Part shown: in pieces, positions 1 to 64,000 of the stretch
Position numbering within the stretch: the stretch's first letter is position 1
Layout of the letters: each line of letters begins with the position of its first letter
Source: Pedobacter cryoconitis
GTDB taxonomy: Bacteria > Bacteroidota > Bacteroidia > Sphingobacteriales > Sphingobacteriaceae
Length of the DNA: 64,000 nucleotides
Direction of reading: 5' to 3'
Assembly (NCBI RefSeq): GCF_014200595.1
Contig: NZ_JACHCG010000001.1
Location: forward strand, 806,001-870,000
The notes under the pieces: generated by a model
What the model saw: the letters and a program-made list of their open reading frames with translations, nothing else
Database searches by the model: none
Told to the model about the DNA's origin: nothing
Program-made: the position numbers and the translations under genes

Positions 1-1693
1 CAGGTTTCAGGGTTGATTTGTAGTTTTTAGTCAATCCGGAGATCAATGCATCAGCTTGTCCGAATTCTACCATACTTGCACCGTAATAGTTACGGTCACG
101 CACAAGTTTCTTCGCTTCATATAAAGTAATGCCACGTCTCTGACGTCTTTGGAAAAGGTGATCTGCAAATTTATCAGATTCCTCTGTTCCCTGCCATGGG
201 TCAATGATTTCAACATCGCCGAACTCAATTCCATGTTCCAGGATGATTTTCTGGATTTTAGCTACATTTCCTAATAAAATAGGCGTTGCAATACCTTCGT
301 CCTTAACAATCTGTGCCGCTTTTAATATTTTATAATTATCAGCTTCAGCAAATACTACACGTTTAGGGGCAGATTTTGCTTTGCTGGCAAGGTTTCTCAG
401 GATTTTATCGTCAGCACCTAATCTGATTTGTAATTCTTCCTGGTAAGCGTTCCAGTCTGTAATGTGTTTACGGGCAACACCAGATTCCATCGCCGCCTTG
501 GCAACAGCAGTAGAAACAATACCGATTAATCTTGAATCAATAGGTTTTGGAATAATATAGTCTTTTCCGAACTTCAGGTTTTTTGCTTTGTAGGCAAGAT
601 GTACAATTTCTGGAACAGGAAGTTTAGTCAGCTCAGCAATTGCTCTTACAGCAGCCAGCTTCATTTCTTCATTAATCGATGTAGCACGTACATCCAGCGC
701 ACCGCGGAAGATATATGGGAATCCTAATACGTTATTTACCTGGTTAGGGAAATCGGAACGTCCGGTTGCCATGATAATATCTTTACGGCTATTGATCGCA
801 AGGTCATAAGCAATTTCAGGATCAGGATTAGCTAAAGCAAATACAATCGGGTTTTTGGCCATTGACTGTACCATCGCTACCGAAACTACATTGGCTGCTG
901 AAAGACCTAAAAATACGTCTGCACCTTTCATTGCTTCAGCTAAAGTGCTGATATCTTTTCTTGGTGTAGCGAATTCCATACGCATTGGATCAAGGTCGGT
1001 ACGGTCAACATTCACAATGCCATCCTTATCGAATACCAGCATGTTTTCCTTTTTGACACCTAATTTAAGGTATAGTTTGATACAGGATACTGCCGCTGCA
1101 CCAGCTCCGCTTACCACAAGCTTTATTTTCTCAATTTTTTTATGCTGCAATTCACAGGCATTCAATAAAGCTGCACTGGTAATAATTGCTGTTCCATGCT
1201 GATCGTCGTGCATGACCGGGATATTCATTTCTTCTTTTAAGCGGCGCTCGATTTCAAAACACATCGGCGCTGCAATATCTTCAAGGTTTACACCTCCAAA
1301 AGTTGGTTCTAAGGCTTTTACTACGTTTACAAATTCATCAGCAGTAGTGGCATTGATCTCTAAATCGAAAACATCGATGTCAGCAAAGATTTTAAATAAC
1401 AATCCTTTACCTTCCATCACTGGTTTACTCGCTGCCGGGCCGATATTTCCTAAGCCTAATACTGCGGTTCCATTACTGATTACTGCGACCAGATTACCTT
1501 TAGCTGTATATTTATATACGTCTTCAGGGTTTCTGTATATTTCCATACAGGGTTCCGCTACTCCAGGTGAATAGGCAAGTGCTAAATCTCGTTGTGAATT
1601 TGTTGGCTTGGAAGGTACGACTTCAATCTTACCTGGCCGGCCATCAGAGTGATAATCTAATGCGTCCTGTTTACGGTTTGTTGCTTTGTTCAT
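1..1693 (-). CDS. maeB: NADP-dependent malic enzyme with phosphotransacetylase-like C-terminus (3' end outside window)
   Basis: Oxidatively decarboxylates malate to pyruvate, making NADPH. About 564 codons are visible from ATG at 1693; the family is usually about 750-770 residues, so the end lies beyond position 1. The N-terminal half carries the malic enzyme signatures: SPGVAEPC near residue 43, the HDDQHGTAI metal-binding stretch, and a GAGAAAVSC nucleotide-binding loop. After about residue 430 ([17 protein letters not shown]) the phosphotransacetylase-like domain begins. That fusion is known for MaeB-type enzymes, where the second domain is thought to be allosteric rather than catalytic. 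All plus-strand reading frames over this stretch are shadows. Identification is firm; cofactor preference is inferred from the fused architecture. Confidence 0.95.
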
Positions 1694-1905
1694 CTTGTGT
1701 GTGTATCCTTGATCTTTGTTGTGCTCAGGGGAGTAGATTACTCCGAAAGCTAATAAGTGGTCGAAAGTAGGTATATGTTTAAAATAATACTAGAAAATAA
1801 TGGTGAAATTACCTGAAAGTGACCGTTAGATGTAAGAAATTTTTATATAATAGCTGATTTGTGAAAAATCTGACGTACTTTCACAGGAAAAACTAATTGT
1901 AGCCT

Positions 1906-2994
1906 ATGGCATTTTTGAGTATAGTATTGGATCCGCCAACTTATGGATGGGCTGATACTAATGGTAATTTATCTAAGCCGACGACTCGTCAGTTGTTGCA
2001 GGAATTCTTTAAACGTCTGAATATTTTTAAAAGCAAGAAAAACTGGCTCCCTTTTATGAGCTGGTCAAAGGTTGTCATTTCTATACCTTTTCTTTACTTT
2101 TTTATCTTTGAATATTTTAGCTGGAGCTTATTAATCGTTGCATTCTTATATAGTATGATTATCATGGGTACCCATGGTACGATATGGCATCATCGTTTTT
2201 GTACGCACAATGCTTATGCTTTTAAAAATAGATTCTGGCGCTTTTTTACGCAGAACCTGACTATATCTATGATCCCGGAAGAAATCTACGTGGTTTCGCA
2301 TCATGTACATCATGCAAAGTCTGATATGCCTGGTGATCCTTATAATGCTTCTGGTGGGTTTTTATATTGCTTTTTAGCGGATGTGAATCATCAGCCGATA
2401 GCGAAAGATTTATCTGAAAGAAATTATCACCGTGCCGCAAGATTAATGAAGCATACCGGTGTTCAGCCAAATACTTATGCTCAATATTTAAAATGGGGTT
2501 CTATAGCTAATCCGGCAAGAACAGTTCTGGCCTGGGCTTTAAACTGGGGTTTCTGGTATGGGATGTTGTTCTTAATTGGTGGCCATGGATTAGCTTGTAC
2601 TGTTTTTGGTGCCGCAGGGATCTGGGCAGTAGGGGTCAGAACTTTCAATTATGAAGGACATGGTAAGGGAAAGGATATGCGCAGAGATAATTATGATTTC
2701 TCACGTGAGGATATGTCTATCAACCAGCTTTGGCCGGGAATAGTTGCCGGTGAATGGCATAATAATCACCATTTATATCCAAAGAGTGCAAGAACGGGAT
2801 TTTTACCTCACCAGGTAGATATTGCATGGTATTACATCCGTTTTATGTATGCGATCGGAACTGTTAAATCTTTCAAAGATTCTAAGACAGACTTTTTAGA
2901 GACGCATTACAATAAGGTAGCGCTGATGGAAGATGAACAGGCTCTTCTTTTACAGGAAGAGAAAATGTTAATTTTACAAAAAAATAAAGGATAA
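1906..2994 (+). CDS. Membrane fatty-acid desaturase (acyl-CoA/acyl-lipid delta-9 type)
   Basis: Integral-membrane di-iron desaturase of 362 residues that introduces a double bond into fatty acyl chains. The three histidine clusters of the family are present: HHRFCTH near residue 95, HHVHH near 131, and HNNHH near 285. Hydrophobic segments around residues 50-90 and 200-235 are the expected membrane spans. It begins MAFLSIVLDPPTYGW and ends in a charged, glutamine-rich tail. It stands alone, 30 bp before the DUF4268 gene, which could be cotranscribed. Substrate (CoA or lipid-linked) and exact position of desaturation cannot be read from the sequence. Confidence 0.9.
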   Translation: MAFLSIVLDPPTYGWADTNGNLSKPTTRQLLQEFFKRLNIFKSKKNWLPFMSWSKVVISIPFLYFFIFEYFSWSLLIVAFLYSMIIMGTHGTIWHHRFCTHNAYAFKNRFWRFFTQNLTISMIPEEIYVVSHHVHHAKSDMPGDPYNASGGFLYCFLADVNHQPIAKDLSERNYHRAARLMKHTGVQPNTYAQYLKWGSIANPARTVLAWALNWGFWYGMLFLIGGHGLACTVFGAAGIWAVGVRTFNYEGHGKGKDMRRDNYDFSREDMSINQLWPGIVAGEWHNNHHLYPKSARTGFLPHQVDIAWYYIRFMYAIGTVKSFKDSKTDFLETHYNKVALMEDEQALLLQEEKMLILQKNKG

Positions 2995-3024
2995 TTTACT
3001 GCTAAAAGGATTATATAGTTTTTA

Positions 3025-3486
3025 ATGTATTCTAAGGATCAGGTTTCAAAATTGAAACAGGCTTTCTGGACGGCCTTTGGCCAGTATATTTCTCCTCAGC
3101 TATCTGCTGAGGGAATGCGGATTAACTGGATAAATTACAAGACAGGAATTAAGCACCTGAATTTTAAATTGCACGCAGACAACAAGTCTGCGTTTATTGC
3201 AATTGAGCTTTCTCACCCCGATACAGGTGTTCAGGAACTCTTATTCGAACAGTTTAAGGAATTCAGGAATATCCTGAAAGGTTATTTAAATGAGGAATGG
3301 GAGTGGGAACAGCAGTTGCTGGATGAAAATTATAAGCCTGTAAGCAGAATTTATAAGACTTTGCCTGATGTCAGTATTTTTAAGGAGCAGGACTGGCCTG
3401 AAATCATCTCTTTTCTCAAGCCAAGGCTCATCGCTCTTGACGAATTCTGGTGTGATGCTTCACACAGTTTTGAGCTGTTTAAATAA
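3025..3486 (+). CDS. DUF4268 domain protein
   Basis: A soluble 153-residue protein matching in length and sequence style the DUF4268 family, which is common in Bacteroidota. It opens MYSKDQVSKLKQAFW, with the typical FWTAFGQY and WINYKTGIKH motifs, and ends in a conserved-looking FWCDASHSFELF segment. There is no signal peptide or membrane span. DUF4268 also occurs at the C-terminus of nuclease-like proteins, so a nucleic-acid link is possible but not shown here. It follows the desaturase by 30 bp on the same strand. Confidence 0.75.
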   Translation: MYSKDQVSKLKQAFWTAFGQYISPQLSAEGMRINWINYKTGIKHLNFKLHADNKSAFIAIELSHPDTGVQELLFEQFKEFRNILKGYLNEEWEWEQQLLDENYKPVSRIYKTLPDVSIFKEQDWPEIISFLKPRLIALDEFWCDASHSFELFK

Positions 3487-3515
3487 AATTTACCCGTTCA
3501 AATTAAATCATTTGA

Positions 3516-3523
3516 TACATTTG
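3516..3523 (+). promoter_or_regulatory. -7 promoter box before the PfkB kinase gene
   Basis: TACATTTG matches the Bacteroidota -7 consensus TAnnTTTG and lies 38 bp before the kinase start. No convincing -33 TTTG lies at the usual distance, so this is a tentative promoter. Confidence 0.4.
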
Positions 3524-3561
3524 TGGCTTGTTAGCGGTTCAGCTGATCAGGATTATTATTA

Positions 3562-4443
3562 ATGTATATGTACGATATTTGTTGTGTAGGTCATATTACG
3601 CTAGACAGAGTGGTTACGCCAGCTACTGAAAAGCATATGGCGGGAGGAACATCATTTTATTTTTCTAATGCGATCCGCAGGATGGGGATTAACTATGGCC
3701 TGGTTACGGCTATAGCTCAAAGTGAGATGGGGTTTGTATTGGATTTGCGTACAAAAGGTATTGATGTTATTGTTTTTCCAAGTGCAAAAACCGTTTATTT
3801 CGAGAATATCTACTCTGGAAATCTGGATCACAGGACGCAAAGGGTGTTACAGGAGTCTGATCCTTTTACTGTGGAGCAGTTTAAGGCTGTTGACGCTAAA
3901 ATTTTCCATTTGGGGCCATTGTTATCAAATGATATTTCTGTGGCGCTGATCAGAGAGTTAGCGGGCAGGAGCAGGGTATCATTAGATGTTCAGGGATATT
4001 TGCGTGAAGTTAAGGGGCAAAGTGTTTGTGCAGTGGATTGGAAGGATAAGAAGGAGGCGCTTCAGTATGTGCATACGGTGAAGGCTGATGAAGCTGAGCT
4101 GGAAGTGTTGACGGGAGTTGTGGGGATTAAAGAGGGAGTGAAGATTTTAATTGACTGGGGTGTTCAGGAAGTTGTGATTACCAGGGCTAGTTTAGGTTCT
4201 GTGATTTATGGAGATGGTGTGTTCTATGATATTCCTGCTTTCAGGCCAGTTGCCGAAGTAGACGCGACAGGATGTGGCGATACATATATGGCAGGTTATT
4301 TATCACAAAGAGTAAAAGGTGTGGATATACAGCAGGCGGGCGAGTTCGGTGCTGCTATGGCCAGCTTAAAAATGGAATCTTACGGGCCTTTTGATGGTAC
4401 TGAAGATGATATAATTCAATTGTTAGCCGCAGATAGGGGCTAA
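3562..4443 (+). CDS. PfkB-family sugar kinase
   Basis: Ribokinase/PfkB-fold kinase of 293 residues that transfers phosphate from ATP to a sugar or sugar-like alcohol. The N-terminal substrate-binding GG motif is present (AGGTSFYFSNAIRRMG, about residues 27-42). The C-terminal signature VDATGCGDTYMAGYL (about residues 233-247) contains the catalytic aspartate and anion hole, with Cys in place of the more usual Ala. The start could be the first ATG (3562) or the second one two codons on (3568). It stands alone between the DUF4268 gene and a long noncoding stretch, so the substrate cannot be inferred from neighbours. Confidence 0.88.
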   Translation: MYMYDICCVGHITLDRVVTPATEKHMAGGTSFYFSNAIRRMGINYGLVTAIAQSEMGFVLDLRTKGIDVIVFPSAKTVYFENIYSGNLDHRTQRVLQESDPFTVEQFKAVDAKIFHLGPLLSNDISVALIRELAGRSRVSLDVQGYLREVKGQSVCAVDWKDKKEALQYVHTVKADEAELEVLTGVVGIKEGVKILIDWGVQEVVITRASLGSVIYGDGVFYDIPAFRPVAEVDATGCGDTYMAGYLSQRVKGVDIQQAGEFGAAMASLKMESYGPFDGTEDDIIQLLAADRG

Positions 4444-4537
4444 GTCAGAAAAAATAATGTTTGTTTCTTGATTACAGAGGCTGATTTGTCGTTAATTCGT
4501 CATAGAAATGTTTTATTTAAAATAATCGTTAGTGTAA

Positions 4538-4569
4538 TTTGTACACTATATAAAAGTTGTATATATTTG
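4538..4569 (+). promoter_or_regulatory. Strong Bacteroidota-type promoter for an orphan RNA
   Basis: TTTG at 4538-4541 and TATATTTG at 4562-4569 are separated by 20 bases. This matches the phylum's -33 TTTG / -7 TAnnTTTG architecture, and it is the best full promoter match in the window. No open reading frame of normal length starts downstream; the predicted transcript begins near 4576. Confidence 0.65.
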
Positions 4570-4575
4570 TATCAG

Positions 4576-4726
4576 AAAATAAGCAGTAAATATTTTCCGG
4601 ATCAAGGATGAGTCATTAGAAATGACAGCAACACTGCCGGAATTTTAAAGAGAAAACCCGTTCATACAGGTTTATATTTGGTTAGAATAGGGATGTGTCT
4701 GGATGGAACAACCCTTTCTTTTTTTT
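4576..4726 (+). ncRNA. Probable orphan small RNA, about 150 nt
   Basis: The stretch has its own promoter (4538-4569) and ends at a hairpin with a T-rich tail (4690-4726). It contains three local stem-loops. The first is TTCCGG (4595-4600) with CCGGAA (4637-4642), enclosing GTCATT (4612-4617) paired with AATGAC (4621-4626). The second is AAACC/GGTTT around 4653-4672. The third is the terminator stem. No reading frame of useful length with a ribosome site lies inside, and the sequence could not be assigned to 6S, SRP, tmRNA, RNase P or a known riboswitch by eye. A standalone regulatory RNA is the best reading; the 5' end is inferred from the promoter. Confidence 0.5.
4689..4726 (+). terminator. 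Intrinsic terminator of the orphan RNA
   Basis: GGGATGT (4690-4696) pairs with ACAACCC (4708-4714) with one internal mismatch, and A4689 can add a pair with T4715. A tract of T with a single C (4715-4726) follows at once. Confidence 0.6.
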
Positions 4727-4817
4727 AAGACCTTTTGTAATGAACTAATATACTCTTTTTCAAAGCTTAAACTTTAGCATCTTCCCCTGTATATCTTAAT
4801 TTCCATCTTGTAAATTA

Positions 4818-5066
4818 TTAGCATATAACAACTCTGCAATATCCAAAATTTGTTTCTATTCTTATATTTAAGTGATAGATACAAATTCTGAATATTGATT
4901 TGAGTTTGTTTTTGGCTATAGCCTTGTAAATGTTAGGGATCAAGTCATCAACTTGTGGAGCAGGCTCTTTTTTAAGCATAAATTTTGACACGCTAAACAG
5001 AAAGTCTTTGCTATCACGGACGCTCTTGTGCCTATGGAAGTTGCGCTGAAAGCTTTCAATTGGCAT
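4818..5066 (-). CDS. Doubtful short open frame or gene fragment
   Basis: An 82-codon frame opening MPIESFQRNFHRHKS. Residues 1-60 are hydrophilic and protein-like (FMLKKEPAPQVDDLIPNIY), but the last third is read out of the direct repeat at 4861-4924. It was not recognised as any family. It could be a fragment of a gene broken by the rearrangement that duplicated the repeat, or not coding at all. There is no clear ribosome site. Confidence 0.2.
   Translation of the reverse strand: MPIESFQRNFHRHKSVRDSKDFLFSVSKFMLKKEPAPQVDDLIPNIYKAIAKNKLKSIFRICIYHLNIRIETNFGYCRVVIC
4861..4924 (+). repeat. 64-bp direct repeat, copy A
   Basis: Runs from CTTATATTTAAGTGATAG to GGCTATAGCCT and matches 5869-5931 base for base except for one substitution and one base missing from a T-run. 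Its last 11 bases include the palindrome GGCTATAGCC. The two copies are in the same orientation, about 1 kb apart, and flank a gene-poor segment. Confidence 0.9.
4937..4959 (+). repeat. 23-bp inverted repeat, left arm
   Basis: GGATCAAGTCATCAACTTG plus four more bases matches the reverse complement of 5840-5862 with two differences. This arm lies 12 bp inside direct-repeat copy A and its partner 6 bp outside copy B. The arrangement looks like the result of duplication or excision of a mobile segment. Confidence 0.7.
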
Positions 5067-5145
5067 GGGAATGACTCAGCCGAAACAAGCCGGGCTGTTA
5101 ATAAATAAATTCAAAATAGCTAAATAATGAATCTATATCGGCCGG

Positions 5146-5178
5146 GTACTGCCTGAGTACTGCCCAAGTACTCGTTAG
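5146..5178 (+). repeat. Three-unit 11-bp tandem repeat
   Basis: Units GTACTGCCTGA, GTACTGCCCAA and GTACTCGTTAG follow one another with an 11-bp period. The last two can fold as a hairpin, GAGTACT with AGTACTC around the loop GCCCA. The surrounding 5100-5360 holds no gene; it also carries two copies of AACTAGTTGAA about 90 bp apart. Confidence 0.7.
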
Positions 5179-5368
5179 GGTGAGAGCAATGCTAAAGTAA
5201 CGTGAGTCCATGGTAAGTCCAAGTCAAAACAACTAGTTGAAATGACTTAGAGTACGTATGCTTAAAGGCTGTTCTCAACCTGGTGTCATCCCGACCACCA
5301 CTCAGGCACAACCAAACCATAACTAGTTGAAGATTAATGAAATTATAATTTTCCCTTTGACTACCCCA

Positions 5369-5418
5369 CGGACAACTGCGGACAATTGCAGACAGCTGCG
5401 GACAATTGCGGACATTTT
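5369..5418 (+). repeat. Five-unit 10-bp tandem repeat upstream of a small gene
   Basis: Units read CGGACAACTG, CGGACAATTG, CAGACAGCTG, CGGACAATTG and CGGACATTTT. Three of the units end in the palindromic hexamers CAATTG or CAGCTG. The period equals one helical turn, so a protein reading this unit would sit on one face of the DNA. It ends 62 bp before the start chosen for the small gene at 5481. Confidence 0.85.
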
Positions 5419-5480
5419 TTACTTATCAGGATAATCTTTAACGCTAATAGCTTACATTGTTGGAAAAGCACTTATTTATT

Positions 5481-5714
5481 ATGGGAGGTTTAACGGGTAA
5501 ATTTTCAAAGGGAATCCTGGGCGGTTTCATTTTTAAAGCAGCAGTTTGGAGTACTGGTTGTTTCAAAAGTTCTGTACCGGGCATAATGAAACAATCAATG
5601 GAAACCGAAAAAGCATCAGAGAACTTTCGTAAAAGTAGCAGGTCTGGAAAAATCAGGATCTTTCCTCCCCCTAAGAATTCCGCTGAAGCGTTGGCCGATC
5701 TCTTATCAAAGTAA
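5481..5714 (+). CDS. Small protein of unknown function in a repeat-rich cassette
   Basis: The protein has 77 residues from ATG 5481; an in-frame TTG at 5457 would add eight. It opens MGGLTGKFSKGILGGF, then KAAVWSTGCFKSSVPG, and has a basic middle (NFRKSSRSGKIR) and an acidic-hydrophobic end (SAEALADLLSK). The opening resembles the GxxGKxxxGILGGF openings of small Bacteroidota proteins often found beside repeats, but a family could not be assigned. It lies inside the direct-repeat pair and just after the 10-bp tandem array, so it may be the cargo of that cassette. Confidence 0.5.
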   Translation: MGGLTGKFSKGILGGFIFKAAVWSTGCFKSSVPGIMKQSMETEKASENFRKSSRSGKIRIFPPPKNSAEALADLLSK

Positions 5715-5839
5715 TCAGGGCATTTAATAATGATAAATTGAACTATAAAATCAGAAAGTAATTAGCTTATTAAAGAATCGTAACCATCTGCTTTGAACTC
5801 AAAAAATATCAAACCCAAAACTTGAAATGTAATCCCTAA

Positions 5840-5862
5840 TCCATAAGTTTATGACTTGATCC
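5840..5862 (-). repeat. 23-bp inverted repeat, right arm
   Basis: Partner of 4937-4959, inverted, with two mismatches. The 326 bp from 5715 to 6040 otherwise contain no gene, only this arm and direct-repeat copy B. Confidence 0.7.
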
Positions 5863-5868
5863 TCTATG

Positions 5869-5931
5869 CTTATATTTAAGTGATAGATACTAATTCTGAA
5901 TATTGATTTGAGTTTGTTTTGGCTATAGCCT
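5869..5931 (+). repeat. 64-bp direct repeat, copy B
   Basis: 63-base copy of 4861-4924 with one substitution (TACTAATT for TACAAATT) and one T fewer before GGCTATAGCC. It ends 109 bp before the exported-peptide gene at 6041. Confidence 0.9.
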
Positions 5932-6040
5932 GCTCAATAATTAAGTCTTGTCGCAGAATGTATGTGCAGCTTTTATCGAAGGGTAAGTGAGTATAGCCTG
6001 TTGAATTTTTATAACTTGTGGTATAAATAAATATATAAAT

Positions 6041-6316
6041 ATGAAATCAAATATCTATCTCAAAGTTGTTCTGACTGTTATAGCAATCAACCTAACGCTA
6101 TTAACAGCAAAGGAATTGAATTTATTTTCTACCGCTAATGCTGCGGATATTCCAGCCAAACCAGGTAAAAATGGAACCAACTATGGTTTTATTCCTGTGA
6201 ATGAAGACGGGACGATCAATGTCAGAATTAAAAATAGAGAAACTATGGATGTTCGTGTCATGGATGTATATAATCCATCATTATGGAGTTCAATACCAGT
6301 AAAGGTAGACAGGTAG
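6041..6316 (+). CDS. Small exported protein, unknown function
   Basis: The protein has 91 residues with an N-terminal hydrophobic stretch (LKVVLTVIAINLTLLTA, residues 7-23) after a basic start. This suggests a signal peptide or anchor, with possible cleavage after ANAA near residue 35. The mature part is small and polar with repeated short beta-like phrases (INVRIKNRETMDVRVMDVY). Family not recognised. It is followed by a strong bidirectional terminator and preceded by the repeat cassette. Confidence 0.55.
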   Translation: MKSNIYLKVVLTVIAINLTLLTAKELNLFSTANAADIPAKPGKNGTNYGFIPVNEDGTINVRIKNRETMDVRVMDVYNPSLWSSIPVKVDR

Positions 6317-6342
6317 GTAATTTTTAACGCGGCCTGCCACAT

Positions 6343-6375
6343 AAAAAAAAGACACCAGCTAGCTGGTGTCTTTTT
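6343..6375. terminator. Bidirectional intrinsic terminator
   Basis: Perfect 20-bp palindrome GACACCAGCT/AGCTGGTGTC (6351-6370), with eight A before it and five T after it. It serves both the plus-strand exported-peptide gene and the convergent minus-strand gene at 6397. Confidence 0.9.
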
Positions 6376-6396
6376 AAGAATTCTGTTTGGATCAGC

Positions 6397-6990
6397 TTAT
6401 TTATCTTCTTTGAACATTTTAGTCAAACCTTGTTCAATCTTAACAACGTCTGCTTCAATAATCTTTTTAACTTTTGGAGTTACAGCGTCATTAACCTGAG
6501 CTTCAATGCGGATTATATCCGACTCATTCTTAAGTTTAATATCAAATCTGTTATCACCAAATTTAAACTGAGCAGCAAGCTCCTCTATGTTTTTGTCTGT
6601 TGTTTTTATAAATTCATAGCTATCGCTTAGTTCATTAAATGATTCTTTAACTGCTTGAAATATAAAATCTGTTTCAATAGTCAGGTCATTTACAATGATC
6701 GTAGTAGCCTTTAGTAATTTTTTTAATGCTGCATCACCTTTAGCACTATCTTCAATGTCTTGCAGAGTTTCTAGTAAATCTTCACTGAATAATATTTCTT
6801 TTTTATCAGTGATGAAAATTGTAGCGATATCTTCAGTGCTATCAAATAATTGTTTAATATGAATTGAATCATTCCCATCTTTTATAATTGAAACGCTTTG
6901 TGATTGCTCTTCAACTTTAGAATCTGCAATCGCATTCTTAATTACATTTACAATATGTTTCAGGACTGGGTACTGTTTAGTTTCGCTCAT
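6397..6990 (-). CDS. Hypothetical soluble protein, 197 aa
   Basis: Start chosen at the internal ATG 6990 (MSETKQYPVLKHIV); the upstream extension to 7077 is basic, low-complexity and unlike the rest. The protein is acidic and mostly helical, with alternating hydrophobic residues, no signal peptide and no membrane span. No motif was recognised. It lies at the end of a run of small minus-strand genes, separated from the next (7158) by 167 bp, so it is probably its own unit ending at the terminator near 6360. Confidence 0.55.
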   Translation of the reverse strand: MSETKQYPVLKHIVNVIKNAIADSKVEEQSQSVSIIKDGNDSIHIKQLFDSTEDIATIFITDKKEILFSEDLLETLQDIEDSAKGDAALKKLLKATTIIVNDLTIETDFIFQAVKESFNELSDSYEFIKTTDKNIEELAAQFKFGDNRFDIKLKNESDIIRIEAQVNDAVTPKVKKIIEADVVKIEQGLTKMFKEDK

Positions 6991-7157
6991 TGTTTCGTGT
7001 GTTTTTTTGCAAAGATAACTAAAGGAGAAAATATTCTTAATGTTTGAGATACTTTTTCCTCCGTATTTCTTTGACAATTCTATAATAAAAAGGGTTGTAG
7101 CTAAATATACGTTAAATCTACAAAGCCTCGTCTGGTCAAATTTGAAAGCGATCGGGC

Positions 7158-7559
7158 TTATTCCAGCCAGGGGTCTAAAAATTCGACTGCTTTATCAGTG
7201 ATCTTGTAAGGCAGGAAGCAAGATCCTTCAGTGTCTGTGCCGCTGAACTTAGCGATCAGTACATTTGTTGGCTCCGGATATTGTTGATTGGTCACAGTGG
7301 CTTCATAAACGATTGAATAAGCTGTAATCGTACCAGCTGATAACTTGTTTGTGAAATCATTTTGTATCTGATCTACTAATATACTTGCAAGCGGAAGGTC
7401 TTCAGTATCGTCTTTGCTCAATCTTTGCATGGTTTTTCCTTCCTGATCGACGCAAACGCCAATAGGGTAGAGTTCGCCTTGTTCTTCCAGAAGTGCTTTC
7501 GCCATGGAATAGCTGTAGTTTAACAACTTAATAATAGTATCGGGCAGTGGCTGATCCAT
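7158..7559 (-). CDS. Hypothetical protein, 133 aa
   Basis: Soluble protein opening MDQPLPDTIIKLLNYSYSM with a middle segment ELYPIGVCVDQEGKTMQRLS and a C-terminal FLPYKITDKAVEFLDPWLE. The pattern (helix, beta hairpin with G-V/C, then YSIVYEATV, VLIAKF) suggests a small alpha/beta fold, but no family was recognised. No signal peptide. Isolated by about 80 bp on either side. Confidence 0.55.
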   Translation of the reverse strand: MDQPLPDTIIKLLNYSYSMAKALLEEQGELYPIGVCVDQEGKTMQRLSKDDTEDLPLASILVDQIQNDFTNKLSAGTITAYSIVYEATVTNQQYPEPTNVLIAKFSGTDTEGSCFLPYKITDKAVEFLDPWLE

Positions 7560-7638
7560 TGTGATGAGTAAATTTAAGAAAGCGCCAAATATAGTCGTTT
7601 ACTTACGCATTAACTCAAATCATTTAACATTGGAAAAC

Positions 7639-7848
7639 TCAATTGTCTATACGGAAGTCTGATTTCATTGATTTGACTATTAATATGCCTATCAGACTTA
7701 TCAAAACAACCATGATGGTTTCGCCGGTAACGAGTGCTATATTATAAAAGGGAAAGGCTCCATCTGTGAATTTGATAAAGAATACTAATAAAAGTAAAGC
7801 AACTTCTAAAGTGGCTGTTACCAATATAGCTTTTGATAGATTTCCCAT
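7639..7848 (-). CDS. Small membrane protein, 69 aa
   Basis: Two predicted membrane helices (about residues 8-26, LVTATLEVALLLLVFFIKF, and 38-58, LVTGETIMVVLISLIGILIV) joined by a short loop, with a polar C-terminus. No family recognised. The coding call rests on the clean two-helix pattern. Confidence 0.45.
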   Translation of the reverse strand: MGNLSKAILVTATLEVALLLLVFFIKFTDGAFPFYNIALVTGETIMVVLISLIGILIVKSMKSDFRIDN

Positions 7849-8013
7849 AATTAGCCTTGTTTATTCTTAATAATAAGGATATAATGTAATTTCTGCTATT
7901 TTATTACGTGAACAGCTATTTTATCAATGTGAATTCGGATTTATAAGGGTATCTAAACGAAAGAAAAGGAGATAATTATGGCTTTAGTGCAAATTAAGGA
8001 GGTTGTACCAAAT

Positions 8014-8457
8014 TTAATAGGTAACGACTTGTTTTAAATGATGTTCTAAATGCTGCACGTAATCATCGAATACAAATGCCAGGGTTACACTTTGCTCTCC
8101 TCCGGCAAAACATCTTCTCTCTAAAGCGGTTTGTGGCATTAATTTGATGAGTTCTAAGATCTGCTTGTTATAAGCTGTCCAGAAGGAGATAATTTGCTTC
8201 CCGTTTATTTGTTGATAATAATTAAACACATTGCAGTTGTTCTGATCATAGCCGATTTTTGGAACGTCTTCAAACTGTCCTCTTACAAAACGCTGATGAT
8301 TTGTTACAGCACTATCAATAAGATGACCGATGATTTCTTTTTTACTCCATTTACTGACACCGGGTTTTAAGGAAAATATATGATCGTCAATTTCATTCAA
8401 AAGCTGAGGTATCGTATCACATAAGTATTGTAGTCTTTGAATTGATTGTGCAGTCAT
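8014..8457 (-). CDS. DinB-family (DinB_2) protein
   Basis: A 147-residue four-helix-bundle protein. Metal-ligand histidines of the superfamily are visible at IIGHLIDSAVTNHQRF (about residues 43-58) and in the C-terminal DYVQHLEHHLKQV. DinB-like proteins are metal-binding and include thiol-dependent S-transferases; most have no known substrate. It is 22 bp downstream of the ribbon-helix-helix gene on the same strand, so it may be the last gene of the SPFH operon. Confidence 0.8.
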   Translation of the reverse strand: MTAQSIQRLQYLCDTIPQLLNEIDDHIFSLKPGVSKWSKKEIIGHLIDSAVTNHQRFVRGQFEDVPKIGYDQNNCNVFNYYQQINGKQIISFWTAYNKQILELIKLMPQTALERRCFAGGEQSVTLAFVFDDYVQHLEHHLKQVVTY

Positions 8458-8479
8458 ATATTTTCCAGTTCTTGATTTC

Positions 8480-8662
8480 TTATTTTTCAGGAGTATCTTT
8501 TTCTATTCCTTTTACTTTAATTCTTTTTGCGTTTTTAAGGCTGTTATTCAGCATCCATTCGATCTGACCATTAACACTACGAAATTCATCAGCAGCCCAT
8601 TTCTCTATAGCCTTCATCGTTTCTGAATCTATCCTTAACGCAAATGATTTCTTATCTGACAT
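8480..8662 (-). CDS. Arc/MetJ-like ribbon-helix-helix protein
   Basis: Sixty residues. A beta strand KKSFALRID is followed by two helices (SETMKAIEKWAADEF and VNGQIEWMLNNSLKNA), the classic ribbon-helix-helix DNA-binding layout. It is separated from the SPFH gene by only 2 bp and almost certainly cotranscribed. Small RHH genes directly after SPFH genes are a recurring pair in bacteria. A transcriptional autoregulator or membrane-linked regulator is likely; no toxin gene is adjacent. Confidence 0.8.
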   Translation of the reverse strand: MSDKKSFALRIDSETMKAIEKWAADEFRSVNGQIEWMLNNSLKNAKRIKVKGIEKDTPEK

Positions 8663-8664
8663 GT

Positions 8665-9519
8665 TTATTGATTTAATGTCCCTGTATTGATAACGGGTTT
8701 GGTCTCGCTATCACCACAAAGGACTACCATTAAATTACTAACCATAGTTGCTTTTCTGTCATCATCGAATTCAATGATTTTCTTTTCAGAAAGGAGATTA
8801 AGCGCACTTTCTACCATTCCAACGGCTCCTTCTACAATTTTGTGACGGGCTGCCACTACGGCCGAAGCCTGTTGTCTTCTCAGCATAGAGTGTGCAATCT
8901 CAGGGGCATAAGCCAAATAACCGATTCTTGACTCAATAACCTCTATACCTGCAATGTCAAGTCTTTCCGCTAACTCTTTTTCCAATGAGATATTTACATC
9001 ATCAAAGTTGGTGCTTAAAGTAATTGTGGCTGTTTCGTCTTCAAAATGATCATAAGGAAAAGAACCCGCAAGTTTTCTTACCGCTGAATCCGTTTGTATT
9101 TTGATAAACGTGGTATAATTGTCTACCTCAAATGCGACTTTAAAAGTATCTTTCACTCTCCAGACCAGGATTACACTGATCAGGATCGGATTTCCCATTT
9201 TATCGTTTACTTTGATTTTTTCACTTTCAAAGTTTCTTGCACGCAGTGAATAACTAAATCTGGTATATAACGGATTGATCCAGAACATCCCATTATGTTT
9301 GATACTTCCTTTATACTTTCCAAATAGCAGCAGCACTTTCGAGCTATTTGGGCTGACAATAATCAATCCTTTAGCTAAAATAATAAATATAGGGATGCAG
9401 GCGATAATCAGAACAATTTGCTGGTCGCTTATGGCATAAGCCAGTAAACCAGCTGTAACGAATAAAAGGAAGATAACGAGGTAACCATTAAAAGGAGTAA
9501 CAATCTTTTCTACTTTCAT
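8665..9519 (-). CDS. SPFH/band-7 membrane protein
   Basis: A 284-residue stomatin/prohibitin-like protein. Two N-terminal membrane segments lie at about residues 12-28 and 32-52. The SPFH domain (about 55-230) contains PNSSKVLLLFGKYKGSIK, a FWINPLYTRFSYSLRARNFE stretch and the helix QQASAVVAARHKIVEGAVGM. Such proteins oligomerise into membrane microdomain scaffolds. It is the first gene of an operon with the ribbon-helix-helix gene (2 bp gap) and perhaps the DinB gene. Confidence 0.88.
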   Translation of the reverse strand: MKVEKIVTPFNGYLVIFLLFVTAGLLAYAISDQQIVLIIACIPIFIILAKGLIIVSPNSSKVLLLFGKYKGSIKHNGMFWINPLYTRFSYSLRARNFESEKIKVNDKMGNPILISVILVWRVKDTFKVAFEVDNYTTFIKIQTDSAVRKLAGSFPYDHFEDETATITLSTNFDDVNISLEKELAERLDIAGIEVIESRIGYLAYAPEIAHSMLRRQQASAVVAARHKIVEGAVGMVESALNLLSEKKIIEFDDDRKATMVSNLMVVLCGDSETKPVINTGTLNQ

Positions 9520-9629
9520 AAATATAGTATTTAAATGATATTAAATTGATATCATAAATCTAGGTATTAATTGAGTATAATTCCAAATTTTTTAATCATT
9601 ATTTATATCGAAAACAGCTAATTGTATAT

Positions 9630-10442
9630 TTAATTATCCCAATCCTGTTTATTAATTACTTTTAAATTATCCAGAACATTGATTGCGATACTAACACCGG
9701 CCTTCTTGAAATCTTCTTTTTTATCTTTCGTTTGAATACAGTTAGAAAAATAATAAACATTATTAGCTGTAGTAATGTAGCCCACATACCACGAAACATG
9801 AAGATTTCCCTGTTTGCCATTTCCAGTTTTAGCCCTGATCACATAGTCTTTTGTAGACTTGGCTATCATAATATCTTTAACGATATCCATGGAGCGCGCA
9901 GAAAACGGAAGTTTATTCTGATGCAGGTTCCGGAGAAAGTCTATCTGCTGAGCAGGAGTAATGCGTAATCCTCCCCATAACCAAAACCCATCTATCCCAC
10001 CACTAATATCACCATTACCATAATTTGCCTTTTTGAGCCAGAACTTCATTTTCTCTTCACCCACACGTTTAGCCAGTTCCTGATAGAACCAAACCGTTGA
10101 ATTCTTAAACGCGTTTCTCATATCTGTATCTGCATTCCAGGCAGGTACCGGCCGCTCTTTCTGATCCCATTTCGAAACAGTATGCTCATCTTTAACTGCG
10201 CCCGTTTCCAGGGCAATCAGCGAATTGCAAATCTTAAATGTTGAGGCAGGGGTAAAGGGTATATTCGTCTGTTCCTGATTGTAGTAAGTGTAACGGTCAT
10301 TTTTCTGATCATAAAGGATAAAAGAACCCTGTACCTGGTGTTCTTCGTAGAATTTCATAAGCTCTTCCCCAGCAGGATCGGATTGGAACGAAACCAATCC
10401 AACTGCTGCCAATAACAACAGGAGTGTTTTGTATTTGAACAT
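9630..10442 (-). CDS. Class D (OXA-type) beta-lactamase
   Basis: Periplasmic serine beta-lactamase of 270 residues that hydrolyses beta-lactams through an acyl-enzyme. The signal peptide is within residues 1-20. Class D motifs appear in order: STFK with the catalytic Ser and carboxylatable Lys (about residue 67), STV of the SxV motif (about 114), YGN (about 141), WLWGGLRIT in the place of the WxxGxLRI stretch, and KTG (about 207). The sequence is divergent and chromosomal, with no insertion sequence or integron nearby, so it looks intrinsic. It sits 11 bp behind dapB on the same strand and is likely cotranscribed with it. Spectrum cannot be predicted. Confidence 0.9.
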   Translation of the reverse strand: MFKYKTLLLLLAAVGLVSFQSDPAGEELMKFYEEHQVQGSFILYDQKNDRYTYYNQEQTNIPFTPASTFKICNSLIALETGAVKDEHTVSKWDQKERPVPAWNADTDMRNAFKNSTVWFYQELAKRVGEEKMKFWLKKANYGNGDISGGIDGFWLWGGLRITPAQQIDFLRNLHQNKLPFSARSMDIVKDIMIAKSTKDYVIRAKTGNGKQGNLHVSWYVGYITTANNVYYFSNCIQTKDKKEDFKKAGVSIAINVLDNLKVINKQDWDN

Positions 10443-10453
10443 TTGAGCAGAAA

Positions 10454-11275
10454 TTATAAGTTAAAGTCCATTACATTATCCAAACCTCTTTTTAGACCGG
10501 TAAAAGTATCAACTTTCCTGATGGCCAGTAAAGCTCCCTGAACGTATGGTTTTGCACTGCCTCCAGCTTCATGTTTAATGATCAGCTTTTCATCTTCCAT
10601 TCCAAAAATAGTTTCTACTGCAATTACATATCCAGGTAACCTGACTGCATGCACCTGCATCCCGTTAATATCTGCACCTCTGGTTTCTTTAATCCCTTTG
10701 GTATCTGCAATTGGAATAGTTTTATTAGACTCTCTAACCCTGGATAACCTGTTTGCAAGCTCTAGCGTACTTCCGCTTGGAGAATCAATTTTGCGGTCAC
10801 TTGCATAATCAATAATTTCCCAGTTCGGCATATACTTCGCGGCCATTTCTGCAAACTTGTTTAATAGTACAACACTAATTGCGAAATTTCCAACCGCCAA
10901 CACAGCCTGTTTATGTTTATCAGCTACCACACTGATTTCCTCATAATCTGCATCCGAAAGACCTGATGTGCCAACTACCACATTGACACCCTGATTAATC
11001 GCTGTAATTACCTGGTGTTTCGCAATATCTGGTTTTGTATAATCTACCAAAACATCGCAAGGAATAGCTAAAGCTTCTTCTAATGTTCCGAAAACAGGAA
11101 TATCTTGCGTACCTGATAAATTCAGCAGGTCATTCAGATTCTTACCTGCACCTTTACGGGAAACTGCTGAAACCAATTCCAGGTCATCTGTTAAGATAAT
11201 CCCCTTGCAAAGCTCTGAGCCGGCCCAGCCAGTTGCTCCTGCAACACATACACGTATTTTTTTCTTTGTTGTCAT
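10454..11275 (-). CDS. dapB: 4-hydroxy-tetrahydrodipicolinate reductase-like, atypical active site
   Basis: A 273-residue DapB-family oxidoreductase. It has an N-terminal Rossmann loop VAGATGWAGSELC, the DYTKP segment, VVGTSG, and a C-terminal domain with the IDSPSGST motif. In classical DapB that motif is preceded by HHRHKVDAPSGTA, where the first histidines donate the proton; here the matching stretch is ASDRKIDSPSGST, so the histidines are absent and only the lysine is kept. This may be a divergent DapB subtype or a related enzyme. The family role is meso-diaminopimelate/lysine synthesis, supplying peptidoglycan. It is followed at 11 bp by the class D beta-lactamase. Confidence 0.75.
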   Translation of the reverse strand: MTTKKKIRVCVAGATGWAGSELCKGIILTDDLELVSAVSRKGAGKNLNDLLNLSGTQDIPVFGTLEEALAIPCDVLVDYTKPDIAKHQVITAINQGVNVVVGTSGLSDADYEEISVVADKHKQAVLAVGNFAISVVLLNKFAEMAAKYMPNWEIIDYASDRKIDSPSGSTLELANRLSRVRESNKTIPIADTKGIKETRGADINGMQVHAVRLPGYVIAVETIFGMEDEKLIIKHEAGGSAKPYVQGALLAIRKVDTFTGLKRGLDNVMDFNL

Positions 11276-11391
11276 ATTTCTTCTTTCAAATGATAAATGT
11301 GTACAATTCAGTTAATTTATAAAGCAAATCTACTTGCTCTAAGCTACCTGATTTTTTCATGCAGCGCGTGATATTTAAGTCAAAAATATGT

Positions 11392-11399
11392 TAGCTTTG
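11392..11399 (+). promoter_or_regulatory. -7 promoter box before the alpha/beta hydrolase gene
   Basis: TAGCTTTG fits TAnnTTTG and lies 22 bp before the ATG at 11422. No clear -33 element. Confidence 0.45.
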
Positions 11400-11421
11400 A
11401 TTTTAAAGCCATATAAATTAC

Positions 11422-12747
11422 ATGAAAAAAATTACGCTGTTAATCTTTGCAATGCTGTTCTCTACCTTGTCATTTTCACAAGATATTATTAAACTGTTTA
11501 ACCGTTCAACCGATTTCTTTGAATTGATGAATCAGAAGAAATTTACTGAAGCACAGGCGTATTTTGATCCGGGTGTTTCCGCAAAGATTTCTGCTGAAGA
11601 TTTACAGAAACTCTGGGGTGTTTTTAACGAGAAACTAGGCAAATTTGAATCAGCGAATGGCGTTGAAAGTAAAGTTAACGGTGATTTTTTTATTGTTATT
11701 GTGGATGGGAAATTTGCAAACACCACACAAAGTTTCAGGCTTATTTATAATAAAGCCGGAAATATGGTCGGTTTTACTCCTGCTCCCCTTAAAACTGAAG
11801 CAAAATACCTGAACCCTGCCTATGCAGATACTACCTTGTACAAAGAGAAAGAAATATATGTTAAGACTCCCGGACATAGTCTGGTTGGCATATTAACTAC
11901 ACCAAAAAATACGAAGAATTTTCCGATTGTAGTCCTTGTACATGGTTCAGGGCCTGGTGATATGGATGAAACAGTTGGCCCAAACAAGCCTTTCAAAGAT
12001 CTTGCCGCTGGCTTTGCTGCTAAAGGAGTAGCCAGCATACGTTATGTAAAAAGAACAAGGATCTACAGTGGTGAATTTGGAGGTGCGTTTACTGTAAAGG
12101 AAGAGGTGATCGATGATGCAGTTGCCGCAGTAACTTTGGCTGCTATAGTACCCGATATTGATAAAAAACAAATTTATCTGATGGGACATAGCCTTGGAGG
12201 AATGTTAGCCCCTAAAATAGCTGCATTGACACCTGAATTAAGTGGATTAATACTAGCTGCTGCTCCAGCCAGAAGTTTTACAGATTTAATTGCTGAGCAG
12301 GAGAAAGCTGTATTTGATGCATCAAAAGATACTACACAGGCTACGAAAGTTAAGTTTGCTGAGCTAAATAAGGAACTAGACAGAACCAGGTTAGTTGCTT
12401 TAGGTAATATGAAACCAGATTCCACCATTTTAGGTCTGCCGGTATCTTATTGGATTGACCTGAATAAATACAATCAGGTTGAAACTGCAAAAAAAATAAA
12501 CAAACAACGTATTCTGATTGTACAAGGAGGAAACGATTTCCAGGTTTCAACCCGTGATTATGAGTTATGGGATGCCGCATTAAATAAAAAGAAGAACGTA
12601 ACCTTAAAATTATATCCTGATTTGAACCACTTATTAAGTTCTCAGGTAGAAAAAGGGGATACGCGTCAATATGCAATGGCATCAAGCGTATCTGAGACCT
12701 TAATTAACGACTTAGTGGCCTGGATAAAACTGAACGATAAAAAATAA
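11422..12747 (+). CDS. Exported alpha/beta hydrolase with N-terminal DUF3887-like domain
   Basis: The protein has 441 residues. A signal peptide (residues 1-20, ending SFSQ) is followed by a DUF3887-like domain (about 22-125, FNRSTDFFELMNQKKF to MVGFTPAP) and an alpha/beta hydrolase domain (about 150-435). The hydrolase part has VLVHGSGPGDMDE for the oxyanion region, GHSLGG with the nucleophile Ser (about residue 257), and a late acidic/His pair in QGGNDFQVS and DLNHLL. This architecture is common in Bacteroidota secreted esterases or peptidase-like hydrolases. Its stop overlaps the HAD start by one base (TAATG), implying translational coupling. Confidence 0.85.
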   Translation: MKKITLLIFAMLFSTLSFSQDIIKLFNRSTDFFELMNQKKFTEAQAYFDPGVSAKISAEDLQKLWGVFNEKLGKFESANGVESKVNGDFFIVIVDGKFANTTQSFRLIYNKAGNMVGFTPAPLKTEAKYLNPAYADTTLYKEKEIYVKTPGHSLVGILTTPKNTKNFPIVVLVHGSGPGDMDETVGPNKPFKDLAAGFAAKGVASIRYVKRTRIYSGEFGGAFTVKEEVIDDAVAAVTLAAIVPDIDKKQIYLMGHSLGGMLAPKIAALTPELSGLILAAAPARSFTDLIAEQEKAVFDASKDTTQATKVKFAELNKELDRTRLVALGNMKPDSTILGLPVSYWIDLNKYNQVETAKKINKQRILIVQGGNDFQVSTRDYELWDAALNKKKNVTLKLYPDLNHLLSSQVEKGDTRQYAMASSVSETLINDLVAWIKLNDKK

Positions 12748-13412
12748 TGACAAAATTTAAAGCACTACTTTTTGATTTAGACGGTACACTCGTAGATTCA
12801 GAACATTTTCATTACCGGGTATGGAACGAAATATTGGCAGAATCTGATGTACAGCTCGAATACTCTGATTTCCTGAAGAACTTTGCTGGTATCCCTTTGC
12901 CAGGAAACGCTAAAAGGTTAAAGGAGTTATATGAAATAGCATCGCCCCTGGACGTGTTGATTACAAAGAAAGAAGAGTTAACCAATGCCCGCTTAATCAC
13001 CAGTACTATCGAGCTGATGCCTTATGTAGAGGAAACAATGGATTTCTTTTTAACAAAAGGTATTCCTATGGCCCTGGTCACTGCGAGTAAAAGGGCTGAT
13101 GTAGATGAATTGTTCAAGAAAAACGGACTTGGGAAATACTTTAAACAACTGGTGACCAGAAGTGATGTGACCAAAAGTAAACCTGATCCGGAATCTTATA
13201 ACCTTGCTGTTCAGAAGATCGGGGTTCCTAAAAGCGAATGCCTGGTGTTTGAAGATACTGTAAATGGTTTGCTGGCTGCTAAAAATGCTGATTTAACTTG
13301 TTTTGCCATTCAGGCCGATGAGCAAAGTCATGAGAAGCTGGCTAATGCTGATCGGATATTTAAAGATTTCAGAGCGGCTACAGCTTATATCACAGCAAAT
13401 GAGCTGATCTGA
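12747..13412 (+). CDS. HAD-family phosphatase (beta-phosphoglucomutase/PGP-like)
   Basis: A 221-residue haloacid-dehalogenase hydrolase with all four motifs: DLDGTLVDSE (residues 9-18, nucleophile and acid/base Asp), TAS (about 111), K in SKPDPESY, and FEDTVNGL near 171. A helical cap lies between motifs I and II. Members dephosphorylate small sugar phosphates or isomerise them. It is coupled to the upstream exported hydrolase by a one-base overlap, although the two act in different compartments, so the link is probably only transcriptional. Confidence 0.88.
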   Translation: MTKFKALLFDLDGTLVDSEHFHYRVWNEILAESDVQLEYSDFLKNFAGIPLPGNAKRLKELYEIASPLDVLITKKEELTNARLITSTIELMPYVEETMDFFLTKGIPMALVTASKRADVDELFKKNGLGKYFKQLVTRSDVTKSKPDPESYNLAVQKIGVPKSECLVFEDTVNGLLAAKNADLTCFAIQADEQSHEKLANADRIFKDFRAATAYITANELI

Positions 13413-13421
13413 TAGTAAAAA

Positions 13422-13649
13422 TTAAGGAGCCTGATAATGCGCTGTAATTAAATCAAGGAGATCTTCATTGATTCCAGTGTCATTATCAGCCTTCCATTTA
13501 TTTTCTTTAGTCATTTTGATTTCGAAATTTTCATGGTCATCAATAGAAACAATATGATTTGTTTCTTCTCCATCCGTTACTGAATGTACCGATACAGGAA
13601 CGGATTTACCCTCAAAACTAACTTCAAATTTGGTTACTTTATAACTCAT
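13422..13649 (-). CDS. Small conserved-looking hypothetical protein, 75 aa
   Basis: Start placed at ATG 13649 (MSYKVTKFEVSFEGK), 17 bp from the divergent YedK-type gene; the longer reading to 13676 would overlap that gene. The protein is strongly beta/acidic (VPVSVHSVTDGEETNHIVSI) and ends with a short helix NEDLLDLITAHYQ. No signal peptide or known motif. The tight divergent spacing suggests a shared control region with the neighbour. Confidence 0.55.
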   Translation of the reverse strand: MSYKVTKFEVSFEGKSVPVSVHSVTDGEETNHIVSIDDHENFEIKMTKENKWKADNDTGINEDLLDLITAHYQAP

Positions 13650-13666
13650 TAAGCAAAGATATAAAA

Positions 13667-14356
13667 ATGTGTGCACGCTATACCCTCACTAAAGCCCACA
13701 AGGAATTATTAATCCGTTACCAGGTCAGATTTCCTGCTGATTACCAGCCCAATTATAACCTTGCGCCTACTCAGAAAGGATTGGTGATTACTGCTGATGA
13801 ACCTGATACTGCACAACTGATGCACTTTGGACTGGTTCCATACTGGGCTCAAAGTACGAAACTTGATTTTTCTACGCTTAATGCCCGTTCTGAAGAAATT
13901 ATGGGTAAGAAAACGTTTGCACCGCTGATTACACATCGTAAAACATGTTTAGTACTGGCAGATGGCTTTTATGAATGGGATAAAAAAACCGGAGATACTT
14001 TGCCTTACCGTTTTGTATTAAAAGACAGAGATTTATTTGCTTTTGCAGGGCTTTGGAGCCAATGGAAAGATCAGTTTTCAGGAGAGGTTTACCGGTCTTT
14101 TACCATTATGACTACGCAGGCCAACGAAACCGTTGGTAAAGTCCATGCACCTAAATTCAGAATGCCGGTGATATTAAGCAGGGAAGAAGAAGCTATTTGG
14201 CTGAGCAAAGATCTGGGGACTCCTGATCTGCTGAGTTTATGCAAAGCCTATCCGGACGAGCTGATGGATTGCTACAGAGTAGATAAAGCTGTAAATGCAA
14301 CGGTGATCAAAGGAGTAATTAATAACAGGCCCGAACTCATGCAGGCAATCCATTGA
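13667..14356 (+). CDS. SOS response-associated peptidase family protein (YedK/HMCES type)
   Basis: A 229-residue SRAP protein that shields abasic sites in single-stranded DNA by forming a thiazolidine crosslink through Cys2. The start is fixed by this chemistry: the protein reads MCARYTL, leaving Cys at the N-terminus. Other family features are NYNLAPTQ, the WGLVP-like FGLVPYWA, NARSE, the catalytic Glu in GFYEW, and a His just before the RMPVIL motif (VHAPKFRMPVIL, slightly longer than the usual HDRMPVIL). It stands alone, divergent from a 75-residue unknown. Confidence 0.93.
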   Translation: MCARYTLTKAHKELLIRYQVRFPADYQPNYNLAPTQKGLVITADEPDTAQLMHFGLVPYWAQSTKLDFSTLNARSEEIMGKKTFAPLITHRKTCLVLADGFYEWDKKTGDTLPYRFVLKDRDLFAFAGLWSQWKDQFSGEVYRSFTIMTTQANETVGKVHAPKFRMPVILSREEEAIWLSKDLGTPDLLSLCKAYPDELMDCYRVDKAVNATVIKGVINNRPELMQAIH

Positions 14357-14399
14357 TAGAAGTATAAATGAATACACTTATACTTCTATACTATATTTT

Positions 14400-14651
14400 C
14401 TAACCTTTCTTGTCTCTGTTTTCCAGATAAACTGTTAAAACACTTTTTAAGTACAATTCTGGCTTAGGCATAGTAATAATCGTTCCAGGTTCTTTATCCT
14501 GTGACTGTTTGATGTAATTAGCTTTGATCTTTCCCCAGTCTTTTGAATAAAGCTGGATAAAAGTTTCTACAAACTGCTCATCCGTATAATCTTTTGGAAG
14601 CTTACTTAGCACAACTTCTATTTTCTCTTCTTTTCTATGTAATACTGCCAT
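14400..14651 (-). CDS. Small hypothetical protein, 83 aa
   Basis: Basic soluble protein opening MAVLHRKEEKIEVVLSKLP, with an aromatic-rich middle (FVETFIQLYSKDWGKIKANY) and MPKPELYLKSVLTVYLENRD at the end. No family recognised. Its start is preceded by a purine-poor leader, and it converges on the gene at 13667. Confidence 0.5.
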   Translation of the reverse strand: MAVLHRKEEKIEVVLSKLPKDYTDEQFVETFIQLYSKDWGKIKANYIKQSQDKEPGTIITMPKPELYLKSVLTVYLENRDKKG

Positions 14652-14779
14652 AATGAATTTTAAATCTTTCCAAAGCTATGGAACTAAAAGTGATTTACGT
14701 AAACTTTTCTGAGTTCTGATTGTTTTAATGCTGTTAATCCTTATAGGATCGTTCCTAAAAGAAATTAAATCATCGCCTT

Positions 14780-15295
14780 ATGGTGGATAAACTCAAAGCA
14801 CAAGGCTTGCAGGATTTCTTTATCCAATGTTTGCAAGACCTGTATATTGCGGAAAAGAAATTGGTTAATTGTGCCGCTGCATTATCTATGGCTGCATTTA
14901 CAGAAGAATTGCAACGCGCATTAATCGCACAATCAGAAGAGGCCGGCCTGCACGCGCAACGGCTGGATATGGTATTTGATCTCATGAACCAGCAACCTGG
15001 TGAAGGGAAATGCCATATTATTGAAATTCTCAGTGATAAGGCAGCCTCCATTGTCAAAACGGTAGAAACTGGAACTGCATTGAGAGATGCGGCAATAATT
15101 TATGCTGTTCAGCTGATTGCACATTACAAAATAGCAAGTTATGGAAGTTTAATCTCTCTGCTTGCAGAATTGGATTATCCAAAAGCTAAAATGATATTGA
15201 AAGAATGTCTGGCTGAAGAGAAGGCTGCGGATGCTTATCTGACAAAAATCGCTGTGGATTTTATTAATCCAGCAGCGCAAAGTGAATCTGAATAA
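14780..15295 (+). CDS. DUF892 (YciE/YciF-like) ferritin-like protein
   Basis: A 171-residue four-helix bundle opening with the family hallmark LQDFFIQCLQDLYIAEKKL (residues 8-26), where Asp/Tyr/Glu supply part of a di-metal site. Further helices carry QSEEAGLHAQRLDMVF and a C-terminal KECLAEEKAADAYL. DUF892 proteins are stress-induced, structurally ferritin-like and thought to bind two metals. This copy starts in a short leader and converges on the HTH gene at 15304. Confidence 0.85.
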   Translation: MVDKLKAQGLQDFFIQCLQDLYIAEKKLVNCAAALSMAAFTEELQRALIAQSEEAGLHAQRLDMVFDLMNQQPGEGKCHIIEILSDKAASIVKTVETGTALRDAAIIYAVQLIAHYKIASYGSLISLLAELDYPKAKMILKECLAEEKAADAYLTKIAVDFINPAAQSESE

Positions 15296-15303
15296 TCGAT
15301 TTA

Positions 15304-15669
15304 CTATACCTCACCAGAAGATTCTTCCTTAAAGCTATCAGCTACTTTTTCCGTTAATCTGAAGAATCTTTCACGCCAGTAATCCCTGTCTTTTTCCATT
15401 TCTTCAAAAGTGGTAATTTCTTTAGTATGTGTTGGCCTGGTTACTTTCTCTTCAGGATATTCATTAGAAAAATCATGTCTAAGTGCCTCACCATATCTTG
15501 ATATTATTTTATACGGTAATTGAGGTTCCAGAATGTGGTTATAATAACTGGTTCTGTCATAACCCGCAGCCTTAGCTACGGCCTTTATGGTCATCCCGGA
15601 ATTCCGGACGATGGAGTCCAAAAGCTCACCTTTATGTTTCTTAATATCCTCTTTTTTCACTAAAAACAA
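15304..15669 (-). CDS. HTH DNA-binding regulator, 121 aa
   Basis: A small regulator with a helix-turn-helix near residues 18-52 (GELLDSIVRNSGM, then TIKAVAKAAGYDRTSYYNHI), a linker and a C-terminal charged helix (FEEMEKDRDYWRERFFRLTEKV) that could form a coiled-coil dimer. It resembles XRE/phage-Cro-like activators of transcription. Immediately upstream (15694-15784) lie four copies of ATTCTACA/TGTAGAAT, the most likely autoregulatory operators. The structured RNA region starts beyond them on the opposite strand. Confidence 0.65.
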   Translation of the reverse strand: MFLVKKEDIKKHKGELLDSIVRNSGMTIKAVAKAAGYDRTSYYNHILEPQLPYKIISRYGEALRHDFSNEYPEEKVTRPTHTKEITTFEEMEKDRDYWRERFFRLTEKVADSFKEESSGEV

Positions 15670-15693
15670 GGTAAATCAATAATCTTTAAGAAT

Positions 15694-15784
15694 ATTCTAC
15701 ATTTTATTAGTATAATTCTACAATTATGTTGATATTAGTGTATATAATGTAGAATTGTAATTTTATTTGTAGAATTACTCTACA
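15694..15784. promoter_or_regulatory. Cluster of TGTAGAAT operator-like sites
   Basis: ATTCTACA occurs at 15694-15701 and 15715-15722, and its inverse TGTAGAAT at 15748-15755 and 15768-15775, with a half site TCTACA at 15779-15784. Starts within each pair are 21 and 20 bp apart, two helical turns. The array is symmetric, with two sites in each orientation. It lies between the HTH gene (minus) and the structured RNA (plus) and could control both. Confidence 0.6.
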
Positions 15785-15843
15785 TATTTGTTCACTTATT
15801 TAAATTAATGCTATGCAATAGAATATAGATTGACACAAATTTA

Positions 15844-15851
15844 TAATTTTG
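15844..15851 (+). promoter_or_regulatory. -7 box before the structured RNA
   Basis: TAATTTTG fits TAnnTTTG. The nearest TTG (15830) is only 11 bp upstream, shorter than usual, so the promoter is plausible but not strong. Predicted start is around 15856. Confidence 0.35.
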
Positions 15852-15855
15852 CAGT

Positions 15856-16200
15856 TCTTCAAATTGAAATGAAGGACTGCTTGACGAGCCTCGTAACAGA
15901 AATCTGGTAAATTTCAACAATACCCTACGAGATAAGTCAAGCAGCCTGAACCTATAAATATGGGGTCGGTTGCTTGCTTAAGTTTATTGTAGGGTATATT
16001 TTGCAAAAAATATATAGGTTTACCAGAACCTCTGTTACATTAAACGGGCAAGTAGCCGACCCTGTTCTTTTTCCAGATTTCGCCTATTTGCATCCGCAGC
16101 TCCGTATAAACACCAATTACCTTGATTAAGAAAATGGTATGTGCGGCCAGCGAAATTCTCCTGGTTCAACGCGTAAAAGCTGGTTGCCATACCTTTTCTA
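15856..16200 (+). ncRNA. Candidate highly structured noncoding RNA (~340 nt), possibly 6S-like
   Basis: This interval contains many long complementary pairs. A rod fold is made by GTAACAGA 15893-15900 with 16031-16038, TCTGGTAAA 15903-15911 with 16019-16027, ATACCCTAC 15920-15928 with 15989-15997, and 15934-15946 with 15968-15979. Competing helices are CTGCTTGAC 15877-15885 with 15936-15944, CTCGTA 15890-15895 with 15926-15931, AACCTATA 15949-15956 with 16013-16020, and a 17-bp helix of 15963-15979 with 16046-16062. The mismatches in the long helices are G-T on the plus strand, so they are wobble pairs only in a plus-strand RNA. A 15-bp hairpin with a T tail ends the region. The rod with an asymmetric inner loop recalls 6S RNA, but no family was assigned. 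Confidence 0.5.
16136..16197 (+). terminator. Hairpin with T tail at the end of the structured RNA
   Basis: GGTATG (16136-16141) plus GCGGCCAGC (16143-16151) pair with GCTGGTTGC (16179-16187) plus CATACC (16188-16193), one bulged T and two G-T wobbles. TTTT (16194-16197) follows and further T-rich sequence continues to 16210. The 27-nt loop is long for a terminator, so it may also be a structural domain of the RNA. Confidence 0.45.
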
Positions 16201-16224
16201 TTCTCTTTTATTCTTCATTAAAAC

Positions 16225-16956
16225 ATGCTTATGAATAATTATTCAGGATCTAAAACAGTGAAATGGGACATCCATCTGCCAGAGAAAGTTTTTCATATTA
16301 AAGGAACAGTCAGTGTTTCCAATGAACTTTCCATACCAGTTAAAACTACCAGGAGGTTATGGGTCAATCACCAGGAAGTATTTCCTCAAACCGCGACAGT
16401 ACTCCGCCCATTTTATGATTGTAGCTTTGAATGGGGCGAACTCGGACAGAACGCTTCTTATACCACAGCATTAGCAATTTGTCTGGCTATATTTAATAGC
16501 GAAAGGCTGGCCGAAAACCTGTTTATCTGTTTCAAAGAAGAGTTTGTTCAGAATTTTCCTGATGGCAGCTTTGAACTGGTTCTGGAAGTGACCAGGTTTT
16601 TAAATAAACATAACCAGAGGTTACATCCCAATCTGTACAGCCGGTTTTGTTTTTCCGCGATTACCAGTTCAAGAGAAATTCTTTTGTATAATGATCCCGA
16701 AACCGGGATAATCACAGCCGATCTTGCTGAAAATTATGCTATGCATAGAGAATATATGCCTGATGTGAAGCTGAGAAAACTCAATGAACGTAAACAAAGA
16801 CTGTTATTCAGGTTATTTGCGAAGGATGACTATATCGTGAGCGGGTATGAGTTTCCTGAGGTGATGCGCAGGGTAGAAGAAATGATGGCCAGATTTTACT
16901 GGAGATCCGTAGAGAAAATTATTACCAATAAGCTGGCAGAGCGTTATGAAAATTAA
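16225..16956 (+). CDS. DUF6166-like protein
   Basis: The protein has 243 residues. Residues 40-110 resemble the DUF6166 pattern: RRLWVNHQEVFPQ, then FEWGELGQNASYTTALAICLAIF and a helix ENLFICFKEEFVQNFP ending SFEL. The remaining half is helical and arginine-rich at the end (VMRRVEEMMARFYWRSVEKI) and was not recognised. No signal peptide. It starts 25 bp after the putative end of the structured RNA and could be expressed by read-through from it; its end nearly touches the convergent epimerase gene (1 bp apart). Confidence 0.5.
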   Translation: MLMNNYSGSKTVKWDIHLPEKVFHIKGTVSVSNELSIPVKTTRRLWVNHQEVFPQTATVLRPFYDCSFEWGELGQNASYTTALAICLAIFNSERLAENLFICFKEEFVQNFPDGSFELVLEVTRFLNKHNQRLHPNLYSRFCFSAITSSREILLYNDPETGIITADLAENYAMHREYMPDVKLRKLNERKQRLLFRLFAKDDYIVSGYEFPEVMRRVEEMMARFYWRSVEKIITNKLAERYEN

Positions 16957-16957
16957 A

Positions 16958-17962
16958 CTATACTTTATTCCTCATCCAGTTCATTGTATATTCCAACCCC
17001 CTTTGTACATCATATAAAGGATCGTAACCCAGATCTTTTTTGATCCGGTTAATATTTGCCAGTGAATCATGAATGTCTCCAGCCCTGGATGGACCATAAG
17101 TCTGTCCAGGATCTGTACCATGGAGTTTTTTTATAATGTTCCACAGCTGGTTTAGGGAAATACGTTCACTGTAAGCTACATTATAAACCGTATTTGGAAT
17201 ATCACCAGCAAATAACAACGCTTTGATATTTGCCTGTACTACATTTTCAATGAAAGTGAAATCCCTGGTCTGACTTCCATCGCCATTGATCACGGGTGCA
17301 GCACCTGTGATAACCGCTTTCATTAATAATGGAATAACTGCTGCATAAGCACCTTCAGGATCCTGGTTTGGGCCGAAAACATTAAAATATCTTAAACCTA
17401 CGCTATCTGTTCCGTAAGTTTTTCTGAAAACATCTGCATAAAGTTCGTTAACTAATTTAGTCACTGCATAAGGAGAGAGGGGAGCCCCGATGCGTTCTTC
17501 TGTTTTGGGTAATTCCTTACTATCTCCGTAAGTAGAAGAAGAGGCTGCATAGATCATCCTCTTCACCTTTTGCTCTTTAACTGCCATCAGCATGTTTAAA
17601 AAGCCTTCTATATTAACCTGGCTGGTTGTTAAAGGATCTTTTATAGAACGTGGTACAGAACCCAGCGCCGCCTGATGCGTTACATAATCAATTCCTTTGC
17701 AGGCAGATATACAGGTTTCAGGATCACGGATATCACCATTTATAAATTCAAAGGCCGGATCAGGTTCAAATTCTTCCAGATTCTTCCAGAATCCAGTAGC
17801 TAAATTATCCAGTACGCGTACCTTTCCCGCACCATATTTCAACAGATATCTGACCAGGTTTGAACCGATAAAGCCAGCGCCGCCGGTAATCAGAAAAGCT
17901 GATTTGCTCAGATCCTGATCATGGTAAGGATGAGTATAAAGCTGATAATTAGAGTCTTCCAT
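16958..17962 (-). CDS. UDP-N-acetylhexosamine 4-epimerase (WbpP/TviC type SDR)
   Basis: A 334-residue extended short-chain dehydrogenase that interconverts UDP-GlcNAc/GalNAc or their uronic acids at C4. It has the NAD-binding [12 protein letters not shown] (residues 25-36), the Ser/Thr of AASSSTYGD, the catalytic YAVTK (about residue 166), and the WbpP-like phrases AALGSVPRS and LRYFNVFGP. The first 20 residues are an unusual polar leader. It overlaps the dehydrogenase gene by 14 bp, so the two form an operon making a UDP-GalNAcA-type precursor. Confidence 0.9.
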
Positions 17963-19226
17963 GTATAAGTTCTTCAGGTAACATCCCTTTTATATCATAT
18001 ATTACTGTATTTTCTTTGCAAAGCTCCTGTACATCGAGTTCTTTAAACTCAGCATGGGCAACAGCACCAATTACAGCATCAAACTGTCGGTCGGTAATCG
18101 CTTCATTCTGACAAGTAATACCATATTCCTGGTAAACATGTGCAGGATCGGCCCATGGATCAAGAATACATACATTCACATGGTACTCTTTTAAACGCGT
18201 TACAATATCTATCACCCTTGTATTGCGTACATCCGGACAATTCTCCTTAAAAGTGAAACCTAAAATCAGGACTTCGCTGCCAGTAACCTGTATTTGCTTG
18301 CGTACCATCAATTTAATGACTTCATCGGCAATATATTGTCCCATTCCATCATTCAAACGTCTGCCGGCAAGAATGATTTCTGGATGATAACCAGCTTCCT
18401 GTGCCTTTTGAGCAAGGTAATAAGGATCTACACCAATACAATGCCCGCCCACAAGTCCGGGTTTAAAGTTCAGAAAATTCCATTTAGTACCCGCGGCTTC
18501 CAATATGTCGAGTGTATTCAAACCAATCAGGTTAAATATCTTGGCCAGTTCATTGACAAAGGCAATATTAATATCCCGTTGTGCATTTTCTATGACTTTG
18601 GCTGCTTCCGCGACTTTAATACTCGGGGCCCTGTAAGTACCGGCAGTAATAATGGTACGGTACAATTCATCTACGCGGTCTGCTGCTGCTGGCGTAGAAC
18701 CAGACGTAATCTTTAAAATCTGGGTCAGTGTATGTTCTTTATCCCCTGGATTGATCCGTTCGGGAGAATATCCACAATGAAAATCAACATTGAATTTAAG
18801 CCCCGAAACACGTTCCAGTACCGGTGCGCATTCGTCTTCGGTAACGCCGGGGTAAACGGTTGACTCATAAATTACGATATCTCCCTTTTTTAAAAACTGA
18901 CCCACTGTTTCACTTGCCTTATATAAAGCAGACAAATCGGGATGATTGAATTTATCAATAGGGGTAGGCACGGTAATAATATAAATACGTGCTTGCTGTA
19001 GCGCACTAATATCGCTGCTGAATGATAAATCAGACTTGACGTCCAGCAATTGGGCCTCAGTGATTTCCAGCGTGCTGTCATATCCCTTATGTAGTTCTTC
19101 TATGCGTTTTTGTTTAGTATCAAAGCCTGTCACTTTGAAATACCGGGCAAAAGCTACTGCCAGTGGTAACCCAACGTAACCCAGGCCAATAACAGCTATA
19201 GGTGTGTCTTTATCAATCCTTGTCAT
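17949..19226 (-). CDS. UDP-N-acetylhexosamine 6-dehydrogenase (WbpO/TviB type)
   Basis: A 425-residue nucleotide-sugar dehydrogenase that oxidises C6 of a UDP-HexNAc to the uronic acid in two NAD-dependent steps. The N-terminal Rossmann fold carries [11 protein letters not shown] (residues 13-23). The central domain holds [10 protein letters not shown] and the catalytic Cys in [12 protein letters not shown] (about residue 258). The C-terminal domain has [14 protein letters not shown]. Its product fits the overlapping epimerase downstream, as in the Vi antigen TviB/TviC and Pseudomonas WbpO/WbpP pathways. No glycosyltransferase or flippase genes are adjacent, unlike most capsule loci. Confidence 0.92.
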
Positions 19227-19349
19227 CTATAATCTTCTATTCTGCTTGTTTTTCAACAAACAGGGCGCAATTTATTGAAATAAAACTGAATCTTAAGCAT
19301 TAATAAAGCGAGGTTTCTTAGTAGATTTGATTAAACTAACTGATAACAG

Positions 19350-21392
19350 ATGAATAATTTAAAACTCTCTTTGGGAGTACCCATCATCGCAGGCTCTCTG
19401 CTGGTTTTGGCTGCATTCCAATCCTTTCATTCCACAGGTGACCCTAAATCGGGGATTATCCTTGAAAATATGGATAAACAAGTAGTTCCGGGAAATAATT
19501 TCATGGAATACGTAAACGGAACCTGGATTAAAAAAACAGAAATTCCTGCGGATAAACCCTCTGCAAGTGTAAGCTCACTGATCAATGACAAAGCTCAGGA
19601 AGATGTCAAAGAAATTATAGAAAAGGCAGCATCAGGGAAATTTGCCGATGGTTCTGAAGAACAAAAAATAGGTGACCTTTATGGCTCTTACATGAATATG
19701 ACTGCCAGAGATGCGGTTGGTATAAAGCCATTGGCAGCTGATTTTAAGAAGATTGATGGTATTAAAAATCAAAAAGAGCTGGCAGCCTATTTTGCTTATG
19801 CGAATAAAATAGGGAATATGGCACCGTTTAGTGTGGCAGTTACTGAAGACTTTAAAAATCCTAAAAACTATATGCTGCTAACCTGGCAAGGTGGATTGGG
19901 CCTGCCGGACAGAGAATATTATTTTACTGATAACGCGAAGTCTAAAGAGATCAGAACGAAATATGTAGCCCATATTGAAAAAATGCTGACCCTTGCAGGA
20001 ATTACTGAAGCAAAACCAAAAGCATCAGAGATTATGGCTTTAGAAACCTTGATGGCTTCTAAACAAATGAAGAAAGAAGAAACCAGGAATATGGCTGGTT
20101 TATACAACAAATATGCTGTGAGTAACCTGAATACCTTAATGCCTGATTATGACTGGAAAGGTATGCTGAATGAAGCAGGTGTGAAAAATCCGGACAGTAT
20201 TGTCGTTGCACAAGTAGCTTATACTAAAGACCTGAACGCGATTATTAAAAATACCCCGCTGAGTATCTGGAAAACTTATCTGAAATGGAGTTTGGTCAAA
20301 GGTGGAGCAAGTGCTTTGAATTCTGCTCTTGATGAAGAGAATTTTAGTTTCAATGGCACTATATTAAATGGTATACCTAAACAACGTCCGCAATGGCGCA
20401 GAGCTGTTGGTGTGGTGAATGGTTCTTTAGGGGAAATGGTTGGTAAGTTATATGTAGAGAAACATTTCTCTCCTGAAGCTAAGGCACGTATGCTGGTTTT
20501 GGTTGGCAATCTGCTTAAAGCTTATGAAACCAGTATCAAAGAACTGGACTGGATGAGTCCTGAAACTAAAACTGAGGCACTTAAAAAGATCAGTAAGTTT
20601 ACTCCTAAAATCGGTTATCCTGATAAATGGAGAGATTATTCGACCTTGAAAATTGTTAAAAATGATCTTTATGGTAACCTGACCCGTTCTACAGCTTTCG
20701 AATATAACCGAATGATGAAAAAGTTGGGAACTCCGGTTGACCGTACAGAGTGGGGGATGACTCCTCAGACGGTAAACGCCTATTATAACCCGCCATTGAA
20801 TGAAATCGTATTTCCGGCAGCTATCCTGCAACCACCATTTTTTGATATGAATGCAGAAGATGCCGTAAATTATGGCGGTATCGGTGCTGTTATCGGTCAT
20901 GAAATTGGTCATGGATTTGACGATCAGGGCAGTACTTTTGACGGAGATGGTGTGATGCGTGATTGGTGGACAAAGAATGATTTAAGTGAATTTAAAAAAA
21001 GGACAAATGCTTTGGTTGCACAGTACAGCGGCTTTAAAGTATTGAGTGACCTGAATGTAAATGGCGAATTTACTTTGGGAGAGAATATTGGGGATCTTGG
21101 TGGATTAACTATTGCGCTTAAAGCTTACCATGCTAGTTTGAATGGTAAAACCGCGCCAGTACTGGATGGCTTTAATGGCGATCAGCGAGTTTTTATTGGT
21201 TGGGGACAGGTTTGGTTAAACAAATCAAGAGAACAAGCCTTAAGAAAACAAGTAGGTACAGACCCGCACTCTCCTGCAAGGTTCCGTGTGAATGGAATTG
21301 TAAGGAACATTCCTGAATTTTACACTGCATTTAATGTAAAACCTGGTGACTCGTTATATCTTGCACCTAACAAGAGAGTTAAAATCTGGTAA
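19350..21392 (+). CDS. M13-family zinc metallopeptidase (neprilysin/PepO-like)
   Basis: A 680-residue exported endopeptidase. An N-terminal hydrophobic segment (residues 10-24) precedes the M13 N-domain, which begins DKQVVPGNNFMEYVNGTWIKK. The zinc motif is HEIGH (about residues 517-521) with the following GFDDQGSTFD, and the third ligand Glu lies in GENIGDLGG (about 577). The C-terminal VRNIPEFYTAFNVKPGDSLYL and a final tryptophan match the family end. Length is typical. It is a single-gene unit closed by the terminator at 21413-21450. Confidence 0.95.
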   Translation: MNNLKLSLGVPIIAGSLLVLAAFQSFHSTGDPKSGIILENMDKQVVPGNNFMEYVNGTWIKKTEIPADKPSASVSSLINDKAQEDVKEIIEKAASGKFADGSEEQKIGDLYGSYMNMTARDAVGIKPLAADFKKIDGIKNQKELAAYFAYANKIGNMAPFSVAVTEDFKNPKNYMLLTWQGGLGLPDREYYFTDNAKSKEIRTKYVAHIEKMLTLAGITEAKPKASEIMALETLMASKQMKKEETRNMAGLYNKYAVSNLNTLMPDYDWKGMLNEAGVKNPDSIVVAQVAYTKDLNAIIKNTPLSIWKTYLKWSLVKGGASALNSALDEENFSFNGTILNGIPKQRPQWRRAVGVVNGSLGEMVGKLYVEKHFSPEAKARMLVLVGNLLKAYETSIKELDWMSPETKTEALKKISKFTPKIGYPDKWRDYSTLKIVKNDLYGNLTRSTAFEYNRMMKKLGTPVDRTEWGMTPQTVNAYYNPPLNEIVFPAAILQPPFFDMNAEDAVNYGGIGAVIGHEIGHGFDDQGSTFDGDGVMRDWWTKNDLSEFKKRTNALVAQYSGFKVLSDLNVNGEFTLGENIGDLGGLTIALKAYHASLNGKTAPVLDGFNGDQRVFIGWGQVWLNKSREQALRKQVGTDPHSPARFRVNGIVRNIPEFYTAFNVKPGDSLYLAPNKRVKIW

Positions 21393-21412
21393 ACAGACTT
21401 CATTGAAAAACT

Positions 21413-21450
21413 AAAAAGCCGCTGCTTCCTAATGGAACAGCGGCTTTTTA
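21413..21450. terminator. Bidirectional intrinsic terminator
   Basis: AAAAAGCCGCTG pairs with CAGCGGCTTTTT around a short loop TTCCTAATGGAA that itself pairs partly. It lies between the convergent M13 peptidase and YceI genes. Confidence 0.9.
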
Positions 21451-21497
21451 GTTTTTCAACGTTAAATTTAGCCTAAAGGCTAAATCAGGTCATCTGA

Positions 21498-22079
21498 CTA
21501 GTTTTTAACGAATTCAGTATTTGCGTTAAGTGTAATATCATCACTTAACATTGCATTTGGATATTTTGAACCTAAAGCGAAATCAGCTCTTTTGATTGTT
21601 CCGGTTACTTTGAAACCAGCAGTCGCTTTTTTAGACATTGGGTTAGTAGTTACACCTCTTAAAGTTGCATCTAAAGTAACTGGTTTAGTTACACCATGTA
21701 ATGATAATAAACCGCTTACTTTGAATTTGTTACCAGCTAATTTTTTAACTGAAGTACTTTTGAAAGTTAATTTAGGGAATTTTTCAGCGTCAAAGAAATC
21801 AGCAGTTTTCAAATGTCCGTCTCTTTTTTCATCTTCTGTATTTACTGAATTGATATCAGCACTTAAAGTTACCACTGCATCAGAGAAATCATCTTTTGAA
21901 GTTGTGATTGTTGATTCAAAGTTTTTAAATGAACCTTCAACATCAGTGATCATTAAGTGGGTAACCACGAATCCTAATTTTGAGTGTGCTTTATCCGCAG
22001 TCCAGGTACTAGGTCCAACTGGTTTAAAAGCAAATAGTGCAGCTGATGCTGCTAATAATAATACAAGTAGTTTTTTCAT
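21498..22079 (-). CDS. YceI-family periplasmic lipid-binding protein
   Basis: A 193-residue lipocalin-like YceI protein. Start at ATG 22079 gives a clean signal peptide (MKKLLVLLLAASAALFA); the longer reading adds a short polar leader. Mature hallmarks are WTADKAHSKLGFVVTHLMITDVEGSF (residues 25-50), VTLSADINSVNTEDEKRDGHL and FPKLTFKSTSV. YceI proteins bind polyisoprenoid or amphiphilic ligands. Single gene, ended by the shared terminator at 21413. Confidence 0.93.
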   Translation of the reverse strand: MKKLLVLLLAASAALFAFKPVGPSTWTADKAHSKLGFVVTHLMITDVEGSFKNFESTITTSKDDFSDAVVTLSADINSVNTEDEKRDGHLKTADFFDAEKFPKLTFKSTSVKKLAGNKFKVSGLLSLHGVTKPVTLDATLRGVTTNPMSKKATAGFKVTGTIKRADFALGSKYPNAMLSDDITLNANTEFVKN

Positions 22080-22298
22080 GTCTGTAATTTTTTTATACGA
22101 CAAATATGGTATAATAAAATTGTTGTTGTATTGATGTATGATAAGAAAAATAGCAGGAGCGTAAAAAAATATTAAAAGATTAAAAGGTCTTACATTCTTA
22201 AAATAGGTAGTTGACCCCAGGTTTTCAAGTATTTATACTGGTGGTTAATTAAATAAACCTCTTAAATTTGGTGTTAAATTAATCTCTCTCTAAATAGC

Positions 22299-22985
22299 AT
22301 GAAATCATTTGTAGATATGGCTCCGAAAAATTTACTTTGCTTTTCACATCTCCGCTGGGACTTTTTGTTGCAGCGGCCTCAGCAATTGTTATTGAGATTT
22401 GCGGAGGATACCAATATCTATTACGTCGAAAACCCTGTTTTTGATGCAAAAGAGAAACCTTATTTCTCTTTTGGAACCAGATCGGAAACCTTATGGAAAA
22501 TGGTTCCGCACTTAAGACCAGGACTAACTTCCAGTCAGACCACTAAATGCATGGTCCAATTAATGGATGGATTTCTGGAAAATGCAAACCTTGAAGATTG
22601 GACATTCTGGTACTATACTTCTTCTGCGTTATCGTTTACCCAAAAATATAAACCCGGATTAACCATATACGATTGTATGGACGAAGTTTCTATGTTCAGA
22701 AGTTGTCCTGAAGACATGTGTATCCTGGAGAAGAAATTGATAGAAAAGGCTGATCTTATCTTTACACAAGGGTATACCAACACGATCAGTAAAAAGATAT
22801 TCCATCCCCATGTTCATCCATTTCCTTCTACAGATTCGTTACACAATACCGCTCAGACCTTATCATGGAATGACACCTATAACGCAATGTCCCGTTTAAT
22901 CAAAAACAGCTCAGCAGGAAAGGGCAATCCGCATAAATCCTTCAAAAATAATGCCCACAGAGATCAGCTGTTCAATATCTTTTAG
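22299..22985 (+). pseudogene. Glycosyltransferase with internal deletion (remnant)
   Basis: The protein has 228 residues. The first 170 match the N-domain of GT-B glycosyltransferases of the TuaH-like type: CFSHLRWDFLLQRPQQL, YYVENPVF, the YDCMDEVSMF segment, LIEKADLIFTQGY. After FHPHVHPFPSTDS the usual second Rossmann domain (about 200 residues with nucleotide-sugar binding) is missing, yet the text resumes with LSWNDTYNAMSRLI, which looks like the family's closing helix. An in-frame deletion of the C-domain is the simplest reading. It may still be expressed but cannot bind a donor sugar in the usual way. Confidence 0.6.
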
Positions 22986-23159
22986 AGAACCATTCTCCAG
23001 CATTCAGTATGAATTTATTCTGACTGTCAATAGGCAGAATATTAACGATTTAGCATCCGGTTTAATGAAAATAATTTAATTATTTTTTCTATTAAAAGAT
23101 TCTTGTAACCAGAAACTACCAACTTTATTTTAACTTTATAATATTTATGAATTGAAATA

Positions 23160-26072
23160 ATGACTTTACAAGCATCAAGATCCAAAAAAAACGAGCAAAA
23201 TAAGACATCTTTTCCTATTGTTGGAATGGGGGGCTCCGCAGGGTCTTTTCATGCCTTTGAAAAGTTCTTTTTACATATGCCGGTCAAAAGCGGGATAGCG
23301 TTTGTGATCATTATGCATCTTGACAATTCGCACCATATCAATGTGGCATCCATGTTGCAGCCTGTATCTTCTATGGCGATTGTTGAGGCCACAGACGGTA
23401 TGCTGGTAGAACCTGACCGTATCTATGTGATCCCTCCGGGAAAAGATATGGGGATACATAACGGACGCCTGTTACTTATGGAAGCGTCCCGTTATAAAGG
23501 GGCTCATATGTCCATAGATTATTTTCTGCAAAGCCTGGCCCAGGATCAATGGGGAAATGCAGTCTCTATTATCTTTTCGGGTATGGGCGCAGATGGGGAG
23601 ACAGGGGTCAGAATGATCAAGGAAAAGCTCGGTATGGCTATAGTGCAGGACCCTGCGACAGCAGAATATCCAAGCATGCCGAATGCTGCTATCAAATCAA
23701 ATATGGTAGATTATATACTTGCTCCTGAAGATATGCCAGTAAAATTGATTCAATACCTAAATCACCCTGTATTACTGGAATCAGGAGCTATTGAAGAGGC
23801 TTACCTATCCAATACCAACCAAACGCACCTGCAAAAAATATTAATGCTTTTAAGGTCGCATACCGGTCATGACTTTACCCTATATAAAAAGAATACCATT
23901 GTCAGGAGGATCGAAAGAAGGATCGCTATTAATCAATTGCATGATTATGCTGAGTACATTACTTACCTCAGGGAAACTCCGAATGAAATAGTATTGCTGT
24001 TCAATGAGTTATTGATTGGCGTGACTAAGTTCTTCAGAGATCAGCAAGCATTTGATATCCTGAAAGAAAAACTATACGCTCAGCTGATCAATAAAGAAGA
24101 AAGTGATCCTATCCGTATCTGGGTAGCAGGCTGCTCTACAGGCGAAGAAGCTTATTCGATTGCGATATTGCTTATTGAATTCCTGGAAGAAGTGAAATTA
24201 GAGAGAAGACCAAGATTACAAATCTTTGCAACTGATCTTGATCCAATTGCTATTGACCACGCCCGTTCAGGAAATTACTTCTCCAACATCACTTCAGAAG
24301 TGTCTCCGGAAAGACTGGAGCGCTTTTTTATTAAAGTGAATGATGGTTATATCGTCAAAAAAGAAGTGCGTGAAATGATTGTATTTGCACAACATAACCT
24401 GATCAAAGACGCACCATTTACCCGCCTTGATTTGTTATGCTGTCGTAACGTCATGATTTATCTGACCACAGAATTGCAGAAAAAGATTATTCCTGTTTTT
24501 CATTATTCTCTGAACCCTAATGGATTGTTATTCTTAGGCCCCGCAGAATCTGTAGGGACTTTCCAGGATAGCTTTACCAATCTCGATACCAAATGGAAAG
24601 TCTTTCAGCGTAAAGAAGGAGCATCATTAGGCAATATGCTTGATTTTCCTTTTCATGTGGCCAGTCAGCACAGTAAAAATATAAAAATGCATCTTCCTAC
24701 TAAAAACTTAAAGAATCCGCTGGTAGAGACTTTTCATAAAATACTGCTGGAAAGTTTTACGCCCACTTCTTTATTGTTAAACGAGCGTGGTGATATTCTG
24801 TATATCAATGGTAAAACAGCGAAGTTTATGCAGATTAACTCTGGGGAAGCTGTATTTAATATCCATAGGCTGGCCAGAGAAGAACTAAAATATGCCTTAG
24901 GTAATGCACTTCACCAGGTATGGGAGCAAAAGAGTAAAATAGAGGTTTCTGATATTAAAATCAAAGATGGTAACCAGGTTTATCTAGTTGGCTTTAAAAT
25001 TGATTATATGGTAGAAATACCATTACAAGACTTGTTGCTGGTTACTTTCTACGATCTGGGACTGATCAAAAAAAGAAAGACTTCAAAGGGAATAAGTATT
25101 GGTTCTACCAGAGATGGGGAGGTTGAAGAGCTGGAAAAAGAATTGATTTATACTAAACAGCAATTACACAGTACCATTGAGCAAATGGAGACTTCTATGG
25201 AAGAACTTAAGTCTGCCAATGAAGAATTGCAAAGTACCAATGAAGAACTTCAAAGTACAAATGAGGAAGCATTGACCACAAAAGAAGAAATGCAGTCCTT
25301 AAACGAAGAATTGATGACAATTAATCTTCAATATCAGAATAAAGCTGAAGAATTGACGCAGCTGAATAATGATATGAAGAACCTGCTGGATAATACTGAA
25401 ATCGGGACTATATTTTTAGACAATCAGCTTAATATTGTTCGTTTTACCCCGCAGGTCACTAAATTGTTTAATATTATACCGAGTGACGTGGGCAGGTCTA
25501 TTACCCATATTGTTTCTAATTTTGACTATCCTTCATTAGAAGATTCTATTAAAGAAGTTATTGAAAAGCTTGCTGGAAAAGAACTGGAAGTGACGACCAA
25601 AAAAGATGAGTGGTATAATCTTAGAATTATGCCTTACCGTACCATGGATAATTTTATTAGTGGTGCAGTCGTTACTTTTACTAAAATTACACCTGTAAAA
25701 GCTATGGAAAGCAGGTTGTTGTCCTTACTGGAATATGCAAAAGGGATAATTAATCTTGTGCCTGATGCAGCAGTGATTTTAGACAAAGAGAGAAAAGTAT
25801 TAGTCGCCAACGATTTGTTTTTACAACAATTTAATTTAAAAGGAGAAGAGATTATAGAACAATCCTTCATGGAGATTGTTCACAACAAGTGGAAGACAAA
25901 TAAGCTGGATGGTTTGTTATTGCAAACTGGTCCTGCTGATTTATTTATACAGCATAACTTTCAGGGAGCAGGACTTAAAGATGTTTTTGTGAAAACCCAG
26001 CCTGTAAATAAGGTGGAAGAAGGAATAGGTTTAGTATCATTGGTAACTTTTAGAAATCAAAATAGTGGATAG
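23160..26072 (+). CDS. CheB-CheR fusion with PAS domains (signal-transduction hub)
   Basis: A 970-residue protein. CheB methylesterase spans about residues 15-195, with Ser in GMGGSAGSFHAF, a His in IMHLD and Asp in GMGADGETG. CheR methyltransferase spans about 215-480, with the SAM loop WVAGCSTGEEAYS, FATDLDP and CCRNVMIYL. A first PAS-like domain (about 525-640) precedes a long coiled coil of repeated EELQSTNEEL phrases (about 655-745), then two more PAS-like modules (about 745-850 and 855-965). There is no receiver domain on CheB. No chemoreceptors or flagellar genes are nearby. It overlaps the kinase start by 8 bp, and the three-gene set looks like one pathway not tied to motility. Confidence 0.92.
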   Translation: MTLQASRSKKNEQNKTSFPIVGMGGSAGSFHAFEKFFLHMPVKSGIAFVIIMHLDNSHHINVASMLQPVSSMAIVEATDGMLVEPDRIYVIPPGKDMGIHNGRLLLMEASRYKGAHMSIDYFLQSLAQDQWGNAVSIIFSGMGADGETGVRMIKEKLGMAIVQDPATAEYPSMPNAAIKSNMVDYILAPEDMPVKLIQYLNHPVLLESGAIEEAYLSNTNQTHLQKILMLLRSHTGHDFTLYKKNTIVRRIERRIAINQLHDYAEYITYLRETPNEIVLLFNELLIGVTKFFRDQQAFDILKEKLYAQLINKEESDPIRIWVAGCSTGEEAYSIAILLIEFLEEVKLERRPRLQIFATDLDPIAIDHARSGNYFSNITSEVSPERLERFFIKVNDGYIVKKEVREMIVFAQHNLIKDAPFTRLDLLCCRNVMIYLTTELQKKIIPVFHYSLNPNGLLFLGPAESVGTFQDSFTNLDTKWKVFQRKEGASLGNMLDFPFHVASQHSKNIKMHLPTKNLKNPLVETFHKILLESFTPTSLLLNERGDILYINGKTAKFMQINSGEAVFNIHRLAREELKYALGNALHQVWEQKSKIEVSDIKIKDGNQVYLVGFKIDYMVEIPLQDLLLVTFYDLGLIKKRKTSKGISIGSTRDGEVEELEKELIYTKQQLHSTIEQMETSMEELKSANEELQSTNEELQSTNEEALTTKEEMQSLNEELMTINLQYQNKAEELTQLNNDMKNLLDNTEIGTIFLDNQLNIVRFTPQVTKLFNIIPSDVGRSITHIVSNFDYPSLEDSIKEVIEKLAGKELEVTTKKDEWYNLRIMPYRTMDNFISGAVVTFTKITPVKAMESRLLSLLEYAKGIINLVPDAAVILDKERKVLVANDLFLQQFNLKGEEIIEQSFMEIVHNKWKTNKLDGLLLQTGPADLFIQHNFQGAGLKDVFVKTQPVNKVEEGIGLVSLVTFRNQNSG

Positions 26073-27690
26073 CAGTCAAAGTTCATCGGGAGAAATTAAT
26101 ACATCACTAATTGGGCGGTTATCAGAAAAGCTGAAGTATAAGAATGACAACTTTTCTTCAAAGATAAACCTGACACTTGATGATGTTAATATTTTGCTCA
26201 ATGAACTTCAGGTATACCAGCTGGAGCTGGAAATGCAAAATGATGAATTGAAAACGTCTTATTTGACACTGGATAGGGAGAGAGCTAAATTCGTAGGCTT
26301 ATTTGACCTGGCACCTGTAGGCTATTTTATCCTTAATTATCTGGGCGTAGTAGAAGAAGCGAACCAGAATGGAATAGACCTGCTTAATGTAGCCAGACAA
26401 ACCGTTCGCCATCAAAGGTTTCAAAGCTTTATTTCTCCTCAGTCGTGGGAAGATTTTTATAATTTTTTGCACAGGATGCAATATAATGATATCAAACAAA
26501 CGGCAGAAATCAAGTTAAAATTAGCTGGTGACCAGATAGTTTATACCCGAATGGAGGGAAGGGCAATTTCCAGTATCATTGTCACAGATGTCAAATATTA
26601 TATTACTGTTATTGATGTTACAGAAAGCCGTAATGCACAGCAAGTCTTAAAAGAGACCAAAGAACGGCTGGAGATGACACTGAAAGCTTCTGCAACAGGA
26701 ACCTGGACAATATGTGCAGAAACCAGTTCTGTTTTTCTGGATCCCCACAGTTTCAATATTATGGGGATCAAAAGCTGGGCCTTTAACGGAACGATTGCAG
26801 GATTAATTGCATTAATTCATCCTGATGATCAGCAGCAAGTGAACAATCAGCTTCTGGGAGCTATACATGGAGTGAAAGATATAGATCTGGAATTCAGGAT
26901 AATCACAGCAGATAATGACTTCAAATATATTGCTGCGAAGGGACATGAAATTAATATGCAGGAAGAATCCAGCTATTTTGCCGGGATATTAACAGATATT
27001 ACAGAAAGAAAAAGATTAGAACGTGAAGCTGAGTCATTGAAAAATGATCAGCAAAAACTAATTCTTTCCGCAACACTAACCGCACAGGAAAAAGAGCGTA
27101 ACATTATCAGCAGCGCTTTGCATGATAGTGTTTGTCAACTTCTTTATGGCATTAAATTAAATCTGGAAAGTGTAGAAAGGACTAATTACCTGAAAGGGGA
27201 GTTTAAAAATGTAAACGCATTACTGGATCAGGTTATTAAGGAAACCAGGCAGATTTCTTATGAACTCACACCCACTGTACTTAAAGATTTTGGCTTTGTT
27301 GCAGGGATTAAAGAAATGGCTCAGCGTACCAGTACAACTCATTTCCATATTGATACTTATATTGATAGTACAGCAGATTTCCTGGGTACAGACGTGCAGC
27401 TGTATATTTTCAGAATGATACAGGAGCTGATCAATAACTGTATCAAACATGCCAAAGCCACTAAAGCGGAGATTAAGGTTCGTTTACACCGTAATCAGGT
27501 TTTTATCAGGGTTGCAGACAACGGAATAGGCTTTAATAGCTGCATTGAACAGGCTGGTCATATCGGATCAGGCTTAAGCGGAATTAAAAACAGAGTATAT
27601 TTGTTAAACGGACAGGTTAAATTTTATAAGTCCAAACAAGGCATGGTGGTAACGATTACGTTCGAAAATACAGCTGAACTATCTGTGTAA
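26065..27690 (+). CDS. PAS-containing sensor histidine kinase (NarX/DegS-type core)
   Basis: A 541-residue cytosolic kinase starting at GTG 26065, overlapping the CheB-CheR gene. An N-terminal helical part leads to two PAS domains (about 75-190, LFDLAPVGYFILNY; and 205-320, ending YFAGILTDITERKR). The dimerisation helix has the phospho-accepting His in SSALHDSVCQLLYGIKLNLE. The ATPase has the N-box MIQELINNCIKHAKA, the G1 box ADNGIGF and the later GSGLSGIKNR. No membrane span is visible, so it senses an internal or membrane-delivered signal. Its partner is the LuxR-type regulator 25 bp downstream. Confidence 0.9.
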   Translation: MDSSQSSSGEINTSLIGRLSEKLKYKNDNFSSKINLTLDDVNILLNELQVYQLELEMQNDELKTSYLTLDRERAKFVGLFDLAPVGYFILNYLGVVEEANQNGIDLLNVARQTVRHQRFQSFISPQSWEDFYNFLHRMQYNDIKQTAEIKLKLAGDQIVYTRMEGRAISSIIVTDVKYYITVIDVTESRNAQQVLKETKERLEMTLKASATGTWTICAETSSVFLDPHSFNIMGIKSWAFNGTIAGLIALIHPDDQQQVNNQLLGAIHGVKDIDLEFRIITADNDFKYIAAKGHEINMQEESSYFAGILTDITERKRLEREAESLKNDQQKLILSATLTAQEKERNIISSALHDSVCQLLYGIKLNLESVERTNYLKGEFKNVNALLDQVIKETRQISYELTPTVLKDFGFVAGIKEMAQRTSTTHFHIDTYIDSTADFLGTDVQLYIFRMIQELINNCIKHAKATKAEIKVRLHRNQVFIRVADNGIGFNSCIEQAGHIGSGLSGIKNRVYLLNGQVKFYKSKQGMVVTITFENTAELSV

Positions 27691-27715
27691 AATTATAAGA
27701 AATTAAAGAACATTT

Positions 27716-28360
27716 ATGTTAAGCCTAATACTAGCAGAAGATCATAATATTGTACGCAACGGGATCCGTATGCTGCTGGAAGCTGATAAAGAAATCAGTA
27801 TTGCCGGCGAAGCTACAAATGGTCTGGAAGTATTGGAGATTATCAGTAGCGGGGTTAAAGTGGACATTGTACTGGCAGATATTAATATGCCTGAAATGGA
27901 TGGGATAACTTTAATAAAAGAGCTGAAACTAAAGAGTCCGGCTACGCAGATCGTCATGCTTTCTATGCTGGACAATGATAAATATGTTTCTCAGGCCTTT
28001 TCTGAAGGTGCATCTGGTTATCTGCTTAAAAGTGTTAGTGCTGATGAACTTATATTTTCCCTGAAACATGTCAATGCAGGCGGACAGTATTTATGTGCTG
28101 AACTGGCCATGCGCTTATTGAATAAATCGATTTCTACAGTGCCACTGAACCGGATCAATGATAACGTGGAGTATTCTATGCGGGAAATTGAAATCCTGGA
28201 TCTGATTGCCGAAGGATTAACAAATAATGAAATGTCTGCTAAACTTTTTATCAGCAAACGTACTATAGAAGGACACAGGCAAAGCCTGATCGAAAAAACC
28301 GGAGCTAAAAATACTGCTGCTCTGATCAGATATGCTGTATTGAGCGGAATTATTCAATAG
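27716..28360 (+). CDS. NarL/FixJ-type response regulator
   Basis: A 214-residue regulator. The receiver domain (1-120) has acidic residues AEDH (7-10), phospho-acceptor Asp in VLADINMPEMDG (about 58), Ser/Thr in VMLSMLD and Lys in LLKSVSA. The LuxR-type HTH (about 148-210) reads MREIEILDLIAEGLTNNEMSAKLFISKRTIEGHRQSL. Gene order CheB-CheR-PAS, kinase, regulator with 25 bp spacing supports cotranscription and a cognate pair with the upstream kinase. Confidence 0.92.
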   Translation: MLSLILAEDHNIVRNGIRMLLEADKEISIAGEATNGLEVLEIISSGVKVDIVLADINMPEMDGITLIKELKLKSPATQIVMLSMLDNDKYVSQAFSEGASGYLLKSVSADELIFSLKHVNAGGQYLCAELAMRLLNKSISTVPLNRINDNVEYSMREIEILDLIAEGLTNNEMSAKLFISKRTIEGHRQSLIEKTGAKNTAALIRYAVLSGIIQ

Positions 28361-28363
28361 CTT

Positions 28364-29074
28364 TTATAAAAAACTTAACAGTTTGTAAGCAAGTTTCTGT
28401 GTTTCAAAATTCACCTGGGCTTTTCCCTGCTTGTCCAGATAAAACACTCCTTTTTCTGAAAGATGCTGAACATCTTTATTTTCAAGACTGATCTGAAAAG
28501 GATATTTTCCTGAGCCATCCGGAATTTCTGAAATGAAGGAAATTGTTCCGGGAATACTGAAAATTTCCTCATCTCTTGCTACACTGATGATTACTTTGCT
28601 TCCGGTTTTTAGCCTGGAAATATTAAATTTATCGGCTACCGCAGTACAATAAACCTCACCTTGACTCTTAATATCAGGAATGATATAAAATAGGGTATCA
28701 TTTTTACTCACATAAGTTTTGCTTCTGAATTCGATCTTATTAGGCAGGTAATAACCCGCCTCTTGTGCATAAACTGAGGTTTCTTTTTGCGCAGATAAAT
28801 CATAAATGGTAAATAGGAAAGCATTTGGCGTAATCGCATCGTTCATATCAAATACATCTTTTTTGATAATACCATTAAATGGGCTGATTACGGGAATAAT
28901 TTTATGTTGTGTATGAAATTGAGCATTGAAAGATATACTGTCCTGATAAGGGATCATGAGTGCGGAAACCGCAATCAGGAGCAGTGAAACGCATGTTACC
29001 ACTACATCCCAGTTGAAAAACCATTTCCATGGTTTAATAGCAATATTATTATCTGTATCTTTCAGTTTCATCAA
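28364..29074 (-). CDS. HlyD-like membrane-fusion/adaptor protein, short
   Basis: A 236-residue protein with one membrane anchor (about residues 23-42, VVVTCVSLLLIAVSALMI). Then comes a biotinyl-lipoyl-like half (VISPFNGIIKKDVF, ITPNAFLFTIYD) and a beta-barrel half (LKTGSKVIISVARDEEIFSIPGTISFISEIPDGSGKYPF). Usual HlyD/RND adaptors are over 300 residues and carry a coiled-coil hairpin, which is absent here. No ATPase or outer-membrane factor gene is adjacent. It converges on the response regulator 3 bp away. Confidence 0.65.
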   Translation of the reverse strand: MMKLKDTDNNIAIKPWKWFFNWDVVVTCVSLLLIAVSALMIPYQDSISFNAQFHTQHKIIPVISPFNGIIKKDVFDMNDAITPNAFLFTIYDLSAQKETSVYAQEAGYYLPNKIEFRSKTYVSKNDTLFYIIPDIKSQGEVYCTAVADKFNISRLKTGSKVIISVARDEEIFSIPGTISFISEIPDGSGKYPFQISLENKDVQHLSEKGVFYLDKQGKAQVNFETQKLAYKLLSFL

Positions 29075-29345
29075 TTTGCTGTTTCGGTTAAGCCAGCCAG
29101 AAGATAAAACAAGCCAGGGAGCTAGACCTCACCTGACTTGTTCTTTTCATAGGTAGAAAAGTTATATTTCACTCAAATTATTAATATAGTCTGGTATCCT
29201 GAAATAATTTGGGTTAAACCATGTATTGGAGAGGTGAAAGTAATTTTTAAGAGGGTTAAAAAAATATTAAATCAATTACTGAATTAGAAGTTTATATGGT
29301 ACATTCATTTTCTGAATACTACCTGTGATTAATTTAAATTAACCG

Positions 29346-30083
29346 ATGAATATTACCTGCTATATTGTTGATGATGAGTATCATGTGATCAGTACTTTAA
29401 GAGAGTACATTAGTGAAGTTCCTTATCTTGAATTAGTTGGATTTAACAGTAATCCTGAAAAAGGACTGATCGAAGTGAACAGACTGGCACCAGATCTGGT
29501 TTTTCTGGATATCAATATGCCGATGCTGGATGGAATGGATTTTTGCCAGTTGATTACTACCTCGACCAAAGTTGTTTTTGTAAGTGGTTACAGAGATTAT
29601 GCTTTTGATGCATTCAGCCATAATGCGGTAGACTATTTATTGAAGCCGGTATCCCATAAAAGGTTTATGCAGGCCATACATAAAGTGATCAGTTTTGTAC
29701 CGATGCTAAGCGGGAAGCCTTCTGCTCAGCATGCCTCATCCGAAGTCTCTTACATCTATATTAAGCATGGAGTGAAAGGGAGATTGATCAAAATAGAATT
29801 TGATGATATTTATTATATAGAATCAAATGATAATCAGGTGGTTTTTAACCTAGAAAATGAGAATTACATCGCTTATGTCCCTTTAAAAAATGTCCTTCCT
29901 CAATTACCGGGAACGAGCTTTCTGCGTATCCATAAATCCTTTGTAGTGAACCATAAAAAGATCAGCCACATTGAAGGGAATATGGTCATTTTAAAGAATA
30001 AAACTATACTGCAACTCGGTAATACCTACAAAGATTCTTTCTTTAAATACGTTGGCTTAAGCGTGTTAAAAACTAATAAATAA
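29346..30083 (+). CDS. LytTR-family response regulator
   Basis: A 245-residue regulator. The receiver domain (1-120) has VDDEYHV, phospho-acceptor Asp in LVFLDINMPMLDG (about 56), VVFVSGY and LLKPVSH. The LytTR DNA-binding domain (about 140-240) contains YYIESNDNQVVF, FLRIHKSFVVNHKKI and VILKNKTILQLG. Bacteroidota LytTR regulators usually sit beside a LytS/YehU-type membrane kinase, but none is adjacent here, so this is an orphan. The 271 bp upstream (29075-29345) is AT-rich with no other gene. Confidence 0.92.
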   Translation: MNITCYIVDDEYHVISTLREYISEVPYLELVGFNSNPEKGLIEVNRLAPDLVFLDINMPMLDGMDFCQLITTSTKVVFVSGYRDYAFDAFSHNAVDYLLKPVSHKRFMQAIHKVISFVPMLSGKPSAQHASSEVSYIYIKHGVKGRLIKIEFDDIYYIESNDNQVVFNLENENYIAYVPLKNVLPQLPGTSFLRIHKSFVVNHKKISHIEGNMVILKNKTILQLGNTYKDSFFKYVGLSVLKTNK

Positions 30084-30130
30084 AACCCAATCAAGGCTTC
30101 CCGAATTGATCCGGGAAGTCTTCACGAAAC

Positions 30131-31144
30131 TTAAAATTGAATACAAATCTTTCCAAAATGATTTCCTGCCTGTAAAGAATGGAAAGCTTCCCTCGCTTCA
30201 CTGAACGGAAATGTTTTGTAAATGACCGGTTGCATCTGTCTGGCTTCTATGGCTTTATTCATTCTTTCAAACATTTCCTTAGAACCCACCTCAATTCCCT
30301 GTAGTTTGATTTCTTTGGACATAATTTTCGCAGTATTGATATTTCCATACAAGCCATTGATCACTCCGATCAACGATACCGTACCATCGAAGGATACGGC
30401 ATCAATTGATCGGTTAATATGGTCGCTTCCGACAACTTCAACCACGTGATCAACTCCTGAACCATTCGTTAATTCAAACACCTTATCTTCCCAGTTCGGG
30501 GTTGTTTTGTAATTGATCAGGTGATTGACGCCCATTTTATTTGCCAGATTTAACTTTTCTTCACTGCTTGAAATAAGAATAACCTCAGCACCCGTCATTA
30601 AGGCAAATTGCATGGAAAATATGGAGACTCCGCCTGTTCCCTGAATCAGTACAGTATTTCCTTTATTTATCTTTCCTTTTTCAATTAATCCGTGCCAGGC
30701 TGTAAGTGCAGCACATGGTAATGTGGCCGCTGCATCATCAGTTAGAAAAGCTGGCACTTTGATCACTTCAGTTTCACCAAACACAACATATTCCTGTAGC
30801 AATCCATCGTGTGCATTTCCTCCCAGGGAATTTGTAAGTTTTTCAGGTCTTAGTTTACCTTCAATCCAGTTCGGAAGAAAAAGACCTGTCACACGATCAC
30901 CAACCACCAGTGAGCTTACCTGACTCCCGATTTCAACTATTCTGCCAACACCATCAGAAATAGGTACACGTCCAACTGGTGGTTTCCAATTATCGATACC
31001 ATTAATGACAAGCAGATCCCTATAATTTAGGGATACCGAACTCATTTTGACCAATACCTGATGAGGTAATACTTTAGGATAGTCCTTCTGTACCAAAGCC
31101 AATGTTTCTATGTTATAATTTTCTGTTATTTGATAAGCTTTCAT
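30131..31144 (-). CDS. Zinc-independent MDR alcohol dehydrogenase / quinone oxidoreductase-like
   Basis: A 337-residue medium-chain reductase. The N-terminal catalytic domain has YRDLLVINGIDNWKPP, ISDGVGRIVEIGSQV and a substrate pocket without the usual zinc cysteines. The nucleotide domain has ALTAWHGLIEKG, VLIQGTGGVSIFSMQFAL (about 160-177) and SVDHVVEVVG-like text. The family reduces quinones, enoyl or keto compounds with NAD(P)H. It is divergently arranged with the HxlR regulator, a frequent pairing in which the regulator responds to electrophiles. Confidence 0.88.
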   Translation of the reverse strand: MKAYQITENYNIETLALVQKDYPKVLPHQVLVKMSSVSLNYRDLLVINGIDNWKPPVGRVPISDGVGRIVEIGSQVSSLVVGDRVTGLFLPNWIEGKLRPEKLTNSLGGNAHDGLLQEYVVFGETEVIKVPAFLTDDAAATLPCAALTAWHGLIEKGKINKGNTVLIQGTGGVSIFSMQFALMTGAEVILISSSEEKLNLANKMGVNHLINYKTTPNWEDKVFELTNGSGVDHVVEVVGSDHINRSIDAVSFDGTVSLIGVINGLYGNINTAKIMSKEIKLQGIEVGSKEMFERMNKAIEARQMQPVIYKTFPFSEAREAFHSLQAGNHFGKICIQF

Positions 31145-31241
31145 ATTAAATAATATTTAGTTTTACTATCTCAAAATTAGTGCTAATTGCTTGTTTAATA
31201 TATTCTTTTGCCGATTATGAGTTACTAATAATTAAGTGAGT

Positions 31242-31634
31242 ATGAGCACGAAAAAATTCAATTCCACCAATACGCTAAATGAACTTTATCTTGATGAGCG
31301 TTGTACCTTGAACAAGGTTTTACGGATCATTGGCAAACGATGGGTTTCAGAAGTGTTGGTGCTGATCAAAGAGGATGTATCCAGGTTTTCTTACCTGAAA
31401 GAATGTCTGACCGGGATCTCGGATAATGTATTGTCAAATGTTTTAAATGAGCTGATTAAATCCGAACTGGTTAAAAAGGAAATTTTTAATGATGTCCCTT
31501 TAAGAGTAGAGTATAAAATTACAGAAAGTGGGTTAGCGTTAGTGAATGTAATGCACGACTTATGTAGCTGGGGTAAAAAGCATATTCCATACGAAGTCCG
31601 GATTAAACCCACATTTAAAAAGAAAACCATTTAA
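31242..31634 (+). CDS. HxlR-family transcriptional regulator
   Basis: A 130-residue winged-helix regulator; ATG 31242 is preferred over the upstream GTG 31236. It has the HxlR sequence RWVSEVLVLIKEDVSRFSYLKECL, then GISDNVLSNVLNELIKSELV (recognition helix region) and the wing VPLRVEYKITESGLAL. HxlR proteins act as dimers and control detoxification oxidoreductases. The divergent MDR gene at 30131-31144 is the obvious target, with the shared 97-bp spacer as the likely operator. Confidence 0.9.
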   Translation: MSTKKFNSTNTLNELYLDERCTLNKVLRIIGKRWVSEVLVLIKEDVSRFSYLKECLTGISDNVLSNVLNELIKSELVKKEIFNDVPLRVEYKITESGLALVNVMHDLCSWGKKHIPYEVRIKPTFKKKTI

Positions 31635-31760
31635 GATATTGCGTAAAGTAGAATTGTCTCCTATTTATTGTTATTAATACTAAATTCATTATCAGTTGAT
31701 TACATACTATTTTCATTTTAATTTGTAATTAGTCTAAATAACTTCTTATACTTGCAGGGT

Positions 31761-31781
31761 TATTTAAAATAATTCTAAATA
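31761..31781. promoter_or_regulatory. Fur-box-like palindrome before the heme-uptake operon
   Basis: A 21-bp imperfect palindrome TATTTAAAAT-A-ATTCTAAATA lies 9 bp before the receptor start and just after a near -7 box (TATACTTG, 31748-31755). The ATTTA/TAAAT arms resemble Fur boxes described in Bacteroidota. The position fits repression when iron is plentiful. Confidence 0.55.
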
Positions 31782-31790
31782 GGTTTTTGA

Positions 31791-33887
31791 ATGAGAATTG
31801 GTTACCTCCTGATTACAATATTTATATCCACTGCAACTTCTTATGCGCAGAACAAAACTGTTGCTAGTCAGCAGAAAAAAGATACTGTTGGCAATAAACT
31901 GAAGGAAGTGGTGGTTACCGGTGAGTATCAGCCACAATCGTTAAAAAATTCTGTTTACAGGACCCGTATCATTAACGCAGAACGTATACGCCTGAAAGCG
32001 GCCACAAGTATTCAGCAGGTTTTAAATACAGAACTCGGATTCAGGTTTACCAGTGACCCGGCTTTAGGCGTCAGTGATGTGCAAATGATGGGGATGAGCG
32101 GCCGTAATATCAAAATCCTGCTGGATGGTGTACCTATGATCGATAGAAATGACGAACGTGAAAGTTTGAATCAGATTGATATCAATACAGTAGAACGTAT
32201 TGAAATTGTTGAAGGGCCGCTTTCTGTTTCTTATGGTTCTGATGCCCTGGTTGGGGTGATCAATGTGATTACTAAAAAACCGGGCAAAGAAACATTGAAT
32301 ATCAATGCAAGAATACAAGAGGAGACAGCTGGAAAAGAATATTCACCATTTGGTAAATCCGGATCTCACATGCAGCATGTTGGGGGAGACTGGCAAAATA
32401 AAGGATGGAGTATCCTTGCAGGGCTTACCCGGGACGATTTTAATGGATTTAATGTGCCCGGAGCGCTGACTACTTCTACAGAAGTTGCTTTAGACCGTAA
32501 CCGCTGGAAGCCAAAACTTAGGTGGATGGCGAATGGAAGACTAGGCTATAGCAATACTAATTTCAATATCTGGTACAGACTGAACTATCTGGATGAAAGT
32601 ATTGATAGCAGAGGCGGTTATATTGTGAATGCGAACAAAGCAATCAACCAGGTATTTACTGTTAAACGTTATATCCATCAATTACAAAGTGATTACCGTT
32701 TCAATGAAAAGTTATCATTGAGTGGTTCTGTAGCCTATAATATTTTGAATCGTGCCACAAAAACCACTGAACATGATTATGCTACAGGTACGGATCAGCT
32801 GACCACGGGTCAGGGACAACAGGATTTAGCGAAACTAAGTTCTGGTGCTTTCAGGACTACATTAGTTTATAAAATGTCAGATCAGGTTTCCTTTCAACCG
32901 GGTATAGAGATCAACACCGATCATGCAGAAGGAGCAAGAATTAAAGGAGAGCCGACTATTAAGGATTATGCATTTTTCGTCTCTTCAGAACTTCGTGTAA
33001 TCAATGGTGTAACCATTCGCCCGGGACTCAGGTTTATCAAAAATTCTGTTTATGACGCGCCGCCGGTTATTCCATCGCTGAATACTAAAATAGTTTTAAC
33101 CGATAAACTTGATTTACGCTTAGGTTATGCTACTGGTTTCCGTGCCCCGGCACTTCGTGAGCTCTATTTTGACTTCATAGATGCGAATCATACTATTCTA
33201 GGGAATTTAAACTTGAAAGCTGAGCAATCAAACAGCTTAAATGCTTCTCTTTCTTTAGCTACAGTTGAACAAGAGGGGGTTACCCTGAAAACGGTGCTGA
33301 GTGGATATTATAACTACATTAAAAACAGAATTGACTACCTGACCTCAGAGACTGACCCTACGCTTTCTGAGCTGGTGAATCTTGCAAAATATAAGACTAC
33401 AGGTGGTACTTTGGAAAACACTTTGGCGTGGAAACATTTCCAGGCTTCACTAGGCTTGGGCATGATTGGTACGTATAACCAGTACAGTGAAGATTCAAAA
33501 ACCTACGGAGAGTCACCGGAATTTGTCTGGTCACCGGAAATCAATACTAATCTGACTTACAACCTGCCTCAATATGGTGCAACAGTGAACCTGTCAGCCA
33601 AATTTAATGGGACAAGAAGACAATATGAATCTTTTACCGGGGATAATGGGCAGGGTGTCAGATTAACAAAAATCGGCTCTTCCACTATTGCAGATCTGAT
33701 GATTACTAAAAAGCTGCTTAAATCATTCGCGCTGAATGCAGGTGTAAATAACCTGTTCAATATCACCACACTCAGTAATTCTTCTTTAGGTACTGGAGGT
33801 GCGCACGGTACAGGAGGGCAGTCTATCCCTACGAGCTATGGCCGCTCTTATGTAGTTGGGCTAAGCTTTAACTGGACAAAAAATTAA
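31791..33887 (+). CDS. hmuR: TonB-dependent outer-membrane heme receptor
   Basis: A 698-residue receptor with a signal peptide (residues 1-19, ending SYAQ). The plug domain begins KLKEVVVTGEY (about 38-48, TonB-box-like) and includes IKILLDGVPMIDR and ERIEIVEGPLSVSYGSDALVGVINVIT. A 22-strand barrel region follows with RAPALRELYFDF and a C-terminal aromatic end YVVGLSFNWTKN. No N-terminal carboxypeptidase-regulatory or STN domain. It is the first gene of a heme locus; substrate inferred from the HmuY, heme-ABC and HmuS neighbours rather than from the barrel itself. Confidence 0.88.
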   Translation: MRIGYLLITIFISTATSYAQNKTVASQQKKDTVGNKLKEVVVTGEYQPQSLKNSVYRTRIINAERIRLKAATSIQQVLNTELGFRFTSDPALGVSDVQMMGMSGRNIKILLDGVPMIDRNDERESLNQIDINTVERIEIVEGPLSVSYGSDALVGVINVITKKPGKETLNINARIQEETAGKEYSPFGKSGSHMQHVGGDWQNKGWSILAGLTRDDFNGFNVPGALTTSTEVALDRNRWKPKLRWMANGRLGYSNTNFNIWYRLNYLDESIDSRGGYIVNANKAINQVFTVKRYIHQLQSDYRFNEKLSLSGSVAYNILNRATKTTEHDYATGTDQLTTGQGQQDLAKLSSGAFRTTLVYKMSDQVSFQPGIEINTDHAEGARIKGEPTIKDYAFFVSSELRVINGVTIRPGLRFIKNSVYDAPPVIPSLNTKIVLTDKLDLRLGYATGFRAPALRELYFDFIDANHTILGNLNLKAEQSNSLNASLSLATVEQEGVTLKTVLSGYYNYIKNRIDYLTSETDPTLSELVNLAKYKTTGGTLENTLAWKHFQASLGLGMIGTYNQYSEDSKTYGESPEFVWSPEINTNLTYNLPQYGATVNLSAKFNGTRRQYESFTGDNGQGVRLTKIGSSTIADLMITKKLLKSFALNAGVNNLFNITTLSNSSLGTGGAHGTGGQSIPTSYGRSYVVGLSFNWTKN

Positions 33888-33910
33888 ATAATTTATTAAT
33901 AAACCACAAC

Positions 33911-34963
33911 ATGAAAAAATTTACTCCACTAATCACTTTACTTTGCCTGGCCACTGCCTTTACAGCCTGCAAAAAAGATAGTGACCCAATTATTGTAACC
34001 CCTGCTTCAACCGGGAGTACACTTACTTTAAATGGACTGATTGGTTCTGAAGCAGGTTCAGCAGCAGGAAACAGTGTTTTCGTAGACTTTAGTACAGATA
34101 AACAAACGTCTGTAGCGCGTACTTCATGGGATCTTGGCTTTTATTCAGGTGATGATTTTAAAGTAATCCTGAACCATACTGTAGGTGCAACTGCCATTGC
34201 ATTAAATAAAACAGATTTAAACCTGGTTACTGAAGCAGATACGACAGCATTAGCTGCCTCAGGTGATTTAAACTTAGGTCAGGGTGCAGGTGGTTTTAGT
34301 TACATCGATCCTGTTGAAGGAGATGCCGCAACTTATTTAGCCGGTACTGTGATTAAAACGATTGCTGCTGCTGATGCAGACAATAAAGTTTATATCGTGA
34401 ACCGCGGCGGTACTTCAGGATGGCAAAAAATCCGTGTAATCCGCGCAGGTGCAGGTTATACTTTACAATATGCTAAAATCACTGATAAAACTTTCAAAAC
34501 GCTGAATGTCACTAAAGACGCAGCTTTCAATTTTAAATATGTATCCTTCAAAACAGGAGCAGTAGAGGTAGAGCCGGCAAAAGCAAATTGGGATATCGAA
34601 TGGACATTGGCGACTTATAAAGCAAATGCAACTACACCTTATACTTTCTCAGATTTCGTGCTGATCAACTTTGTAGGCGGGGTAACTGCGGCAGAAGTGA
34701 TCGTAGCAGACAGCAAAGTAACTTTTGCAGATTTCGCAGAAGCTAACCTGACAGGAAAAGTATTTGTGGGTAAAAGAGAAGTTATTGCTGGTAACTGGAG
34801 AGTTACTTCGGGTACACCAGTAGGTGTAAAAACAGATCGTTTCTACCTCGTTAAAGATGGTGCAGGTAATATTTATAAATTAAAATTTGTGAGCTTCCAT
34901 CCAAATGATGCAGGAGTTCGCGGTAAACCAGTAATCGAATACAAGCTGGTTAAAAAGGCATAA
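33911..34963 (+). CDS. hmuY: HmuY-family heme-binding lipoprotein
   Basis: A 350-residue surface lipoprotein with lipobox TAFTAC (Cys about residue 20) followed by KKDSD. HmuY-like features are SWDLGFYSGDDFKVILNHT near residue 70 and a second WDIEWTLATYK stretch near 228. The C-terminal half repeats the beta pattern. HmuY proteins take heme from host or environmental proteins and pass it to the cognate receptor. It lies 23 bp after the receptor gene, the arrangement first described in Porphyromonas. Confidence 0.88.
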   Translation: MKKFTPLITLLCLATAFTACKKDSDPIIVTPASTGSTLTLNGLIGSEAGSAAGNSVFVDFSTDKQTSVARTSWDLGFYSGDDFKVILNHTVGATAIALNKTDLNLVTEADTTALAASGDLNLGQGAGGFSYIDPVEGDAATYLAGTVIKTIAAADADNKVYIVNRGGTSGWQKIRVIRAGAGYTLQYAKITDKTFKTLNVTKDAAFNFKYVSFKTGAVEVEPAKANWDIEWTLATYKANATTPYTFSDFVLINFVGGVTAAEVIVADSKVTFADFAEANLTGKVFVGKREVIAGNWRVTSGTPVGVKTDRFYLVKDGAGNIYKLKFVSFHPNDAGVRGKPVIEYKLVKKA

Positions 34964-34984
34964 ACTTGGTTAGTTTAGGTTGCG

Positions 34985-35017
34985 AAGGCTGGCTTTCATG
35001 GATATGAAAGCCGCCTT
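34985..35017 (+). terminator. Stem-loop after hmuY
   Basis: AAGGC-T-GGCTTTCAT pairs with ATGAAAGCC-G-CCTT around the loop GGAT. Only a weak T run follows (TTTAGTTAGTT), so this could be a partial terminator or a 3'-end stabiliser separating the receptor/hemophore messages from the transporter genes. Confidence 0.5.
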
Positions 35018-35068
35018 TAGTTAGTTAAAAACCAAATCATTTATCAAATTAAAAATTATGAACCCGAC

Positions 35069-35117
35069 ATGATTAAAATAATTATTAAACCCACAGGGTA
35101 ATAATTATTTTAATCAT
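35069..35117. repeat. Perfect 19-bp inverted repeat between hmuY and hmuT
   Basis: ATGATTAAAATAATTATTA (35069-35087) is exactly repeated in inverse at 35099-35117 around an 11-bp centre that also holds ACCC/GGGT. It is too AT-rich and lacks a T tail for a terminator, and lies 40 bp before hmuT. A regulatory binding site or an mRNA-processing/stability element is likely. Confidence 0.7.
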
Positions 35118-35157
35118 CAAAGGCTACATCTAACAAAAACTTAAAATAAATAAACAG

Positions 35158-36006
35158 ATGAAACTTACTTTATTAGCAGCAGCGATGGCAGCCATTAGTT
35201 TGGGAGCCTGTAATGCAAACAAACAGGAAGCCACAGCAGGTCTTGCTGACAGTATTAAAATTGTATCTCTAAGCGGATCCATCAGTGAAGTATTAGCTGG
35301 TGCAGGTTTAGAAAAGAATATTGTGGGTACTGATATCACCAGTAATTATCCTGAAGGTCTGAAAGCAAAACCAAAAGTAGGGCATAATAAAAATATCAAT
35401 GCCGAAGGGATTTTAGCCTTACAACCGGGCCTGGTTATCGGGATTAAAAAAGACTTTAGCCCGGCATTGGAAGCTCAATTTAAAACCGCTGGTGTAAAGC
35501 TTTTATTAGTGGATCAGGAGTTTTCTGTCAAAGGAACAAAAGAGCTGATCCATACCCTTACAGATAGCCTGCATGTGAAAACCAAAGGTGATTCGCTGAT
35601 CAAGATCTTAGATCAGGATCTGGCAAAAGTTAAACCTGCTGCCCGCAAACCTAAAGTATTATTCATTTATGCACGCGGTACCGGAACAATGATGGTTGGC
35701 GGTACAGGTACGCAGGTGGAGAAAGCAATTGTTCTGGCAGGTGGACAGAATGCAGTAACTGAATTTGCCGATTACAAGCCTTTAACAGCTGAGGCTTTAG
35801 TCAAAGCTAATCCAGACGTGATCCTGCTTTTTGACTCAGGTTTGAAAAGTTTAGGCGGAGCAGAAGGGGTGTCAAAAATTCAGGGCATCAAAGAAACAAA
35901 TGCGGGTAAAAACAAGAAAATTATCAGTATGGACGGTGAACTGTTAGGCAGCTTTGGGCCACGTTTAGGCGTTGCAATTCAAGAACTAGCGACTAAAATC
36001 AATTGA
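35158..36006 (+). CDS. hmuT: Heme ABC transporter substrate-binding lipoprotein
   Basis: A 282-residue class-III (BtuF/HmuT-like) binding protein with lipobox SLGAC at residue 19. N-lobe phrases KIVSLSGSISEVLAGAG and VGTDITSNYPEG, LQPGLVIGIKKDF, a linking helix and C-lobe VLFIYARGTGTMMVGGTGTQ and NPDVILLFDSG are typical of HmuT. It hands heme to the permease encoded by the next gene, whose TTG start overlaps its TGA stop by 4 bp. Confidence 0.92.
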   Translation: MKLTLLAAAMAAISLGACNANKQEATAGLADSIKIVSLSGSISEVLAGAGLEKNIVGTDITSNYPEGLKAKPKVGHNKNINAEGILALQPGLVIGIKKDFSPALEAQFKTAGVKLLLVDQEFSVKGTKELIHTLTDSLHVKTKGDSLIKILDQDLAKVKPAARKPKVLFIYARGTGTMMVGGTGTQVEKAIVLAGGQNAVTEFADYKPLTAEALVKANPDVILLFDSGLKSLGGAEGVSKIQGIKETNAGKNKKIISMDGELLGSFGPRLGVAIQELATKIN

Positions 36007-37049
36007 GTAAAAAGATAAAATTAATTCTGTTACTGCTGCTGATCTTATTATTGGCAGTTGTAGTGATCTCCTCCTGTATAGGGGCGGTAGTAATTACGAT
36101 GCCTGAGTTTTTATCCATCATAGCCTATAAAACAGGGTTTTCGGATGCGATGAATTTTAAACCACAACAAGCAGCAGTACTGATGAATATAAGATTGCCA
36201 AGGGTGGTTTTAGGGATGTTAATAGGCGCGGGACTTGGTATATCAGGCGCAGCAATACAAGGTTTGTTTAGAAATCCACTAGCAGAACCCGGGTTGATAG
36301 GGATATCAGCGGGTGCTACTTTATGCGCCGTATTAGTGATTGTATTAGAAGTTGGGTTTTTTACCAAACTGAGTGGTATAATTGGTTTTTATGCCATTTC
36401 TCTGGCTGCTTTTATTGGTGCTTGTGTAACCACATTTATCGTTTACCGGATGTCTACCAGGCATGGTAAAACGGAGATCACAACCCTGTTATTATCCGGT
36501 ATTGCCATCAATGCGCTGGCACTCGGATTTGTAGGCTTGTTAACCTATATGGCGACAAATGAGCAGTTACCAGTCATTACCTTCTGGAGTTTAGGGAGTT
36601 TAGGAGGAGCAAGCTGGGAAACAGTAAGCGGACTTTTACCATTTATTGTGATACCAGTAATCATTCTTCCATTTTTAGCAAAGTCACTCAACGCGTTAAC
36701 CCTTGGAGATGCGCAAGCATTACATATGGGGATTAATGTGGTCAATATGAAAAGGATCATCATTGTATTGGCGACCATGGCGGTTGGTGCAGCTGTTGCA
36801 GTTGCTGGAATAATCGGATTTATCGGATTAATCATTCCGCATATTCTGAGGATGACTTTTACCGCTGATAACCGGCTGGTTGTTCCGGGATCAGCGATTC
36901 TGGGCGCAGCTTTATTGACCGCTGCCGATATGGTTGCCAGAACTATTGTTGCGCCGGCAGAACTGCCTATTGGTATTTTGACCGCATTGATCGGAACCCC
37001 TGTATTTATGTATATCATCGTTACCGAACGCAATAAAAATAAATTATAA
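36003..37049 (+). CDS. hmuU: Heme ABC transporter permease (FecCD family), TTG start
   Basis: A 348-residue inner-membrane permease with about ten membrane helices. It has the FecCD-family phrases LPRVVLGMLIGAGLGISGAAIQGLFRNPLAEPGLIGISAGA (given in part) and IIGFIGLIIPHILRM, the cytoplasmic loop contacting the ATPase. The first codon is TTG at 36003, inside the hmuT stop (TTGA); the next ATG (36101) would delete the first membrane helix, so TTG is favoured. Translational coupling to hmuT is likely. Confidence 0.93.
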   Translation: MSKKIKLILLLLLILLLAVVVISSCIGAVVITMPEFLSIIAYKTGFSDAMNFKPQQAAVLMNIRLPRVVLGMLIGAGLGISGAAIQGLFRNPLAEPGLIGISAGATLCAVLVIVLEVGFFTKLSGIIGFYAISLAAFIGACVTTFIVYRMSTRHGKTEITTLLLSGIAINALALGFVGLLTYMATNEQLPVITFWSLGSLGGASWETVSGLLPFIVIPVIILPFLAKSLNALTLGDAQALHMGINVVNMKRIIIVLATMAVGAAVAVAGIIGFIGLIIPHILRMTFTADNRLVVPGSAILGAALLTAADMVARTIVAPAELPIGILTALIGTPVFMYIIVTERNKNKL

Positions 37050-37052
37050 GCT

Positions 37053-37835
37053 ATGATCCAGGTAAAAAATATCACTTATCAGATTGGGAAGAAGGAATTA
37101 GTAAAAGAATTGAGTTTTGACGTGAAATCCGGGGAATTATTAGCCATTCTTGGTGCTAACGGAGCAGGTAAGAGTACACTGATGAAACTGTTATGCAGAG
37201 AGATATCACCAAATTACGGAGATATTATGCTGGGCGGGCAATACTTGAAGAAATATAGCTTACCTGAACTGGCCAGGCGACGTGCAGTACTTTCTCAGCA
37301 AAATACAATCTCCATTTCTTTTATTGTGAATGAACTGGTCATGATGGGCAGATATCCTCATTTTGAACATCAGCCTGGCCCGGAAGATTACGAAATTGTA
37401 AAACAGGTGATGGAAGAAACAGGTATCACGCATCTTTCAGCGAGAGACTATAATACCCTTTCGGGAGGAGAACAGCAAAGAGTTCAGCTTTCTCGTGTAC
37501 TGGCACAAATCTATGATTGTCCGGATGCCTGTTTGTTTTTAGATGAACCAACAAATGGATTAGATCTTCTTTATCAACAGCAGGTTATGGAGCTTGCCCG
37601 CAGACTGGCAGACCGTGGTTATTGCGTGATCTGTATCTTACATGATATCAATTTTGCCTCTCGTTTTGCGGATCAGATACTAATGCTGAAGGACGGCAGG
37701 AAAGTGGCTATGGGAACCCCGCTGGAAGTAATTAATTGCGAAAATATACATGAAACCTTCAATATTAACGTTAAGTTAATGTCATGTGAAGGATATAATT
37801 GTCCGCTGGTTATTCCGGCAACTATACAAACATAA
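37053..37835 (+). CDS. hmuV: Heme ABC transporter ATP-binding protein
   Basis: A 260-residue ABC ATPase with Walker A GANGAGKST (residues 34-42), the Q-loop in LSQQNT, signature LSGGEQQRVQLSR (about 133-145), Walker B CLFLDEP (about 158-164), D-loop and switch His in ILHDINFA. It starts 3 bp after hmuU and powers heme import through it. Confidence 0.95.
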   Translation: MIQVKNITYQIGKKELVKELSFDVKSGELLAILGANGAGKSTLMKLLCREISPNYGDIMLGGQYLKKYSLPELARRRAVLSQQNTISISFIVNELVMMGRYPHFEHQPGPEDYEIVKQVMEETGITHLSARDYNTLSGGEQQRVQLSRVLAQIYDCPDACLFLDEPTNGLDLLYQQQVMELARRLADRGYCVICILHDINFASRFADQILMLKDGRKVAMGTPLEVINCENIHETFNINVKLMSCEGYNCPLVIPATIQT

Positions 37836-37846
37836 AATTTATAACA

Positions 37847-38875
37847 ATGGAAAAAGTAATAGAATTAAAAAGTCAATGGGAAGCTTTTAAAGCAGAAAAT
37901 CCTAAAGTACGTATAAGAGATGCCGCTAAAAAATTAACAACTACTGAAGCTGAATTATTAGCGACTTCAATCGGAGGAGCAGTTACCCGTTTAACCAATG
38001 CTTTTCAGGAAATTCTGAAAGCAGTAGAGTCATTAGGTAAAGTAATGGCTTTGACACGCAACGATTATTGCGTTCATGAACGTAAAGGGATTTATAAAAA
38101 TGTAACATTTTCCGGCCCTATGGGACTTGTTGTAAACCCGGATATTGATTTAAGGTTATTTATGATGCAATGGTCTTCTGCTTTTGCAGTGGATGAGAAT
38201 GGCAGAAAGAGTTTGCAGTTTTTTGGTAAAGACGGAGAGGCGATCCATAAGATTTACCTGGTAGAAACAAGTGATGTGCGAGCATATGATGCTTTAGTCT
38301 CCGCCTTCACCGCTGTTGATCAGCACGAAGCTCTTTTGATCAATACAGATAAAAAGGTAGTGGTAGAAAAACCAGACTCAGAAATTGATGTGCCAGCTTT
38401 TAAAGAAACATGGCTTGGCTTGCAGGATACACATGATTTTCATGGTATGTTAAGAAAATTTGGCGTAACCAGAACACAAGGATTACGTTTGGCTCCAGAA
38501 GGTCATGCAGTAGTAATCACTAAAGGATCTTTGAAAGCAGTGATAGAGAAAGCTTCAGAGACTGATCTGGAAATTATGGTATTTACAGGAAGTGCAGGCT
38601 GTATCCAGATTCATACAGGTCTGGTTAAAAATCTATTGCAGACCGGCCCGTGGTTTAATGTTTTAGATCCTGATTTTAATATGCACCTGCGTGAAGACGC
38701 AATTGATAAAGTATGGTTAGTTAAAAAGCCTACTTCAGATGGTATTGTCACTAGTATTGAGGTATTTGATCAAGCTGGTGAGATCATCGTTCAGTTTTTC
38801 GGTAAACGTAAACCAGGTATTCCTGAGAACGAACACTGGAGACTGATGGTAAATGAAGTAGCTGTCATTTCTTAG
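37847..38875 (+). CDS. hmuS: HemS/HmuS-family heme-handling protein
   Basis: A 342-residue cytosolic protein with two similar halves (about 25-165 and 200-335), as in HemS/ChuS. Start at ATG 37847 gives MEKVIELKSQWEAFKAENP, a standard family opening; the longer reading overlaps hmuV. The repeat units show MALTRNDYCVHERKGIYKNV and its counterpart VMVFTGSAGCIQIHTGLV with the axial His candidates. Family members bind or degrade heme to release iron. It is the last gene of the operon, ended by the terminator at 38908. Confidence 0.9.
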   Translation: MEKVIELKSQWEAFKAENPKVRIRDAAKKLTTTEAELLATSIGGAVTRLTNAFQEILKAVESLGKVMALTRNDYCVHERKGIYKNVTFSGPMGLVVNPDIDLRLFMMQWSSAFAVDENGRKSLQFFGKDGEAIHKIYLVETSDVRAYDALVSAFTAVDQHEALLINTDKKVVVEKPDSEIDVPAFKETWLGLQDTHDFHGMLRKFGVTRTQGLRLAPEGHAVVITKGSLKAVIEKASETDLEIMVFTGSAGCIQIHTGLVKNLLQTGPWFNVLDPDFNMHLREDAIDKVWLVKKPTSDGIVTSIEVFDQAGEIIVQFFGKRKPGIPENEHWRLMVNEVAVIS

Positions 38876-38907
38876 TTTTTGTTGCTATTAATTAAGTTTA
38901 TACCAGG

Positions 38908-38935
38908 AAGCCTGGCCGTTATGGCCGGGCTTTTC
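38908..38935 (+). terminator. Intrinsic terminator after hmuS
   Basis: AAGCC-T-GGCC (38908-38917) pairs with GGCC-G-GGCTT around the loop GTTAT, followed by TTTTCT. Confidence 0.85.
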
Positions 38936-39034
38936 TGATTTGCGGCCTTCTGTTTTTTTTCCTAGTTTTAACGCCAGCTAACGCCACTCAATTAGCAGAT
39001 GAAACCTTAAAATTTCTCATTTAATCTTTATATT

Positions 39035-39730
39035 TTGGACAAGCAATCAATTGATAAAAAAGACCTCGAAAAACAGAGCGCAGCCAGGGCAGCAGTTAAA
39101 TTTATTCAGCAAAATGATATTGTTGGATTAGGGACTGGTTCTACCGCTTTTTTTGCGATTCAGGAAATAGCACTGTTAGTGAAGAATGGGCTGAAAATCA
39201 AAGGTGTACCTACTTCTGAACATACCGCTTCGCTCGCCTTATCGTTAGGGATTGAATTACTGCCAATGGAAGAGGTTAAATCAATTGATATTACTATAGA
39301 TGGAGCTGATGAATTTGATACACAGTTAAATTTAGTCAAAGGGGGCGGGGGTGCATTATTCAGAGAGAAAATTGTGGCTTCCCTCACTAAAAATGAAATT
39401 ATTATCGCGGATTCGGGTAAATTGGTCGCTCAGCTGGGAAAATTCAAAGTTCCCATTGAAGTGGTGCCGCTTGCGCTTAATTATGTGGTACAGCAGCTCA
39501 GTAAATTAAACGGAAAAGGAGAAGTGCGGATGAAAGATAACTCACCGTTTATCACAGATAATCATAATATCATTGTGGATGCGGACTTTGGGCTGATCAG
39601 CGATCCTGCTGCTTTAGCAGAAAGCCTGAACAGGATAGAAGGGATTCTGGCACATGGCTTATTTGTGCAGCTTACTTCAAAGATTATCATGGGAAAAGGA
39701 ACCGAAACTATTATATATGCTGGAAATTAA
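39035..39730 (+). CDS. rpiA: Ribose-5-phosphate isomerase A, TTG start
   Basis: A 231-residue pentose-phosphate enzyme converting ribose-5-P and ribulose-5-P. Motifs: GLGTGSTAFFAI (phosphate loop, about 30-41), TSEHTASLAL, the catalytic IDGADEFD (about 88-95) and VKGGGGALFREKI (about 101-113). No ATG fits the family's N-terminus; translation from TTG at 39035 gives the usual DKKDLEKQSAARAAV opening. It overlaps the acetyltransferase start by 14 bp. Confidence 0.94.
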   Translation: MDKQSIDKKDLEKQSAARAAVKFIQQNDIVGLGTGSTAFFAIQEIALLVKNGLKIKGVPTSEHTASLALSLGIELLPMEEVKSIDITIDGADEFDTQLNLVKGGGGALFREKIVASLTKNEIIIADSGKLVAQLGKFKVPIEVVPLALNYVVQQLSKLNGKGEVRMKDNSPFITDNHNIIVDADFGLISDPAALAESLNRIEGILAHGLFVQLTSKIIMGKGTETIIYAGN

Positions 39731-40265
39731 CTTTGATCCCTTTCCAGTACTGGAATCGGAACGTTTAGTCCTCAGAAAAATTACACCTGCGGATGTTGAT
39801 GAAGTATTTGCCATCAGATCTGATGCGCAGACTATGAAATATATTCCACGTCCACTGGCAAAGACCAAAGAAGATGCATTGGAACATATCAACGTAGTAA
39901 ATAAAGCTATTGAAGATAATGTTGCCATCAACTGGGGAATTTCATTTAAAGATGATCCTAAACTGTTAGGGATGATTTGTCTGATCAGAATGCAGCCGGA
40001 AAATTACCGGACAGAAACCGGGTATATCCTTCATCCTGATTATCACCGGAAAGGGATTATCAGCGAAGCGTTTGCCACGGTAATTGACTATGCCTTTAAT
40101 GTGCTTAAATTTCACTCGCTCGAAGCCGTGATTGATCCGGATAACATTGCTTCTGAGCAGTTATTGATCAAACATAATTTTGTGAAAGAAGGGCATTTCA
40201 AAGAAAATGGCTTTTTTGAAGGTAAATTTATTGATGCGGTTATTTACTCACGGATTAATCGATAA
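39717..40265 (+). CDS. GNAT-family N-acetyltransferase (RimJ/RimL-like)
   Basis: A 182-residue acetyltransferase starting at ATG 39717. The family opening LESERLVLRKITPADVDEVF is followed by INWGISFK, the acetyl-CoA loop in GYILHPDYHRKGIISEAF (about 102-119) and LEAVIDPDNIASEQLLIKHNF. These are typical of RimJ/RimL-type enzymes that acetylate protein N-termini or small amines. It overlaps rpiA by 14 bp and is likely coexpressed; acceptor unknown. Confidence 0.9.
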   Translation: MLEINFDPFPVLESERLVLRKITPADVDEVFAIRSDAQTMKYIPRPLAKTKEDALEHINVVNKAIEDNVAINWGISFKDDPKLLGMICLIRMQPENYRTETGYILHPDYHRKGIISEAFATVIDYAFNVLKFHSLEAVIDPDNIASEQLLIKHNFVKEGHFKENGFFEGKFIDAVIYSRINR

Positions 40266-40342
40266 ATGAATTCTCATTTAGCTGATTTTAAAACCCAGGC
40301 GCTAACTCGATGCTGTTCCTTTTATTATTATGATATAAATCG

Positions 40343-40367
40343 TATCTTTGTATCATATTCATGATAC
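40343..40367 (+). promoter_or_regulatory. -7 box and overlapping palindrome before the LysR gene
   Basis: TATCTTTG (40343-40350) fits the -7 consensus. It is followed by the perfect inverted repeat GTATCAT-ATTC-ATGATAC (40350-40367), directly abutting the ATG at 40369. A regulator bound here would cover the transcription start, as in self-repression. Confidence 0.55.
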
Positions 40368-40368
40368 T

Positions 40369-41286
40369 ATGGTAAATCTCGAATGGTACCGCACATTTAA
40401 AGCTATTTATGAAACCGGCACTTTGACCGGAGCAGCAGAAGCACTTTTCGTATCTCAGCCGGGCGTAAGTTTACACCTGAGCTCTTTAGAGTCTTATGTG
40501 GGCTATAAACTTTTTGATAGAACATCCAGAAAGATGGTTCCTACGGAAAGGGGTAAAGTGATGTATAACTTCGTACTGGAAGCTTTATTGAAATTAGAAG
40601 AAGCTGAAAAACACTTCCACCGTAGTACTGAAAAGGAAAAACCGACCCTGAGTTTAGGGATGTGTTTTGAAACCTTTCAGCTGATGCTTGAACCTTATTT
40701 ATCAAGTTTAGCTTTTAATGTGATTGTTAAATTCGGGGATTATCCGCAAATGCTGAACGATCTTGATAATGGGATCCTCGACATGGTCATTACCCCGCAT
40801 ATGGATAATACCATGAAAAATATTGCCTATAAACCATTCTCGAAAGAACGGATTGTGCTGGTAGGAGGATCGAAAAATGACCTGACAGATTTTGAGCTGA
40901 TGCATCAGGATGGAAACCTGAAAGGCATGCAGGAATGGCTGAAACATCAAACCTGGTATGGCACTTCTGGTGATATGGAACATCTGATGAGGTTCTGGCA
41001 TTTCAATTTTAATAAAAGACTGGACTTTAAGCCTAATTATATCGTTCCTAATATGAGTTCTATTGTGCGCTGTATTAAAGGAATGGAAGGATTTGCAGTG
41101 GTACCGGACTTTTTGTGCCGTCATGAAATACTGGATGGAAGCGTTAAATTAGTATGGGAAGGCAATAAAGTCATGGAAAATACGCTTCATTTCGCTATGC
41201 GGAAAAAAACAATCTATGCTGCGGAAATTAAAACGATCCAGGATATTTTTGAAAAAGAGATGGTTCCGCTGGAATATGAAATATGA
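40369..41286 (+). CDS. LysR-family transcriptional regulator
   Basis: A 305-residue LysR-type regulator. Start is ATG 40369 (MVNLEWYRTFKAIYETGTLTGA); the upstream TTG lies inside the operator palindrome. The winged HTH covers residues 1-62 with ALFVSQPGVSLHLSSLESYVGYKLFDRTSRK. The substrate-binding domain begins near 90 (TLSLGMCFETF). The inducer is unknown. The neighbouring thrS cluster is housekeeping, so targets are probably elsewhere or itself. Confidence 0.92.
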   Translation: MVNLEWYRTFKAIYETGTLTGAAEALFVSQPGVSLHLSSLESYVGYKLFDRTSRKMVPTERGKVMYNFVLEALLKLEEAEKHFHRSTEKEKPTLSLGMCFETFQLMLEPYLSSLAFNVIVKFGDYPQMLNDLDNGILDMVITPHMDNTMKNIAYKPFSKERIVLVGGSKNDLTDFELMHQDGNLKGMQEWLKHQTWYGTSGDMEHLMRFWHFNFNKRLDFKPNYIVPNMSSIVRCIKGMEGFAVVPDFLCRHEILDGSVKLVWEGNKVMENTLHFAMRKKTIYAAEIKTIQDIFEKEMVPLEYEI

Positions 41287-41341
41287 ACAGGGACATTTGC
41301 CCCATTTTTGAATTTATTTCCTGAATTGCAGCATAAAAACT

Positions 41342-41349
41342 TACCTTTG
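41342..41349 (+). promoter_or_regulatory. -7 promoter box before thrS
   Basis: TACCTTTG matches TAnnTTTG with TTG 13 bp upstream (41326-41328). The leader downstream has a small hairpin, AATCAC (41360-41365) with GTGATT (41373-41378). Confidence 0.5.
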
Positions 41350-41422
41350 TCTCCAAGAAATCACCTTGTAAGTGATTCGACACCATTAATTCATTAAATT
41401 CACATATAAATCATAGTTGTAG

Positions 41423-43348
41423 ATGATTAACATTACACTTCCGGATGGCTCAGTACGTCCATATGAAAAGGGAACAAGTGCCCACCAGATTGCATTATCA
41501 ATATCTGAAGGTCTTGCCCGTAACGTTTTAGCGGCCGAAGTTAACGGCGAAGTCTGGGATTCTTCCAGACCTATTGAAAATGATTCAGCAGTTAAATTAT
41601 TAACCTGGAATGATACCGCTGGTAAAGCTACCTTCTGGCACTCTTCTGCCCACATTATGGCCGAAGCATTAGAAGCGTTATATCCGGGTACTAAATTCGG
41701 TATCGGCCCTGCTATTGAAACAGGCTTCTATTATGATGTTGATTTTGGAGATCAGGAATTTTCTTCAGATCATTTTAAAGCGATAGAAACCAAATTCATG
41801 GAACTGGCCAAACAAAAAGAAGTTTTTGTAAGGGAAAATGTTTCCAAAGTAGATGCAGTTGCTTATTTCACTGAAAAAGGCGATGAGTATAAATTAGACC
41901 TTATACAGGGACTGGAAGATGGTAAAATCACTTTTTATAAACAAGGTGAATTTACTGACTTATGCCGTGGCCCGCATCTTCCGAATACAGGATTTATCAA
42001 AGCAGTAAAGTTAACAAACGTTGCTGGTGCGTACTGGAGAGGTGATGAGACTAAAAAACAGCTAACCCGTATTTATGGTGTTACTTTCCCTAAAGCGAGT
42101 GAATTAACAGAATACCTGTTGATGATCGAGGAAGCTAAAAAACGCGACCACAGGAAATTAGGAAAAGAGCTTGAATTATTTGCTTTCTCTGAGAAAGTAG
42201 GGATGGGCTTACCATTATGGTTACCTAAAGGAGCTGCCTTGCGCGAACGTTTAGTGAATTTCTTAACTAAAGCACAGGGAAAAGCAGGATACGAACAAGT
42301 AATTACTCCGCATATCGGACACAAAAACCTATATGTAACTTCAGGTCACTGGGATAAATATGGAGCTGATTCTTTTCAGGGGATAAAAACACCTCAGGAA
42401 GGGGAGGAGTTCATGTTAAAACCAATGAACTGCCCGCATCACTGTGAAATATATAAAGTTAAACCACGGTCTTATAAGGATCTTCCATTACGTTTAGCAG
42501 AATTCGGTACAGTTTACCGTTACGAGCAAAGCGGTGAGTTACACGGCTTAACAAGGGTTCGTGGGTTTACTCAGGATGATGCACACTTATTCTGTCGTCC
42601 AGACCAGGTGAAAGACGAATTCATGAAGGTGATTGACCTGGTATTGTATGTATTTAAATCTTTAGGATTTGAAAATTACACTGCACAGATTTCCTTAAGG
42701 GATCCTGAAAATAAGTCGAAGTATATCGGTACTGATGAAAACTGGAAACTTGCTGAAGATGCAATTATCGAAGCTTCGGCAGAGAAAGGTCTGAATACAG
42801 TAATTGAATATGGTGAAGCTGCATTTTACGGACCGAAACTGGATTTCATGGTGAAAGATGCGCTAGGTAGAAAATGGCAGCTCGGAACTATCCAGGTAGA
42901 TTATAATTTACCGGAAAGATTTGAACTGGAATATACTGGCAGCGACAACCAGAAACACAGACCGGTAATGATCCATCGTGCTCCATTCGGTTCCCTGGAA
43001 CGTTTTATAGCAGTTTTGATTGAACATTGTGCAGGAAATTTCCCGTTATGGCTTTCTCCTGAGCAATTTATAATCCTTCCTATTTCAGAAAAGTATGAAG
43101 AATATGCCAAAAAAGTTTCAGATGAACTAAATAATTCCGATATTCGCGGTTTGATTGACTTTCGCGATGAGAAAATCGGAAGGAAAATCAGGGACGCTGA
43201 GGTGAAAAAAACTCCTTATATGCTGATTATCGGGGAAAAGGAAATGGCAGAAGGAAAATTATCAGTAAGGAAGCACGGAGAAGGGGATTTAGGAGAGATG
43301 ACTATCCAGGCGTTCAGCGAATTATTAATTAAAGAAATAACAGTTTAA
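41423..43348 (+). CDS. thrS: Threonyl-tRNA synthetase
   Basis: A 641-residue class II synthetase. An N-terminal TGS domain (1-60, [16 protein letters not shown]) is followed by the editing domain with [11 protein letters not shown] (HxxxH) and the SAD-like part, then the catalytic core with motif 1, the zinc-site [11 protein letters not shown], motif 2 [11 protein letters not shown] and motif 3 near [11 protein letters not shown]. The C-terminal anticodon-binding domain includes [15 protein letters not shown]. First gene of the conserved thrS-infC-rpmI-rplT cluster. Confidence 0.98.
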
Positions 43349-43361
43349 ACAGTATATAAAT

Positions 43362-43931
43362 TTGGCATTAGGCAGACCAGGATTTAATAGGGGACCACGT
43401 CCTCCTTTTAAGAAAAAAGAAGCAGAACATAATATTAATCAGTTTATCAGAGCCCAGGAGGTTAGATTAGCTGGCGATAATGTTGAACCGGGGATTTATC
43501 CTTTGGCAAAAGCTTTAGCCCTTGCCGATGAACTGGAGTTGGACCTGGTAGAAATATCACCAAACGCAGTTCCACCGGTTTGTAGAATAATCGATTACAG
43601 CAAGTTTGTTTACGAACAAAAGAAAAAGCAGAAAGAGATTAAGGCGAATGCTAAACAAACCATCATTAAGGAGATCCGTTTCGGACCTAACACTAATGAT
43701 CATGATTTTCAGTTCAAACTGAAACATGCAGTTAGTTTCCTTGAGAATGGAGAGAAAGTTAGAGCATATGTGCATTTCAAAGGTAGAGCGATCGTTTACA
43801 AAGAGCAGGGAGAGATCTTATTGCTTAAGTTCGCACAAGCTTTGGAAGATATAGGAAAGGTTGAACTTTTACCTAAGTTAGAAGGTAAACGTATGTTCCT
43901 TACCCTTGCTCCAAAAGTTGCAAAAAAATAA
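43362..43931 (+). CDS. infC: Translation initiation factor IF-3, TTG start
   Basis: A 189-residue factor that binds the 30S subunit and polices the start codon. The N-domain has [17 protein letters not shown] and [16 protein letters not shown]; after a lysine-rich linker the C-domain has [21 protein letters not shown]. No ATG fits the N-terminus; TTG at 43362 gives [12 protein letters not shown]. Rare start codons on infC are well known because IF-3 represses its own translation at non-AUG starts. It begins 13 bp after thrS. Confidence 0.97.
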
Positions 43932-43957
43932 ATAAATTACATAAATAAGAACAGGTT

Positions 43958-44158
43958 ATGCCAAAAATGAAAACCAATTCCAGTGCTAAAAAGCGTTTTT
44001 CGCTTACTGGAACCGGTAAAATCGCAAGAAAAAACGCATACAAAAGTCACATTTTAACAAAAATGTCTACTAAACGTAAGCGTAATTTGGGTCACACCTC
44101 AATGGTGTCAGCTGCTGATATGGGCAACGTTAAGCGTATGCTTGCTATCGGTAAATAA
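43958..44158 (+). CDS. rpmI: Ribosomal protein L35
   Basis: A 66-residue, very basic 50S protein ([20 protein letters not shown], then [19 protein letters not shown]). It follows infC by 26 bp within the usual cluster. Confidence 0.98.
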
Positions 44159-44234
44159 TTAGAATTTTAAACCAGGTACCCGGTAGTAAGTTTGCTGAAA
44201 TACGCAACACCGTTTATCAAAAAACAACAACACT

Positions 44235-44579
44235 ATGCCACGTTCGGTAAACGCAGTAGCTTCGAGAAGAAGACGGAAAAAAGTCCTTAATATGGCCAAA
44301 GGCTATTGGGGATCAAGAAGTAAAGTATTCACTGTAGCAAAAAATACGGTTGAGAAAGGTTTGCAATATGCATACCGTGACCGTAAAGTTAAGAAAAGAG
44401 AATTCCGCGGTTTGTGGATTCAACGTATTAACGCTGGTGCGCGTCAATATGGAATTTCTTACTCTCAATTCATTGGTAAATTAGCGGCTAAAAACATTGG
44501 TTTAAACCGTAAGGTTTTAGCTGATTTAGCTATGAATCATCCAGAAGCTTTCAAAGCAGTAATTGATACAGTTAAATAG
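44235..44579 (+). CDS. rplT: Ribosomal protein L20
   Basis: A 114-residue 50S assembly protein ([31 protein letters not shown], and [19 protein letters not shown]). In other bacteria it represses its own operon by binding leader RNA; the 76-bp gap before it shows no strong structure here. Last gene of the cluster, closed by the terminator at 44601. Confidence 0.98.
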
Positions 44580-44600
44580 AAATATATAACATCAACGAAA

Positions 44601-44631
44601 AAGGGGTAGCAATTTGCTACCCCTTTTTTTT
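44601..44631 (+). terminator. Intrinsic terminator after rplT
   Basis: GGGGTAGC (44603-44610) pairs with GCTACCCC around the loop AATTT, followed by eight T. The A run ahead of it would also allow function on the minus strand for the convergent gene. Confidence 0.93.
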
Positions 44632-44650
44632 ATCTTAAATTTTTTAGGTT

Positions 44651-45787
44651 TTATACTCCGCTACCTATTGTACAAGGATCTGCGGTTTGGTTAACTGGTT
44701 GTGAACTTTCCTTTGTGACTGTCTGCCACGCAATCAGCTGTAATTGGGTCGCTACTGAACTTGGTATACCTAAGCTTTTAGCAGCTTTTTCCTGTGCACC
44801 AAGGGTACGTACATCAACCCCTGTGATTTGCTGAAACAGCACAAGCCCACTCAGGTAAGCGCCATAAGTATTAGGGTGATGATAGTCAGGTTTACTGATC
44901 TGAGGATCATTAACTTTGTTCAGACCATACCATAAAATTGGCAGGTTTGAATTACCCAGGTAAGGATCTGCATTGGCTATTTTTGCTGCCCATGCATTTA
45001 CCCATGCTTCACCAACAGGGGCAACACCTGCAATGTTTCCATCATGACTGGCAGCGCTATAATAAGCGTTGTGGTTCGCATTGGCCAGTGTGGTAAGGTT
45101 GGCGGCGTAGTTTGCGCTGAAGCCTGAAGCATTAGGATTTCCCCCGCTCATGGTTTCAGCAAGATCTGCCGATGGCCATGGCTCATAAAGATATACCTTT
45201 GCTGCCGATGATGCACCGTGAACAGCTTTTTCGATGGTTTGTACACTTGAACAGAAATTAGCAGGATTACTGATATTACTATTGGTCAATGAATAGGGAA
45301 TAGGTTTTACACTGATCTCCTGTAAAACTACAGCATTCCATTTTGCTTGTGCAATCACATCAGGAGCAGCAGCATAATTTTTTGCCAGGCTGGTTGCTGA
45401 AATGGCTTCGATATGTACATCGTAGTTTAAGCCCGTTTCGTAAGCAAACTCAGCGAAAACTCCGGGAATACCTCCCCATGGGCCATTTTCTAATTCTTGT
45501 CTTGCTCCGGTCTGGCCAAAGTTTTCATCAAAAACAAGCGTCGAACCACTGGTTGCATTTGCAATACCTCCTGAATTGTATTGACGTACCGGGGCATATC
45601 TCCCGTGAGTAAAGCTGTCTCCTACAAACAGGATTCTTTGTAGATTGGTGTTCTTAGGTATTGAATTGGATACTGTGTTGGGTTGCATAACATTATTACT
45701 GTCCTTAGTACAGCTGTAAGTTAATGCGGAGATACTAACCAGCATTCCTGCCATTAAGATCTGGCGCTTTTTGTTTTGAATTTTCAT
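44651..45787 (-). CDS. SGNH/GDSL-like hydrolase lipoprotein
   Basis: A 378-residue lipoprotein; the signal ends in the lipobox-like LTYSC (Cys about residue 26). The SGNH block I motif is RILFVGDSFTHGRY (about 50-63). Later VVLQEISVKP and VYLYEPWPSADL are typical of the DUF4886-like/SGNH subset, and the C-terminal DYHHPNTYGAYLSG supplies the Asp/His pair. Such enzymes deacylate polysaccharides or lipids at the cell surface. Substrate unknown. Single gene, convergent with rplT. Confidence 0.75.
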   Translation of the reverse strand: MKIQNKKRQILMAGMLVSISALTYSCTKDSNNVMQPNTVSNSIPKNTNLQRILFVGDSFTHGRYAPVRQYNSGGIANATSGSTLVFDENFGQTGARQELENGPWGGIPGVFAEFAYETGLNYDVHIEAISATSLAKNYAAAPDVIAQAKWNAVVLQEISVKPIPYSLTNSNISNPANFCSSVQTIEKAVHGASSAAKVYLYEPWPSADLAETMSGGNPNASGFSANYAANLTTLANANHNAYYSAASHDGNIAGVAPVGEAWVNAWAAKIANADPYLGNSNLPILWYGLNKVNDPQISKPDYHHPNTYGAYLSGLVLFQQITGVDVRTLGAQEKAAKSLGIPSSVATQLQLIAWQTVTKESSQPVNQTADPCTIGSGV

Positions 45788-45943
45788 AGTGATGTTTCTG
45801 AATTGATAAGCTATATATATTCAGTAAATGAACGATACATTATAGTCAGTATTGCAAGAACTTCATACAATTGAAATAACAATGACAAGTGGATTAAAAT
45901 GCCATTAACAAGCTACTATATCGTATTATTTTTTGTCTGTCCC

Positions 45944-45984
45944 ATAAAAAAAGCCCCCGGATAGCAGATTGCTTTCCGGAGGCT
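45944..45984 (-). terminator. Intrinsic terminator of the Spy-like gene
   Basis: On the minus strand GCCTCCGG-AAAGCA pairs with TGCTAT-CCGGGGGC and is followed by TTTTTTTATGGG. It lies 35 bp past the stop of the gene at 46019. Confidence 0.88.
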
Positions 45985-46018
45985 TTACAGGTGTGATCCT
46001 ATATCTTAATCTTGTAAT

Positions 46019-46429
46019 CTATTCTTGTACTTTATCCGCAGGTTTAGGTCCTTTGTGATGGTCTTTTTTGTTTTGTGCCCTGGCTTTTTTTGCGGTACGT
46101 AAATCGTCCAGCTTTTTCTTTTGGTCAGGAGTTAAAACCTGGTCAATCTTAGCATCTGTTTCTTTCTTAGAAGCCATATGCTGATCTCTCTTCGCTTTTC
46201 TGTCTGCACTGGTTTGTTTATGCCATGCTTCAGTTTGCTTGTACTTGTCAAGCTCTACTGCATAAATCTTTTGTTTCTGATCGGCAGTCAGTGTAAGTTC
46301 TTTCTCCAGTTTAGCGGTACTTTTTTCTGCTCTTTGTTCCGGGGTCATTTTCTGCTTACCTGTACTTTGCGCAAACGTGGCAGTTAATCCAATGAATGCT
46401 ATGGCTAATGTTAAAACGATTCTTTTCAT
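46019..46429 (-). CDS. Exported Spy/CpxP-like helical protein (LTxxQ motifs)
   Basis: A 136-residue protein with a signal peptide (residues 1-20, ending TFAQ) and a basic helical mature part. It carries two LTxDQK-type motifs, LTLTADQKQKIY (about 45-56) and VLTPDQKKKLDDL (about 103-115), as in Spy/CpxP periplasmic chaperones and DUF4890 proteins. The tail KKDHHKGPKPAD is rich in Lys/His. An envelope-stress chaperone role is possible; no partner kinase is adjacent. Confidence 0.7.
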   Translation of the reverse strand: MKRIVLTLAIAFIGLTATFAQSTGKQKMTPEQRAEKSTAKLEKELTLTADQKQKIYAVELDKYKQTEAWHKQTSADRKAKRDQHMASKKETDAKIDQVLTPDQKKKLDDLRTAKKARAQNKKDHHKGPKPADKVQE

Positions 46430-46484
46430 TTGTATATGGTTTTAAAGCATAGAGTGAAAAACAGGGAAAGGGTTTAAAAGCGAT

Positions 46485-47261
46485 TTAGTTTTTATTCATT
46501 TGCGAGATTGATTTCTGCATCTGGGACATCATATTGGTCAGGGTCTCCATCGTTGGTTCAGGGGTCGCATCAGGCAGTGTAGAGCTGATGTAAGCCTTTG
46601 CTTTCCAGATCTCCAGGATATCTTCAGCAGGAACATTATAAGGGTCGTACAGCTTGTTATCAGAAACCAGTTTCAATTCCTTGTTTTCTTTGAAACGATT
46701 TCCTGCACGTTTATAAACTACGCCTTCATTTTTGCTGACAATTACATAAGTTTCCCCGGTTTTTACATCATTCCAGTTATCCATGTATTCGCCAATGATA
46801 ATACTGCCCGGCTGAATTGGCAGCATAGAATCTCCAACAATTTCAAATGCTCTGAAAGTACCTTGTTTTAAAGACGGCAGGGGCAACTGGAATTTAGGAA
46901 GGTCTTTGATATATTCAGGGTCTGAGAAGCCGTTCAGGTAACCTGCACTGGCTTTTACAGGAACCATTTCGATGTTTTCATTATCGCTCTGATCTACAGA
47001 AATACTCAGTATCCTTAAGTTTGAACCCTGACTTTTTAATTTAGGCTTCCAGTTATCGTTGATAATTTCGTTGATAAACTCATCCATTGTTAATTCATAA
47101 TGTTCTGCTATTTTTTTTAGCAAATCATATTTTGGTTCTGCACGGTCTTCTTCGTAAGCTCCAACCAACGACCTTTTAATTCCCATCAAATCAGCAAATT
47201 GCTGTTGTGTGTGGCCTTTTTTCTTTCTTAAGTATTTGAGATTTACGGAAATATTCGACAT
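46485..47261 (-). CDS. XRE-S24 self-cleaving repressor (LexA/CI-like)
   Basis: The protein has 258 residues. The XRE helix-turn-helix (5-62) has HTQQQFADLMGIKRSLVGAYEEDRAEP. The S24 peptidase domain (about 95-230) has the Ala-Gly cleavage site in VKASAGYLNG, catalytic Ser in FEIVGDSML (about 142) and catalytic Lys in VVYKRAGN. All parts needed for RecA-stimulated autocleavage are thus present. A glutamine/methionine-rich helix closes the protein. It is divergent from a GIY-YIG protein across palindromic sites, suggesting a DNA-damage-responsive switch. Confidence 0.88.
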   Translation of the reverse strand: MSNISVNLKYLRKKKGHTQQQFADLMGIKRSLVGAYEEDRAEPKYDLLKKIAEHYELTMDEFINEIINDNWKPKLKSQGSNLRILSISVDQSDNENIEMVPVKASAGYLNGFSDPEYIKDLPKFQLPLPSLKQGTFRAFEIVGDSMLPIQPGSIIIGEYMDNWNDVKTGETYVIVSKNEGVVYKRAGNRFKENKELKLVSDNKLYDPYNVPAEDILEIWKAKAYISSTLPDATPEPTMETLTNMMSQMQKSISQMNKN

Positions 47262-47290
47262 AAAATAAAAGATTAAAAATAATTTGTTTT

Positions 47291-47371
47291 TACTAAAATT
47301 GTTAGTATTATTGTACCAATAAAGTTAGTAATATTTATTCGCACTGCAAATATATATGCTAATTTAATTAG
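47291..47371. promoter_or_regulatory. Palindromic sites between the S24 repressor and GIY-YIG genes
   Basis: TACTAA-AATTG-TTAGTA (47291-47307), the near-palindrome TTATTGTACCAATAA (47308-47322), a further TTAGTA (47325-47330) and CTAATT-T-AATTAG (47359-47371) fill this divergent spacer. They are candidate operators for the XRE repressor controlling itself and the gene opposite. Confidence 0.5.
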
Positions 47372-47395
47372 TGGTAATAAATTAAACTACAAGCA

Positions 47396-47746
47396 ATGAG
47401 AAAATTTGTCTACATCGTGACCGATAGAAACCGTACCAGTTTACATGTTGGAATGAGCGCTGATTTAATTAAGACGCTTGATTTTTATAAAAAAATGCCA
47501 AGTCTGTTCTTTGACAGCGGCCAGCAGCTTACGCGCCTGGTTTACTTTGAAGAACTTAAAACTGAATCACAGGCACTGAACCGTTTCAAGGTGATCAGCA
47601 GGTTTACCAGGATGCAGAAGGAACGTCTGGTACGTGCCTGCAACCCGGACTGGATTGATCTGACCATAGGTCTTGACTTTGAACATATCACCATGAGCAG
47701 ACCATTATCCACGCAGGTGAAAATACCATTGACTATTATGTCTTAA
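47396..47746 (+). CDS. GIY-YIG-like nuclease-domain protein
   Basis: A 116-residue single-domain protein. It opens KFVYIVTDRNRTSLHVGMS, where VYIVTD and HVGMS stand for the GIY and YIG strands, and continues TRLVYFEELKTESQALNRFKVISRFTRMQKERLV, matching the UvrC-like small GIY-YIG (YhbQ/URI) pattern. The second glycine-rich strand is degenerate (HVGM rather than YIG), so activity is uncertain. Divergent from the S24 repressor. Confidence 0.7.
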   Translation: MRKFVYIVTDRNRTSLHVGMSADLIKTLDFYKKMPSLFFDSGQQLTRLVYFEELKTESQALNRFKVISRFTRMQKERLVRACNPDWIDLTIGLDFEHITMSRPLSTQVKIPLTIMS

Positions 47747-47799
47747 GTAAAGGTCTGTATGGACTGAAAGATATTTGTGAAATAAATCCGGTAACCAAT

Positions 47800-48249
47800 A
47801 TGCAGCATAAAGATAGAAAAGAGGATGTGGTCACTGATGAAATGATCATGAACCATATCTACGTACTCAGAGGGCAGAAGGTGATGATTGATCTTCATTT
47901 AGCGAAACTTTATCAATTAGGAAACAGCAGGGTCAGAACAGTAGTTAGCCGGAATACCACTCGTTTTCCAGCAGATTTTATGTTTAAGGTGAGTGAGGAA
48001 GATGAACTTTCCTTAATCAGACAGGATAGTGAGATTAAACGAAACCCAAGATTAAGAGCTTCTCCGATTGCTTTTACGGAGCAGGGGCTGGCGATGCTGG
48101 CTGGCTTGCTGAACGGTGAGCGGGCAATAGCAGTAAACATCAGGATCATTCGGATTTTTACGCTGATCAGGCAAATTGTCCCTGACTTTCCTGAATTATA
48201 CAGAGAGATGGAGCAGTTCAAAAATAGTCTGCTGAGGTCTGATACTTAA
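47800..48249 (+). CDS. ORF6N-domain protein
   Basis: A 149-residue protein with the ORF6N domain (about 18-105: MNHIYVLRGQKVMIDLHLAKLYQLGNSRVRTVVSRN, given in part, then FPADFMFKV and FTEQGLAMLAGLLNGERAI). The domain is shared with phage antirepressors and KilA-N-type proteins, and many Bacteroidota carry chromosomal copies of unknown role. A second, longer member of the same family lies at 62858. It is 53 bp downstream of the GIY-YIG gene. Confidence 0.85.
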   Translation: MQHKDRKEDVVTDEMIMNHIYVLRGQKVMIDLHLAKLYQLGNSRVRTVVSRNTTRFPADFMFKVSEEDELSLIRQDSEIKRNPRLRASPIAFTEQGLAMLAGLLNGERAIAVNIRIIRIFTLIRQIVPDFPELYREMEQFKNSLLRSDT

Positions 48250-48287
48250 AAAGGCCAGTGAGGAGAGATAATGTCCTACTGGCCTTT
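48247..48287. terminator. Bidirectional terminator
   Basis: AAAAGGCCAGT pairs with ACTGGCCTTTT around a 19-nt loop, with A and T runs on the two sides. It separates the ORF6N gene from the convergent PBP1A gene. Confidence 0.85.
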
Positions 48288-48293
48288 TAGAGG

Positions 48294-50774
48294 TTATTTA
48301 CTTTTACCCTCGTTTTTTTTCTTCTCTTCGTCCTTTTTCTTTTCCTCTTCTTTTTTCTTATCCTTTTCTTCCTGACGTTTCTTTCTTTTGAGTTCGCGTT
48401 CTTCTTTTCGGGTCAGCGGTACAGTTGCTGGTGTCAGCTGTTTTACAGGAGTTTCCGGAGTTTCGCTTTTTACTTCATCCTGCTTCTCCGCAGGTTTATC
48501 TCCCTCTACCGGTACAGCTACATGCAATGAATCTGTGGCTACACTATCAGTCTTAGTAGTATCTACTGCATAAACCGGGGTAGGGCAGTTATAGTTTCTG
48601 GTAATTGGTACCGTTGCTTTCGGGAATGGCCCATAAGTGTAACCTGTACTCTTATCATGGTAAACCTTTTCCATAAACTTGGCGAAAATAGGTAAAGCCG
48701 TGCGTGATCCTTCACCAGTTTCACCATTCTTAAAGTGAGCTGAACGTTCATCACAACCAACCCATACACCCGTTACCAGGTCTTTGGTAATTCCCATATA
48801 CCAGGCATCTACGTAATCTGAAGAGGTTCCTGTTTTACCACCAATCTGGTTATTTTCTTTCCAAAGGTCCCATTCCCATAACGCTCTTGAAGTTCCTCCT
48901 GGTTCTTCCATCCCGCCCCTGAACATATAAAGCATTAACCAGGCAATCTCCTCAGAAATTACTCTTTTGGTTTTAGCCACAAAATTTTCCAGTGAATTAC
49001 CATCCTGATCTGTGATTCTTTCTACTAAAATCGGATCTGTTCTTACCCCTTTATTCAGAAATGTCCCATAAGCTCTCACCATTTCAAATACAGAAACATC
49101 ATTAGGGCCTAAACTTACAGAAGGCACAGACTCCAGATGACTGTCAATACCGCACTCATGTGCCCATTTAACTACGTTTTCCCAGCCTACTTTTTCTGTT
49201 ACCTGCGCAGTAATCGTATTGATTGAACGGCCCATTGCAGCGCGCAGAGAGGTTTCACGGTAACTATTCTGCCAGTTCGCATTTCTAGGTTCCCAATATT
49301 CTGTTTTACCTTTTTCTTCGTATTTGATTTTAACCGGCTTGTCAATGAAAGTATCGCAAGGGCTCATACCGCTTTCAAAAGCAGCCAGGTAAGCAAATGG
49401 TTTAAAAGTTGAACCCGCCTGACGCTTAGACTGGTTCACGTGGTCATACTTAAAGAACTTATGATCTAAACCACCTACCCATACTTTAATCTTACCATTG
49501 AAAGGATCTAAAGTCATCATCCCGGTATTCATGATTTTACCATAGTAACGGATAGAATCCATTGTCGAGAAAAGCGTATCACGGTCACCTTTATAGGTGA
49601 AAATTTTCATCTTTTTCTTCTTATTGAAATAAGCAGTTACCGAATCGGGATTGTTTGGATATTTTTTCTCCAGCATCGCATAAATCGGAAGGTTCTTCAT
49701 TGCACGGCCAGGGTAATCCACTTTTTTCTTTTCTGAATCCTGCCATGGATCTTCTTTTCCCCAAACACTGTAAAACCTGCGCTGAACAACTTTCATTTGT
49801 TCTGCTACAGCTTCCTCTGCGTATTTTTGAAGTTTAGAGTCGATGGTAGTATATATCTTAAGACCATCTTCATAAAGATCATAACCATTTTTATCACACC
49901 AGGCTTCCAGATATTTCGCTACTGCGGCTCTCAGGTATGAATCACCGTCACTGCCTTCGTCTTCTCTGCCTTCTTTAAGTTTAACCGGTGTGTTTTTATA
50001 TTGTGTAAGTTCAGCAGCAGTGATATAGCCGTACTTATTCATTTGTGATAAAGAAACGTTTCTTCTTTCCAACGCTCTTTCAGGGTTTCTGATAGGGTTA
50101 TAAGTAGTCGTTCCTTTCAGCATACCCACTAACATAGCAGATTCAGGTACGCTCAGCGAATCAGTTTGTTTATCAAAATAAACTCTCGCTGCTGTTTTAA
50201 TCCCGTAAGCATTGTTCCCGAATGAAACTGTATTCAGGTACATGGTAATAATTTCATTCTTAGAATAGTTGCCTTCCAGCTTTACAGCTGTCATCCATTC
50301 TTTTAATTTAGAAACTATAGTTCTGATGACCGGGATATGCTTGATAAAGCCTTGTGACTTATTATATCTGGTGCGGTACATGTTTTTTGCCAGCTGCTGG
50401 GTGATCGTACTTGCACCTCTTTTATCGCCCGTGGCTGTAGAAAGTCCGCTTGATAATAAAGACCTGAAATCAATCCCCATATGTTTGTAGAAACGGACAT
50501 CCTCTGTTGCTACCAGTGCATTGATTACGCTTGGTGAGATCTGTTTGAAAATAACAGGCGTACGGTTCTCTTTGTAATATCGCCCTATTAACTTCCCGTC
50601 TGAAGTGTAAAGCTCCGAACCTACACTTTGCGTAGGTAATTTGATATCCTTGTAAGAAGGAGAGTAGCCAAACAGCCACAGGAAATTCAATTGAAGTGCA
50701 CAGAAGAAAATGATGATACAGAAAATAAATACGGAGAAATAACGCAGGTATTTATTATGGATCTCTTTAAACAT
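48294..50774 (-). CDS. Class A penicillin-binding protein (PBP1A)
   Basis: An 826-residue bifunctional peptidoglycan synthase anchored by one N-terminal helix (about 10-35). The glycosyltransferase 51 domain has the catalytic Glu in ATEDVRFYKHMGID (about 90-103), the STITQQLAKN motif and RRNVSLSQM. The transpeptidase has GSTFKPF (Ser nucleophile, about 459), SIN (GRSINTI) and KTGTSSDY. The end is an unusual run of about 60 Lys/Glu-rich residues (KEERELKRKKRQEEKDKKKE and more), unstructured and highly charged. Single gene. Confidence 0.95.
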   Translation of the reverse strand: MFKEIHNKYLRYFSVFIFCIIIFFCALQLNFLWLFGYSPSYKDIKLPTQSVGSELYTSDGKLIGRYYKENRTPVIFKQISPSVINALVATEDVRFYKHMGIDFRSLLSSGLSTATGDKRGASTITQQLAKNMYRTRYNKSQGFIKHIPVIRTIVSKLKEWMTAVKLEGNYSKNEIITMYLNTVSFGNNAYGIKTAARVYFDKQTDSLSVPESAMLVGMLKGTTTYNPIRNPERALERRNVSLSQMNKYGYITAAELTQYKNTPVKLKEGREDEGSDGDSYLRAAVAKYLEAWCDKNGYDLYEDGLKIYTTIDSKLQKYAEEAVAEQMKVVQRRFYSVWGKEDPWQDSEKKKVDYPGRAMKNLPIYAMLEKKYPNNPDSVTAYFNKKKKMKIFTYKGDRDTLFSTMDSIRYYGKIMNTGMMTLDPFNGKIKVWVGGLDHKFFKYDHVNQSKRQAGSTFKPFAYLAAFESGMSPCDTFIDKPVKIKYEEKGKTEYWEPRNANWQNSYRETSLRAAMGRSINTITAQVTEKVGWENVVKWAHECGIDSHLESVPSVSLGPNDVSVFEMVRAYGTFLNKGVRTDPILVERITDQDGNSLENFVAKTKRVISEEIAWLMLYMFRGGMEEPGGTSRALWEWDLWKENNQIGGKTGTSSDYVDAWYMGITKDLVTGVWVGCDERSAHFKNGETGEGSRTALPIFAKFMEKVYHDKSTGYTYGPFPKATVPITRNYNCPTPVYAVDTTKTDSVATDSLHVAVPVEGDKPAEKQDEVKSETPETPVKQLTPATVPLTRKEERELKRKKRQEEKDKKKEEEKKKDEEKKKNEGKSK

Positions 50775-51029
50775 ATAGTATGGTCAAAAAATTAGTAAAA
50801 CAGTGTAAGCTTGCTGAGCCTATATCCAAATCAAACCATTAAACGAAAGGGTTGGATTCTTAAGTATATATACTGGAAATATAGCTCAATTTAGAAGGCA
50901 AAGAAAGACAATTTAAACCAAATTCAGAATTTTATAAACAAGAAATAGGCGCAGGTAGTATTTGATATGGCTTGATTTTTGGTAAATTCAAATCCCGTCT
51001 GTTCAGACGTAGTTTAAATCATACAATCC

Positions 51030-51911
51030 ATGAGTAAAGAAACCAACCGCTTTTTAGCACCCGCAGGTCAAAAGATAAAGTTAAAAGACTATAGTACACA
51101 TTATAATGGAGATCTGGGTAAAAAAGTCGGGAAGGCAACACTCGCATCTATAAAGGAAAAATTAAGTAATCATCAGGAAACATTATATGCTGAAAACTCC
51201 CATTCGGTACTGATTATTTTTCAGGCAATGGATGCCGCAGGCAAGGATAGTGCAATTTCGCATGTGATGTCTGGTTTAAATCCACAGGGTTGCCAGGTAT
51301 TTAGTTTTAAAACCCCCAATTCCAATGAGTATGCGCATGATTTTTTATGGCGACACTATCTTGCGCTGCCCCAAAGAGGAAGAATTGGTATCCATAACCG
51401 GTCACATTACGAAAATGTACTCGTTTGTAAGGTTCATCCTGAGTATATATTAAATGAAAGGATTCCGGGATATGATGATGTTAAAAAAGTGGATAAGAAT
51501 TTTTGGAAAGCCCGTTATGAAAGCATCCGTAATTTTGAGAAACAACTCACTGAAAATGGTACGGTAATTCTTAAATTTTTCCTTTACGTTTCGCAGGATG
51601 AACAAAAAGTTCGTTTTCTGGATAGAATCAATGATCCTTCAAAAAACTGGAAATTCTCGTCCGCAGATATTGCTGAAAGAGCACTCTGGAAAGATTATAT
51701 GCTGGCTTACGAAGAAGCGATTACAGAAACATCGACTAAAAATGCACCCTGGTATATTATTCCTGCTGATAAAAAATGGTTTGCCCGTTTGACCATCAGC
51801 CAGATACTGGAAGAAACTTTTAAAGGAATGAAACTTAAATATCCTGTATTACCAGTTGAAGAAATGGAGAAATTAGAAGGATACAAGAAAAATTTAATGG
51901 GAGAAGATTAA
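51030..51911 (+). CDS. ppk2: PPK2-family polyphosphate kinase
   Basis: A 293-residue enzyme transferring phosphate between polyphosphate and nucleoside mono- or diphosphates. Walker A-like MDAAGKDSAI (residues 67-76), the HDFLWRHYLALPQRGRIGIHNRSHYENVL lid region (given in part, about 104-131) and late RFLDRINDPSKNWKFS are class hallmarks. Class III-type length suggests it could use both AMP and ADP, but that is an inference. Stands alone upstream of the B12 riboswitch. Confidence 0.9.
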   Translation: MSKETNRFLAPAGQKIKLKDYSTHYNGDLGKKVGKATLASIKEKLSNHQETLYAENSHSVLIIFQAMDAAGKDSAISHVMSGLNPQGCQVFSFKTPNSNEYAHDFLWRHYLALPQRGRIGIHNRSHYENVLVCKVHPEYILNERIPGYDDVKKVDKNFWKARYESIRNFEKQLTENGTVILKFFLYVSQDEQKVRFLDRINDPSKNWKFSSADIAERALWKDYMLAYEEAITETSTKNAPWYIIPADKKWFARLTISQILEETFKGMKLKYPVLPVEEMEKLEGYKKNLMGED

Positions 51912-51962
51912 GAAAGTATTCACAATTAAACAGTTTCTTTAATTCTATGTCGCTTATTTTAA

Positions 51963-51970
51963 TAACTTTG
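51963..51970 (+). promoter_or_regulatory. -7 promoter box of the B12-riboswitch transcript
   Basis: TAACTTTG fits TAnnTTTG and lies about 7-10 bases before the start of the riboswitch. No clear -33 element. Confidence 0.5.
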
Positions 51971-51976
51971 CGTCGC

Positions 51977-52140
51977 TTTTGGTTCCTGATCTTACCGATC
52001 AGGATTAAAAGGGAATATGGTGTAAATCCATAACTGTCCCGCAGCTGTAAGCTCCTTAACGGAATTCGTATCCAGCCACTCATGTTTAATATGGGGAAGG
52101 CATGAATCTCCGGGAGTAAGTCAGAAGACCTGCCTCTAGC
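51977..52140 (+). ncRNA. Cobalamin (adenosylcobalamin) riboswitch
   Basis: Aptamer elements in order: a 5' hairpin CCTGATC/GATCAGG (51985-52003), GGGAAT then GGTGTAAATCC (core), CGCAGCTGTAA (P5/L5 region), the P6-like hairpin around 52080-52110, and the B12 box AGTCAGAAGACCTGCC (52119-52134). Binding of adenosylcobalamin normally shuts off the downstream receptor. The 335 bp between the PPK2 stop and the receptor start is largely this element. Confidence 0.95.
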
Positions 52141-52190
52141 GTTATAATTTCATAGCTTTCGGGGATTGAAGCTAGGGGTGAGTGCTTTTT
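52133..52190 (+). promoter_or_regulatory. Switching expression platform of the riboswitch
   Basis: Two mutually exclusive hairpins share bases: CCTCTAGC (52133-52140) with GCTAGGGG (52171-52178), and TAGCTT (52153-52158) with AAGCTA (52169-52174). A T run (52186-52190) follows 8 nt after the first. Competition between them would gate termination or access to the receptor's ribosome site. Confidence 0.6.
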
Positions 52191-52246
52191 ATTGACGTAA
52201 TCATTTCCTTAATCTGCTGTTTGCTGTGGGTAACCCTCACAACAAA

Positions 52247-54286
52247 ATGACTAAAAGAAAATTTGCCTTAGATGGCATCTGTAATTCTTTTTTCGGCTTT
52301 TCTGCTATAGTATGGCTTGGGGTTTTTGTGCCTTATAATTCTTCAGCGCAAACCGACTCTGTTAAAAAGGCAAATGAGCTGAAAGAAGTTTCTATCCGTG
52401 CTATAAAGCTCAGCAAACGCCAGCTTTCTGCTTCCCCGTTACAAATTTTATCCGGCAAAGATCTCGAAAGATTAAACAGCTTATCGGTTGCAGATGCAAT
52501 CCGGTTTTTCTCAGGTGTACAATTGAAAGATTACGGAGGGATAGGAGGCTTAAAGACGATTAACGTCAGAAGTATGGGCACTAACCACACTGCCGTATTT
52601 TATGATGGGGTACAATTAGGAAACGCACAAAACGGACAAGTCGATCTGGGCAAGTTCTCCTTAGATAATATCGAAGAAATAGAACTTTATAATGGGCAAA
52701 AGAGCACCATTTTTCAGTCTGCAAGAGGTTTTGCCTCCGGAAGTTCTCTATACCTGAATGCCAAACAACCTGAATTCGAAAATGGACAGACCGATCATCT
52801 CAAAGCTGCTGTTAAAGGAGGCTCATTTGGGCTGATTAATCCAAGTGTGTTGTGGCAGCATAAAATCAGTGATGCAGTTTCAGCCTCTTTTAACACAGAA
52901 TATAAAAATGCTAACGGCCGTTATAAGTTCAGGTATACTAATGGGGTTTATGACAGCACATTTGTGAGAAAGAATGCTGATATCGAAACGATGCGGGTTG
53001 AGGCCGGCTTAAATGGTAAATTAAAAGACAGTAGTGTCTGGGCAGCCAAAGTGTATTACTATAAAGATCATCAGGGGTTGCCTGGCGCAATCGTTAGCAA
53101 TAAGTATGACTTCACTCAGCGCTTATGGAATGAGAACTTTTTTGTTCAATCCAGCTACAAAAAAGAAGCAGGACGATACAATCTGATGGCCTCAGCAAAA
53201 TACGCCAGGGATTATGTGCGCTATCTGGATCCTGATTTTGTGAAAGATGATGGGTTTCTGGATAACAGATTCAAACAGCGTGAACTTTATTTATCACTCA
53301 CCAACCGCTATAAAATCAATTCATTCTGGGATGTAGTTTTATCTGGTGATTATCAGTATAACACGCTGGATGCAAATCTTGACTACTTTGCTTATCCTAC
53401 CAGAAATACCTTTTTGACGGCACTAGCTACTCAAATCCATTTTGAAAGAATAGATGTGCAGGCAAATTTGTTGAGGACTTACGTCAATGATAAAGTAAAG
53501 CAGTTTTTTTCTGCGGGAAATAAAAACGAGCTTACACCTACAGTCATGGTCTCGTGGCAGCCATTCGACAATCTGAAGGAATTCCGGGTGCGCAGTTTTT
53601 ACAAAAGCATTTTCCGTATGCCTACTTTTAACGATTTGTATTATACCTCTATTGGCAATACATTGCTCAAACCAGAGTATACGAAACAATATGATCTGGG
53701 ATTAACCTATATCAGGGCGTTTAAAGGACAGAAACTACAGCAAATATCAATTCAGACTGATGCCTATTACAATAAGGTGAAAGACAAAATTGTTGCTGTA
53801 CCAAGCGCAAACCTGTTCCGCTGGAGCATGCAAAACTTAGGAAAAGTAGAAATTAAAGGGTTGGATGTGAATATACAGACAGCCTGGAGCATCATAACAG
53901 ATCTCTCCTTGACCACAGGATTAACTTATACTTATCAACAGGCGCTAAACGTAACTGATAAGAACCTGAATTATAGAAATCAGATCGTATATACTCCTGT
54001 AAACAGCGGTTCCTTTATTTTGGGTGCAGACTGGAAAAATCTGGCTATGAATTATAGCTATATCTATGTTGGCCAGCGGTTTAATCAGGGAGCGAATAAT
54101 GTATATAATTATGTGCCAGCCTGGTATACGCATGATATTGCCTTTCATTATACTAAAGTATTAAAACATGATCGTTTTCGTATTTCTGCGGAAGTGAACA
54201 ACTTCCTGAATCAATATTACGATGTGATTGCCAATTTCCCGATGCCCGGCCGCTCATACCGTTTCACCTTAGCCTATTCTTATTAA
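52247..54286 (+). CDS. btuB: TonB-dependent vitamin B12 receptor (BtuB-like)
   Basis: A 679-residue outer-membrane receptor for cobalamin. ATG 52247 gives a clean signal peptide (ending SSAQ); the longer GTG start at 52226 lies in a small hairpin and is less likely. The TonB-box-like ELKEVSIRAI leads to a plug with GLKTINVRSMGTNHTAVFYDG and IEEIELYNGQKS. The barrel ends in RSYRFTLAYSY with a terminal aromatic. B12 specificity is inferred from the riboswitch directly upstream and the BtuG-like lipoprotein downstream. There is no plug-preceding STN or regulatory domain. Confidence 0.9.
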   Translation: MTKRKFALDGICNSFFGFSAIVWLGVFVPYNSSAQTDSVKKANELKEVSIRAIKLSKRQLSASPLQILSGKDLERLNSLSVADAIRFFSGVQLKDYGGIGGLKTINVRSMGTNHTAVFYDGVQLGNAQNGQVDLGKFSLDNIEEIELYNGQKSTIFQSARGFASGSSLYLNAKQPEFENGQTDHLKAAVKGGSFGLINPSVLWQHKISDAVSASFNTEYKNANGRYKFRYTNGVYDSTFVRKNADIETMRVEAGLNGKLKDSSVWAAKVYYYKDHQGLPGAIVSNKYDFTQRLWNENFFVQSSYKKEAGRYNLMASAKYARDYVRYLDPDFVKDDGFLDNRFKQRELYLSLTNRYKINSFWDVVLSGDYQYNTLDANLDYFAYPTRNTFLTALATQIHFERIDVQANLLRTYVNDKVKQFFSAGNKNELTPTVMVSWQPFDNLKEFRVRSFYKSIFRMPTFNDLYYTSIGNTLLKPEYTKQYDLGLTYIRAFKGQKLQQISIQTDAYYNKVKDKIVAVPSANLFRWSMQNLGKVEIKGLDVNIQTAWSIITDLSLTTGLTYTYQQALNVTDKNLNYRNQIVYTPVNSGSFILGADWKNLAMNYSYIYVGQRFNQGANNVYNYVPAWYTHDIAFHYTKVLKHDRFRISAEVNNFLNQYYDVIANFPMPGRSYRFTLAYSY

Positions 54287-54309
54287 AATATAACCTTAAA
54301 TAATCAAAC

Positions 54310-55446
54310 ATGAAAAAACAGCTCCTTTATCGTTTATCGCTGGCCGTTATGGTGTCAGCATCCCTGTTTTCGTGCAGGAAGGATCCTCAGCCAGCTCCTG
54401 AACAAGTCGAAATACTGGAACCAACACCATCGGGCCCTGTAAAAGGCCTTTACCTGCTCAATGAAGGTAATATGAATATGAATAAAGCCTCATTGGATTA
54501 TCTGGATTTAGCAACTGGTGTATATCGCCGGAATATCTATAATCAAGCCAACCCTGAAATCGTTAAAGGATTGGGTGATGTGGGTAATGATATTGGCGTA
54601 TATGGTTCTAAAGTATATGTAGTTGTAAATCTGTCTAATAAAATAGAGGTTTTAAATGCTAAAACAGGCAAAAAACTCGGTCAGATTCCTTTTGCCAATT
54701 GCAGATATATCACTTTCTATAAGGGTAAGGCTTATGCAAGTGCTTATTTAGGTACTTTGGGTGACCCTACAGCTGGTAATGGTGTTGTTATAGAGATAGA
54801 TACGGCAACGCTTACCGAAAAAAGACGCGTTGAAGTTGGCCGTCAGCCAGAAGAACTGGCTGTAGTGAGAGGTAAATTATTTGTTGCTAATTCTGGTGGT
54901 TACAGTGCTAAGAATTATGAGAGAACTGTCTCTGTGATTGATTTGAATAGTTTTCAGGTAACGAATAAAATTGATGTGGCTATTAATCTTCATCGCCTGA
55001 AAGCTGATAAGTATGGTGATTTATATGTGAGTTCAAGAGGAGATTACATGAATATACCTTCTAAACTTTTCGTGATTGATACCCAGACTGAAAAGGTGAA
55101 AAAATCATTTGATATAGGAGTCAGTGAAATTGTAATAGATGATGATCTTGCTTATTACTATAGTACTGAATATAGTTATGAAACGGGTGAAAATAAAATT
55201 ACCTATGGAATGATTGATGTGAAAACAGAGACTCCATTAAGCAAGAGCTTCATTACCGATGGTACAAATGAAAAAATAACAATTCCTTATGGAATTGCGG
55301 TTAACCCGATTACTAAAGATGTATTTGTAACTGACGCGAAGGATTATGTTTCTCCTGGTACTTTATATTGCTTTACACCTGCGGGCATCAAGAAACTTGA
55401 AGTCACCACAGGTGATATTCCTGCACATTTTGCTTTTGTTTATTAA
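54310..55446 (+). CDS. btuG: BtuG-like beta-propeller surface lipoprotein
   Basis: A 378-residue lipoprotein with lipobox SLFSC (Cys about residue 22). The body is a YncE-like repeat of strands (VYVVVNLSNKIEVLNAKTGKKLG, VRGKLFVANSGG, VSVIDLNSFQVTNKIDVA; each given in part) consistent with a seven-blade propeller. In Bacteroides, BtuG of this build sits on the BtuB receptor and captures B12 with extreme affinity. Position right after the receptor and under the riboswitch supports the same role. Confidence 0.78.
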   Translation: MKKQLLYRLSLAVMVSASLFSCRKDPQPAPEQVEILEPTPSGPVKGLYLLNEGNMNMNKASLDYLDLATGVYRRNIYNQANPEIVKGLGDVGNDIGVYGSKVYVVVNLSNKIEVLNAKTGKKLGQIPFANCRYITFYKGKAYASAYLGTLGDPTAGNGVVIEIDTATLTEKRRVEVGRQPEELAVVRGKLFVANSGGYSAKNYERTVSVIDLNSFQVTNKIDVAINLHRLKADKYGDLYVSSRGDYMNIPSKLFVIDTQTEKVKKSFDIGVSEIVIDDDLAYYYSTEYSYETGENKITYGMIDVKTETPLSKSFITDGTNEKITIPYGIAVNPITKDVFVTDAKDYVSPGTLYCFTPAGIKKLEVTTGDIPAHFAFVY

Positions 55447-55466
55447 CCAATCAACCAGATATAACT

Positions 55467-56372
55467 ATGAAAACAAATTTAAAACCCCTTTTAATCGCAC
55501 TGATGGGTGCTGCTGTATTTGCAGGATGTAAAAAAGACGGTAACAATGCTAACGGGATAACTCCTGGAAAAGAAGTCAATGCTGTAAATAGTAAGTTCAT
55601 TTCTAAGGTATACGAATACCTCCCTGCACCAGGACAATTTATTAACGAAAGTCTGGGCAGTTTAGCAGGCGCACAGCGCATTATTGGTGATGTTAGCCAG
55701 ACCGGTATGGTCTCACTTGGTGGCTATGGTGGTTATATCGTTTTTGGTTTTGATCATTCTGTGATCAACAGAGCAGGACATGATTTTACTATTTATGGTA
55801 ATCCTTTAGGCCCTGTATTGCAATGGTCGGAACCAGGAATCGTAATGGTCAGTCAGGATGTAAATGGCAATGGTTTGCCTGATGATGTATGGTATGAGGT
55901 TGCTGGTAGTGAATATACTTCACCAAGTACCATTAAAAACTATCAGATTACTTATACTAATCCAAAAGCTACTGCCGATGTAAATTGGACAGATAATCAA
56001 GGTAATTCAGGAAAAGTAGAAGTTAACCAGTTCCATAGACATAATTATTATCCGCTGTTTGCACCAAATCAAGAGACTCTTACGTTTAACGGGACATTAT
56101 TGAGATCTACATGGGGTATGGAAGGCAGCATTTATGTTAACCGTGCATTTACTTATGGATATGCTGATAGCTGGTCAACGGGTGATTATTATGAGCAGAA
56201 TATGTTTAACTCATTTGATATCGCATGGGCTGTAAATAGTGCTGGACAGCCGGCCAACCTTTCAAAAATAGATTTCATCAAGGTCTATACAGGTCAGAAT
56301 GAAAAAGGCAATACGATGTTAGGTGAAATTTCAACCGAAGTTAGAGGTGCCGTAGATTTAAATATTAACTAA
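55467..56372 (+). CDS. Surface lipoprotein of the B12 uptake locus
   Basis: A 301-residue lipoprotein with lipobox FAGC (Cys about residue 20) followed by KKDGNN. Distinctive phrases are VSLGGYGGYIVFGFDH, DFTIYGNPLGP, EPGIVMVSQDVNGNGLPDDVWYEVAGSEY and MEGSIYVNRAFTYGYADSW. These recur in cell-surface proteins of Bacteroidota cobalamin loci. The DVNGNGLPDD segment resembles a calcium-binding loop. It could be an accessory B12-binding or receptor-closing component; function not established. Confidence 0.65.
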   Translation: MKTNLKPLLIALMGAAVFAGCKKDGNNANGITPGKEVNAVNSKFISKVYEYLPAPGQFINESLGSLAGAQRIIGDVSQTGMVSLGGYGGYIVFGFDHSVINRAGHDFTIYGNPLGPVLQWSEPGIVMVSQDVNGNGLPDDVWYEVAGSEYTSPSTIKNYQITYTNPKATADVNWTDNQGNSGKVEVNQFHRHNYYPLFAPNQETLTFNGTLLRSTWGMEGSIYVNRAFTYGYADSWSTGDYYEQNMFNSFDIAWAVNSAGQPANLSKIDFIKVYTGQNEKGNTMLGEISTEVRGAVDLNIN

Positions 56373-56380
56373 TACAATCA

Positions 56381-57715
56381 ATGAATTTTAAAAAATCAAT
56401 ACCCTATTTGTTTGCCGGATTATCCATGCTGGCTATTGCTTCTTGTAAAAAAGATAATGAAAAAGAACTTTTACTTCAGCCGCAGACTACAGAATCTTTA
56501 AAAAATAATGGAAAGGATTCTATTACAGTTAGTGATACTTTGTTATTGCATCCAAAGCTTGCCAATACTAAAAATGCCATTTACAGCTGGACAGTGAATG
56601 GTGCACGTACCGGATCTGATTCTATATTTACTTTTAAAGCAGTAAATAAAGGAGATTTTAAGGTAAGTTTTAAGGCGGCGACTCCTGGTGGCGAAGTGAC
56701 CGTTGATTATCAGATCCATGTTTGGGATAAATATGAGAATGGTTTTTATATTGTGAATGAAGGCTGGTTCGGGCATGGAACAGGAACGGTAAGTTTTTAC
56801 CGTTACAATACCAATCAAATGGAGGATAGCATCTTTGTAAAAGAAAATCCAACAAAAGATTTGAACCCGGTATCTTCTACACTACAGTCTGGCGTTGTTT
56901 TTAAGAACAAATTCTACCTGGTTTCAAAGGTAGGGGGGCCGATGGTGGTTACGGATGAATACAGTATGAAAGAACTGGCACGTGTACCAAGTCAGGGTGG
57001 CAATGATTGGCGTTCATTTGTGGGTATTACTGATACTAAAGGACTTCTGAGCTCAGGTAAAGGCGTATTTCCGGTTGACTTAAATACATTGGCTATTGGC
57101 AGAACTATTGACGGTGTAGGTGGTCAGATTGGTGATATGATCAAACAAGGGGATTATATTTTTGTGCTTTCTTCAACGGATGGTGTAGTGATTCTGAATG
57201 CTGCTGACAATAAGGTAGTGAAAAAGATTGCTGGTGCTTCTGTTGGCTTTACCCGTACTATTGATGGCAATATCTGGGCTGCGGGAGGTACTAAACTATT
57301 TAAAATTAATGCTGCACTGGATGTAGAAGCGATTACAGTCCCTTTCACAGTTTTTGGTTCATGGGGTGCATGGCATCCTGGATCTATTACTGCTTCTACT
57401 AAAGAGAATGCAGTTTTTATTGCTAAAAATGGATCTTTTAGTGGTGGTTCAACGATCTATAAATATATTCCTGGAAGTGATACTTCTCTGCAAGCTCCAT
57501 TTTTAACGTTACCTACAGGTAAGATACTTTACGGTGCTGGTTTAAGCTATAATGCAAAATTGGATCAGTTATTGGTAAGTACTGTACAGTCAGGCTTCGG
57601 AGAAAACTTTAAAGTGAACAACCTATATTTCTATGATCCGATAACTGCTGCTATTAAAAAGACAGTTTCTTATAGTGGTTATTATTTCCCTTCGGTAATT
57701 GTAGCCCACCAATAA
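56381..57715 (+). CDS. DUF5074-like propeller lipoprotein of the B12 locus
   Basis: A 444-residue lipoprotein with lipobox IASC (Cys about residue 22). A PKD-like domain (about 40-115, SKTPNAIYSWTVNG-type text ending VDYQIHVWD) precedes a DUF5074/YncE-like propeller (about 120-440: NGFYIVNEGWFGHGTGTVSFY, GVVILNAADNKVVKKIAG, each given in part). It is the second propeller protein of the operon after the BtuG-like one, 8 bp after the previous gene, and ends at the terminator 57743-57777. Confidence 0.75.
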   Translation: MNFKKSIPYLFAGLSMLAIASCKKDNEKELLLQPQTTESLKNNGKDSITVSDTLLLHPKLANTKNAIYSWTVNGARTGSDSIFTFKAVNKGDFKVSFKAATPGGEVTVDYQIHVWDKYENGFYIVNEGWFGHGTGTVSFYRYNTNQMEDSIFVKENPTKDLNPVSSTLQSGVVFKNKFYLVSKVGGPMVVTDEYSMKELARVPSQGGNDWRSFVGITDTKGLLSSGKGVFPVDLNTLAIGRTIDGVGGQIGDMIKQGDYIFVLSSTDGVVILNAADNKVVKKIAGASVGFTRTIDGNIWAAGGTKLFKINAALDVEAITVPFTVFGSWGAWHPGSITASTKENAVFIAKNGSFSGGSTIYKYIPGSDTSLQAPFLTLPTGKILYGAGLSYNAKLDQLLVSTVQSGFGENFKVNNLYFYDPITAAIKKTVSYSGYYFPSVIVAHQ

Positions 57716-57742
57716 GCTATAAAATCTTGTGTGTGTGTTGTT

Positions 57743-57777
57743 ACCCCTTTTACCATAATGGTAAAGGGGGTTTTTTA
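57743..57777 (+). terminator. Terminator of the B12 operon
   Basis: CCCCTTTTACC (57744-57754) pairs with GGTAAAGGGGG around the loop ATAAT-like centre, then six T. The minus-strand neighbour stops inside it. Confidence 0.9.
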
Positions 57778-59514
57778 AAATAAGGTGATTCCAACATTCC
57801 AGCCTAACCAACCGCTGGTTGTGTTATTGAATTTATGCGCATAGCTGGGTGGTACTTGTTGTTTAAAGCCTTTTACGCCCGATCCTTGTGGATAATCTGT
57901 AGCATAAATTGAATAGGAAGGTCCACCGAAAATAGTCAGCCCATTCGTTATTTTGAACTGTAAGTTTAGCTGGAGTTTATTGAGGTTGGAAGACTCAGAC
58001 CAATTGCCTGTTGAAATAAATTGAGAAAGATATTCAACTCCCAGAGCTAATTTTTGATTCAGCTGTATTTCATGTCCCAGCCCAATACCCAGAGAAGAAA
58101 TTTTTGCAGTATCTGAGATATTTCTTCCGGCCATCAGGATCGTGTAGAGTTTTTTAGTGCCTGTTTTAAGACTGATATTTGCATTAATGAGCTCATTACT
58201 GGACAAACTGATTTTTTGGTAGCCATTCTTTTTAACGATATTGATTAAACCGATGCTATAACCCGAAGAGCTGTCAGCAACATTAACCAAACCAAATTGT
58301 ACGCCTTTAACTGTTTTGGCATAATTAAATAACCCGGCAATCTGTACGCCTTTCAAAGTTCCGTTAGTTATATTCGCGGCACCAGCCATTTGTAATCCCT
58401 GGAAATCTTTTCGGGTATGGTTATATAAGCCGGCAGCCTGAAATCCATGCAGATCTCCCCTGACAACATTCATTACCCCGGCCATTTGAAGACCAGTAGT
58501 ATTGCCACGGACATAATTGATTAAACCACCAGCCTGCATCGCATTCACATTTCCAATAACTGAGTTTACAGCGCCAGCCATTTGTATTCCTTTTACAGAT
58601 CCGCCGACAATATTAAACAAACCTGCTATTTGTATCATGCCTACATCTGTTTTGTCCATATTGAATAAACCGGCCATTTCAAGGCCATCAAGTCCGGCTG
58701 AGTATCCCCCTAAAATATTGAAGGATGCCTTATTGATCACTTGGGAGCTCATCATCCCATGTGAGCTTAAACCGGGGGTGAGAGAGGCTTGAAACGGGCT
58801 GTTTGCCAGAAAACCCGAGAGGTTTAAACTTTGGAACCTTTGCCTGGATGAAACGAAGAACCTTCCGATTCCCATGTTTTCCACCAGGTTGCTTACTTTG
58901 CTTTTACGTGTTGAAGACGTGTCTTCATAACCCTGTGGCTTGATGGTGATATTAGAGAGAAAGATCAGGGTAGTATCCCGGTAAGCTTCTTTACTGGCGG
59001 TGAGGATCACTTCATTGTAATCACCTTTGAAACGGAGTTTGAAATAACCGTCGTTATTAGTTAAAGTAGATTGAAGTAACCTTTTTTCATAAACACTGGC
59101 TTGTTTAATTTTTGCCCCTGTTTTAGTATCAATCACATACCCGCTGATCAGATATAAGCGTTCGGCAGTGGTGATGTTATCGGGTTCTATGGTGAGATGC
59201 AGGTTCGCTGAACGCAGGATAATGTGCTGCCCGTTTTCTTTGTAATCTATTTTCCCTCTGAATAATTGATCAAGGATGGTTCTTACCGGGGTATTTTGAA
59301 CGGAAAGATTAACGAGGCTATCGGTATTGAATAAGTTACCCTGGTAGGAAAAGTAAAAATCGCCTGAAGTACTGATCTGATTAAGTACTTCGGCAATTTT
59401 TTGATTTTTCACCTTGATGGTGACGCGTCTGGATAAGTTTTCAGCGTTCTGTTGTGCACAGATTTTACAGGCGATGAGCGATAAAAAGCACAGTAGAAGT
59501 AATTTCCTGTTCAT
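57775..59514 (-). CDS. STN + carboxypeptidase-regulatory + LA_2272-repeat exported protein
   Basis: A 579-residue exported protein. Signal peptide 1-20 (ending KICAQ); STN (secretin/TonB short N-terminal) domain about 28-105 (VTIKVKNQKIAEVLNQIS to QHIILRS); carboxypeptidase-regulatory-like domain about 122-200 (YLISGYVIDTKTGAKIK, TNNDGYFKLRFKG). From about 265-415 run tandem 16-residue units of the form xGxQxAGxxNxxxGxx, for example TGLQMAGVMNVVRGDL and QGLQMAGAANITNGTL. The C-terminal 150 residues are beta-rich (LGIGLGHEIQLNQKLALG). There is no TonB plug or barrel. Start overlaps the FecR stop by one base. Confidence 0.8.
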   Translation of the reverse strand: MNRKLLLLCFLSLIACKICAQQNAENLSRRVTIKVKNQKIAEVLNQISTSGDFYFSYQGNLFNTDSLVNLSVQNTPVRTILDQLFRGKIDYKENGQHIILRSANLHLTIEPDNITTAERLYLISGYVIDTKTGAKIKQASVYEKRLLQSTLTNNDGYFKLRFKGDYNEVILTASKEAYRDTTLIFLSNITIKPQGYEDTSSTRKSKVSNLVENMGIGRFFVSSRQRFQSLNLSGFLANSPFQASLTPGLSSHGMMSSQVINKASFNILGGYSAGLDGLEMAGLFNMDKTDVGMIQIAGLFNIVGGSVKGIQMAGAVNSVIGNVNAMQAGGLINYVRGNTTGLQMAGVMNVVRGDLHGFQAAGLYNHTRKDFQGLQMAGAANITNGTLKGVQIAGLFNYAKTVKGVQFGLVNVADSSSGYSIGLINIVKKNGYQKISLSSNELINANISLKTGTKKLYTILMAGRNISDTAKISSLGIGLGHEIQLNQKLALGVEYLSQFISTGNWSESSNLNKLQLNLQFKITNGLTIFGGPSYSIYATDYPQGSGVKGFKQQVPPSYAHKFNNTTSGWLGWNVGITLF

Positions 59515-60482
59515 TATGATTTGTTTACCAACAGGATTTTTCCTTCGCTGTGTACTTGTTTAATATTAAAAGTTTCACAGATTGTTTGTAAAATGTGGTC
59601 CAGTGAATCTTCTGGGAAAGTAGTGGTCAGGAGCAGGTTTTTAATTCGCGGATCTTCAATAACAATATTTACCTGGTAGGCTTCATTGAGTGTCTCGATA
59701 ACTTTTGATAGTGGAGTGTTGTTCAGGATAAGGGTTTTGTTCCGGTAGAAAGTGTAAAGCTGATCAGTATTGATCTCTTTTTTCAATTCAGTTGTACCGT
59801 TTTTGACAATCACTTTCTCTCCTTTGTGAAGCTCGACATCAGCGCCACTGACACTCACCTTAACGATTCCTGTTTCTACGATAACTTCTGTTTGTTCATT
59901 CAGGTATTTCACATTGAAAGAAGTACCAACTACTTTTATTTTTACTTTTTCTACATCGATAATAAATGGTTTCTCTTTGTTTGGGGTTACTTTAAAGAAG
60001 ATTTCTCCTTTTTGCATACGAATTGCACGGTGATCCTTGAAATTACTGGCAAAACTTAATAAGGAGTTTTTATTCATCGTAATTGTTGATCCATCAGGAA
60101 GTGTTTTTACCAATACTTCTTTTCCGGCACCAACCGATATATAATCAACGCCGTTAAAAATGCGGTAGGTACTCCACAGGCCTGCGGCAATCAGAAATAT
60201 AGCAGCAATCTTAAGCCATCCATATTTATAACGCAGCGGGACAATTTTAGCTTCCTGCTGAGTTGATGGGCTTACTTTGGCTTTAAATTTATTCCAGGCT
60301 TGTTCTTCATCTATGTTGCTTTTTGGTTCAAGCGCTTTACTTGCTTCCCAAATCTGTTTAAATTGATTATAATATACCTGATTAGCTGGATCTTCAGCTA
60401 TCCATTGCAGTATTTCGGTGTTTTCTTCCGTACTTGTTTCGTTTAATAAGTGTTTTATTAAAAGTTCATCTCTATCGCTCAT
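59514..60482 (-). CDS. fecR: FecR-family anti-sigma factor with DUF4974
   Basis: A 322-residue single-pass membrane regulator. An N-terminal cytoplasmic part (1-85) is followed by a membrane helix (about 88-107, WLKIAAIFLIAAGLWSTY), the FecR domain (about 115-215, TLPDGSTITMNKNSLLSF and GTSFNVKYL), and DUF4974 (about 245-320, LSKVIETLNEAYQVNIVI), which is itself STN-like. It relays a surface signal to the ECF sigma factor. It lies 1 bp from the sigma gene and overlaps the STN-repeat gene. Confidence 0.93.
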   Translation of the reverse strand: MSDRDELLIKHLLNETSTEENTEILQWIAEDPANQVYYNQFKQIWEASKALEPKSNIDEEQAWNKFKAKVSPSTQQEAKIVPLRYKYGWLKIAAIFLIAAGLWSTYRIFNGVDYISVGAGKEVLVKTLPDGSTITMNKNSLLSFASNFKDHRAIRMQKGEIFFKVTPNKEKPFIIDVEKVKIKVVGTSFNVKYLNEQTEVIVETGIVKVSVSGADVELHKGEKVIVKNGTTELKKEINTDQLYTFYRNKTLILNNTPLSKVIETLNEAYQVNIVIEDPRIKNLLLTTTFPEDSLDHILQTICETFNIKQVHSEGKILLVNKS

Positions 60483-60483
60483 C

Positions 60484-61068
60484 TTAATTCAAAAAATCCT
60501 TGTAAAACCATGCCCCCAATAATAGGAGAACTAAAAAATCGACCAGTTTTAAGCGTAATATTCTTAATGCTTTACCCATCTGGGTTTCTACGGTTTTAAC
60601 AGAGAGGCCCAGCTGGTCTGCAATTTCTCTGTATTTTAACTCTTCAAACCTGCTCATGTGAAATATAAGCCGGCATTGTTCGGGTAAATCCTCCATAGCT
60701 GTATGTACTTTGGAAGCTAATTCATTTAATTCTACTCTGTGTGAAGCTGGTTCACTTTCTTGTGTAGCGTGTATAGTAAAATTCTGGTGTCGTATTTTTA
60801 CTTTTTCATGCTTCAGAAAGTTCAAAGTATCATTGTGAACGCATTTGTATAAATAGGCTTTAACGGAAGTTTGTATGTTTAACAGATCCCGTTTTTCCCA
60901 GAATTTCATAAATCTGTTCTGTACTATTTCTTCTGCCATTTCCTCATCACGGATCATGGTGTTCACATAGACATGTAATGCCTTGTAGTGCGTCTTAAAC
61001 AAGTGTTCAAAAGCTGCGTCATCGTAAATTATAGGTGCGGTATAGCTCACAGGGTATGTTAAATCCAC
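60484..61068 (-). CDS. ECF sigma factor (FecI-like), hydrophobic C-terminal tail
   Basis: A 194-residue RNA polymerase sigma factor. Region 2 is at about 20-95 (FEHLFKTHYKALHVYV, EEMAEEIVQNRFMKFWEKR). Region 4 is at about 120-175 (MEDLPEQCRLIFHMSRFEELKYREIADQLGLSVKTVETQM, given in part). The last 17 residues are strongly hydrophobic (FLVLLLLGAWFYKDFLN), enough for a membrane anchor, which is unusual for sigma factors though seen in some Bacteroidota FecI homologues. Partner FecR is 1 bp downstream. Confidence 0.92.
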   Translation of the reverse strand: MDLTYPVSYTAPIIYDDAAFEHLFKTHYKALHVYVNTMIRDEEMAEEIVQNRFMKFWEKRDLLNIQTSVKAYLYKCVHNDTLNFLKHEKVKIRHQNFTIHATQESEPASHRVELNELASKVHTAMEDLPEQCRLIFHMSRFEELKYREIADQLGLSVKTVETQMGKALRILRLKLVDFLVLLLLGAWFYKDFLN

Positions 61069-61090
61069 GTTTTATGTCTCTTCAAATATA

Positions 61091-61663
61091 TTAGAATTCT
61101 GCTTGTGATCCGATATTAATTCTTTGTAAAATCTCTCTCCCATTTGCTGTATCTACCGCAACCAGATCAATGTATTGTACTTTTGGAAACCAGAAGGAGC
61201 ATCGGTCGAGCTTGATAAATGCCCTTTTTAGTAAATAGTGTGTGTCTTCATCTTTGATATAAATTTTGTATTTGTTGTCGGTTTGAGAGCGTTTCAGGTA
61301 TAGCGGTAATTTGGTATAGGCCATTAAATGAATTTCATATTCATCATTTCCAAGATCCTGGCTTTGTACGCCATAAACGTATTTCTTTTCTATGTTGCTG
61401 AGTTCTTCCCGTTTTCCATCTTCGGCGTACTTGATCCAGGAAACTTTAACTGGGGCCTGTGTACAAATTGTACCGTCTTTATTAAGGTTCAGTTCGTAGA
61501 TTACTGTATTGGCATCCGGATTTTTCTGAACAAAGAACAAAAGATTTTCTATACGGGGATGATTTTTCTCTTCAGCGGTTTGTGCATTTAAGGGGTTGAC
61601 CATCGCCAGCAGAACCAGTAACAGGAGTTGAGTATTTTTAAGGGCTTTGCTGAGTGAGGTCAT
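61091..61663 (-). CDS. DUF4833-family exported protein
   Basis: A 190-residue protein with an N-terminal signal (about 1-27, LLLLVLLAMVNPLNAQ). The mature part matches DUF4833: ENLLFFVQKNPDANTVIYELNL, APVKVSWIKYAEDGKREELS, EIHLMAYTKLPLYLKRS and ILQRINIGSQ. Function unknown; family members are exported. It lies 22 bp before the sigma gene and 28 bp after the repeat protein, so it is part of this apparent surface-signalling operon. Confidence 0.8.
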   Translation of the reverse strand: MTSLSKALKNTQLLLLVLLAMVNPLNAQTAEEKNHPRIENLLFFVQKNPDANTVIYELNLNKDGTICTQAPVKVSWIKYAEDGKREELSNIEKKYVYGVQSQDLGNDEYEIHLMAYTKLPLYLKRSQTDNKYKIYIKDEDTHYLLKRAFIKLDRCSFWFPKVQYIDLVAVDTANGREILQRINIGSQAEF

Positions 61664-61691
61664 ATTTGTCTTAATTTTGGATATTCTTTAT

Positions 61692-62732
61692 TTAGAATAT
61701 GTATTGTACACCGGCGGTATAACCTGCATAGATTCCCTGAAGTCTGTTACCGTTTTTACTTTCCCATTTGGAGATGAATTTCTCTGTCAGGTTTCTGCCT
61801 TCTTCTGTATTGGTATTGACGTAGTTGAAAGTTGGGCCTCCAAAGATTTCCAGGTGAGGGTTGATTTTGAATGCGGGCAGAATCCTGATGGAAGATTTAA
61901 AGTATTCTCCGGCTTTAAAGTCTTTCAGGGTGAGGCCGGCGAGTTCAATATTTAAGCGAAAGGCTTGTGAGGTGTAAACATGAGCACCTAAGCCTGCTTC
62001 AGCTGCATATATTTCTTTTTTGTTTTTCAGGTTATAGCCTATTCCCAGGATTCCGTAAAGTATTCTTCCTCCCGATCTGAAGGATAACAGGGTGGTAAGG
62101 TTGTCGTCAACGGTTATAGCTAAACTTTTCTCTCCGTTTTTAATCAGGTTAATGAAGCCGATAGGGTAGTCGGAGCTGTCTGCCACGTTCAGGAAGGCGG
62201 CTACTTGTACGCCTTTAACTTTTTTAGCAATGTTCATGAATCCTGCAATCTGTGAGGAGGTGTTTTTGGCTTTGTTCATGAATCCGGCAAGCTGAAATCC
62301 GTCTGTATTTTTTGCAAGATTCATAAAGCCGGCAACTTGTGCGCCTTTCATATCGGCTGCTTTGTTAAGGAAGCCTGCAACTGATGCGCCTTTGCTTTCT
62401 CCGGAGAGGTTCATAAATCCGGCTACTCTTACGCCTTCTGCTTTTTGACCGATGTGGTTAGAGAAGCCTGCAATCTGAACGCCTTTTGAGGTGTCGTGGA
62501 TAACATTGGTTACTCCTGCAAGTGTAAAGCCGTCTTCTGCTGCGGAAACACCGCCAATCAGGTTCAGCGAAAAGGTATTGCTATCTAGCGGGGCATGTTT
62601 GCCGTTGCTGCTTAAGGGGTAAATTAAACCGATGTGGGTTCTGGATGGTTTGGTCTGAGCGTATAGTGTAGTTGTTAAAAGGGTTAGGGTAATGGTTTTT
62701 AGCAGACTGAGTGTGTAAGGTTTTATATTCAT
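61692..62732 (-). CDS. LA_2272-repeat exported protein
   Basis: A 346-residue exported protein; start at ATG 62732 gives a clean signal peptide (MNIKPYTLSLLKTITLTLL, ending LYAQ). Residues about 60-200 are tandem units of 15-16 residues such as GVRVAGFMNLSGESK, GAQVAGFMNLAKNTD and GVQVAAFLNVADSSD. The C-terminal half is beta-rich (ILYGILGIGYNLKNKKEIYA, FGGPTFNYVNTN). It shares the repeat type and the ADSS-xxx-IGxIN junction with the protein at 57775. First gene of the FecI/FecR operon. Confidence 0.75.
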   Translation of the reverse strand: MNIKPYTLSLLKTITLTLLTTTLYAQTKPSRTHIGLIYPLSSNGKHAPLDSNTFSLNLIGGVSAAEDGFTLAGVTNVIHDTSKGVQIAGFSNHIGQKAEGVRVAGFMNLSGESKGASVAGFLNKAADMKGAQVAGFMNLAKNTDGFQLAGFMNKAKNTSSQIAGFMNIAKKVKGVQVAAFLNVADSSDYPIGFINLIKNGEKSLAITVDDNLTTLLSFRSGGRILYGILGIGYNLKNKKEIYAAEAGLGAHVYTSQAFRLNIELAGLTLKDFKAGEYFKSSIRILPAFKINPHLEIFGGPTFNYVNTNTEEGRNLTEKFISKWESKNGNRLQGIYAGYTAGVQYIF

Positions 62733-62857
62733 ATTGTTGTTGTTTAATCTAGGGACAACGTGATGAAGGTTTACCCTTACGTGAGTCTGAAAGTTTTTTG
62801 TAAAGGAGGGTGATAAATAAATAACCAGGTTGGGCATATACCGGATTACATTTGTTG

Positions 62858-63427
62858 ATGGGGATATTAAGCACGATAGTTATACCTGATGAGGTGGTGA
62901 TGAACAAGATTTATGTAGTTCGTGATCAGAAGGTTATGCTGGACAGGGATCTGGCAGAGTTGTATGGCGTGGAGACTAAAGTACTGAAGCAGGCTGTAAG
63001 ACGTAATATTACTCGTTTTCCAGAAGATTTTATGTTTGAAATGAATAAAGAAGAACTGGGTGTTTGGAGGTCACAGTTTGTGACCTCCAATGGTGATCGT
63101 CAGGGATTGCGTTATATGCCTTTTTGTTTTACTGAGCAGGGGGTAACAATGTTGTCTTGTGTATTGAGCAGCGAAAGGGCTATCCATGTGAATATACAGA
63201 TCATCAGGATATATACACGGATACGTGAGATGCTATTGTTGCATAAGGATGTTTCGCTACTGGTTGAGCAGGTGGAAAAGAAATTGCTGAAGCAGGATCA
63301 GAAAATAGAGGTGTTGTTTACTTATCTGAATAAGTTTATTGAAAAAGAGGATAAGCCGCGTGAGGAAATTGGATTTAAAAGAAAGGGTAAATCAGGGCCC
63401 GTAAAGTCTGAGGATGCCGAATTATGA
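62858..63427 (+). CDS. ORF6N-domain protein (second copy)
   Basis: A 189-residue ORF6N protein. ATG 62858 gives MGILSTIVIPDEVVMNKIY, then the canonical VRDQKVMLDRDLAELYGVETKVLKQAVRRN (given in part), FPEDFMFEM and FTEQGVTMLSCVLSSERAI. A coiled coil (LLVEQVEKKLLKQDQKIEVLF) and a basic tail follow. TACATTTG at 62847-62854 looks like a -7 box just before the start, implying a leaderless or nearly leaderless message. Divergent from the LA_2272-repeat gene. Confidence 0.85.
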   Translation: MGILSTIVIPDEVVMNKIYVVRDQKVMLDRDLAELYGVETKVLKQAVRRNITRFPEDFMFEMNKEELGVWRSQFVTSNGDRQGLRYMPFCFTEQGVTMLSCVLSSERAIHVNIQIIRIYTRIREMLLLHKDVSLLVEQVEKKLLKQDQKIEVLFTYLNKFIEKEDKPREEIGFKRKGKSGPVKSEDAEL

Positions 63428-63471
63428 AATTTTATAACAAAATGATGTAAGTCTTTGGGTAGGGTAGGGCC

Positions 63472-63479
63472 TATCTTTG
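63472..63479 (+). promoter_or_regulatory. -7 promoter box before copA
   Basis: TATCTTTG fits TAnnTTTG, 17 bp before the ATG. The 17 bases from here (TATCTTTGTATCATATT) are identical to those before the LysR gene at 40343. Confidence 0.55.
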
Positions 63480-63496
63480 TATCATATTTAAGAAAG

Positions 63497-64000
63497 ATGT
63501 CAGATTTAAAGAACATACAAACCATTTCCCTTCCTGTATTAGGTATGACCTGTGCGGGTTGTGCTTCTAGTGTGCAGTCTATGATTGAAGCTCAGGATGG
63601 TGTTCGAAGTGCCGAAGTAAATTATGCAACACAACAGGTAAAGGTCAGTTATGAGCCGGGTAAAATTACGCCGGAACAGTTTCAGGCAGCAGTACAATCC
63701 GTGGGATATGATCTGATTCTGGATACGCTTAACGGAAAGGAAAAGCAGGAGGAGGTGCAGCAACAGAATTATAGTGCTTTGAAAAGAAAGACTATTCTTG
63801 CTGGGTTACTTACGTTGCCGGTAGTGATTATCGGGATGTTTTTAATGGATATTCCTTATGCGAATTATTATATGCTCGCTTTAACGACCCCGGTTCTGTT
63901 TGTATTTGGAAAGAATTTCTTTATCAACGCTTATAAACAGGCACAGCATGGCAGAGCAAATATGGATAGTTTAGTAGCACTGAGTACAGGTATTTCTTAC
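63497..64000 (+). CDS. copA: Copper-translocating P-type ATPase, N-terminal part (cut by window end)
   Basis: 168 residues are visible. Residues 1-70 are an HMA metal-binding domain with GMTCAGCASSV, the Cys-x-x-Cys copper site. From about 92 come the first membrane helices (TILAGLLTLPVVIIGMFLM and YYMLALTTPVLFVFGKNFF) and NMDSLVALSTGISY, a conserved stretch of P1B ATPases. The catalytic Asp and CPC motif lie beyond the window. It exports Cu(I) using ATP. Start ATG 63497 is preceded by AAGAAAG. Confidence 0.93.
   Translation, partial: MSDLKNIQTISLPVLGMTCAGCASSVQSMIEAQDGVRSAEVNYATQQVKVSYEPGKITPEQFQAAVQSVGYDLILDTLNGKEKQEEVQQQNYSALKRKTILAGLLTLPVVIIGMFLMDIPYANYYMLALTTPVLFVFGKNFFINAYKQAQHGRANMDSLVALSTGISY

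Follow-up and report, generated by a model that had tools for sequence, protein, structure and literature searches.

A seemingly undescribed RNA with two mutually exclusive folds in Pedobacter cryoconitis and its relatives: a probable cis-acting leader switch

The RNA described here lies in a stretch of 64,000 nucleotides from Pedobacter cryoconitis (the window), between a small regulator-like gene on the minus strand and a gene for a 243-aa protein on the plus strand. The features of the locus, in window coordinates, are:

15304..15669, minus strand: ORF, divergent small regulator-like gene, 121 aa, HTH-like
15694..15775, both orientations: four TGTAGAAT sites, two per orientation, between the regulator gene and the promoter of the RNA
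15844..15851, plus strand: TAATTTTG, a Bacteroidota-type -7 promoter box by its sequence
15858..16072, plus strand: conserved RNA, with a predicted 5' end and a model match at 15878-16072
15877..15895, plus strand: A5 (segment 1), the 5' strand of helix A, its end overlapping the start of Bext
15893..15911, plus strand: 5' strands of Bext and B, pairing 7/7 with 16032-16038 and 8/8 with 16019-16026; tree-aware covariation
about 15900-15902, plus strand: conserved AA of the internal loop, within the 5' strands of Bext and B
15920..15928, plus strand: 5' strand of helix E, pairing 9/9 with 15989-15997
15926..15946, plus strand: A3 (segment 2), the 3' strand of A or, with 15968-15979, the 5' strand of the rod upper helix
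15951..15964, plus strand: loop-proximal part of hairpin C, present in the MFE fold; the 3' strand of C continues into D5
15963..15979, plus strand: D5 (segment 3), the 3' strand of C and of the rod upper helix, or the 5' strand of D
16019..16038, plus strand: 3' strands of B and Bext, with the internal-loop CC at about 16029-16030
16046..16062, plus strand: D3 (segment 4), pairing 17/17 with D5
16063..16072, plus strand: U-rich tail TGTTCTTTTT, directly 3' of D3
16136..16197, plus strand: H2, a sub-lineage hairpin with a long loop and TTTT, directly before the gene, from fold comparison
16225..16956, plus strand: ORF, downstream gene, 243 aa, DUF6166-containing (PF19663, 30.2 bits, cut-off 27)

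No Pfam match over the cut-off was obtained for the 121-aa protein (HTH_31 reached 12.7 bits against 27). Four of the five TGTAGAAT sites of the 64-kb window cluster between its gene and the promoter of the RNA, as judged by eye; the total of five is not above chance (mean 3.2). The cluster is likely to be the operator of the divergent regulator. Among 83 divergent proteins encoded upstream of copies of the RNA, 27 matched HTH_26 and 23 matched HTH_3, both Cro/C1-type families that may overlap on one protein, and by eye such neighbours occurred mostly in the window genus and in the phylum sample. A divergent regulator of the Cro/C1 type, found beside many copies, probably also controls the promoter. 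Transcription would start a few bases 3' of TAATTTTG, and the 243-aa gene is likely to lie in the same transcript as the RNA. The 243-aa protein had 45 homologues, and those with an organism given were from Pedobacter. Elsewhere in the window, a cobalamin riboswitch was located at 51963-52151 (+, 115.9 bits), and an ORF with an STFK motif at 9630-10442 (-) encodes what we take from its sequence to be a class D beta-lactamase-type protein.

The plus strand of 15858-16207 folds at -111 kcal/mol, with a z of -7.3 against dinucleotide shuffles, and the minus strand reaches a z of -3.95; on either strand 0 of 100 shuffles folded as well. A preliminary description of this DNA had argued from G-T mismatches for a plus-strand RNA and for selection on its folding: the difference between the two strands agrees with the former, and the plus-strand fold together with the compensatory changes reported below supports the latter. 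Four of the pairings listed there were checked, as was the end hairpin. The 17-bp helix between D5 and D3 is exact, with four G-U pairs, and helix E is complete. The arms 15893-15911 and 16019-16038 pair as two helices flanking an internal loop; 15934-15946 pairs with 15968-15979 only with bulges, the straight register giving 7 of 12 pairs. Helix A, absent from that description, pairs 15877-15885 with 15936-15944 (9/9) and 15890-15895 with 15926-15931 (6/6), and both of its sides have changed among relatives. The T-tailed hairpin at the end is real (stem within 16136-16193, loop of about 27 nt, TTTT), but does not belong to the family-wide unit, and a simple scan for terminators, which allowed loops of 3-8 nt, did not call it. 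This hairpin, H2, folds in nine of the ten loci examined, the window included, the tenth sequence being incomplete at that end; both arms vary between loci, as seen by eye. A structured RNA thus lies within 15856-16200, as had been claimed, but the unit shared by the family covers only about 15858-16072.

Relatives of the RNA could be found well beyond the source genome. BLAST detected at least part of the region in 23 of the 145 genus genomes, the source genome counted, and a scan of genomes collected at species level with a single conserved pattern yielded at least 118 stretches; of 166 loci, 83 had both arms of helix B. From 84 segments, 62 distinct sequences were obtained, of which 57 were used in the search model R1 and five unusual ones were omitted. 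This covariance model includes B, Bext and part of C, and excludes A, D, G and the rod upper helix. In the window it matched 15878-16072 (G000:C1:821878-822072) with an E value of 2.7e-19, the window copy being one of the sequences from which it was built. Copies were detected in 85 of 144 genus genomes, with up to 8 per genome, and, under strict filters, in 43 of the 395 genomes searched across the phylum. Among genomes selected for already having a copy, all 17 from Bacteroidota held 1 to 12 each and the four from Fibrobacter held 12, 8, 12 and 14, while the eight genomes taken from other lineages, which had been chance matches to the pattern, gave no model match. Copies per genome thus ranged from 0 to 14. 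Carriers include Pedobacter, Mucilaginibacter, Sphingobacterium, Alistipes and Parabacteroides distasonis, the copy of the last scoring 99 bits. The set of 169 distinct copies includes one weak match, L105 (E 0.0038). Copies were divided by a regular expression into an S type and the rest, the B type, some counts separating the Fibrobacter loci. The 29 S-type sequences come from the window genus (19), other Sphingobacteria/Cytophaga-like bacteria (9) and Alistipes (1); the 133 of B type from Fibrobacter (48), Bacteroidales-type bacteria (35), the phylum sample (29), the window genus (19), one other and L088.

The source genome carries a second copy at L198 3559-3715 (G000:C1:2520558-2520714, E 2.3e-9). 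By eye, it is flanked by a divergent small gene and by a gene like those 3' of the RNA elsewhere in the genus, and an ORF near it is presumably integrase-like. Paired copies, close together and on the same strand, were observed in L178 (1126-1311 and 1810-2004, -), L300 (544-699 and 814-972, +) and L258 (643-807 and 2451-2614, +). One 43-bit match, L088 538-776, belongs to neither Bacteroidota nor Fibrobacterota by the label of its contig, Pseudoflavonifractor (Clostridia), and may reflect a binning error or else a transfer. Carriage as phage or plasmid cargo was rejected, since blastn at 1e-5 matched the window RNA to nothing in the phage or the plasmid collection. An Alistipes copy gave one partial match in each of the two at 0.01, and the covariance model matched the plasmid one in full. 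The 22 pattern matches on viral contigs look like chance; none of them passed the two-arm filter.

To assess the two folds, copies were aligned by MAFFT without structure, and stems were compared family-wise with null alignments simulated on the tree. In the B type (133 sequences), none of the 100 nulls reached hairpin C (columns 67-75/81-89), helix D (81-88/150-157) or helix B (30-36/117-123), and one reached the rod upper helix (55-60/98-103). Since C and D use one and the same strand, they exclude each other. In the S type (29 sequences), to which the window copy belongs, no stem passed the family-wise test, the best being reached by 18 of 150 nulls; single pairs with an E value below 0.01 were 23-159 and 26-156 of Bext and 99-173 of D. 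A further MAFFT alignment, A2 (33 sequences), gave C, A, the rod upper helix, B, G, D and A5-G3 as its seven longest well-paired stems, and both pairings of A3 were kept in it. The rod and the alternative fold pair 91.4% and 93.6% of its cells, which drops to 37-59% when the folds are slid out of register, and the covariation score and paired cells of either fold were reached by 0 of 500 shuffles; these stems were chosen on the very alignment tested, and the shuffles ignore relatedness. On two of five measures the rod was weaker, 18 and 12 of the 500 shuffles reaching it. Helix B is invariant in A2 because its sequences were picked by an exact pattern. RNAalifold returned D and three short pairs on alignment A1, and B, C and three short pairs on A2. 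Family-wide covariation on the mixed alignment A3, which combines clades, added little, as did a tree-aware test on a further alignment, called A5, whose fit had been guided by B, Bext and C.

Two folds that exclude each other are supported by covariation: one is a long rod, the other combines a hairpin at the 5' side with one at the 3' side. The preliminary description had proposed looking for compensatory changes in Pedobacter homologues; its mutually exclusive helices and 'switchable RNA' fit the family, both alternatives being conserved with such changes (C, D and B; the A2 folds). Among sequences in which both folds could be forced, the rod was lower in nearest-neighbour energy in 16 of 25 (from the 29) and 97 of 119 (from the 133), with medians of 3.3 and 8.1 kcal/mol. 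As the rod is more stable in most sequences, the alternative fold may be rare. In two Alistipes loci, L080 and L096, a 5' GAAAGTGT can, by eye, pair with the end of D3 and the U-run ACGCTTTC, extending the closure of the rod.

Within the rod, the internal loop between Bext and B is highly conserved. In 88 sequences not derived from the exact pattern, A28 was found in 100%, A29 in 95%, C125 in 99%, C126 in 100%, T40 in 100% and G113 in 98%; the sequence of helix B varied in the same 88 while the AA and CC of the loop stayed. T40 and G113 could extend B as a G-U pair, and if the RNA is recognised at one site, the AA/CC loop is the strongest candidate. A T-box-like pairing of UGGU with a tRNA end was rejected, as the sequence of helix B changes in non-pattern copies.

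The position of the copies points to a leader. Upstream of the RNA, 26 of the 34 S-type copies and 52 of the 87 in the B type have a TAnnTTTG box, against 2.6 and 5.1 in shuffled sequences, the quartile distance from box to model start being 24-28 nt in the S type. The Fibrobacter copies had no excess of this box (3/48 against 3.3 shuffled), which counts against a leader. The next ORF lies on the same strand in 151 of the 169 copies and on the opposite strand in 11, and none was found in the available flank of 7; ORFs of 50 aa or more were called mechanically. In 134 of the 169 an ORF starts within -20 to 300 nt of the model end (quartiles 44, 56 and 141 nt). Between RNA and start codon the box occurred in 0/29 S-type, 1/55 B-type and 1/30 Fibrobacter copies, the last figure carrying little weight since the box is a Bacteroidota consensus. 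In most copies the RNA thus precedes a same-strand gene, as a leader would, with next to no promoter box in between. In one annotated Parabacteroides distasonis record, the RNA is flanked by a helix-turn-helix gene and by a response-regulator gene that follows it at about 270 nt; all three share a strand.

A U-run, counted as 5 or more of 8 (background 14% at random window positions), follows D3 in 48/48 Fibrobacter, 34/36 Bacteroidales-type and 28/29 phylum-sample copies, in 8/10 other relatives of the window group and in 18/38 copies of the window genus; a rougher count with the groups cut otherwise gave 43/44, 54/58 and 10/31. A terminator-type hairpin with a U-run is thus one of the folds in most lineages; of the two exclusive conserved folds, only single pairs are significant in the S type. 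In the window, the tail TGTTCTTTTT after D3 is a possible attenuator terminator. About half of the window-genus copies lack the U-run, which counts against attenuation; there, control of translation at the start codon, or H2 in the window, may take its place. Of 95 regions separating the RNA from a start codon, 32 contain AGGCT, against 3.4 from shuffles. It complements AGCCT adjoining the 3' strand of B and by eye is often one arm of a hairpin ending at the start codon, most frequently in the window's group; the gap in the window itself showed no AGGCT by eye. Judged by energy alone, start-codon hairpins had mean z values of -1.4, -0.8 and -1.2.

The genes behind the RNA are diverse. The downstream set comprised 142 distinct proteins, of which 18 (partial, distant, duplicate-like or doubtful) were omitted before the scan. 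The remaining 124 included matches to sigma-70 region 2 (18), TonB plug (8), N6_Mtase (6), N6_N4_Mtase (6), Fib_succ_major (4) and DUF6166 (4), and one protein may match several families. ECF sigma factors, TonB receptors, DNA methylases and lipoproteins are thus represented, with no obvious common pathway. In a scan of the downstream genes for defence families, the 25 families listed were all methylases except one. By eye, DNA methylase-like first genes recurred 3' of the RNA in L037, L044, L263, L099, L291 and other Bacteroidales or Fibrobacter loci.

We read the RNA, with a probability of roughly 0.6, as a cis-acting leader switch of an attenuator- or riboswitch-like kind, which would toggle between two folds and so control expression of the gene that follows. 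Four segments would act by attenuator logic: 1 (A5), 2 (A3), 3 (D5 with G5) and 4 (G3 with D3). In state I, the rod, 1:4 and 2:3 would be paired, with B, C and the conserved AA/CC internal loop inside. In state II, 1:2 and 3:4 would be paired, and the 3:4 hairpin, formed by D and G directly before the U-run, would terminate transcription; the AGGC-box hairpin before the start codon may act on translation instead. A ligand or protein bound at the conserved loop might choose the state. Co-transcription with the gene, conditional termination and start-codon masking are all predictions from sequence.

A different account would make the RNA a free-standing small RNA acting in trans, ended by D (or by H2 in the window), with the adjacent gene a neighbour only. 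Its own promoter box, the terminator-like end with a U-run in most lineages and, in the window, H2 with TTTT would suit such an RNA, but a same-strand ORF stands behind 151/169 copies at a median of 56 nt, the -7 box is found in the gap in only 0/29 and 1/55, and several copies per genome each precede unrelated genes; we regard this account as unlikely. Of the 'switchable noncoding RNA' first proposed, the switching fits; a 5' leader of the adjacent gene is more likely than a free-standing RNA. A cis-acting RNA could also bind RNA polymerase or a NusG-type factor, so that downstream terminators are ignored, and not be a ligand switch at all. The put and EAR elements are RNAs that make polymerase ignore downstream terminators, and one conserved RNA with a highly conserved internal loop before diverse genes would be expected of such an element. 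However, two exclusive conserved folds and a terminal U-run of its own argue for a local decision, and we know of no requirement for either in put- or EAR-type elements, which leaves this explanation improbable.

Being multicopy and patchy, and having its second source-genome copy near an ORF that we take, by eye, for integrase-like, the RNA might be thought part of a mobile element, as a guide RNA, an intron or a retron-like RNA. Against this, the 25 commonest of 66 Pfam families among the 124 downstream proteins included no transposase or reverse transcriptase, the 25 commonest of 46 families among the 83 upstream proteins included only IS1595 (2) and resolvase (1), and no Rfam intron or ribozyme matched the RNA; a mobile origin seems very improbable. 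Group I and II introns, retrons and guide RNAs were rejected, as Rfam gave no match and the listed families of neighbouring proteins held no gene of these kinds. A 6S-like regulator of RNA polymerase, as the preliminary description had suggested, is scarcely credible. The rod with internal loops looks similar, and 6S-Flavo was not found in the source genome, so that its role would be open, but no 6S or 6S-Flavo model matched and genomes hold several copies or none. The inner strand said to mimic a -7 box, TATATTTTG, is not a strict TAnnTTTG, and a strict box lies inside the RNA in only 17 of the 169 copies.

Confirmation of the leader switch would mean that gut, rumen and soil bacteria carry multiple copies of a large and widely distributed structured leader that no Rfam 15 family matches, and that it links DNA methylases, ECF sigma factors and surface proteins, which have no known shared control. 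A wider proposal, which we put forward only tentatively, is that the family shared by Bacteroidota and Fibrobacterota is an ancient undescribed class of conformational leader whose members, as many as 14 in one genome, make up a global regulon, in which one common signal at the AA/CC loop would jointly set restriction-modification systems, ECF sigma factors, TonB receptors and surface lipoproteins. Since the carriers include strains of Pedobacter, Mucilaginibacter and Sphingobacterium as well as Parabacteroides distasonis, both switch and signal are directly testable.

Comparison with Rfam 15 (4227 families), the search suggested at the outset, gave no family on the RNA, 6S and 6S-Flavo included, either for the window at the gathering cut-off, for 14 genus loci at E <= 1, for 18 further loci at the gathering cut-off or in one more search at E <= 1. 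Matches off the RNA were to the cobalamin riboswitch, tRNAs, a group II intron domain and, below threshold, DUF805b; the intron domain (RF00029, 44.2 bits) lies at L018 297-392, about 1.1 kb from an RNA copy. The extracts of PMC2864571 describe the Bacteroidota motifs Pedo-repair (RF01715), Flavo-1 (RF01705), Bacteroidales-1 (RF01693) and Bacteroid-trp (RF01692). Compared by Rfam model only, none of these matched the RNA in the window or in the 14 genus loci. Several Bacteroidetes motifs, such as HMP_4078 and HMP2_4205, are named in the extracts of PMC8040213. No RNA in the extracts of PMC8040213, PMC9723704, PMC11109978 and PMC2864571, among the published sources, could be identified with that of the window, HMP_4078 and HMP2_4205 being compared by name only. 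The family, of about 200 nt, is seemingly undescribed.

Among known systems, 6S RNA and 6S-Flavo (RF00013, RF01685) share the long rod with internal loops, but the present RNA differs in having no model match, no conserved promoter-like box and a multicopy leader position. It resembles riboswitches in its conserved residues beside a covarying helix, its 5' position and its expression-platform-like ends; it matches no riboswitch class in Rfam, and the genes behind it give no single pathway, unlike most riboswitch regulons. With trp-type attenuators, in which segments 1:2 and 3:4 alternate with 2:3, it shares two mutually exclusive ways of pairing four segments and, in most lineages, a U-run directly after the 3:4 hairpin. 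It differs from these in that segment 1 also pairs with segment 4, giving a closed rod, and in that the downstream genes are unrelated.
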